Part shown: positions 1 through 32,831 of the stretch, one piece after another
Position numbering within the stretch: the first letter of the stretch is position 1
Layout: every line of letters starts with the position of its first letter
NCBI GenBank assembly: GCA_905235605.1
Contig: CAJOMF010000018.1
Location: 1 to 32,831, forward strand
Direction: 5' to 3'
Origin: an uncultured bacterium
GTDB lineage: Bacteria > UBP6 > UBA1177
Length of the DNA: 32,831 nucleotides
Program-made: the position numbers and the translations under genes
Notes under the pieces: generated by a model
Database searches by the model: none
What the model was told of the DNA's origin: nothing
Seen by the model: only the letters and a program-made list of their open reading frames with translations

Positions 1-410
1 GTTTTTACCGGTTCATTGTTTTTCTGTGTTTGTGCCGCGGCAACGCACTTTTTTACGATATCGCGTATTTCTGCGACGTTGAACGGCTTGCTGACATAGT
101 CGACTGCACCGAGCTCGATCGCTTTTATGGCCTGTTCTGTCGAAGCATAAGCGGTGATGACGATTACCTGCGATTTCGGGCTTGTATGAAGCAGTTCGTT
201 CAGAAGATCGATACCGTCTATCGCTTCCGGCATATTGTAATCCATTAAAATTACTGTAAATTTTTCTTCTTTCAGCTTCCTTAGGGCGATTTCTCCATTT
301 TCTGCCGTGGTGACATCGTATCCGTCTTTTTTCAGCAGGATCTGTAAAAACTGCCGCATACTGAGTTCGTCATCGATAACTAAAATTTTAACTTTTCCGG
401 ATATGTCCAT
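1..410 (-). CDS. pilR: PilR-type response regulator, N-terminal part (runs off the window)
   Basis: The minus strand from the ATG at 410 encodes a receiver domain of about 120 residues, starting MDISGKVKILVIDDELSM. The acidic pair (DDE) near residue 14, the phosphoacceptor Asp in the LMDYNMPE stretch near residue 60, the switch Thr/Ser region (VIVITAYAS) and the conserved Lys in YVSKPF are all present. Only about 136 codons lie in the window, so the expected AAA+ sigma-54 activation and DNA-binding domains are not seen. Its ATG overlaps the TAA of the upstream sensor kinase (TAATG), so the two are translationally coupled. PilR is inferred from the pilB-T-C-S-R order; by sequence alone it could be any NtrC-class or single-domain regulator. 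In the known system PilR activates the pilin gene pilA. Confidence 0.85.
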   Translation of the reverse strand, partial: MDISGKVKILVIDDELSMRQFLQILLKKDGYDVTTAENGEIALRKLKEEKFTVILMDYNMPEAIDGIDLLNELLHTSPKSQVIVITAYASTEQAIKAIELGAVDYVSKPFNVAEIRDIVKKCVAAAQTQKNNEPVK

Positions 411-1981
411 TATTTTGCCTTGGGTTTGAAATCAATAATAATTCTGGCACCTTTTTCGGTATTTGTCGCTTTTATCGAGCCACTGTGCTTAGTTATGATC
501 CTGTAAACGAGAGCGAGCCCGAGACCTGTTCCGCGCTTTTTTGTCGAAAAAAACGGATCAAAAATCTTGTCTATATTTTTTTCTATAAAACCGGGACCGG
601 TGTCGTCAAAATAGAGTTTGAAAGAGTTTTCCGAGAGCTCTGAAAATATGTTGATTTCTCCTTCGTCATTCATCTCTTCAGCGCTGTTTGTCATGATGTT
701 CCAGAAGACCTGTTTCAACTTTTCTGCGTCTCCCAGAACTGAAAACTCGTCAACTTTGCAGGTGATTTTGACTTTCGGATGTCCGAGTCTGAAAAGCGTT
801 ACGACATCGTTCAGGATCGAGCTCGGAACACATTCCATCAGGGTGTAGGAAGTCTCTTCGGTGTACCTGAAAAGAGAGTCGAGCAGCGTTTTGACGCGTG
901 TTCCTTCGCGCCTGATGATGTCGATAAGCTCGGTCGTGTCAGATTCCGGCTGGATTTCCTGGATCTCGGAGAACATGAGTTCGCTCGCTCCGATGAGGCT
1001 TGTGAGCGGGTTTTTGATCTCGTGGGCGATAGTCGCCGTGAGTTTTCCGATAGTCGCCAGTTTTTCCTGAAGCTCGAAACTTTCCTCCTGTTTCCTGATT
1101 GCCGTAAGATCTGAAAATATAACGACTTTCTGGTTTTCGATGTACGGCATTACTGTGTATGAAAGCCAGATCCCGTCGATTTTTTTCTCCGACCATGCAC
1201 CGTTTGAAGCGGTGTCTTTCGTCGCTTCGGCTAAGAATTTGTCGAGGATGTTTTCAAACTGTTCAGCGTATCTGTTTACGTAAAATTTGGCCGTTTCGTC
1301 AAAAATTACGATACCGATATTTATCTGCGAAAATATTGCGAAAAAGTGCTTTTCCATCTCTTTGTTCCTGCGGGTCGATTCGATAAGCGAACTGTTCGCC
1401 TGACGGAAACTTTTTGTGATCCTGCTCGCTACGAAACCTGTGAACGAGAAGAAGAGAAGGTAGGTGAAAAGGCGCGAAAAGTATGATTCCCACGAACCGG
1501 AGTAAGTTTTGACGAGTTCTGAAGTAATAAGCGGAAGAAAGGAAAACTTGACGGAAACACCTTGCAGAAGCAGCAGAAAGAAAGCGTAAAGCGTTGTGAT
1601 TATTGCTCCTTTTTCGCGCATCAGGATACCGGCATAGATGATGTTTATGATTATTACGTAAAGGTAAGGCGAACTTATGCCGCCGCTTACGTATGAAACC
1701 AAGACCCAGAACGAAATTTCTACGACAAACTGCAGGTATGCGAAAAGAGTGAGATATTTTTCACGTATGAAGCGGTTGACCGTCAGCGAAACTATATTGA
1801 AAATGAGGATAAGGAATGCGGAACTGAGAAAAAGTTTGTTCGCAAATGAAAAGATATCGGTGTTTTCGCGTATGAAAGGAAAAAGGAAAAACGAAAATAT
1901 AACGGTAAAAATGAAGAAAAATCTTATTATGAGATAGTAGCTTAGGTGATTGCGGAATTCGTCCGCCGAGAGAAGGTTCAT
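410..1981 (-). CDS. pilS: PilS-type membrane sensor histidine kinase
   Basis: This 523-residue protein has six hydrophobic segments in about the first 190 residues, a short PAS-like region (about 215-300), then HisKA and HATPase_c domains. Visible motifs are the H box AHEIKNPLTSL (His near residue 320), the N box NIMTNSAEEM, and the G boxes DDTGPGF and GTGLGLALVYRI. A six-helix membrane domain is typical of PilS kinases, which sense pilin in the inner membrane and phosphorylate PilR. The start codon overlaps the stop of pilC (ATGA, four bases) and its stop overlaps the pilR start by one base. Position in the pil operon makes PilS much more likely than another orphan kinase. Confidence 0.88.
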   Translation of the reverse strand: MNLLSADEFRNHLSYYLIIRFFFIFTVIFSFFLFPFIRENTDIFSFANKLFLSSAFLILIFNIVSLTVNRFIREKYLTLFAYLQFVVEISFWVLVSYVSGGISSPYLYVIIINIIYAGILMREKGAIITTLYAFFLLLLQGVSVKFSFLPLITSELVKTYSGSWESYFSRLFTYLLFFSFTGFVASRITKSFRQANSSLIESTRRNKEMEKHFFAIFSQINIGIVIFDETAKFYVNRYAEQFENILDKFLAEATKDTASNGAWSEKKIDGIWLSYTVMPYIENQKVVIFSDLTAIRKQEESFELQEKLATIGKLTATIAHEIKNPLTSLIGASELMFSEIQEIQPESDTTELIDIIRREGTRVKTLLDSLFRYTEETSYTLMECVPSSILNDVVTLFRLGHPKVKITCKVDEFSVLGDAEKLKQVFWNIMTNSAEEMNDEGEINIFSELSENSFKLYFDDTGPGFIEKNIDKIFDPFFSTKKRGTGLGLALVYRIITKHSGSIKATNTEKGARIIIDFKPKAK

Positions 1982-3171
1982 CCGACAGCTTTACCCATGC
2001 TGAACATCGGCAGGTACATAGCGACCATCATCGTTCCGACGATGCCGCCGATTACGACCATGAGGATGGGCTCGATCATGCTGGTGAGACCGTCGACCGC
2101 GACATCTACTTCTTCTTCGTAGAAGTCTGCGATTTTATTAAGCATCGTATCCATGGCACCTGTTGCTTCACCGACGCCGATCATCTGGACGACCATTGAC
2201 GGGAAAACGCCTGCTTCGGTGAGCGGGGTCGTCATGTCGCTTCCTTCGATGACTTTCTGTCTGACGAAGATGATCGCCTTTTCGATCATCATGTTGCCCG
2301 AAGTTCTTGAAACGACTTCAAGACCGTCAACAAGAGGAACACCTGAGCTGACAAGTGTACCCAGGGTTCTTGTGAACCTTGCAACAGCAGATTTTCTGAT
2401 GAGTTCACCGACTACCGGAGCATTGAGGGCGTATCTGTGAACGGCAAACCGGAATTTCGGGTTTTTCATCGCCGTTCTTAATGCAATGACAATGCCGACA
2501 AGTCCGCCGATCACGAAAAGAATGTTCCGCTGCATCCATTCACTCATATCGACAATGACCTGAGTGAGGCCCGGCAGCTGCTGACCGTTGCTCATAAAGA
2601 GCTGTGCAAAGGTAGGAACAACGTAGTAAAGAAGGACGATCGTGATCAAAATAGTGGCCGTAAGGACGACAGCCGGGTATTTCATAGCGCTTTTGATTTT
2701 TGCCGTCGTAGCCGCGTTCTTTTCAAGGAATATCGCAAGACGGTCAAGGATCGTATCAAGGATACCGCCGACTTCGCCTGCCGCGACAAGGTTGACGTAA
2801 AGGTCGGTAAAAACCTTGTGATCTTTGAGTGAATCGCTGAGAGATTTACCTTCTTCGACCGAGTTTTTGACCTTTCTCAGAATGCTTCTGAAATAAGGCG
2901 TTTCCGACTGGGCAGACAAAATTTCCAAGCCCTGAATAATTGAAAGACCCGCGTTGATCATGGTTGCGAACTGACGCGTGAAGATAACGAGCTCCTTCGG
3001 CTTCATTCCGCCGCCGCCGAGCTCTATCTTTGTCCAGTCTTTTTTCAGAGAGTCGACTCTGACACCCTGTGCCAGTAAGGCCTGTCTTGCCCCTTTTTCG
3101 TCATCGGCATCGATCGAGCCTTTGACTGTTTCGCCTTTTTTGTTGACACCGGCATACTTGTAAAAAGGCAT
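1978..3171 (-). CDS. pilC: Type IV pilus inner-membrane platform protein PilC
   Basis: The 397-residue product is a GspF/PilC family protein. It has an N-terminal MPFYKYAGVNKKGETVKG segment typical of PilC/GspF, two repeated cytoplasmic T2SSF domains (about 65-190 and 270-395) and three long hydrophobic helices (near 165-190, 215-235 and 365-390). It sits in the inner membrane and couples the PilB and PilT motors to pilin assembly and disassembly. The ATG at 3171 follows an excellent ribosome-binding site (GAGGAGGT) that itself overlaps the end of pilT. The length is normal for the family. The stop overlaps the pilS start (ATGA). Confidence 0.95.
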   Translation of the reverse strand: MPFYKYAGVNKKGETVKGSIDADDEKGARQALLAQGVRVDSLKKDWTKIELGGGGMKPKELVIFTRQFATMINAGLSIIQGLEILSAQSETPYFRSILRKVKNSVEEGKSLSDSLKDHKVFTDLYVNLVAAGEVGGILDTILDRLAIFLEKNAATTAKIKSAMKYPAVVLTATILITIVLLYYVVPTFAQLFMSNGQQLPGLTQVIVDMSEWMQRNILFVIGGLVGIVIALRTAMKNPKFRFAVHRYALNAPVVGELIRKSAVARFTRTLGTLVSSGVPLVDGLEVVSRTSGNMMIEKAIIFVRQKVIEGSDMTTPLTEAGVFPSMVVQMIGVGEATGAMDTMLNKIADFYEEEVDVAVDGLTSMIEPILMVVIGGIVGTMMVAMYLPMFSMGKAVG

Positions 3172-3174
3172 TTT

Positions 3175-4272
3175 TTACCTCCTCGTTTGGGTTGTTCTTG
3201 CGAGAATAGCCTGGAACTCGTCCAGATGCGGGACCAGTGTCAACGCATCTTCCATGCTGATGATGTCGTTTCTTACCAGTCTGGCGAGATCCTGCGTCAT
3301 TGTCTGCATTCCGCTGTCGTTCTGACCCGACTGCATGCTGGAGTATATCTGCTGAAGTTTTTCTTCGCGTATAAGGTTGCGGATAGCTGCGTTCGGGACC
3401 ATGACTTCGCACGCGATGACACGACCGCCGCCGTATTTCTTCGGAATGAGCGTCTGGGCGACGATGCCCTGAAGAACGAAGCTGAGCTGTGCTCTGACCT
3501 GATTCTGCTGGTTTACCGGGAACATATCGATGATACGGTTGATCGTTTCGATCGTGCTGTTCGTGTGAAGCGTTGCAAGTGCAAGGTGGCCTGTTTCGGA
3601 AACGCTGAGAGCGGTCGACATGGTCTCGATATCACGGATCTCACCGATGAGAACGATATCGGGATCCTGCCTGAGTACAACGCGGAGAGCCGAAGCGAAC
3701 GAACCTGTATCGGCACCTACTTCACGCTGGTTGACGATGCAGTTTTTATGCGAGTGGATGAACTCGATAGGATCTTCGATCGTGACGATGTGCCCGTGAC
3801 GGTTGCGGTTGATGTAGTCGACCATCGAAGCCAGAGTCGTCGATTTTCCGCTTCCGGTAGGTCCCGTGACGAGGATCAGTCCTTTCGGTTTTTTTGCAAG
3901 TTCTTCAACTATCGGCGGAAGACCGAGCTGTCTGAAATCGAGTATTTTGTATGGAATGACACGGATAGCGGCACTGACAGCGCCTCTCTGCATGAAAACA
4001 TTCGCTCTGAAACGGCTGAGATTTTTGACACCGAAACTGAGGTCGAGCTCATTCTTTTCTTCAAAAACCTTTTTCTGTTTTTCTGTCAGAATGCTGTATG
4101 CCAGCTTTTTCGTATCTACCGGAGAGAGCGGCGGCACGTTTACCGGTCTCAAGTTTCCGTCGATCCTGAGCTGGGGCGGCGAACCGCTTGTGATGTGAAG
4201 GTCGGATGCCCCCTGTTCGATCATCAGAGAGAGCAGATCCTGCAGGGAAACTGTAGCATTTGGATTTTCCAT
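3175..4272 (-). CDS. pilT: Type IV pilus retraction ATPase PilT
   Basis: The 365-residue protein has the PilT layout: an N-terminal PAS-like domain with the SDLHIT motif (near residue 20), then a RecA-like ATPase. The Walker A motif GPTGSGKSTT lies near 135-144, with Asp box and Walker B (DIVLIGEIRD), a His box (GHLALATLHTNS) and the PilT-typical AIRNLIRE near the C-terminal side. It powers pilus retraction and twitching motility as a cytoplasmic hexamer on PilC. The ATG at 4272 follows AGAGGT and begins 9 bases after the pilB stop. The long open frame on the opposite strand (3187-4314) is a codon-bias shadow. Confidence 0.96.
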   Translation of the reverse strand: MENPNATVSLQDLLSLMIEQGASDLHITSGSPPQLRIDGNLRPVNVPPLSPVDTKKLAYSILTEKQKKVFEEKNELDLSFGVKNLSRFRANVFMQRGAVSAAIRVIPYKILDFRQLGLPPIVEELAKKPKGLILVTGPTGSGKSTTLASMVDYINRNRHGHIVTIEDPIEFIHSHKNCIVNQREVGADTGSFASALRVVLRQDPDIVLIGEIRDIETMSTALSVSETGHLALATLHTNSTIETINRIIDMFPVNQQNQVRAQLSFVLQGIVAQTLIPKKYGGGRVIACEVMVPNAAIRNLIREEKLQQIYSSMQSGQNDSGMQTMTQDLARLVRNDIISMEDALTLVPHLDEFQAILARTTQTRR

Positions 4273-4281
4273 TTTTTACCT

Positions 4282-6039
4282 CTAAGCATTGTCATCGGGT
4301 GCCGTGTTTCTTAAAACTTCGGCTATACTTGTCGTTCCTTCGAGAAGTCTCAGGTTGGCACTCATTCTCATTGTTTTCATACCGAGTTTTATAGCGAGTT
4401 CCTTGAGTTCCATGGAGCTTGCACCGTTCAGTATCGCGTCTTTCAAAGGATCGGTCATTTTCATAACTTCATAGAAAGCGATACGGCCTTTGTAACCTGT
4501 ACCGTTGCACACTTCGCAGCCTTTGCCCTGGTAGATCTGGTAACCGTCCGCGATCTGTTCTTCCTTGATGCCGAGTTTCAGAAGTTCCGATTTAGGCACA
4601 TCTATCGGCTCTTTGCAGTTGTAACAGATCTTTCTGCCGAGACGCTGAGCCATGATGCAGTTTACTGAAGACGTAACAAGGAAACTTTCAACACCCATGT
4701 TGATGAGACGGGTGATGGTCGAAGGTGCGTCGTTCGTGTGGAGCGTACTAAGGACCATGTGACCCGTGATAGCCGCTTTTACCGCGATGTCGGCCGTTTC
4801 GAAGTCACGGATCTCACCGACCATCATGATGTCGGGGTCCTGACGGAGGAATGAACGGAGCGCCGAAGCGAAGGTAAGACCTACCTGCTCACGGATCGCA
4901 ACCTGGTTGATTCCTTCGAGGTTGAACTCGACCGGGTCTTCAGCCGTCGAAATGTTGACGTCTTCTTTGTTGAGGTCGGAAAGGGCAGAGTAAAGCGTCG
5001 TCGTTTTTCCCGAACCGGTAGGACCCGTAACGAGCATCATTCCGTAAGGTTTGTATATCGCCTCTTTGAAAATTTCGAGCTGATCGGGGAAGAAACCGAG
5101 CTTGGTCATGTCGAGCTGAAGGTTGCTCTTATCGAGAAGTCGGAGAACGACTTTTTCGCCGAAAATAACGGGACATACTGAAACACGGAAGTCCATATCC
5201 TCGCCCTGACCGATCTTGATCTTGATACGGCCGTCCTGCGGGATACGTTTTTCTGCGATATCGAGGTTTGCCATGACTTTGAGTCTGGCTACGATCGCAT
5301 CCATCGTGTTTCTCGGCGGATGAACGACATCATAAAGGACACCATCCATTCTGAGACGGATCCTGAAGCTCTTTTCGTAAGGTTCGACGTGGATATCGGA
5401 CGCTTTCTTCTTGATCGCGTCAAGAAGAACCATGTTGACGAAACGGATGACCGGTGCCTCTTCCGAGTTACGGATCATGTCTTCGAGAGAGGTGCTTTCA
5501 TCGAAGTTAGCTTCGCTCAGTTTGACATCGTCTGCCTCGCTGAGCAGAGCTTCCATATCAAAGCTGATGTCGCCGTATTTTTTCTCATCCTTTTTAGCCT
5601 GCTCGCCGTAATATTTCGTGATTGCGGCTTCAATATCTGTCGAGGAAGCTATTACAACTTCGACATTGTAGTCGGTCAGGAACTTGATATCGTCCTGTGC
5701 GTTCATGTTCGAAGGATCGGCCATTGCGACAGTGAGCGTGTTTCCGATCCTTGAAATCGGAATGACATTGTAGCGCGTTACGATCTGTTCGTTGAGCAGC
5801 GCGATTACCTCAGGCTGGATCTCAAGTTCGGAAAGATCGATCTTCGGAACATTGTACTGTTCGCTTAGGATGTCTACAAGCTGGTTTTCATTGAGCTTGT
5901 TTTCTTTGAAAAGTATGTCTTTTATGCTTTCTCCCGATTCGATCGAGAGCTCTTCGAGAGATTTCAGTTCCGGCAGGGAAATGATCCCTCTCTTTATCAG
6001 CATTCCTGTTAATTGTCTGTTGTTCAAAAGCAACTCCAC
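4282..6039 (-). CDS. pilB: Type IV pilus assembly ATPase PilB
   Basis: This protein of up to 585 residues has an N-terminal MshEN/T2SSE_N domain, then a GspE-type ATPase with Walker A GPTGSGKTTT (near 335), Walker B (DIMMVGEIRD), a His box (GHMVLSTLHTND) and the tetracysteine zinc module CYNC ... CEVC (near 472 and 509). It drives pilus extension. The start is uncertain. GTG at 6039 opens the frame but has a poor ribosome-binding site. A TTG at 6027 has GGAG six bases upstream and gives MNNRQLTGMLIKRG, which resembles other PilB N-termini. A strong promoter lies 25-50 bases upstream, making this the first gene of the operon. Confidence 0.95.
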   Translation of the reverse strand: MELLLNNRQLTGMLIKRGIISLPELKSLEELSIESGESIKDILFKENKLNENQLVDILSEQYNVPKIDLSELEIQPEVIALLNEQIVTRYNVIPISRIGNTLTVAMADPSNMNAQDDIKFLTDYNVEVVIASSTDIEAAITKYYGEQAKKDEKKYGDISFDMEALLSEADDVKLSEANFDESTSLEDMIRNSEEAPVIRFVNMVLLDAIKKKASDIHVEPYEKSFRIRLRMDGVLYDVVHPPRNTMDAIVARLKVMANLDIAEKRIPQDGRIKIKIGQGEDMDFRVSVCPVIFGEKVVLRLLDKSNLQLDMTKLGFFPDQLEIFKEAIYKPYGMMLVTGPTGSGKTTTLYSALSDLNKEDVNISTAEDPVEFNLEGINQVAIREQVGLTFASALRSFLRQDPDIMMVGEIRDFETADIAVKAAITGHMVLSTLHTNDAPSTITRLINMGVESFLVTSSVNCIMAQRLGRKICYNCKEPIDVPKSELLKLGIKEEQIADGYQIYQGKGCEVCNGTGYKGRIAFYEVMKMTDPLKDAILNGASSMELKELAIKLGMKTMRMSANLRLLEGTTSIAEVLRNTAPDDNA

Positions 6040-6063
6040 AAGCGGTTGTCATTCACCCGCGGC

Positions 6064-6091
6064 ATTATATTTTTATAATTTATAACGTCAA
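6064..6091 (-). promoter_or_regulatory. Sigma-70-type promoter of the pil operon
   Basis: On the minus strand TTGACG (6091-6086) is followed after 16 bases by TATAAT (6069-6064). The predicted transcription start is near 6057, leaving a very short leader before the GTG at 6039 or the TTG at 6027. The match to the consensus is 5/6 and 6/6. Confidence 0.75.
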
Positions 6092-6128
6092 GTTAAACTG
6101 AATTCTGAAGTAGAAAATCAGGGGAAAA

Positions 6129-9100
6129 CTATTTTCTGAAACCGGAAAGTTTTACACCTGCAAGAGCAAGAAGTGCAGCAAATGCTGCGAAAACGAGATA
6201 AAGAGTATTGTCGCTGTCGGAAACTGCCGAAATTGCACAGCCGCTGCTGTCATCATCGTCGGAAGCGCATGAACTCGGGTCATTTTTGTCGCATTCATAG
6301 GTGAATTCCTTCGAAGCTACCGGTGTTCCGATTGCTTTTCCCGAACCGACTTTTACGTCGCTGACCGTTATTTTTGCCGTTTCGCCGACAGACATTTTGA
6401 ACTCGACTTTGAAAATGAGGTATTTTTCTTCGTTTTCGCCGTATTGAAGAAGGTCTTCAAGGTTTTCAAAAACCATGGAAGTCGTACTGTCGAAAGATGT
6501 TATCTTTTGAATTACAGTATCGCCGTCCGACTGCACACCGTTTCCGTCTCTGTCTAAAATGAGCGAGATCGATTTGATGCCTTCTCCGAATTTTGCAAAA
6601 CTGTTGGAAGTTTTGACCTTTATCGTTTTGATTTTGTCGGCTGCACCTTTTGATTTTGTTCTTACCTGAAGCATTTCGTGTTCGCCGTTGAAGTTTTTGT
6701 ATGCAGGAACTTCCGGATCGTACTGACCGCTTGTGAATATGAAACCTTCAGAAGGTTCGAATCTGAATGTCGCGAAATCAGTTCTTTTTCCGATTACCTC
6801 AACTTCTCCGTTGTCTTTGATTTTAAATGATTCCGACCCTTCGATCGTCATGCTGAATTTGCCGGGCTGTCCGGTTGTTGTGCTTGTCTCAGCATCTGCA
6901 ATTACTATGAAGTAGTTTTTAATGCCGGAATCCGTGAGTCTGTTTGCATCGTCGGTTATCGAAAAATCAATGAAAGAGTTTTTGAGGCTCTCTGCGGAAG
7001 CGATTTCTACATCGCCTTCATCGACTTTGCCGTTTCCGTTTTTGTCTTTGTAAAGTTTAAAGTTCTTTGCGTTTACATCGGAATCTTTTGTGAGTTTCAA
7101 TTCAATTTTGTTGAATTCGTAATATTTTCCGGTGTCACCTTCGGAAAGAAGGTAGAACTGGCCGAGAACGAGTTTTTCGCTCGGCGAAGGAATGATTATT
7201 TCGTTGGAGTTTCCGCTTCCCGGGCTGTCCTTTCCCATATCAAAGGAAACTTTTGCACCGGTTGTCAAATTCGTGCTTGCATCGAGAACACACTCGTTGT
7301 TGACGCATTTTTTGCCGTCTTTGCAGTCTTTGTCTTCTGCACAGTAATTGTCGTTGCCTTCGACTTTTACACCGCCGCACTGAGCTTTAGGAGGAAGATT
7401 GCATTCGGCGATTGTCGGGCATTTTCCGAGTTTGAGTCTGAGCGGAATGTTGCTGTTTGAGTTGTAGGGCATGCTGTCGCCGGTGATGACGGCAGTGTTT
7501 CTGATGACTTCGTTTTTGGAAAGGTTCGATTTCGGTTTTACCTGGAATCTTACCCACATACCTTCGTTGCAGTCGTCGAATGAAAGTTTGTCACAGTGCT
7601 GTTTTATCTCAGCCGCCAGTGTCTGAGCGGTAGCGTAAGGGAAGCCGCCGTTTACATCCGGAACGACCGTCCAGTCTGTTCCGTTGCCGTTTTCATCGAA
7701 TTTCGTTGCGATTTCAGTCGTTCCGGCAACATATTCGACCTGAGCCGGAAGAGTATCCTGAAGCGTTACGTTTGAGGCGACCTGTTCACCCCAGTTCTGG
7801 ATCTTGATCGTGTAGTAGAACGGTCTGTCAGCACAGACTGCATCTTCGTCAGTCGAGCATGAGCAGTAGTCTTTCTCTCTGCCGTTCGGGGTCTTCGGGT
7901 TTGCCGGAATATCGAATTTCGGTGCTTTGGTATCAACACTGACAACAAGAAGGTTGGTGTAAACCTGATCCTGGTTCGCGCCGATCTTGAGGTTGAGCAT
8001 CGTGTCGCCTTTCTGGAATCTGCCGTAAAAAGGACCGGTTGGGCCTGAATCGACCATAAGGATGTCGGCATCGATCGCGTATTCGATCGGATTGGCGGTG
8101 TCTGCCGGATTGTCAGGATTTCCGATACACCAGTAGTTTTCACTGTCCTCCCAGCTGAAAATAGAGGAAATTGAGTTGTAGATTTCAGTGTAGTTGAAAG
8201 CCTGACCGTAGCTGTCCTGGAATTTTGGAGGGTTGCAGTTGTTGAAAAGAAGCGCGAAATCGGTCGGATTGCTCTGACCGCTTATTGAAAGAGCCTCAGG
8301 CTCTGCCGCTCCGAAAAGGGAAGTCCCGGTTGCACTTGCAAGCCCAGGGTCGCCTTCAAAAACGACAAGACCGAGTTTGATTACAGCTTCAGCCGGAAGT
8401 TCAAACCCCTGAACCATGAGTGTCTCTGCCTGGAAACGGTAAGCCGCAAGACCGTTGTAAAAATAGATTTTTTTCGGGTTGATGTGAGCCGAAGTGTAGA
8501 CGAAAGGCATAAACCAGCCGCCTACAAGGCCGCTTGTAGTAAGGTAGTTCTGGTGGTTGGAGCATTCCATCCCTTTGACGTTGTAGTCGCCGTAAAGGGC
8601 TTCACCGGAGTCCATGCCGGCATCTTCGCCCATTTTGATGATCTGTTTCATGAAGTCGGAAACTTCAACACGGTAGGTGAAAACGCCTGTCGCTCCGGTG
8701 TTTGCATCTGCCGGCATGTTCAGCGCTTCGTATTCAAAGTCGCCGATCTGAGTTGTTGCGAGGTTGCCCTGTTTTGAAGCAGTGACTTCCTGAGTAAGAG
8801 TGATCGACGGATCAGATGCATTCGTGAAAGTAAGGGTTACAGAGTTGTCCGTAAGACCGTTCAGGTTGTCAGGATCCTGCGGAGCAAGCCATACGAGGAA
8901 AGCACGGTCAATATCGGCATCCTGCGGAATATGTTTCGGTTCAAGTGTGTAAGTTGAGCCGATATTCTGCTCGATGCATGTGTCGGCCTGCGGGTTGCCG
9001 GCAGTCGTGCTTGCAGAACCTGTTACCTGTTTGATCAGAGATTTGTGCATGATAAAGAAGTCCCAGGCACCTTCCTCCCATTTGAGCTGGGTGCCGTCAG

Positions 9101-9185
9101 GAGCAACAGCAATACCGTTGCTGCCGAGTGCTGCGAAAAGCATTGCAGGAATCAAAAACATAAAAACAAATAGGAATTTTTTCAT
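6129..9185 (-). CDS. Large secreted surface protein with DUF11-like domain and MYXO-CTERM-like tail
   Basis: The 1018-residue protein begins with a signal peptide (MKKFLFVFMFLIPAMLFA, cleavage near 18). A DUF11-like segment (about 425-590, containing FYYTIKIQNWGEQVASNVT) is followed by a small Cys-rich module (DKDCKDGKKCVNNEC) near 630. Two Ca-binding-like DxNGNG/DxDGNG loops occur in the later beta-rich repeats. The C-terminus has an acidic DDDDSSGC stretch, a hydrophobic helix (TLYLVFAAFAALLALAG) and a basic SGFRK end. This Cys-helix-basic tripartite tail resembles MYXO-CTERM sorting signals. The gene has its own promoter and good ribosome-binding site (GGAGGAG). Its place behind the pilus operon suggests a cell-surface or adhesion role, but no specific function can be assigned. 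Confidence 0.8.
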   Translation of the reverse strand: MKKFLFVFMFLIPAMLFAALGSNGIAVAPDGTQLKWEEGAWDFFIMHKSLIKQVTGSASTTAGNPQADTCIEQNIGSTYTLEPKHIPQDADIDRAFLVWLAPQDPDNLNGLTDNSVTLTFTNASDPSITLTQEVTASKQGNLATTQIGDFEYEALNMPADANTGATGVFTYRVEVSDFMKQIIKMGEDAGMDSGEALYGDYNVKGMECSNHQNYLTTSGLVGGWFMPFVYTSAHINPKKIYFYNGLAAYRFQAETLMVQGFELPAEAVIKLGLVVFEGDPGLASATGTSLFGAAEPEALSISGQSNPTDFALLFNNCNPPKFQDSYGQAFNYTEIYNSISSIFSWEDSENYWCIGNPDNPADTANPIEYAIDADILMVDSGPTGPFYGRFQKGDTMLNLKIGANQDQVYTNLLVVSVDTKAPKFDIPANPKTPNGREKDYCSCSTDEDAVCADRPFYYTIKIQNWGEQVASNVTLQDTLPAQVEYVAGTTEIATKFDENGNGTDWTVVPDVNGGFPYATAQTLAAEIKQHCDKLSFDDCNEGMWVRFQVKPKSNLSKNEVIRNTAVITGDSMPYNSNSNIPLRLKLGKCPTIAECNLPPKAQCGGVKVEGNDNYCAEDKDCKDGKKCVNNECVLDASTNLTTGAKVSFDMGKDSPGSGNSNEIIIPSPSEKLVLGQFYLLSEGDTGKYYEFNKIELKLTKDSDVNAKNFKLYKDKNGNGKVDEGDVEIASAESLKNSFIDFSITDDANRLTDSGIKNYFIVIADAETSTTTGQPGKFSMTIEGSESFKIKDNGEVEVIGKRTDFATFRFEPSEGFIFTSGQYDPEVPAYKNFNGEHEMLQVRTKSKGAADKIKTIKVKTSNSFAKFGEGIKSISLILDRDGNGVQSDGDTVIQKITSFDSTTSMVFENLEDLLQYGENEEKYLIFKVEFKMSVGETAKITVSDVKVGSGKAIGTPVASKEFTYECDKNDPSSCASDDDDSSGCAISAVSDSDNTLYLVFAAFAALLALAGVKLSGFRK

Positions 9186-9218
9186 CGTCTCCTCCGAAGT
9201 TTAACAAAAAAGCGACGG

Positions 9219-9246
9219 ATTATAAAACTTTTGAAAATTGAGTCAA
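9219..9246 (-). promoter_or_regulatory. Strong sigma-70-type promoter of the surface-protein gene
   Basis: On the minus strand TTGACT (9246-9241), a 16-base spacer and TATAAT (9224-9219) lie just upstream of the ATG at 9185. The GGAGGAG ribosome-binding site follows the predicted start of transcription near 9211. Confidence 0.75.
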
Positions 9247-9284
9247 CATAAGTTTTTTGCAGAAAAATTATAAAATGATTTTCC

Positions 9285-9312
9285 TTGCTAAAACAAATTC
9301 ATGTCTTATACT
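9285..9312 (+). promoter_or_regulatory. Probable promoter of the aminotransferase-pta pair
   Basis: TTGCTA (9285-9290) and TATACT (9307-9312) are separated by 16 bases on the plus strand, about 65 bases before the ATG at 9377. Together with the minus-strand promoter this makes 9186-9376 a divergent promoter region. Confidence 0.5.
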
Positions 9313-9376
9313 CGCCGCACGAAAAGCTCTTTTAATTGTTGAATATCTTTTTAATAACTGATTTCAGAGGTGAAAA

Positions 9377-10627
9377 ATGACCACGAAAGACAAAATCATC
9401 GAGGCAGTCGCTTTAGAAACGAAACAGCATTCAAGACTCAGCACGGGAACTTCGATGCTCCGCAAATCGGCGACTCTTGAAATCTCGGCAAAGGCGAAAA
9501 GAATGAACGCTCAGGGTGACAGAGTCATCTCTTTCTCTGCAGGCGAGCCCGATTTCGACACGCCGGAAAACATCAAAAACGCTGCGAAAGCTGCTCTTGA
9601 CAAAGGTTTCACGAAATACACCGATACGACGGGTATTGCAGAACTTAAAAAGGCGATTCGTCAGAAATTCATGCGTGAAAACAACCTTCACTACGACGAA
9701 GGCAACATTCTCGTAACGAGCGGCGCGAAATATGCGATCTACGCTGCGATCATGGCGATAGTCAGCCCGGGTGAAGAAGTCGTCATTCCGGCTCCCTACT
9801 GGGTAAGCTACACGACGATGGTCAAACTTGCGGGCGGCAAACCGGTTTTCTGCTACACGAAAGAGGAAAACGGCTTCAAACTTAAACTCGACGACCTCAA
9901 ACCGGTCATCACCGAGAACACGAAAGCCGTTATCATCAATACGCCGAACAACCCGACGGGCGCAGTCTACGAGGCAGGCGACCTTGAAGAGATCGCAAAC
10001 TATCTCTGCGAAAGGAACATCATCATAATCAGCGACGAGATCTATGAAAAGGTCATCTACGACCACAAGCAGCACACATCTCTTGCAAGCATCGTTCCCG
10101 ACAAATACAAAAAGGATATCATCGTAATCAACGGCGTTTCAAAGGCTTACTCGATGACGGGCTGGCGTATCGGTTACGCAGCTGCTCCGAAAGACATTGC
10201 AGAAAGGATGACCTATTTCCTCGGTCACACCACGTCGAACGCTAACTCGATCGCGATGTATGCGACGGTCGAAGCTCTCAACGGTCCGCAGAACTCAGTC
10301 GAAAACATGGTCCGCCGCTTCGACAGAAGAAGGGAGTTCATGTACGAAGAGCTCAAGAAGATCCCGGGACTTGTTCCGATCCATCCGCAGGGTGCTTTCT
10401 ACATTTTCTGCAACTTCAAGCACTATCTCGGAAAGAGCGTACGCGGCAACGTAATCAACACGACGATCGAACTTGCGAACTTCCTGCTTGACGAAGCTCA
10501 TGTTGCTGTCGTTCCGGGCGAAAGCTTCGGTATGCCGGGTTACATCCGCTTCTCTTATGCAACAAATATGGACAACATCGCCGAAGGAATCGACAACCTC
10601 GCGGCTGCACTGGCAGATTTTGAATAA
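9377..10627 (+). CDS. aspC: Class I/II pyridoxal-phosphate aminotransferase (aspartate aminotransferase type)
   Basis: The 416-residue protein is a fold-type I aminotransferase. Visible motifs are SAGEPDFDTP near 55, the Tyr/Trp of PAPYWVSY, NTPNNPTGAVY near 195, SDEIYE near 222, and the PLP Schiff-base lysine in GVSKAYSMTGWRIGY (Lys256). The C-terminal Arg binding the substrate carboxylate is in GYIRFSYA. It probably interconverts aspartate and oxaloacetate with 2-oxoglutarate/glutamate. The N-terminus is about 20 residues longer than usual; an internal ATG at residue 27 is possible, but the ATG at 9377 has AGAGGTG upstream. Pta follows after 22 bases, suggesting co-transcription. Confidence 0.88.
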   Translation: MTTKDKIIEAVALETKQHSRLSTGTSMLRKSATLEISAKAKRMNAQGDRVISFSAGEPDFDTPENIKNAAKAALDKGFTKYTDTTGIAELKKAIRQKFMRENNLHYDEGNILVTSGAKYAIYAAIMAIVSPGEEVVIPAPYWVSYTTMVKLAGGKPVFCYTKEENGFKLKLDDLKPVITENTKAVIINTPNNPTGAVYEAGDLEEIANYLCERNIIIISDEIYEKVIYDHKQHTSLASIVPDKYKKDIIVINGVSKAYSMTGWRIGYAAAPKDIAERMTYFLGHTTSNANSIAMYATVEALNGPQNSVENMVRRFDRRREFMYEELKKIPGLVPIHPQGAFYIFCNFKHYLGKSVRGNVINTTIELANFLLDEAHVAVVPGESFGMPGYIRFSYATNMDNIAEGIDNLAAALADFE

Positions 10628-10649
10628 CTTTTAAATGAAGGAGTAAATC

Positions 10650-11645
10650 ATGAATTTTATTGAAACTTTGCGTGAAAAGGCAATCAAAGTACAGAAAACG
10701 ATAGTTCTTCCGGAAGGAACCGAACCGAGGACCCTCAAGGCAACACAGATCATTCTAGAGCAGAAGATCGCGAAACCGATCCTCATCGGCAATCCCGACA
10801 AAATCGCTGCAGCTGCAAAGGAACTCGGCGTAAAAATCGACGGCGCAAGAATAGTTGATCCGGTCAACAGCGAATACTACGAAGATTTCGTAAACACTTT
10901 CTACGAAATGAGAAAGGCGAAAGGCGTCGATATGGAAAAAGCACGCAAAATGATGGCTGACGAAGTTTACTTTGCAACGATGATGGTCAAAAAAGACGTC
11001 GCAGACGGTCTTGTAAGCGGTGCAATCCACTCGACAGGCGACACGATCCGTCCGGCACTTCAGATCATAAAGACGAAACCCGGCATCAAATCGGTTTCCA
11101 GCGCGTTCGTTATGATAGTTCCGAACTGCGAGCTCGGCAGCAACGGAATGTTCCTTTTCGGCGACTGCGCAGTCAACCCGAACCCGACTTCCGCAGAACT
11201 TGCAGAGAGCGCAATTCTTACCGCCCAGACTGCAAAATCGTTCTGCGACATGGATCCGAAAGTCGCACTGCTGAGCTTCTCGACCTACGGCAGCGCGAAA
11301 CACGAGTTCGTAGACAAAGTCGTCGAAGCAGTAAAGATCGTCCACGAAACAGCTCCGGATCTCAAGGCTGACGGCGAGATCCAGGCTGACGCGGCTATGG
11401 TCGCAAGCGTAGGCAAGACGAAATGCCCGTCGAGCCCGATCGCAGGACAGGCTAACGTCCTGATCTTCCCCGACCTTCAGAGCGGAAACATCGGCTACAA
11501 ACTCGTTCAGAGACTTGCAAAAGCAGAAGCAGTCGGTCCTTTCCTTCAGGGCATCGCAAAACCGGTCAACGACCTTTCGAGAGGCTGCTCGGTTGACGAT
11601 ATCGTAAACGTAGTTGCTGCAACTGCGATCCAGGCTGCAAACTAA
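10650..11645 (+). CDS. pta: Phosphate acetyltransferase
   Basis: The 331-residue protein has the length and motifs of the short phosphotransacetylases: IVLPEGTEPRTLKAT near the N-terminus, VSGAIHSTGDTIRPALQII near 115-135, SFSTYGSAKHE near 210, DGEIQADAA near 240 and the C-terminal VFPDLQSGNIGYK-like stretch (here IFPDLQSGNIGYKL). It interconverts acetyl-CoA and acetyl phosphate in the cytoplasm and, with acetate kinase (not in this window), gives ATP during fermentation. Phosphate butyryltransferase is a related alternative, but the motifs fit Pta better. The start has AAGGAG upstream. Confidence 0.9.
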   Translation: MNFIETLREKAIKVQKTIVLPEGTEPRTLKATQIILEQKIAKPILIGNPDKIAAAAKELGVKIDGARIVDPVNSEYYEDFVNTFYEMRKAKGVDMEKARKMMADEVYFATMMVKKDVADGLVSGAIHSTGDTIRPALQIIKTKPGIKSVSSAFVMIVPNCELGSNGMFLFGDCAVNPNPTSAELAESAILTAQTAKSFCDMDPKVALLSFSTYGSAKHEFVDKVVEAVKIVHETAPDLKADGEIQADAAMVASVGKTKCPSSPIAGQANVLIFPDLQSGNIGYKLVQRLAKAEAVGPFLQGIAKPVNDLSRGCSVDDIVNVVAATAIQAAN

Positions 11646-11656
11646 AATGTCGGAGC

Positions 11657-11673
11657 GCGGGCGGCTCGCCCGC
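11657..11673 (+). terminator. GC-rich hairpin after pta, possible terminator
   Basis: GCGGGC (11657-11662) pairs with GCCCGC (11668-11673) over a five-base loop, starting 12 bases after the pta stop. There is only a weak T-run afterwards, so termination is uncertain. Confidence 0.35.
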
Positions 11674-11676
11674 AGA

Positions 11677-11715
11677 CTTTCCACAAAATCTACCGGTTTA
11701 ACTACCTGAATTATC
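11677..11715. repeat. Dispersed intergenic repeat, copy A
   Basis: This contains CTTTCCACAAAATCTACCGG followed by TTTAACT. It is a shortened copy of the element also found at 20052-20097, 23826-23871 and 24447-24494. Copies share a CACAAAAT block, a TACCG(G/C/T)TTTAA core and, in the other three, a downstream ATAACG. Confidence 0.6.
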
Positions 11716-11881
11716 CAACAAAATTGAGTTTTACAGTTTGAATCGAATTATTTTTGCGGATTCCGTATTTTTTGTTCAAGTTAAAATTTTTCTGCCGAAA
11801 CGAAAAAATCACTTGCTTTCAGTTCTGATTTGTCTAAAATCCCTCGTTTTTGATTGTTTTATTGGGAAGACAAAATGATCC

Positions 11882-11963
11882 GTCAACAGTCAACAGTCAA
11901 CAGTCAACAGTCAACAGTCAACAGTCAACAGTCAACAGTCAACAGTCAACAGTCAACAGTCAA
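11882..11963. repeat. 7-bp tandem repeat (VNTR), about 11.7 units
   Basis: There are eleven perfect units of GTCAACA plus a partial GTCAA, followed directly by a TATACT hexamer at 11969-11974. Apart from the repeats, 11646-12103 holds no convincing gene; the frame that crosses it merely reads the 7-mer as a seven-residue repeat. A perfect 7-bp array is expected to vary in copy number by slippage. It lies upstream of the lipoprotein operon starting at 12104. Confidence 0.9.
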
Positions 11964-12103
11964 AGTATTATACTGATTTTTCTTGAAAAGTCAAGGAAAT
12001 TTTTAATAAAATCAATAAATTATCATAATTTTTTTCAAAAGAACAGACTGTCTCGGGAGTTCCCGTTTCAGGATATTATCAATTTTTTTCAATGGAGAGA
12101 AAA

Positions 12104-12748
12104 ATGAAAAAATTCATGTTCGTATCAATGATGGTTTTTGTTGCATTTATGATTGCATGTGCGTCAAATCAGCAGCAGAGTCGGTCGCAAGGGCAGTCGC
12201 AAGGGCAGTCTCAGGGAGATGAAAAACTGTATCCTAACGGTACTAACGGAGTTGAAAGTGCTTGTATGAAAGAAGCACTTGATACTGAAAATGAAATGCG
12301 TTGTCTTGGTATAGCCGTTGGATCTGCTTTTCGTAAAGATCTCTTGCCTAATGAAGCTAGAAAACATGCTTTGGACGCATGCGGGGAGAAATTGGAGCAT
12401 GCTTATGTAGCTGCTCGTAAACGTTTTGAAGAAAGTGTCGGGAACAACAATGGTGTTGATTATTTGGACAGAGACCGTGAGCAGAGAACACATTTGTATA
12501 ATGAAATGTTAGGGCTTGCTGCTGATGCTTGTATGGCTTGGGATGAGTATAAGGATGGCAAAGGAAATGCTACTTTCAATATAGTAATTTCTATAAATAA
12601 GAACAAGATGGCAAAAGCGGGCGCAAAAGTTTATAAAGATAATACAAGTGAAGCTGACAGAAACAGAGTGGGTTTTGATGAAAAAGAATTTGAAAAGGAA
12701 ATGAAAGAAGAGGTAGATAAATATGCCAAAGAACATCCATATAACTAA
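12104..12748 (+). CDS. Lipoprotein of unknown function
   Basis: The ATG at 12104 is chosen because GGAG(AG) precedes it. The 214-residue product has a lipoprotein signal (MKKFMFVSMMVFVAFMIACAS, Cys19). After the lipobox there is a Gln/Ser-rich stretch with a repeated SQGQ pattern, then a mostly helical domain with several Cys (ACMKEALD, RCLGIAV, ALDACGEKL, ADACMAWD). It may be distantly LPP20-like, but no family is recognised with certainty. The C-terminus ends KEHPYN, and the last 18 coding bases recur at the end of the gene at 14061. It is the first gene of a likely three-gene operon (12104-13933). Confidence 0.7.
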   Translation: MKKFMFVSMMVFVAFMIACASNQQQSRSQGQSQGQSQGDEKLYPNGTNGVESACMKEALDTENEMRCLGIAVGSAFRKDLLPNEARKHALDACGEKLEHAYVAARKRFEESVGNNNGVDYLDRDREQRTHLYNEMLGLAADACMAWDEYKDGKGNATFNIVISINKNKMAKAGAKVYKDNTSEADRNRVGFDEKEFEKEMKEEVDKYAKEHPYN

Positions 12749-12763
12749 ACGGTTTCTGGTTAG

Positions 12764-13588
12764 ATGAAAAAAAATATTTTTCTGACAGGAATAATGCTGT
12801 TTTTGCTTTTTTTATGTTATCCTGTTGATACCATGGCAAATGATTATAATTGTCATGCTCCTGATTCTTATCCGAAAGGACATTGGATCGAACAAAGGAA
12901 GAAGAAAGGAAGTATTTACTCTGACTTAAAAAATTCTTATATACATGTAGTAGAGTCTTCAGGCACTTCTTATTACGGAGCTATTGCCGACGCAGAAAAA
13001 AAAGCAGAGGATCAGGCCGATAAAGGCGGAAACGGAGGCGGAACTGTAAGAGGTCCTAAATACGATCTTGCGGTTCATCACAAACGTTTAGGCGAGTATT
13101 GTGAATTTGAAGATGGAACATATACTGTATATTTGTTATACCAAACTGCTAAAGACCCGTCGTATAATTTAGAACCGCTTTCGACTACTTACCCTAAAGA
13201 CCGTTTTTCTGCCAGAATTTTTGTTCCTGGGATGGCGCAGATCTACAAAGGTCAGACGGTAAAGGGAACTTTGTTTATTGCAGGAGAGGCTCTTTTTATC
13301 GGCGGAATTGCTGCATCTTTCGGCGTAAGTGCACATTACAAGGATCGACACAACAATGAAACAAATAGCGAGAGAAGAAACAAATACGGAGATTGGGCGA
13401 ATGCCGCCTATTATACCGGATGGACTTTTGTCGGTCTTGCGGCAGCCTTGTATATAGCAAACATCATTGACGGTGCAGTATCACAGCCTGGGGATTTTGC
13501 TCTGTTTGATGAAAACGGTAAGAGAGTTGCTTTTGTTCCAACTGCCACATTCGATTCGGTCGGCCTTGCCATGAATCTTAACTTTTAG
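12764..13588 (+). CDS. Secreted or inner-membrane protein with C-terminal DUF5683-like helices
   Basis: The 274-residue protein has a signal peptide (cleavage near MANDY, residue 26). An N-terminal domain (about 30-130) with a YGAIADAEKKAEDQA segment is reminiscent of LPP20-type domains. The C-terminal half (about 150-235) has two or three hydrophobic segments: FVPGMAQIYKGQTVKGTLF, then EALFIGGIAASFG, then GWTFVGLAAALYIANII. The PG-x-Q-x-Y-K-G-x-x-x-KG pattern is typical of DUF5683-like membrane proteins. It starts 15 bases after the previous gene with a weak ribosome-binding site, so it is probably translated in the same operon. The molecular role is unknown. Confidence 0.65.
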   Translation: MKKNIFLTGIMLFLLFLCYPVDTMANDYNCHAPDSYPKGHWIEQRKKKGSIYSDLKNSYIHVVESSGTSYYGAIADAEKKAEDQADKGGNGGGTVRGPKYDLAVHHKRLGEYCEFEDGTYTVYLLYQTAKDPSYNLEPLSTTYPKDRFSARIFVPGMAQIYKGQTVKGTLFIAGEALFIGGIAASFGVSAHYKDRHNNETNSERRNKYGDWANAAYYTGWTFVGLAAALYIANIIDGAVSQPGDFALFDENGKRVAFVPTATFDSVGLAMNLNF

Positions 13589-13600
13589 AGGTGACAAACA

Positions 13601-13933
13601 ATGAAAAAACTCATTTTCTGTCTTGCTGCTCTTGCATTTTTCGTTTCCTGCGAACCTGCCGTCAGTTCTGACAATTTTGCACGTCTTACCGGTCAGGTTT
13701 TAGATTCTCAGACCGGTGAACCGATTGGGAAGGCTTACGTCTATCTGGTTCCCGATACTGAAAACGGCATTAACACGGGCAATGACGGCTATTTTGATTT
13801 TCAGCGGCTAGAACCTGGTAAATACACTATTTGGGCACAGAAAAAAGGTTACGTATCCAACCATAAAGAAGTAACGACGAAGGCTGGAGAAATGACAGAT
13901 ACCAGATTGATGCTCGACAAAAAGGAAGAGTGA
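13601..13933 (+). CDS. Small lipoprotein with carboxypeptidase-regulatory-like beta-sandwich
   Basis: The 110-residue protein has a lipobox (FFVSC, Cys17). One carboxypeptidase-regulatory-like domain (about 28-108) follows, recognisable by TGQVLDSQTGEPIGKAYVYL, DGYFDFQRLEPGKYTIWA and KKGYVSNHKEV. Such domains are small Ig-like modules on surface lipoproteins. The same type of module opens the proteins at 16121 and 18393. GAGGTGA precedes the ATG, 12 bases after the previous stop. It is the last gene of the 12104-13933 operon and is followed by a clear terminator. Confidence 0.8.
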   Translation: MKKLIFCLAALAFFVSCEPAVSSDNFARLTGQVLDSQTGEPIGKAYVYLVPDTENGINTGNDGYFDFQRLEPGKYTIWAQKKGYVSNHKEVTTKAGEMTDTRLMLDKKEE

Positions 13934-13990
13934 AATTGTGAGAAACGGCAATTTTGTGCCGGAAAAAATTAATTGCTCCGATTCTTGGTT

Positions 13991-14027
13991 TTCCGCCGCT
14001 TTTTTCACAAAGCGGCGGAAGTTTTTT
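13991..14027 (+). terminator. Rho-independent terminator
   Basis: TTCCGCCGCTTT (13991-14002) pairs perfectly with AAAGCGGCGGAA (14009-14020), followed by a run of six T (14022-14027). It closes the 12104-13933 operon. Confidence 0.93.
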
Positions 14028-14060
14028 ATTTGAGGTTTGTTTTTATGAGAGAATTTTTCA

Positions 14061-14723
14061 ATGAGTACCAAAAGCAATGATCAAAAAGATGGAAAATCAA
14101 GTTCTGAACGTGGAAGTAGTTCCATTACTATAAAAATTGGTAGCTTTCTTGGGGCGATACTAACATGTGTGACGATTGTAAGCGGAGTCATAAAAATACT
14201 CGAATGGTTTAACAACAAAGAAGACAAACTATCAAAACAAAAAGTTGAGGTCGAAGTTACGCTGCGAGGTGAGGAAACACCACGAATTGATGAAACAAAG
14301 CTTTCACCTGACACTTCGAAACCATCAGACTCTGCCGATCGCTCTGTAACGGGAGAAGGGCCCCAAGGCAATACACCCAAAAATGAAGATGCTGTGATTC
14401 CAAAAGAAGAGAATCCGAAACCAGATATAGTAGAACAGCAGCCTAAACCGAAAAATCCGGCACAAAGAGAAAAACCTGTTAAGAAATCTGAATCGGAGAA
14501 AAAAACTGCGATTGAACCGGCAAAACCTGCCGAATCGGCCGTAAAGCCCATGACAGAGGAAGAACGCAAAAAGATTGTTGAGGAAGAAAAGAAAAAAATG
14601 GACGAGGCGAAAAAGGAACTGGACGAAAAGCGCAAAGCTGAAGATCCGACAGGCAGTTCATCAAAGGTTAAAGATGATGAAAAAGTAGAGAATTATGTTA
14701 AAGAACATCCATATAACAACTAA
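14061..14723 (+). CDS. Membrane-anchored Lys/Glu/Pro-rich protein of unknown function
   Basis: The 220-residue protein has a hydrophilic N-terminus and one membrane helix (about 26-50, IGSFLGAILTCVTIVSGVIK). A long low-complexity region rich in Lys, Glu, Pro and Ser follows, with a predicted charged coiled coil near 165-200 (EEERKKIVEEEKKKMDEAKK). It ends KEHPYNN, sharing its last bases with the gene at 12104. The layout resembles a TonB/TolA-like spacer without a recognisable terminal domain. It lies just after a terminator and 56 bases before the M23-domain gene. The function is unknown. Confidence 0.6.
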   Translation: MSTKSNDQKDGKSSSERGSSSITIKIGSFLGAILTCVTIVSGVIKILEWFNNKEDKLSKQKVEVEVTLRGEETPRIDETKLSPDTSKPSDSADRSVTGEGPQGNTPKNEDAVIPKEENPKPDIVEQQPKPKNPAQREKPVKKSESEKKTAIEPAKPAESAVKPMTEEERKKIVEEEKKKMDEAKKELDEKRKAEDPTGSSSKVKDDEKVENYVKEHPYNN

Positions 14724-14779
14724 ATGGTTCATAATCAGATGAGATGATAAAAAAATCAAATGAATAAGAGGTAATTACA

Positions 14780-16111
14780 ATGAAAAAAATTGTTTTATTC
14801 GCAATCTGTGTATGTTTTTTTATTACACCAGTTTATTCTGAAACTGAAGCTGATTATCAGAAAAGACAAGAAGATGCGAAGAGACGGTATGTAGAAGAAC
14901 AAAATAGCAAATTTGATAAGTTTGTAAGAGAACAGGAAAAAGAACTTGCAAAATTTATAAAAGACCGCGAATTGAAGTTTCAAGAATACTGGGGCGTAGT
15001 CGACGAGGAATCCTTTTCTGATGCACAGAAAGGGTCGGATGATGAAGAACCGGTTCCTTTTCGGGCAAAATTTTCAGTCTGCTTTAACTGCGGTGACAAC
15101 GGTGCCGATTTGCAGGTTGCCAATGAAGACCAAAGCGGCACTTGGGATTGGAAAACTGCAAACAGTAGTTGCGAGGAAAAAGGTAACGGCTGGTATTTGC
15201 CCACGAAAGATGAACTTAAAAAGATTTACGGATTAAAGAAAGAAATGGGCGGTTTTTCCGACGCGGAATACTGGAGCATTTCTCAAGAATGGAAATCTTT
15301 AGATAAAAACAGTGCATTATCAAGAGCCATAAATTTTAAGGACGGCAGGAGCGGTTTATATAATCCAAGTGAAGCAAAAGGGGTTCGCTGCGTCAGAAGA
15401 ATGCCTGATTCTCAGGATGGTAGTGCTAAAAAAGTCGTTGTCGAGTATGACAAGACCCCGAAGGATGAAAGCAGAAAAGAGGAAGTTCAACAGCCCGAAC
15501 CCGCGCCCCAACTTGAGGATAAAACTCCGAAAAATGAGACCAAGGACGAAAAAGTCCGGCAACCAAAACCGATAACAAAAGTTGAAGACAAAACTCCGAA
15601 GAGTGAGACTAAAAAAGAAAACCTTAAACCGAATAAACCCACAGTATTTACAAAAGATGAATTTGTTTGGCCAGTGGAAAATTATTGTCATCGCGTAATA
15701 ACCAGAAAATTCGGTCTTGTAAAAGACATTGTCAAAGGGAAACCTGTAGAAGGGAAAAAAGATAATCATAAAGGTATCGATATTGCCTGCCAAGGGATAA
15801 AGATAAAAGGAAAGCCGGTAACAGCTGCAGCAGCCGGAAAGGTTGTTTATGCCGGATTTGACAAAGGTCGCAACAAAAGCTACGGCAATTACATAAGAAT
15901 TGAGCATCCTGACGGATCTCGAACCATTTACGGGCATCTTGATGCAATAACCGTTAACCAAGGCGATAATGTAATGCAAGGTCAGGAAATAGGCAAAGCC
16001 GGTGACACAGGGTTTGTTACCGGTCCGCATCTTCATTTTGAAGTGAGGAACAATAAGAATGAACCATTGAATCCATTGAAATATCTTCCCGAAATGGATC
16101 CTAACAAATAA
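14780..16111 (+). CDS. Secreted DUF1566 (Lcl) - M23 metallopeptidase fusion
   Basis: The 443-residue protein has a signal peptide (cleavage near VYS-ET, 20-21) and a charged coiled coil (about 22-70). A DUF1566/Lcl lectin-like domain (about 95-207) shows GWYLPTKDEL, YWSIS and VRCVR. A linker of three imperfect repeats built on EDKTPKxETK follows, and then a C-terminal M23/LytM domain (about 290-440). The zinc-site motifs are intact: HKGID (His330, Asp334) and HLH (His417, His419), with YGHLD between them. It should act in the periplasm as a DD-endopeptidase on peptidoglycan cross-links, or as a LytM activator of amidases. AGAGGT precedes the ATG. The lectin-fold domain may position it on the wall or on glycans; that is inference. 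Confidence 0.85.
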   Translation: MKKIVLFAICVCFFITPVYSETEADYQKRQEDAKRRYVEEQNSKFDKFVREQEKELAKFIKDRELKFQEYWGVVDEESFSDAQKGSDDEEPVPFRAKFSVCFNCGDNGADLQVANEDQSGTWDWKTANSSCEEKGNGWYLPTKDELKKIYGLKKEMGGFSDAEYWSISQEWKSLDKNSALSRAINFKDGRSGLYNPSEAKGVRCVRRMPDSQDGSAKKVVVEYDKTPKDESRKEEVQQPEPAPQLEDKTPKNETKDEKVRQPKPITKVEDKTPKSETKKENLKPNKPTVFTKDEFVWPVENYCHRVITRKFGLVKDIVKGKPVEGKKDNHKGIDIACQGIKIKGKPVTAAAAGKVVYAGFDKGRNKSYGNYIRIEHPDGSRTIYGHLDAITVNQGDNVMQGQEIGKAGDTGFVTGPHLHFEVRNNKNEPLNPLKYLPEMDPNK

Positions 16112-16120
16112 GGTGTTGGC

Positions 16121-17629
16121 ATGAGACATTTATTCTCAATTTTGACCGCAGTTTTCGCGGTTTTTGTGTTTTTAATTAGTTGCGGCGGCAACGAGCCGGG
16201 TTCAATCTACGGCGTTGTAACCGATAAAGCTACCGGCGAACCGATTAAAAATGCAGGTGTTGAACTTCTTCCTGTCGGTTTGAAAACTGTGACCGGTTCC
16301 GACGGTTCGTTTGAATTTATGGATATTTCGTCAGGACACTATAATTTACTGGTAACAAAAACCGGTTACAGCGACACGAAAAGCAGCACTATCACGGTTG
16401 AATCTGGCAAGCAGTCGAAAGGTGATGTTCAATTGGAGAAAGAACCAGCCGCTCTTCGAATAGTTGATGATTCTAAAAACGATATTTCTGAACTTGATTT
16501 TGGTGCAAGACTCGATGATGTTTCGCGTGCTTTCGGCATTTTCAATGACAGTCCTGATTCCATCGAATGGGATATTACAACGACCGCGAAATGGATTGAA
16601 TCTGTAAGCAAAGATTCAGGGAGACTTGAAGCGGGAGAGACTCAGGGTATCATAGTTGTGATCGACCGCAGTTTATTGCGTGAAGGTGAGAACTTAACCC
16701 AGCTCCATGTCACATCAAACAACGGTAACAAGCAGCTTGCTATAAAGGCGATTAATTCTGATGTTGTGACACTTGATACGACAAAAATAAAGGCTGCTTC
16801 TGCTACATTAAACGGAGAACTTATTCGTAACGATGATGAATATACGGAAACCGGTTTTGTCTACGGCGGAATGGCTACTCCTTCATTTGACAACAATGCC
16901 AAAACAGTAAGCAACTCCGCTGTCAGGCTCGGTAGTTTCGGCAATGCAATTTCTGGTCTAAAAGAGTCAGCCAACTGTTATTACCGGGCTTACGCTAAAA
17001 ACGACTCAAAGACTGTTTACGGCGAAACAAAGAGTTTTGCGACTCTTAAATCTGTTAAGACGCTTGATGCGACTAATATTAGTACAAATTCCGCCAAACT
17101 TAATGGTGAACTTGTTTATAACGATGCAGGTTATACTGAAACAGGGTTCGTTTACGGCGGAATGTCTATCCCTTCACTCGATAACGGTGCCAAAAAAGTA
17201 AGCAATTCTCCAGTTCAGGTCGGGAGTTTTAGTAATACCGTTTCCGGACTTAACGACTATACCAAATATTATTACCGGGCTTACGCGAAAAACGATGCAA
17301 AGACTGTTTACGGCGCAACAAATAGTTTTGCTACTCTTAAACTTAACCTCAAAGAGTCTGTCACATTGCCCGGTGGTCTTGTAGTAGCAAAACAAGATGC
17401 AACAACAGGAGTGAATTGGAGCAGCGCAGTTTCTCTGTGTAACAACTACACGCTGGAAGGATTGACCGACTGGCGTCTTCCGTCAAAAAACGAACTGATA
17501 ACAATGTATAACAACAAAAACTTGATAGGCGGTTTTAAAGACGGCGATTATTGGTCTTCTACTTCCAATGGTAGTAACTGTGCGTGGACCGTAAACATTC
17601 ACAAATGGAGATGTCCACAACTACAGTAA
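16121..17629 (+). CDS. DUF1566 lipoprotein, candidate DGR target, frameshifted in its variable 3' end
   Basis: The 502-residue reading frame has a lipobox (FLISC, Cys21), a carboxypeptidase-regulatory-like domain (about 25-105), a BACON-like beta domain (about 110-210) and two tandem 97-residue FN3-like repeats (214-310 and 311-407). A DUF1566 domain follows (from about 410, DWRLPSKNEL near 450). The C-terminus is a candidate DGR variable region. Near 17596 one extra base relative to the copy at 18161-18272 shifts the frame, so translation ends at 17629 instead of the TAG at 17661-17663 that would give the normal YVRCVR end. The start is the ATG at 16121, ten bases after the previous stop. 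Its N-terminal half is related to the protein at 18393. Whether the frameshift is real or an assembly error cannot be seen here. Confidence 0.82.
   Translation: MRHLFSILTAVFAVFVFLISCGGNEPGSIYGVVTDKATGEPIKNAGVELLPVGLKTVTGSDGSFEFMDISSGHYNLLVTKTGYSDTKSSTITVESGKQSKGDVQLEKEPAALRIVDDSKNDISELDFGARLDDVSRAFGIFNDSPDSIEWDITTTAKWIESVSKDSGRLEAGETQGIIVVIDRSLLREGENLTQLHVTSNNGNKQLAIKAINSDVVTLDTTKIKAASATLNGELIRNDDEYTETGFVYGGMATPSFDNNAKTVSNSAVRLGSFGNAISGLKESANCYYRAYAKNDSKTVYGETKSFATLKSVKTLDATNISTNSAKLNGELVYNDAGYTETGFVYGGMSIPSLDNGAKKVSNSPVQVGSFSNTVSGLNDYTKYYYRAYAKNDAKTVYGATNSFATLKLNLKESVTLPGGLVVAKQDATTGVNWSSAVSLCNNYTLEGLTDWRLPSKNELITMYNNKNLIGGFKDGDYWSSTSNGSNCAWTVNIHKWRCPQLQ
16760..17341 (+). repeat. Intragenic tandem duplication, two units of 291 bp
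   Basis: Units 16760-17050 and 17051-17341 each encode 97 residues with shared blocks such as YTETGFVYGGM and YYRAYAKND. They end identically in SFATLK. The units are in frame and diverged, so this is an older duplication that could still recombine. Confidence 0.9.
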
Positions 17630-17663
17630 GAATAACGAGAGTTATGTTCGTTGTGTGAGGTAG
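17551..17663 (+). repeat. Candidate DGR variable repeat (VR)
   Basis: This 113-base 3' end of the 16121 gene matches 18161-18272. The first 20 bases and the last 22 bases (from TTATGTTCG to the TAG) are identical. In between, 11 substitutions occur, and all replace an A of the other copy: four in 17571-17580, then 17589, 17610, 17616, 17622, 17626, 17637 and 17641. One indel with a mismatch lies at 17596-17597. Codon changes include AAT to AGT, AAT to TGT, AAC to ACC, AAT to GAT, AAC to CAC and AAC to TAC. The placement at the end of a C-type-lectin-like domain is the usual DGR arrangement. Confidence 0.8.
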
Positions 17664-18160
17664 GTCGTGGCCGCATTTTACGAGCGCAGCGAGTTATTTT
17701 TGTCCGCCCTTTTGAAGATGGCGGACGCTTGGCTTTATTCTGAACCCCTCTCAGTCAGCCTCTGGCTGCCAGCTCTCCCTAATGAGGGCGAGCCAAGGAA
17801 AAACTTGCCTCTCACTCAGGGAGAGGTGTCTCGCAGTGACGGAGATGGCATCCCGCCAAGGGCGGGTCGAAAAAAAATTTTTAACTTGGTATCAGGCGGC
17901 GTTTTATTACGCTGTTTGATTCATAAAGACGAAGTGCGGAAAATAATCACCCTTTTGGTGAAACGGCAGAATTCTGAAAGTATTGCACTTTCAGGAGCGT
18001 TCCGAAGTTTGCGGCTAGATCAGAGAGCCTGTGAAGCATATCCGCGAGTCAGCCTGAAATGCGGCGGATGCTCACCCGTACTGGGGCATTCCGTCCGGCT
18101 GACTCCGCAGAAATCCGTACCTGACAGGATCGGATTTTCTGATAATAATCCTCTGAATTT
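17664..18160 (+). other. Non-coding structured spacer between VR and TR
   Basis: I see no credible gene here. An open frame runs through it but gives low-quality, repeat-derived sequence. Several inverted repeats are visible: GTCCGCC/GGCGGAC (17702-17708 and 17720-17726), a CCTCTC/GAGAGG hairpin near 17810-17828, CCCGCC/GGCGGG near 17853-17867, and AGTCAGCC/GGCTGACT (18047-18054 and 18097-18104) enclosing further pairings. The 17745-17830 part resembles dispersed palindromic intergenic elements seen in other anaerobes. The 18047-18104 fold lies 57 bases before the template repeat and could be part of a template RNA; that is inference. Confidence 0.6.
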
Positions 18161-18272
18161 TTGGTCTTCTACTTCCAATGATAATAACAATGCGTGGAAC
18201 GTAAATTTCACAAATGGAAATGTCAACAACAACAATAAGAATAACAAGAATTATGTTCGTTGTGTGAGGTAG
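18161..18272 (+). repeat. Candidate DGR template repeat (TR)
   Basis: This 112-base sequence lies outside any credible gene and is the adenine-rich partner of the variable repeat at 17551-17663. Read in the phase of the target it carries 15 AAY (Asn) codons, the hallmark of DGR templates, because A mutagenesis of AAY can yield about 15 amino acids without stops. Its core 18181-18250 has 37 A in 70 bases. Every clean difference from the VR is at an A: 18181, 18184, 18189, 18190, 18199, 18219, 18225, 18231, 18235, 18246 and 18250. The 3' end TTATGTTCGTTGTGTGAGG is shared with the VR, and the two diverge soon after, as expected around an initiation-of-homing site. No reverse transcriptase gene follows it within the window. 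Confidence 0.78.
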
Positions 18273-18340
18273 GTAGGTCGTGTACGCAGACAAGCACTTC
18301 AATCATCCTCTGCAGGTTCGGGAAACTGAATCTGCGGAGG
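18252..18340 (+). repeat. Direct repeat downstream of TR, copy 1, with hairpin
   Basis: Bases 18252-18340 recur almost unchanged at 19950-20037 (one base of length difference). Each copy starts in the YVRCVR-encoding end. Each ends in an imperfect inverted repeat, CCTCTGCAG (18307-18315) and CTGCGGAGG (18332-18340). In the second copy it lies just behind a complete DUF1566 gene. This suggests the template segment arose from, or exchanges with, the 3' end of such a gene. Confidence 0.85.
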
Positions 18341-18392
18341 AAATTAATTGTGAAAATACAAAAAAATGATTGTTCATAAAATGGAGAATGTT

Positions 18393-19970
18393 ATGAGAAA
18401 ACATCCTATTCCAACACTTTTAGTTTTAGCTCTCAGTTTGACTTTCGTCGCCTGCGGCGGCAGCGAGCCAGGTTCGATTTATGGCGTTGTTACAGACAAG
18501 GCTACGGGAGAACCGATTCAAAACGCAGGAGTTGAACTTCAGGGTTCAGGCAGGAAGTTTGATACCGGTTCCGACGGTCTGTTTGAATTCAATGAAGTTG
18601 CAGTCGGCACTTACACCCTTTACGTAACAAAAACAGGATATGTTGATCAAACGAGTAGTGAAATAATAGTGGAAGCAGGAAAAACCGCTGAGAGAGGTAT
18701 TCAGTTAGAGAAAAAAGCGGTTGGATTGAAAATAGTTGATGATGATAACAACGAAATTTCAGAGCTTGACTTCGGAGAAGATTTAGCCAATGTCTCTCGT
18801 TCGTTCTATATTCGGAATGACGGGTCTGATAAGCTTGAATGGGAAATCTCTTTTCCTGTCGGCTGGGTGGAATCTGTCAGCATGGATTCCGGCAAAGTCA
18901 AAGCAGGAGACAGACAGGGTGTAGTTGTGAATATTGATCGCAGTCTTCTGAAAAGCGGCGAAAACAAAACAATTATTATTGTGACATCAAACAACGGTAA
19001 TGCGGAAATTGCGATAAAAGCGACGGATGTTGATCCATGCAAAGAAGATCCGTGCGGAGGTCATGGGGTCTGTACATGGACGGGAGATGACGGCAAATAT
19101 TATACATATACATGTGAATGCGATGATGGATATTATCTTGATAAAGAATTTTACGACTACCGTTGGTTTGAATTTTGTACGAATCCGTGTGAAGACAATC
19201 CCTGCGGCAGTTTCGGCATCTGCAAAGCTACAGCGGCTAAAGATTATAAATGTGAATGTGATGCAAATTATTTTTGGGACGGTTCTAAAAAATCCGAATG
19301 TATAAATCCGTGTGAGGATAATCCTTGCGGTGAAAGAACTTGCACGGCAAAAGATTATGATAAATTCACATGTAATTTATGCAACCCTGATCCGTGCGGG
19401 AACGGAATCTGCTCAGAAATAGAAAACAGCTCGGATAAATATGAGTGCAGGTGCGATGGTGACAATTTCTTTGACGGTTCTAAGTGCTTGCCTTTATCAG
19501 AAATGGCTGAATGTGAACCAGGATGTTCTTTCCCGTGCAAAGACTCAACGAGTGGACTAATGTGGACCTCAAGGACTGCAGCTCACTTTTTTTGGAATAG
19601 TGCAAAATCTGTGTGTGATTCTTTGATATATGCTGGTTTTTCCGACTGGAGACTTCCAAACATCGATGCTTTGCGTACATTAATTCAGAATTGCCCGAAT
19701 ACATCCACAGGCGGTAAATGCAAAATTTCGAGTTCATGTCATTCATATGAGTATTATGATTGTTATGTTGAGGATGACTGCAGAACTTGCGGTGCTAATA
19801 ATCCTTCGATAAGTAAGCTGAATGATACGATTTCGCTTTGGTCTTCTACTGTCAATAATGGATTGGGTACTACAGACGAAAGTCCATGGCTTGTTGATTT
19901 TTCCGATGGATCTATAAATATTTACCACTATTACTCTGGTGAAACCCCATATGTTCGTTGTGTGAGGTAG
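18393..19970 (+). CDS. DUF1566 lipoprotein with EGF-like Cys-rich repeats
   Basis: The 525-residue protein starts at the ATG at 18393 (GGAG at 18383-18386). It has a lipobox ending VAC (Cys21) and a carboxypeptidase-regulatory-like domain (about 25-105) nearly the same as in the 16121 protein. A BACON-like domain (about 110-210) follows, then four EGF-like Cys-rich modules (about 213-375) marked by NPCEDNPCG patterns. The C-terminal DUF1566 domain (about 385-525) contains DWRLPNIDALR, LWSST and the terminal YVRCVR. It is an outer-membrane or surface lipoprotein likely to bind an unknown ligand. Near its end a run of Tyr/His/Ser codons (TAC CAC TAT TAC) looks like AAY-derived variation, but it does not match the TR in this window. 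Confidence 0.83.
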   Translation: MRKHPIPTLLVLALSLTFVACGGSEPGSIYGVVTDKATGEPIQNAGVELQGSGRKFDTGSDGLFEFNEVAVGTYTLYVTKTGYVDQTSSEIIVEAGKTAERGIQLEKKAVGLKIVDDDNNEISELDFGEDLANVSRSFYIRNDGSDKLEWEISFPVGWVESVSMDSGKVKAGDRQGVVVNIDRSLLKSGENKTIIIVTSNNGNAEIAIKATDVDPCKEDPCGGHGVCTWTGDDGKYYTYTCECDDGYYLDKEFYDYRWFEFCTNPCEDNPCGSFGICKATAAKDYKCECDANYFWDGSKKSECINPCEDNPCGERTCTAKDYDKFTCNLCNPDPCGNGICSEIENSSDKYECRCDGDNFFDGSKCLPLSEMAECEPGCSFPCKDSTSGLMWTSRTAAHFFWNSAKSVCDSLIYAGFSDWRLPNIDALRTLIQNCPNTSTGGKCKISSSCHSYEYYDCYVEDDCRTCGANNPSISKLNDTISLWSSTVNNGLGTTDESPWLVDFSDGSINIYHYYSGETPYVRCVR

Positions 19971-20037
19971 TAGGTCGTGTACGCAGACAAGCACTTCAAT
20001 CATCCTCTGCAGGTTCGGGAAACTGAATCTGCGGAGG
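19950..20037 (+). repeat. Direct repeat, copy 2, with hairpin
   Basis: This is the second copy of the 18252-18340 segment, covering the end of the 18393 gene and its 3' flank. The hairpin arms are CCTCTGCAG (20004-20012) and CTGCGGAGG (20029-20037). Confidence 0.85.
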
Positions 20038-20051
20038 TGTTAACCCGTAAA

Positions 20052-20097
20052 CTTTCCACAAAATCACAAAATCTACCGGTTTAACTGGCTGATAACG
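20052..20097. repeat. Dispersed intergenic repeat, copy B
   Basis: This contains CTTTCCACAAAATCACAAAA followed by TCTACCGGTTTAACTG and GATAACG. It is the most complete copy of the element also at 11677, 23826 and 24447. Confidence 0.7.
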
Positions 20098-20199
20098 GCA
20101 AAGGCTGACTCAACTTCTTTCTGTAAAATCTGAGTCTCCTCTTACATAAAATTATCTGCCAAACATCTTAAATCATATAGATTTTCCCGAAAAATTGAG

Positions 20200-20205
20200 T
20201 ATAAT
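20200..20205 (+). promoter_or_regulatory. Probable -10 box for the AAA-ATPase/nuclease gene
   Basis: A perfect TATAAT at 20200-20205 lies about 64 bases before the ATG at 20269. The -35 region (TAGATT at 20178-20183, 16 bases away) is weak. Confidence 0.4.
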
Positions 20206-20220
20206 ACGGAGGTTTTTGCG

Positions 20221-20249
20221 GTAGAGACGCCATATCATGACGTCTCTAC
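20221..20249. repeat. Palindromic hairpin element in the leader of the 20269 gene
   Basis: GTAGAGACG (20221-20229) and CGTCTCTAC (20241-20249) form a perfect nine-base stem. A related inverted repeat, GAGACGTC/GACGTCTC, sits inside the coding region at 27251-27272. It is likely a REP-like dispersed palindrome, or a leader structure. Confidence 0.7.
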
Positions 20250-20268
20250 GGATAAATTCGGAGGACGC

Positions 20269-21843
20269 ATGGGAATTTACATCAATCCTGGGAATGAGAA
20301 TTTAAAAAGAGCTCTGAATTCGGAAATTTTTGTCGATAAATCGCTTTTTATCGGCAAAATCAGCAAGTTACTGAATACTGAACAGCGTTTTATCTGCGTT
20401 TCGCGCCCGCGCCGCTTCGGCAAAACGATGATCGGAAATTTGATGAAAGCATACTTTTCAAAAGGGTGCGATTCGAGAGACATTTTTTCGAACCTGAAAA
20501 TAGCCAAAGATCCGTGTTTCGGAGAAAATCTTAACAAATTCAATGTGCTGTCGATTGATTTTGGAGGTTTTTTCAGTTCCTCAAAAAACAAAAACGATGT
20601 TCTTTTAAATCTTTACAGTGAACTTTTTGAGGACTTCCGCAAAGAGTTCCCAAACATTGAATTTTCTGAAAAAGATTCTGTTGCCAAAATGGTTCAGCGG
20701 GTTTATACGGAAACAAACACTCAATTCATTATAATCATTGACGAATACGATGTTCTGGTGCGCGAGCAGATCCCTGAAGATATATTCAAAGGCTACCTTG
20801 AGCTGCTCAATTCGCTTTTCAAAAACAACGAACTTTCACCCGCGATCGCTTTTGCATATCTCACAGGAATCCTGCCGATCGTGCGTGATAAGGTGCAGTC
20901 GAAACTCAATGTTTTCAAGGAATCAACAATGCTTGAGCCTTTCGGGATGGAAGAGTTTTTCGGCTTCACGAAAGCCGAAGTCAAGGATCTTTGCAGGCAG
21001 TACAAAATGAAGTTCAAAGAGTGCGAAGAGTGGTATGACGGCTACAGAATCAGCAAAATCAGCGTTTACAACCCGAATTCGCTTGTCGAGGCGATGTTGC
21101 GCCGCGAATGTGCCAACTACTGGAATGTCACGGGCTCCTACGAAGTCGTTTCGGACTACATCAAGCTCGATTATGACGGAGTAAAAACAGCCGTAATCGA
21201 TATGATTGCCGGAAAAGAAATCAAGGTCGACAGCGGTAATTTTGAAAATTCACTGAACAAAATCAACACAAAAGACGATGTTTTCACATATTTGATCCAT
21301 CTCGGTTATATTAATTATGATAAAAAAACGGGGCTCTGCCGCATTCCGAACAAGGAAATCAAGCAGGAATGGGAAAAGGCAATAAAAGTTGCCGGTAATT
21401 TCGCAAAAATTGCCGAAATGATCAAGGATTCCGACAGCCTGCTTTATCTCACCCAAAACGGTGCGTCAGAAGAGGTCGCAGCCGCTCTGGACAGGGCTCA
21501 CATCGAGGTTTCGAGTGCTTTGAACTACAATTTTGAATCCTCTCTGCAGGCCGCGATAATTCTGGCTTACTACACCGCCAGAACAAAATACACGGTGATT
21601 CAGGAACTTCCTGCGGGTTACGGTTTTGCCGACATCGGATTTATTCCGAAAAATCCGAAAGATCCTGCAATTCTGATTGAGTTAAAATGCAACCAGGACG
21701 CCGACACGGCGATAAAGCAGATAAAAAACAGGAATTATCCGAAAGCTTTCGAGAATTATTTGGATAATCTGCTGCTTGTCGGGATAAATTACGACAAAAT
21801 CACGAAAGTCCACGAATGTGTCATCGAGAAATATCAGAAATAA
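20269..21843 (+). CDS. AAA-ATPase-like / PD-(D/E)XK nuclease-like protein
   Basis: The 524-residue protein belongs to the family combining an N-terminal AAA-ATPase_like domain (PF09820) with a C-terminal PD-(D/E)XK domain (PF08011, DUF1703). It begins MGIYINPGNENLKRAL and has the P-loop-like SRPRRFGKT (near 45-53), a Walker B IIIIDEYDVL (near 155) and the nuclease-like motif FADIGF ... ILIELKCN with Glu-Leu-Lys near 470. A very good ribosome-binding site (GGAGGA) precedes the ATG. The family is greatly expanded in gut and anaerobic bacteria and often mobile. Its function is not established; roles in DNA transactions or defence have been suggested. It lies between two dispersed repeats, in line with acquisition as a module. 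Confidence 0.88.
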   Translation: MGIYINPGNENLKRALNSEIFVDKSLFIGKISKLLNTEQRFICVSRPRRFGKTMIGNLMKAYFSKGCDSRDIFSNLKIAKDPCFGENLNKFNVLSIDFGGFFSSSKNKNDVLLNLYSELFEDFRKEFPNIEFSEKDSVAKMVQRVYTETNTQFIIIIDEYDVLVREQIPEDIFKGYLELLNSLFKNNELSPAIAFAYLTGILPIVRDKVQSKLNVFKESTMLEPFGMEEFFGFTKAEVKDLCRQYKMKFKECEEWYDGYRISKISVYNPNSLVEAMLRRECANYWNVTGSYEVVSDYIKLDYDGVKTAVIDMIAGKEIKVDSGNFENSLNKINTKDDVFTYLIHLGYINYDKKTGLCRIPNKEIKQEWEKAIKVAGNFAKIAEMIKDSDSLLYLTQNGASEEVAAALDRAHIEVSSALNYNFESSLQAAIILAYYTARTKYTVIQELPAGYGFADIGFIPKNPKDPAILIELKCNQDADTAIKQIKNRNYPKAFENYLDNLLLVGINYDKITKVHECVIEKYQK

Positions 21844-22034
21844 ATCTGTTTTTTCAAAAAAATTATTGATTCTCTCCGTCAAAAAGATATAGGAAAAAAG
21901 TCTGCCTTTTTGGTGTGAGGTGTTTGGAGTTTCTGTTTTTCAGAAAATAAGAATATAAATAGCAGGTTTTATGGTTTAGTTAAAGAATTATTATGGTTCT
22001 ATAGATGTAATTATGCGGTAAAACGGAGGTCGGG

Positions 22035-22730
22035 ATGAAAAAAATTATGGTTGTTTTTGTTTTGGCGGCACTTGTGTGCTGTACTGTCGTTGTCAAAAAA
22101 TATGTGGATGATCTGCGCGAAGGCGAAGCGAGTTGCAGATATGAACGAGAGGCTGAACAGGCGGACGATACCGCATTTAAACAGGCTGCAAGCGCATTTA
22201 AAATTGTAGAATTGGAAAAATATCTGAAGGATTTTCCGACTGGCAACCATGTTGTGGATGCTGCAGAGAGGATCCGTGAGCTTAAAGATGAGGAGACAAA
22301 GGAACTTGTATGGTCGGAACGTTTTTCCAAAGCCGGAACTTGGGCCGCGGCCGTGAGTTACTGCGGTAATCTGAATGAGGGCGGGCACAACGACTGGAGA
22401 CTTCCAACTATTGATGAGCTTAGGACGCTTATCAAAAATTGTCCAAAGACGGAAAGAGGCGGAAGCTGCAAAGTCAGCGAAAGAAACGCCTGCCTCGCCG
22501 ACAACTGTTTTTCTCAGGATTGTTATTGTGATTCAAACGAACAGGAGGGATATTACAGTAAATTAGGCGACGGAGATATTGTCTGGCTTTGGTCTTCATC
22601 GGGCAATTCCGACGATCCTGAAAGATTTTGGTATGTAAGTTTTGCCAGCGGAATGGTAGGCTCTTTACTAAAAGAAGGTTACAAGGGCGACGATGATTCA
22701 GTCCGCTGTGTCAGAATGCAGGTAAAATAG
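22035..22730 (+). CDS. DUF1566 (Lcl) domain protein, membrane-anchored or lipoprotein
   Basis: The 231-residue protein has an N-terminal hydrophobic segment (MKKIMVVFVLAALVCC) that may be a lipobox or an anchor. A helical linker (about 30-90) with ELEKYLKDFPTGNHVVDAAE follows, and then a DUF1566 domain (about 92-228). Characteristic elements are NDWRLPTIDELRTLI, a Cys-rich insert (SCKVSERNACLADNC), LWSSSGNS and VRCVR. GGAGGT precedes the ATG. It ends only 23 bases before the leucine-rich-repeat gene. Ligand and role are unknown; the DUF1566 fold is lectin-like. Confidence 0.83.
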   Translation: MKKIMVVFVLAALVCCTVVVKKYVDDLREGEASCRYEREAEQADDTAFKQAASAFKIVELEKYLKDFPTGNHVVDAAERIRELKDEETKELVWSERFSKAGTWAAAVSYCGNLNEGGHNDWRLPTIDELRTLIKNCPKTERGGSCKVSERNACLADNCFSQDCYCDSNEQEGYYSKLGDGDIVWLWSSSGNSDDPERFWYVSFASGMVGSLLKEGYKGDDDSVRCVRMQVK

Positions 22731-22753
22731 TCTTTTCACTTAAGGAGACTGCA

Positions 22754-23311
22754 ATGTTGTTGGAAAATCAGAAGAATAATGTCATTTACTACGAATCCTC
22801 CGAAAAATTGGATGCTCCATGGATCGAGGAAAAATCTATAAGGCATACCTTTGCAGACGGTAAAGGCGAGATAGAACTGAAAAAATCGGTGACGAAAATA
22901 GGATGTCTTGCTTTCTCCAGCCAAAGTAAGATGACTTCGCTGATTATCCCTGATTGCATAACGGAAATAGAATATAGTGCCTTTAGCGACTGTTGTGGTA
23001 TGAAAAAACTGGTGATCGGCAATTCGGTAAAAAAAATCGGATCGGGAGCATTCGAGTTCTGTTTGTCTCTGGAAGATCTTACAATCGGCAATTCTGTGGA
23101 GATAATCGAAGACAACGCTTTCTTTGACTGCATGAGCCTGAAATCTTTGGTTATACCTGCTTCTGTAAAAGAAATAGGCTGGTGCGCGTTTGCGGATTGT
23201 CGGGATCTTGAGTCGGCGGTCATCCCTGATTCTGTAAAAAGGATCGGTGAATTTGCTTTTGAAGGCTGTGATAGTTTGCCGGATGAAACTAAGAAAAAAT
23301 ATCAGAGATAA
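22754..23311 (+). CDS. BspA-type leucine-rich-repeat protein
   Basis: The 185-residue protein has five to six LRR_5 (BspA/Treponema-type) repeats of about 23 residues, with the recurring frame IxxSVxxIGxxAFxxCxxLxxLxI (about 45-175). No signal peptide is visible, so as annotated it would stay in the cytoplasm, unusual for BspA-type proteins, which are mostly surface-exposed. A ribosome-binding site (AAGGAG) precedes the ATG. It is sandwiched between two DUF1566 genes. It could be a fragment of a longer surface protein that lost its leader, but the frame is intact and starts cleanly. Confidence 0.85.
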   Translation: MLLENQKNNVIYYESSEKLDAPWIEEKSIRHTFADGKGEIELKKSVTKIGCLAFSSQSKMTSLIIPDCITEIEYSAFSDCCGMKKLVIGNSVKKIGSGAFEFCLSLEDLTIGNSVEIIEDNAFFDCMSLKSLVIPASVKEIGWCAFADCRDLESAVIPDSVKRIGEFAFEGCDSLPDETKKKYQR

Positions 23312-23335
23312 TAAAACGAGACATAGAGGCTTAAC

Positions 23336-23787
23336 ATGAAAAAAGTTTTGATTGTTGTGCTTGTTTTGGCTGTTGCCGCAGCGGTGTTTCTGTTGAAAAA
23401 ATCTAAGGAACAAATCCGGGAGGACTGTTCGGATGCGGAAGACTTGAAGAAAACGGACATACGGACTGGAGGCTGCCGAATATTGACGAACTCAGAACAC
23501 TTATTCAATACTGCCCGAAAACGGAAACCGGAGGAGAATGCAAAGTCAGTGCAAAAAACAAATGTTTAAATGGTGACTGCATGAAGCCGGAAGATTCTTG
23601 TTCTTGTGAACAAAAAGCGGATGTTGAATACAGTAAATTGCCAAATGAGAGTTGGCGTATTAATTGGTTTTGGTCATCTTCCACTTTGTCTGACAGTAAA
23701 AACTCGGCTTGGAGGGTCGATTTCAGCAATGCAGAAGTGGGGGAGAGTTATAAAGTTGGTGAAAACTATGTTCGTTGTGTTCGTTGA
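23336..23787 (+). pseudogene. Disrupted DUF1566 gene (deletion plus frameshift)
   Basis: An N-terminal membrane anchor (ATG at 23336, MKKVLIVVLVLAVAAAVFLL) is read in one frame. From about 23434 the DUF1566 part continues in another frame (CGRLEENGHTDWRLP, then NIDELRTLIQYCPKTETGG, FWSSSTL and terminal YVRCVR, stop 23787). Compared with the gene at 22035, the linker of about 60 residues between anchor and domain is missing and the frames no longer join. Translation from 23336 would end at 23569 with unrelated sequence. A short reinitiated product from the ATG at 23581 is possible but unlikely to fold. It is a decayed paralogue of its neighbours. Confidence 0.8.
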
Positions 23788-23825
23788 GTTTTTACTTGTT
23801 CCAGTTATTTAAGTTACCCCGTCAA

Positions 23826-23871
23826 CTTTTCACAAAATCACAAAATTTACCGCTTTAAGCGACAAATAACG
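23826..23871. repeat. Dispersed intergenic repeat, copy C
   Basis: This contains CTTTTCACAAAATCACAAAA followed by TTTACCGCTTTAAGCG and AATAACG. It is the third copy of the element, just after the disrupted DUF1566 gene. The rest of 23788-24027 is very AT-rich with no gene visible. Confidence 0.7.
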
Positions 23872-24027
23872 CGAGTTTTGCACTCTGCGAAAGAACCTAT
23901 GTTTTGTCATTAAATTAGACTTTTTATTTTAATTAGCATTAAAAATTTGATTTTATATTCTAATTATTTTAATATAATATCGTGATTGTTGCTTTTGATA
24001 TTAAATAATGATTTGATGTCAAAAATA

Positions 24028-24056
24028 TTGACAAAATAGGATAAATCCTATAAAAT
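24028..24056 (+). promoter_or_regulatory. Promoter with palindromic operator of the higBA remnant
   Basis: TTGACA (24028-24033) is followed after 17 bases by TAAAAT (24051-24056). The spacer holds a perfect inverted repeat, TAGGAT (24037-24042), AA, ATCCTA (24045-24050). An operator between the -35 and -10 boxes is the usual place for autorepression by a HigA-type antitoxin; the next intact gene encodes one. Confidence 0.7.
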
Positions 24057-24074
24057 AATTTTTGGAGTGGTTCA

Positions 24075-24171
24075 GTGACAAATTTTGAAGTTGAGTTTTA
24101 TGAAAAAAGCCAAAAGATACAGAGCTGATTATTTGCGTAGAAACGGAGATAAAAATGGGCGAAAAGTTTAA
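24075..24171 (+). pseudogene. higB: HigB/RelE-type toxin gene remnant with internal deletion
   Basis: From the GTG at 24075 the sequence reads MTNFEVEFYEKS and then stops. This matches the N-terminus of HigB/Gp49-type toxins (FEVEFYEK). In a +1-shifted frame it continues KKAKRYRADYLRRNGDKNG to a TAA at 24169-24171, which looks like the C-terminus of the same family (a basic DYLRR tail). The roughly 80 residues between, including the catalytic core, are gone. The join lies in a GAAAAAAGC stretch compatible with both ends, suggesting deletion between short repeats. The remnant overlaps the antitoxin start by 17 bases, as intact higBA pairs often do. Confidence 0.75.
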
Positions 24172-24442
24172 TGATTTTCTCAAAGAACAACTGAAAAATC
24201 CTGAATTTAAGGCTGAATACGAGCTGCTTCAGCCGGAACACGCCGTGATTCAGGCACTCATTGATGCACGCAAACAATCCGGACTGACGCAGAAAGAACT
24301 TGCGGAACGCACTGGAATCGCGCAGGGCGACATAAGCAAGATCGAAAAAGGATATGCGAATCCTTCTCTCAGAACTTTGCAGCGTCTGGCTCTCGGAATG
24401 GGAATGAAGCTTAAAATAGAATTCCTTCCGCACAACAGCTGA
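24155..24442 (+). CDS. higA: HigA-type antitoxin, XRE-family helix-turn-helix
   Basis: The 95-residue protein has a helix-turn-helix of the XRE/Cro type (about 38-88) with SGLTQKELAERTGIAQGDISKIEKGYANPSLRTLQRLA. It is preceded by a short helical N-terminal part (NDFLKEQLKNPEFKAEYE) typical of HigA antitoxins of the RelE/HigB class. The start at 24155 overlaps the end of the toxin remnant. The intact promoter and inverted repeat upstream suggest it is still made and still represses itself, although its toxin partner is destroyed. It could now be a free regulator or protect against a related toxin elsewhere. Confidence 0.88.
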   Translation: MGEKFNDFLKEQLKNPEFKAEYELLQPEHAVIQALIDARKQSGLTQKELAERTGIAQGDISKIEKGYANPSLRTLQRLALGMGMKLKIEFLPHNS

Positions 24443-24446
24443 TTCA

Positions 24447-24494
24447 TTTTTTACATAAAATCACAGAATTTACCGTTTTAAGTGGTGGATAACG
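24447..24494. repeat. Dispersed intergenic repeat, copy D
   Basis: This contains TTACATAAAATCACAGAATT followed by TACCGTTTTAAGTGG and ATAACG. It is the fourth and most diverged copy and lies between higA and murJ, at the right edge of the accessory island. Confidence 0.6.
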
Positions 24495-24575
24495 CTGCTT
24501 CCTGAATCTGATTTCTTGCTTTCCGTTTTCTTTTTTCCTATTTTTTTCGTGTGTTTTTGTGCTGACGGGGTGACT

Positions 24576-26150
24576 ATGACTCAAAAAACTCCTTCCATAT
24601 TCAAAAAAAGTTCTGATTTGGCGGTCCTCACAGTAATTTCGCGCATTTTAGGCTTGGTTCGTGAATCCGTAACGGCGGCTTTGCTCGGCACCGGCGTTCT
24701 TGCTGACGCATTCAGTGTTGCTTTTATCGTGCCGGACATGGTGAGGAGACTTTTTGCCGACGGGGTCATGTCAGCCGCATTCATTCCTCAGTTCAAAGGG
24801 CTTGTTACCGAAAACAAAAGGGAGCGTGCTACTGAGTTCTTGAATGCAGTCTTTAGCATTGTTACGGTTTTTGCGTTCGTGGCGGTCGTCATACTGATGG
24901 TTTTTTCGGGAAATCTGGTTTCAGTGCTTTCGCCTTCGTTTGATGCAGAAAGTGCAAAAGAAGCGGCATTCCTCGCAAAAATAATGTTCCCCTACATCTT
25001 TTTTATAACTCTTGCCGCGCTGATCCAAAGCGTTCTCAACAGTTCCGGTATATTCAGACCGAGCGGCTTTTCGCCGATAGTTTTCAATATCACTTTCATC
25101 ACCCTTGCGTTTCTGCTTGCTCCGCTTTCCTCCGATCCTGCGCGCGCGCTGTCGGTCGGCGTTCTTGCCGGAGGTTTCATGCAGATGGCGGTACAGTTCC
25201 CGTTCATGCGGAAAACGCTTTTCAGATTCCGCTTCGTCAGTCTGAAAAAAGCATTTAATGAACCGTTTATCAAGAAGTCGTCGAAGATGATTCTGGCGAC
25301 GCTTTTCGGAACGGGTGCTTACCAGATAAACATTCTTCTCACCACCAGTTTTGCAAGCAAAGCGGGTGTCGGAGTCGTCAGTAGCCTCCGTTTTTCGGCG
25401 CGAATAGAAGAGCTTATCCTCGGCATTTTCGTTGTTTCGCTGAGCACGGTGATCCTTCCCGAACTTGTTGAAAATGCGAAAAGCGGAAACAGCGGGGCTT
25501 TGGAAAAAAATCTCTCGTCAGCTTTGAATTTCGTTGCATTCATATCGATCCCGGCAGTCATTTTCACCGTTTTCAATTCCGATGAAATGGTGAAACTCCT
25601 TTTCGGTTTCGGAAAATTCGACGGAACATCGGTAACGCTAACTTCCGATGCAGTGAAGTTCCGCATTTTCGGACTGTTTTTCATCGCGGTATCGCGTATC
25701 ATGATCTCGCTTTTCTACGCTTTCGAAAAAACGAATGTTCCGATCATTGCAGGGCTTACTTCAATTATTGTCAATTTCGCCGCGGCATACTTTTTAGTCG
25801 AATTCCTTGCGGGAGGAGGCATCGCACTCGCTTCTTCGATAGCTGCTTTTTCGTGTGCCACGATCCTTTTTGCATACAGCTTTTTCTTTTTCAAAGGTGC
25901 TCTGAATCTCGGCAAAGTCGCTCTTTATTTCGTTAAAATTTCAATAATTTCAGTTGTTTCTCTGCTGCCGGCGCTTTTTTTGAAAGGGCGGATCTACGCT
26001 TTTTTTGACACTTTTTTCAAACCTGGCAAAATAAGCGAAATGTGTTCTTTTTCAGCAACGGCGGTTGTTTTTATGGTAATTTTTGCCGGTATATCGGCAG
26101 TTTTGAAAGATGAAATGCTTGAGACTATTAAGGGGATCTTCAAAAAATAG
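24576..26150 (+). CDS. murJ: Lipid II flippase MurJ (MviN family)
   Basis: The 524-residue protein has about 14 hydrophobic segments of the MOP superfamily. It carries MurJ signatures near the N-terminus: SRILGLVRE, then LGTGVLADAFSVAFIVPDMVRRLFADG and the AFIPQF motif. It flips undecaprenyl-linked peptidoglycan precursor across the inner membrane and is normally essential. The ATG at 24576 is preferred: it has GGGGTG upstream and gives the usual short cytoplasmic N-terminus. A TTG 60 bases upstream is in frame but adds an odd hydrophobic extension. The gene marks the return to core chromosome after the accessory island; a DUF1566-AgmX fusion follows after 10 bases. Confidence 0.93.
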   Translation: MTQKTPSIFKKSSDLAVLTVISRILGLVRESVTAALLGTGVLADAFSVAFIVPDMVRRLFADGVMSAAFIPQFKGLVTENKRERATEFLNAVFSIVTVFAFVAVVILMVFSGNLVSVLSPSFDAESAKEAAFLAKIMFPYIFFITLAALIQSVLNSSGIFRPSGFSPIVFNITFITLAFLLAPLSSDPARALSVGVLAGGFMQMAVQFPFMRKTLFRFRFVSLKKAFNEPFIKKSSKMILATLFGTGAYQINILLTTSFASKAGVGVVSSLRFSARIEELILGIFVVSLSTVILPELVENAKSGNSGALEKNLSSALNFVAFISIPAVIFTVFNSDEMVKLLFGFGKFDGTSVTLTSDAVKFRIFGLFFIAVSRIMISLFYAFEKTNVPIIAGLTSIIVNFAAAYFLVEFLAGGGIALASSIAAFSCATILFAYSFFFFKGALNLGKVALYFVKISIISVVSLLPALFLKGRIYAFFDTFFKPGKISEMCSFSATAVVFMVIFAGISAVLKDEMLETIKGIFKK

Positions 26151-26160
26151 AGGTGAGCTC

Positions 26161-27066
26161 ATGAGAAAAATTTTGTTTTTGGTTGTTTTGAATGCGGCAT
26201 TTTTTACGGCGGCTCTTTTTGCAGAGGGTGAGAATCTGGTTTTTTCCGCCCGTTCTTTAGAGAAAATGACGTGGAACGAGGCTCAGGATTTCTGTAAAGG
26301 AATCAAATTTTACAATGAGGAGTGGCGTCTGCCGAATATCGATGAATTGCGTGAACTTGTGCGCAACTGTCCTGCGACCGAGCCCGGAGGAAGCTGCCGC
26401 GTAAGCGAAGAAGGTAACTGTCTTGCAGGAAACTGCAGTCAGCCCAAAGATTCATGCACTTGCGAAAGGAAACTGAAAAACAGAGGTTTTTACAGCATGT
26501 TCGGCGATGCGGATTACATCGGGCTCTGGTCTTCATCTACACTTTCAAATGATGAGAAAAAGGCTTGGGGAGCCGTTTTTTACAGCGGAATGATTGGAAG
26601 TCTCGGCAAAGATGCAAAACTTTATGCAAGATGCGTTAGCGAGCCTAAGTCGAGCAGCGGGACTAAAAACGGAGAAAAAACTGAAAAAATAGAACTGGAA
26701 AATAATGGAGTTGCAAGTGTCGGGGAAAAAGGCGGAACGGCTGTCGTTTCCGGAAAAGTCGACAAAAATAAGTTTGATATAGATAAATATATTGATGAAA
26801 AAAACAGCGATATTTCCCATTGCGTTTACCGTGGACTTAAGGAAGACAAAGACCTTTCGCATGGAATGGTTGCTATAGATTTTATGATTGCAGAGACAGG
26901 AGAGGTCGTTTATTCAAATGTTAAGATGAGCACGACCGGTAATCTGACTGTTGAAAATTGTATAGCGGAAATGATTAAAAAGGTGAAATTTCCTGCTTTG
27001 GGAAAAGATACGACAATATATGCGAACGAAAGATTCCGTTTTCATGCAAAAAGAGGGAAGAAATAG
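26161..27066 (+). CDS. Secreted DUF1566 - AgmX/TonB-C-like fusion protein
   Basis: The 301-residue protein (ATG at 26161, GAGGTGA upstream) has a signal peptide with cleavage near LFA-EG (about 22). A DUF1566 domain (about 25-160) follows, with EWRLPNIDELRELVRNC, a Cys-rich insert, LWSSSTLSN and ARCVS. A polar linker leads to a C-terminal domain (about 205-300) containing ISHCVYRGL, GMVAIDFMIAETGEVVYSNV and ENCIAEMIKKVKFPAL. The paired Cys and the G-x-V pattern match the AgmX/PglI C-terminal domain, a TonB-C-like fold, also present in the next gene. It starts 10 bases after murJ. The role is unknown; the architecture suggests an envelope-spanning or surface contact protein. Confidence 0.78.
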   Translation: MRKILFLVVLNAAFFTAALFAEGENLVFSARSLEKMTWNEAQDFCKGIKFYNEEWRLPNIDELRELVRNCPATEPGGSCRVSEEGNCLAGNCSQPKDSCTCERKLKNRGFYSMFGDADYIGLWSSSTLSNDEKKAWGAVFYSGMIGSLGKDAKLYARCVSEPKSSSGTKNGEKTEKIELENNGVASVGEKGGTAVVSGKVDKNKFDIDKYIDEKNSDISHCVYRGLKEDKDLSHGMVAIDFMIAETGEVVYSNVKMSTTGNLTVENCIAEMIKKVKFPALGKDTTIYANERFRFHAKRGKK

Positions 27067-27157
27067 CATCTATTCGGTCTGACGATTTTTCTGGAAATTT
27101 CCTAAGATATTCCTAAAATAGCGCGGTTTTTTGATTAAGGTCATTAAGAGGTAAAAA

Positions 27158-27859
27158 ATGAAAAAAGTTCTCGTTGTCGTCATCATCGTTGTGATAATCG
27201 CCCTGCTTGCAGCTTACAAATGCAGCAGAAGCCGTGACACCGAAAATGTAGAGACGTCACCTGAGACGTCTCAGACAGAACCCGCACCGGCTGCTGAAGA
27301 AGCTCCCGCTCAGAATGAAGCGCCTGCTGAAGAAGTAAAGGAAGAACCGGCACAGGAAGAACCAGAGCCTGCGATTGCTCCTGCAAAAGAACCTAAAAAA
27401 GAAGTAAAAAATGCAAAACCCGTTGCGGAAAAGGCTGAAAAAGTAGAAAAGACTGAAAAAGAAGCTCCGAAAGCTGCTCCGGCTGAAAAGAAACCGGTAG
27501 CCAGAGAAGAAAAGGCTGCTCCGGAAAGACCGATGCCTGAAGTAAAACGTGCTCCGAATGAAGCAAACATCGATTCCGCAGGTGTTACGAAAGTTATCAA
27601 CGTAAGTCGTGCAGCCATCAAAAGATGCTACGACAAGGCTTTGACATCGAATCCTCAACTTAGGGGAAAAATGTCTGTAAAAATAGTGATCAATCAGCAG
27701 GGGAGAGTGGACAAGACTGAAATCGTTGATGACACGCTCCATGATGCCGAAGTTGCAAAATGTGTTAAAGGCGTTATCGGCAGGCTTCGTTTCCCGAAAC
27801 CGGCTGATGGAACAGCTACAGTTACTTTCCCGTTCGCATTTGACCCGAAAAATCAATAA
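27158..27859 (+). CDS. Envelope protein with AgmX/PglI C-terminal (TonB-C-like) domain
   Basis: The 233-residue protein has one N-terminal membrane helix (about 3-20). A long Pro/Ala/Glu/Lys-rich linker (about 28-130, many PAE/APA motifs) leads to a C-terminal AgmX/PglI-type domain (about 138-230) with RAAIKRCYDKAL, GKMSVKIVINQQGRVDK, VAKCVKGVIGRLRFPKP and VTFPFAF. This TonB-like layout spans the periplasm. In Myxococcus such domains occur in gliding and other envelope machines, but no partner gene is visible here, so the function stays open. GAGGT precedes the ATG. An inverted repeat at 27251-27272 lies inside the start of the linker. Confidence 0.82.
   Translation: MKKVLVVVIIVVIIALLAAYKCSRSRDTENVETSPETSQTEPAPAAEEAPAQNEAPAEEVKEEPAQEEPEPAIAPAKEPKKEVKNAKPVAEKAEKVEKTEKEAPKAAPAEKKPVAREEKAAPERPMPEVKRAPNEANIDSAGVTKVINVSRAAIKRCYDKALTSNPQLRGKMSVKIVINQQGRVDKTEIVDDTLHDAEVAKCVKGVIGRLRFPKPADGTATVTFPFAFDPKNQ
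27251..27272. repeat. Perfect inverted repeat inside the 27158 gene
   Basis: GAGACGTC (27251-27258) and GACGTCTC (27265-27272) flank a six-base loop. The sequence, preceded by GTA, resembles the leader palindrome at 20221-20249 and encodes ETSPETSQ in the linker. Confidence 0.65.
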
Positions 27860-27958
27860 ATTCACGCAAATATCGCAAGTCACAAAAAAATCGGTTGATA
27901 ATGTCCCGAAAATATTTAAGATAGAAAGGTTGTTTTGTGTCTTTTACGGAGAAAAGTG

Positions 27959-29032
27959 ATGAGAAGATTTTTCTTTTTATTTTTGGCTTTCATCTTGGTT
28001 TCATGCAGTGCTGACGGTCTGAAGAGGATAGTTCCGGCAGCTGATGAAACACCGGATGACGGTGCCGCAGAAAACGATGATCCGGAAATTCAGGATTCTG
28101 ATCCGGTCGAACCGACGGAAAATGTTCCTGACGATGCCGAAGATCCGACGATTGGTGATGCTGATCCTGCTGATTTGACGGACGATGATCTCTCTGAGAA
28201 CGACATGGACAATCCGCTTACCGATGAAGATTTTTCTGTTTTGCCTGACGCAGATACTGCTGACGACGATCCGTCGGTTAGCGACGATAATCCGGTTCCT
28301 GACGAAGAACCGCCTGTTTGCGGTGAAATTTTCAACGGTTCGAACTGTTTCATGGCATCATGCGAGACCGATGCCGACTGCTGCGAAGCCGACCTTTGCG
28401 TTGCGACTGAGGCCTGCGGCGGCGCTAAAGTTTGCAGGAACGCTTTTTTCAAGGAAAATTTTGATTCTTACGTAGCCGGAAGTTTCCCGAATGGAGGAGT
28501 GTGGACATTGAAGTATAACGGTGCGGGAAACAAGTATCAGATAGTTACCTCTGAAAAATCTGTATCACCCGAGAACAGCATGCATCTTTTAGGAAATCAG
28601 ATGAAGAATTATTCCTCGATCATGACGGCTGCTTTGCCTGAGGTTCCTGATGTGATCAATGTCGAGGCAAAGATGAACGCTGAAGGCGACGATGTTTCTT
28701 TTGCACTCTGTTCATTTGAGCATGCAGACAATCAAACAAACTGGGGCGATATGTACTTGAAAGTCGAGTTTGCTGACGGAAAAATCCGCTATCAGATTCC
28801 GGAATGGACAGTTTATGAGGTCGCGCCTTCTTATGAACCTAACAAGTGGTACAAACTCCGCGTGAAAATGAACCAGTCGGCGAAAACAGTTTCTGTCTGG
28901 GTCAACGACGAGCTGAAAGTTGACAATAAGGCATTCAATCTTGATTCCTGGTCAATTCCCAATATATGTCTGGCATCGAACAAGAACTATAAAAAAGTGT
29001 GGTTCGACGATATCTTCGTTTGGGCTGAATAA
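27959..29032 (+). CDS. Asp/Glu-rich lipoprotein with C-terminal concanavalin-like domain
   Basis: The ATG at 27959 has GGAGAA upstream; 357 residues follow. The lipobox is LVSC (Cys16). Residues about 25-120 are a highly acidic, Asp/Pro-rich linker (DDDPSVSDDNPVPDEEP type), common in surface lipoproteins of this kind of bacterium. A Cys-rich module (about 121-160, ETDADCCEADLC and ACGGAKVC) follows. Residues about 165-357 look like a LamG/concanavalin-type jelly roll: ENFDSY near its start, KWYKLRVKMNQSAKTVSVWV and VWFDDIFVW near the end. It is probably a cell-surface carbohydrate- or protein-binding lipoprotein. It ends 9 bases before the convergent methyltransferase gene. Confidence 0.78.
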   Translation: MRRFFFLFLAFILVSCSADGLKRIVPAADETPDDGAAENDDPEIQDSDPVEPTENVPDDAEDPTIGDADPADLTDDDLSENDMDNPLTDEDFSVLPDADTADDDPSVSDDNPVPDEEPPVCGEIFNGSNCFMASCETDADCCEADLCVATEACGGAKVCRNAFFKENFDSYVAGSFPNGGVWTLKYNGAGNKYQIVTSEKSVSPENSMHLLGNQMKNYSSIMTAALPEVPDVINVEAKMNAEGDDVSFALCSFEHADNQTNWGDMYLKVEFADGKIRYQIPEWTVYEVAPSYEPNKWYKLRVKMNQSAKTVSVWVNDELKVDNKAFNLDSWSIPNICLASNKNYKKVWFDDIFVWAE

Positions 29033-29041
29033 TATATTTCT

Positions 29042-29932
29042 TTAATGTTTTCCTAAGGTTATCTTTTCTGACAAAGCTTTGATGTGCTCCGGTGTCGTTC
29101 CGCAGCATCCGCCGACGATTTTAGGTTCGTATTTCACGATTATTTCACTCATTTTTTCTGCAAATTCGTCAGGAGCCGTTTTGTAGACGAATTTTCCGCT
29201 AATTTTTTCAGGAAGTCCTAAATTCGGCATGACTATAAGAGGTGAATCAGATGTTTTTTTAATGATTTCAAGATCTTCCGCTATCGTTGCAAGGTCTTCG
29301 CAGTTGAGTCCTAAAGCTGAAATATCGTATTTTGAAAGCGTTTCAGCGAACATTTCAAACGGCGTGCCTGTGTGGGTCTTTCCGTTTTTTCCTGAAAGCG
29401 AAACTATGACGGGAATATCTTCATTGATTTTTTTTGCTGCTACAAGTGCTGAATTTAATTGAATAATATCCTGCACGGTCTCGAAAATGAGCAGGTCGGC
29501 ACCGCCTTCCAGAAGAGCGGAGATCTGAGCATAATACGCTTCGAAAAGGAGAGCTTCATCCTGCTGCAATGAGCCGTTCCGGTTGAAAACAGGACCGGCT
29601 GAACCTGCAACGAAGCGCTCTCTTTCAGGAGTTGCAAACTTTTCAACCGCTTTTTTTGCGGTTTCAGCCGCCTTTTTTGCACATTCAAAAGCGCTTTCCG
29701 TTATTCCGAAATTTTCAAATACAAGCGGATTCGAGTTGAAGGAATTCGTTTCGACAACGTTGCATCCGGCTGCAAAATAGGCTTCATGAAGTGATCTTGC
29801 CAAATTGGTATCATAAAAATTCAGCAGATCGGGGCAGGGGAGTCCGGTACTTTTTTCAAGAAGGTTCGTGCCTGTGGCACCATCAAAAATAATTATTTTT
29901 CTGCTGTTGAAAAACTCTTTAAACTGGATCAT
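29042..29932 (-). CDS. Homocysteine S-methyltransferase-family protein (single domain)
   Basis: The 296-residue protein is a Pfam S-methyl_trans (homocysteine-binding) TIM barrel. It shows DGATGTNL near 20, ETNSFNSN near 60, the zinc ligand Cys in LGLNCED (near 210) and the C-terminal pair GGCCGTTPEH (Cys276 and Cys277). All three zinc cysteines are present. It should activate homocysteine for methylation to methionine. It lacks the pterin, cobalamin and activation domains of MetH, so the methyl donor (S-methylmethionine, or a split MetH partner) is not known. Its ATG overlaps the TGA of the ThyX-like gene (ATGA), so the two are coupled. Confidence 0.88.
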   Translation of the reverse strand: MIQFKEFFNSRKIIIFDGATGTNLLEKSTGLPCPDLLNFYDTNLARSLHEAYFAAGCNVVETNSFNSNPLVFENFGITESAFECAKKAAETAKKAVEKFATPERERFVAGSAGPVFNRNGSLQQDEALLFEAYYAQISALLEGGADLLIFETVQDIIQLNSALVAAKKINEDIPVIVSLSGKNGKTHTGTPFEMFAETLSKYDISALGLNCEDLATIAEDLEIIKKTSDSPLIVMPNLGLPEKISGKFVYKTAPDEFAEKMSEIIVKYEPKIVGGCCGTTPEHIKALSEKITLGKH

Positions 29933-31386
29933 TTTTCTGGAAAAACTTTTGCAAAACAGTCACGGTAGCTGCTTTTTCCGCAGAGAAGCAGTGATGTAAG
30001 CGGGTGTTTCTGCTTTACGAAATCTGCCGCAGCACGTGCACTCATCCTGATATCCCACTGTGCATGTTCGTCGTCACGCAGCGAAACGAAGTGGTAAAGC
30101 TCTCTCGCATTGAGTTTGAGCAGCACTCTGCGCCTGTGGGCGTTGGTGAGGATGTAGTTTTTCAGATAAGGGAACTTTTTCGCGAAATCGTGATGAAAGT
30201 CGTTGATTCTATTGATGTTTTCATTAAAAAACGCCTCTTTGCCGATCGCTTTTATTGATTCGGGGAGAGTGCAGCCGAGATTCGGATCGTAATCCTGAAC
30301 GAGCTGAGTCGTCATTCTGTGGCGCTTGAGCTGTGCGTAATTGGTCGCGCTGACGAGAAGTTCAAAGGTGTAGTCTATGTTTTCAAAGGCTCTGTCCACT
30401 TTTTCAAAGCTCTCTTTCGAAGCGAGCGCCTGCTTTATGAGCTCCTCTTTTTCGGCAAAACTCATAGTTCCGGCATGGTTGAGGCAGCTTTCGAAATCCT
30501 GATTTGAATATGCGTAAAGAAGCGATGCTACAAGTATTTTGTCTGCGTCTTCAGTGCATGAGACCGGTCTGAAAATCGAATTATTATCAATGGTTGCAGT
30601 TTTCAGGAATGCCGCCGCAGCTTCAAGCGCGCTTCTTTTCGCCGCTTCGTGCTTTGTCGGTTCGACATACTTGATAAGCGAAGGTGCCAGCGTTTTGACT
30701 TTGTCGAAAAGTGTCGCCGAAAGCTCTCTCACTTCGGCAAGGTGCGAGGAGTTGAACTGTCTCAGCATATTTTCGAGCGAGCGGGCGTTGACGGTCATTC
30801 CGAACTGCGATTTTGTGGCAAGCGCGACGATGTATCGAGCGTCTTCTTTCGCCTTGGTCTCAAGGTCGATCCGGTCTCTTTTTGTTTTTATTTTGTCTGC
30901 GTTTTTCGCAAAAAGGTCAACTTTTAAAGCTTCAAAAAGGGTGAAATAGGCATCGTTCTGAAGTTTTATGATGTTTGCGAACTTTTCTGCGTATGGAGTG
31001 TTCTTAATTTCTTCCGGCATTACGAAATCGCCGTCCAAAGTGATGTAGCGCTGGCTTTTTTCGGTGAATGAGGCAAGCCTGAACTTCTGCACTTCCTCGA
31101 CAGCAAGACGTGACAAACCGACTATGTCGAAGTTGAAAACTGCGTGTTCGGCGACACTCGAGTGACCGAGGCCGAAAATGATGGTTTCATTCGACTTTCT
31201 CGATTTTGCGACTTCGGTGCGCGAAATTCTTCTGAGTTCTCCGATATCGGCAGGGTCTCTCGAAATGCGGGCGTAAGCGGCGCTCAGAGTTTCGGGCGTG
31301 ACGTTGTCTTCCGTCCAGTCTGCGCGGTTTTTGAGTTCTTCAATTATCGAACTGTCGATGTTGTATCCGGCCAAAGTTACGTTCAT
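29929..31386 (-). CDS. Tandem ThyX-like (FAD-dependent thymidylate synthase family) protein
   Basis: The ATG at 31386 (GGAGAG upstream) gives 485 residues in two ThyX-like halves (about 35-240 and 280-465). Half one has GHSSVAEH (His75, Glu80, His81), a degenerate signature K101-F-R-L-A-S106-F-T-E109-K-S111-Q-R113-Y114, then NARSL (200-204) and AEVREL. Half two has RHR (355-357) without the rest of the signature, NARELYHF (426-433) and AQWDIR (442-447). Canonical ThyX has RHRxxSxNExSxRY in one stretch, on about 230 residues. The protein may be a pseudodimer with shared active sites, or a paralogue with another flavin-dependent function. It is the first gene of an operon with the homocysteine methyltransferase. 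Confidence 0.82.
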   Translation of the reverse strand: MNVTLAGYNIDSSIIEELKNRADWTEDNVTPETLSAAYARISRDPADIGELRRISRTEVAKSRKSNETIIFGLGHSSVAEHAVFNFDIVGLSRLAVEEVQKFRLASFTEKSQRYITLDGDFVMPEEIKNTPYAEKFANIIKLQNDAYFTLFEALKVDLFAKNADKIKTKRDRIDLETKAKEDARYIVALATKSQFGMTVNARSLENMLRQFNSSHLAEVRELSATLFDKVKTLAPSLIKYVEPTKHEAAKRSALEAAAAFLKTATIDNNSIFRPVSCTEDADKILVASLLYAYSNQDFESCLNHAGTMSFAEKEELIKQALASKESFEKVDRAFENIDYTFELLVSATNYAQLKRHRMTTQLVQDYDPNLGCTLPESIKAIGKEAFFNENINRINDFHHDFAKKFPYLKNYILTNAHRRRVLLKLNARELYHFVSLRDDEHAQWDIRMSARAAADFVKQKHPLTSLLLCGKSSYRDCFAKVFPEK

Positions 31387-31428
31387 TTTTCTCTCCACAA
31401 AAAAAGCCGGCTGTCTTTACCATAATTT

Positions 31429-31456
31429 TTGGAACATGAGAATTTTTTGTTATAAT
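31429..31456 (+). promoter_or_regulatory. Promoter of the ankyrin-repeat gene
   Basis: TTGGAA (31429-31434), 16 bases, then TATAAT (31451-31456) on the plus strand. This leaves a leader of about 120 bases before the ATG at 31583. Confidence 0.6.
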
Positions 31457-31582
31457 GATGATCGGGTTTTCGTTCATATCGTTCTTTCGGCGCGGCGTAC
31501 TTTTTTCGATATCTCGTTATGCCGTAATATCGTTATTCCGAGCGGCGCAGGACAAGAACAAAAAACAGGAGGCTTTTGAAAT

Positions 31583-32704
31583 ATGAAGATCTTTTCCGCG
31601 CTTTTTTCGATATTTTTTCTTTTTTCCGTTTTTGCCGAAGATGTGAACGAGTCTTTTTCCGCAGCGGTCCAGGCGGGAAACGTTAAGGCGGCGGCAGACA
31701 TCTTTGCAAAAGGTGCCGACATCAATTTCGTCGATGAAGAGTGGCCGCTTTTTGTCACTGCGGTGACATCAAACGATGTGAAAATGGCTGAATTTTTCAT
31801 AAAAAACGGCGTAAATCTCGAACTCAAGGGGCCTGACGGTAAAACAGCGCTTCTTCATGCGATTTCTTTGAAAAACAAGCAGCTTGTCGGAATGCTCATA
31901 ACGGCGGGTGCAGACCTTAAAGCGGAAGATCTGAACGGTAAAAATGCTCTGATGTATGCGGCTGAAGCCAACAACGCCGAACTGATGAACAAACTTCTAA
32001 AGCATGGTTTTGACCCGAAAAAGCATTCCAAAGCGGGAAAAACTGCTCTCGACTACGCGATAGATGCAAGAGCGCAGGAAACCTACAGGATTTTGAGCAA
32101 AAAAAATACACTTCCGATTGATTTCATAAACGCGGTGGAAAAGGGCGACGCGAAGGCGGTAAAAACCCTGATCTCGGAAGGTGCCGACGTCAGCACAAAA
32201 GATAAAAACGGCAAGGCGGCGGTCGTCATCGCTACCGAAAAAGGCTACACCGAAGTGCTGAAACTTCTCCTTGAAAACGGAGCCGACCCGAATGGAAAAT
32301 ATTTCAAAAATCCCAAGGCGAATCTGTTCGTTTTGTCTATGCACAACAATCACTTCGATGCCGCGCTCGTCCTTTTGAAATCAGGCGCCAACGCAGATTT
32401 CAACCACAAATTCCAAGGCGGAAAAACGGCACTTATGACGGCAATAGAATCCAAAAATCAAGGCCTTGTGACATATCTTCTTCTGAAAAAATCCGATGTT
32501 GATGCGACTGACGATTTCGGAAACACCGCTCTGATCTATGCGGTAAAAAGTGACCTTTTTTCAGTCGCGAAAAAACTTCTCGAACTCGGTGCCGACCCGA
32601 CATTGAGACAGGTCGACGGAAAAACTGCGCTCGATATTGCAAAATCTGAAAACAGATCATCACTTGTCCGAATTCTTTCCGAAGCTGAGAAAAAGTGGAA
32701 ATAG
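31583..32704 (+). CDS. Secreted ankyrin-repeat protein
   Basis: The 373-residue protein has a signal peptide (MKIFSALFSIFFLFSVFAED, cleavage near FA-ED). About nine to ten ankyrin repeats follow, with typical NGKTALMYA-, GADL/GADP- and LLxxGAD-type turns, filling the rest of the chain to the end. AGGAGG at 31567-31572 precedes the ATG by ten bases. It is probably a periplasmic protein-binding scaffold. Bacterial periplasmic ankyrin proteins have been linked to oxidative-stress tolerance and to binding secreted partners, but nothing here identifies the partner. It stands alone, divergent from the ThyX-like operon. Confidence 0.9.
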   Translation: MKIFSALFSIFFLFSVFAEDVNESFSAAVQAGNVKAAADIFAKGADINFVDEEWPLFVTAVTSNDVKMAEFFIKNGVNLELKGPDGKTALLHAISLKNKQLVGMLITAGADLKAEDLNGKNALMYAAEANNAELMNKLLKHGFDPKKHSKAGKTALDYAIDARAQETYRILSKKNTLPIDFINAVEKGDAKAVKTLISEGADVSTKDKNGKAAVVIATEKGYTEVLKLLLENGADPNGKYFKNPKANLFVLSMHNNHFDAALVLLKSGANADFNHKFQGGKTALMTAIESKNQGLVTYLLLKKSDVDATDDFGNTALIYAVKSDLFSVAKKLLELGADPTLRQVDGKTALDIAKSENRSSLVRILSEAEKKWK

Positions 32705-32737
32705 AGTTTGCTATTTGTGGTTCAGTCCCAAATATAG

Positions 32738-32831
32738 TGGTACAAGAAAACTGGACAGAGGTTGAAGTGTAGATAGATTAACCTTTGTTTTAGGAGAATC
32801 ACTATGAGGAGAATGAGGATGCACGATTCAG
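32738..32831 (+). mobile_element. Possible left end of an insertion sequence with start of a transposase gene
   Basis: The last 90 bases hold a stretch (GTGGTACAAGAAAACTGGAC at 32740-32759) that resembles terminal sequences of IS3-type elements. A ribosome-binding site (TAGGAG) and an ATG at 32804 beginning MRRMRMHDS follow, and the frame runs off the window. The protein start would fit a small OrfA-like transposase subunit. With only nine codons visible this is a tentative call. Confidence 0.3.

Follow-up and report, generated by a model that had tools for sequence, protein, structure and literature searches.

A putative stand-alone template of a diversity-generating retroelement beside an Lcl_C lipoprotein gene

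The stretch of DNA analysed here (the window; 32,831 nucleotides) is the entire contig C18 of a 136-contig draft genome of 2.67 Mb with 96% completeness, from an uncultured bacterium of the ruminant gut, and positions 17890-18292 of its forward strand are best read as a non-autonomous template of a diversity-generating retroelement (DGR). This template would be used in trans by the reverse transcriptase (RT) and Avd protein encoded on another contig, C86, for the diversification of the neighbouring Lcl_C (DUF1566) lipoprotein gene, a reading to which a probability of about 80% is assigned. DGRs, DUF1566/Lcl_C targets, remote targets, and activity in trans are already known; what appears to be new is a stand-alone template unit occurring in two species, with conserved RNA structure located 5' of the template repeat (TR).

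Variable repeat, template repeat, and target gene

The target gene and the elements from which the repeat pair is recognized are as follows.

16121-17629, forward strand: target gene, extent as read in the assembly, with the frame lost within the variable repeat
17551-17663, forward strand: variable repeat (VR) of the target gene, located at its 3' end, with 11 clean substitutions and a 1-nt insertion
17643-17669, forward strand: IMH-like VR 3' end, TATGTTCGTTGTGTGAGGTAG GTCGTG, common to the TR and to VRs elsewhere in the genome
17702-17726, forward strand: target-site hairpin GTCCGCC-cttttgaagat-GGCGGAC, 38 nt 3' of the VR, its role assigned by analogy with BPP-1 (PMC3240598)
18161-18272, forward strand: template repeat TR2, encoding ..NFWSSTSNDNNNAWNVNFTNGNVNNNNKNNKNYVRCVR, defined by VR alignment and codon comparison

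The alignment of VR and TR2 spans both copies entirely. The first-pass annotation had counted 11 clean substitutions and placed every one at an A of the downstream copy, and realignment reproduced this count exactly (A>G seven times, A>C twice, A>T twice), with 11 of the 43 template A positions changed and non-A mismatches at 0-1 of 69 positions, the sole candidate mismatch sitting beside an indel. The suggestion that such a pattern exceeds chance is likewise borne out, the hypergeometric probability of 11/11 at A being approximately 1.1e-5 (43 A in ~112 aligned TR positions) and 4e-4 on the stricter 37-of-70 core used in that annotation. With 102 Lcl_C matches in the genome, ordinary duplication or conversion between Lcl_C genes without any DGR, or plain chance, would be another way of obtaining two similar copies; such an origin has a negligible probability in view of the A-only pattern (p ~1e-5), the shared IMH-like end and hairpin, and the presence of an RT and Avd in the genome, and it is refuted by the A-specific VR/TR patterns together with the homology of the leader to those of RT-linked TRs.

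The target protein combines a lipoprotein-like N-terminus, a CarboxypepD_reg domain, two repeats of ~97 aa, and a C-terminal Lcl_C (DUF1566) domain, and the VR lies at the C-terminus of this Lcl_C protein, as judged from the profile match and a modelled homologue. The structural model, made for a homologous DGR target domain (mean pLDDT 76), found its best match in the C-terminal domain of Legionella Lcl (E 2.4e-4), followed by C-type lectins, so that the homologous domain is predicted to fold like these proteins, in agreement with the lectin-like nature proposed for the DUF1566 target. The absence of stop codons proposed at the same time holds in part: the substitutions themselves introduce none in the TR frame, but a net 1-nt insertion in the VR (gtaaaCAttc against gtaaaTttc in the TR, ~17595-17597) shifts the frame, so that in the assembly sequence the target is not open through the VR and its open reading frame stops at 17629 (...HKWRCPQLQ), while in a TR-like frame it would stop at 17663, ending in ...VRCVR. 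The present target allele would lack the end of the lectin domain, unless the insertion is an assembly error.

Beyond the IMH-like end, VRs continue with (A/G)CCGCAT and TRs with (A/T)ACGCA(A/G)ACA, and VR ends in the genus read GTTCGTTGTGTGAGGTAG or a close variant; the window pair thus has the shared 3' end (IMH/IMH*) of DGRs along with a hairpin downstream of the VR. A G+C-rich hairpin with compensated pairs is found ~38-44 nt past the stop at the DGR VRs examined in the genus, and the hairpin of the window carries a T-A pair in place of C-G. In BPP-1, homing depends on a hairpin directly downstream of the VR, the stem of which may vary in sequence (PMC3240598); the BPP-1 hairpin lies immediately 3' of the VR, whereas that of the window and the genus is further off.

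The template unit and its leader

The unit downstream of the target gene comprises an avd-derived 5' part, a leader with several helices, and TR2.

17890-18292, forward strand: TR2 unit, the stand-alone template, delimited by homology to contig C23 of G012, another species of this genus, and to RT-linked units
17947-17961, forward strand: hairpin P0, TCACC-CTTTT-GGTGA, in the avd-derived 5' part of the unit
17973-17995, forward strand: leader helix P1, CTGAAAGT-ATTGC-ACTTTCAG, with compensatory changes
18046-18105, forward strand: leader helix P2, GAGTCAGCC/GGCTGACTC, its arms swapped for other complementary pairs in relatives
18108-18141, forward strand: leader helix P3, CAGAAATCCG/CGGATTTTCTG, directly 5' of the TR and followed by ATAATAAT
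18306-18341, forward strand: terminator-like strong inverted repeat directly after TR2, candidate 3' end of the template RNA

Positions 17890-18288 match G012:C23 at 82%, and homology to the RT-linked avd-leader-TR arrangement extends from 17911, inside the avd end, to 18292, before the RT. When the genome itself was searched with 17960-18300, full-length homology was found only at C86:581-890 (75%), taking in the TR as well as the sequence 5' of it, namely the last part of avd and then the leader. In the window avd itself is gone, and the 196-nt leader (17965-18160) shared with RT-linked templates is kept. Since a complete DGR with a template of its own (TR1) is present on contig C86, this comparison indicates that TR2 is a second, remote template separate from TR1 and no stray copy of it.

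Within the TR, 9 of the 12 differences between TR2 and TR1, and 12 of the 18 between the TR2s of the window and G012, fall at codon position 3, while the differences between the two TR2 leaders are distributed as 11, 8, and 5 over the three codon positions. The third-position bias in the TR and its lack in the leader argue that the untranslated TR has kept its amino-acid meaning, as expected of a template in use. A long open frame (17667-18272) encloses the TR but, given the leader counts, does not resemble a coding gene; a coding leader was rejected on these counts and on a 1-nt frame change relative to TR1. No known RNA family was found in 17500-18500. Derivation of the unit from a phage, plasmid, or virus was also rejected, with no match to the unit in phage and plasmid records and none to the P3 pattern in viral contigs.

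At the position of P0, the avd gene of RT-linked units can form CTCAAAA-AACA-TTTTGAG, and P1 covers the avd end in these units. The arms of P2 are replaced in relatives by AAACAGCC/GGCTGTTT, GGCAGTC/GACTGCC, or CAGCTC/GAGCTG, and the long P2 has wholly different yet complementary arms in the window TR2, the G012 TR2, the TR1s, and G006. P3 is almost invariant in nine sequences, and G006 rebuilds it with CGACAG/CTGTCG. The TR1s and TR2s show the same helices in single-sequence folds, with the caveat that some minimum-energy folds miss some of them. Of the pairs predicted for the window TR2 leader, 51 are unchanged relative to the G012 TR2 leader, 4 are altered on both sides with pairing kept, 3 are altered on one side, and 3 are broken. 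The evidence for the helices consists of such sequence-by-sequence folds; the covariation term of RNAalifold on a plain leader alignment is about zero because P2 is misaligned there, and some leaders reach only modest z-scores against shuffled sequences (TR1, -1.5). The stretch from TR to RT has no excess structure (z +0.8), and in compact loci only ~30-40 nt separate the TR end from the NIFxAY motif of the RT. In G012 and G014 (loci L126 and L129) the TR is separated from the RT by repeat-rich insertions of ~110-130 nt, which shows that the 3' spacer tolerates insertion.

Two repeats adjoin the unit. An 89-nt direct repeat (99%; 18252-18340 and 19950-20037), which includes the inverted repeat, stands after TR2 and again after the 3' end of gene 18366-19970. 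Lcl_C genes of the RT-less genomes G008 and G009 have similar 3' flanks, and the repeat may represent a second class of target end. A dispersed intergenic repeat at 17735-17850 has nine matches in the genome, one of them directly downstream of TR1 on C86, and may have helped to duplicate DGR pieces.

The complete DGR of contig C86 and an RT-less sister of the TR2 unit in a second species

Neither RT nor Avd is present on the 32.8-kb window contig, as the first-pass annotation had noted of the RT, and the single cassette of RT, Avd, and TR that is typical of DGRs, though not essential, is accordingly missing there. The only intact RT of the genome lies on contig C86 (8.6 kb), where a VR-bearing gene end cut by the contig end, an Avd-like open reading frame, TR1, and the RT follow one another on one strand. 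The VR of C86 differs from TR1 at 21 of 45 A positions and at 1 of 59 other bases. The RT contains the DGR motif GLPIGNLTSQ, conforming to [ILV]GxxxSQ, together with YVDD, and among solved structures it is closest to 8ub7 (E 4e-42), which we take to belong to the BPP-1 DGR RT series. The Avd-like product encoded upstream of TR1, matching the PHROG family 'Avd protein of DGR' (E 3e-11) and weakly the NCBIfam Avd model (E 0.019), supplies the accessory protein (Avd or HRDC) that characterizes DGRs. A search of the whole genome for a DGR-type RT and Avd had been proposed, the absence of such an RT from the genome and its close relatives being regarded as fatal to the DGR reading; RT and Avd are found beside each other on C86, the RT with IGNLTSQ and YVDD, and a DGR-type RT occurs in 7 of 15 genomes of the genus.

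These relatives are MAGs from the ruminant gut. A covariance model of the leader detected it in all seven RT-bearing genomes and in none of the eight RT-less genomes of the genus, and gave no match when applied to 10 genomes from the order's other genera. The VR/TR pairs of the relatives that lie in cis are almost purely A-specific (for example 21/21, 20/20, 18/18, and 16/16 changes at A), and the proportion of changed A in the window VR (11/43) is below that of most such pairs. Two genomes, G004 and G014, have two DGRs apiece.

The second species, G012, has its RT cassette on its contig C18, and on its contig C23 (15.7 kb, covered over its full length) an Lcl_C gene with a VR is followed by a leader-TR unit without RT, although G012 is listed at 6% contamination and the assignment of C23 to it is uncertain. 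The two TR2s group together with 98% support, differ at 18 of 81 positions, and have surroundings with no synteny. The proposal of a split or trans-acting system holds, and it is refined by this RT-less sister and by the finding that the remote unit has a structured template RNA of its own. The TR2/VR pair of G012 has ~4-7 non-A differences, depending on the ends chosen, and this copy may be decaying.

The unit would have originated by duplication of the avd end, the structured leader, and the TR from an ordinary avd-TR-RT cassette. Its presumed transcript would contain the leader helices P0-P3 followed by TR2, probably ending at the inverted repeat 18306-18341, and would be recognized in trans, via the leader, by the RT-Avd of C86. 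Copying of TR2 would then yield cDNA with errors at template A, which would replace the VR (17551-17663) of the neighbouring lipoprotein gene, with the IMH end common to both repeats and the hairpin beyond the VR serving as guides. The A-only differences, the parts of the system, and the conserved leader structure are observed, and transcription, RNA binding, the choice of the C86 RT over one missing from the assembly, and present activity are presumed in this scheme.

Outside template A, the window VR and TR2 differ at 1 of 69 positions at most, compared with 18 of 81 positions between the TR2s of the two species, which argues that the last rewriting of the VR is recent relative to the split of these species. 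As both TR2 units lack an RT, this rewriting probably took place in trans; alternatively, the RT may have been lost independently in both lineages. TR2 could also be the relic of a formerly complete DGR, the VR having last been rewritten beside an RT at a locus that is now dead. The frameshifted target, the mere 11 of 43 changed A, the non-A drift of the G012 copy, and the decayed second RT on contig C23 of the present genome (a 118-aa fragment), which demonstrates that DGR decay has occurred in the lineage, speak for such a history. It is nevertheless considered unlikely, given the near identity of VR and TR2 outside A against the divergence of the TR2s, the occurrence of both RT-less units in unrelated neighbourhoods, which fits an RT-less state older than the rewriting, and the maintenance of the leader structure through compensatory changes.

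The enzyme serving TR2 might also be a second RT, unassembled or lost in this isolate, instead of that of C86. The VRs on contigs C11 and C27 of this genome correspond to a third TR type (1-2 non-A mismatches in 73), which occurs in relatives and is absent here; a truncated RT of the third-TR kind persists on C23; G004 and G014 have two DGRs each; and a 136-contig draft with 96% completeness could miss another RT. The RT remnant of this genome is a C-terminal fragment and the intact RT is that of C86, making a second enzyme rather improbable, and it would alter which RT acts while leaving action in trans unaffected.

Use of TR2 in trans by the C86 proteins would accord with a wider, tentative view, held at slightly less than even odds, in which the DGRs of the genus are modular: a leader-TR RNA gene encoding no protein would be a maintained class of non-autonomous template, an RT-Avd encoded elsewhere would recognize the 5' leader, genes gaining an IMH end and hairpin would be enrolled as targets, and the RNA structure would lie 5' and not 3' of the TR, the reverse of BPP-1.

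Known systems and the lectin repertoire of the genome

The Bordetella phage BPP-1 system, with the order avd-TR-brt, shares with the present one a DGR-type RT, Avd, A-specific change, a common 3' end of TR and VR, and a hairpin downstream of the VR. There, RT-Avd is recruited by the folded spacer on the 3' side of the TR, within which an adenine primes the cDNA (PMC12875486), whereas here the spacer of compact loci is short, the conserved structure is 5' of the TR, and TR2 lacks avd and RT. The DGR network of Thiohalocapsa PB-PSB1 comprises several loci, some of them RT-less, with diversification in trans inferred and, as here, repeats near DGR parts; its incomplete loci are called degenerate, and a complete locus holds the TR to which some of the VRs correspond (PMC10907252). 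Unlike these, the RT-less locus of the window has its own distinct TR, its own matching VR, and a sister in a second species. VR genes far from the RT are known from cyanobacterial DGRs, as remote variable proteins (PMC7517822), and from Pseudogulbenkiania, as distal targets (PMC3521204); there the target is remote, whereas here the template itself is. DGRs of the human microbiome include DUF1566 targets with a C-terminal VR and multi-TR systems (PMC4159848, PMC6642488), and the parts of these accounts consulted describe them around RTs or as partial contigs and report no conserved stand-alone template RNA. No description of a stand-alone template unit with its own TR, common to species, was found in the open literature searched. 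By their own statement, RT-centred surveys do not find remote targets (PMC8144416), and since they miss parts away from the RT, a stand-alone template would be missed too.

The arrangement suggests that DGR protein-diversifying systems can work as dispersed parts, with no need for a single cassette. If the template works in this way, it reveals the RNA parts that RT-Avd needs, apparently the leader 5' of the TR with no more than a short 3' tail, and one RT could serve several differently encoded lectin repertoires per cell. The stand-alone TR2 also suggests a compact design for add-on templates, and the leader yields a covariance model for seeking further ones.

Several other VRs were considered as targets of the two templates. 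Gene 18366-19970 was rejected as a third VR of TR2, with differences at C, G, and T as well, and the VRs on contigs C29, C13, C11, and C27 were rejected as targets of TR1 or TR2, as TR types of relatives fit them better. The VRs of C11 and C27, and less cleanly those of C29 and C13, match TR types of G004, G012, and G014 at nearly all non-A sites, and none of these TR types is present in this genome; to judge from such matches, these VR genes are orphaned after loss of their template. The C-terminal remnant of the second DGR RT lies at C23:9819-10175 of this genome (G000; L161:4820-5176).

The genome holds a very large lectin-like surface repertoire, its 102 Lcl_C matches in 2.67 Mb including some proteins of more than 2,700 aa with many copies. 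The Lcl_C genes of the window are located at 14780-16111, 16121-17629, 18366-19970, 22035-22730, 23407-23787, and 26110-27066, and this cluster is adjoined at 20269-21843 by a gene for a protein with AAA-ATPase_like and PDDEXK_9 domains.
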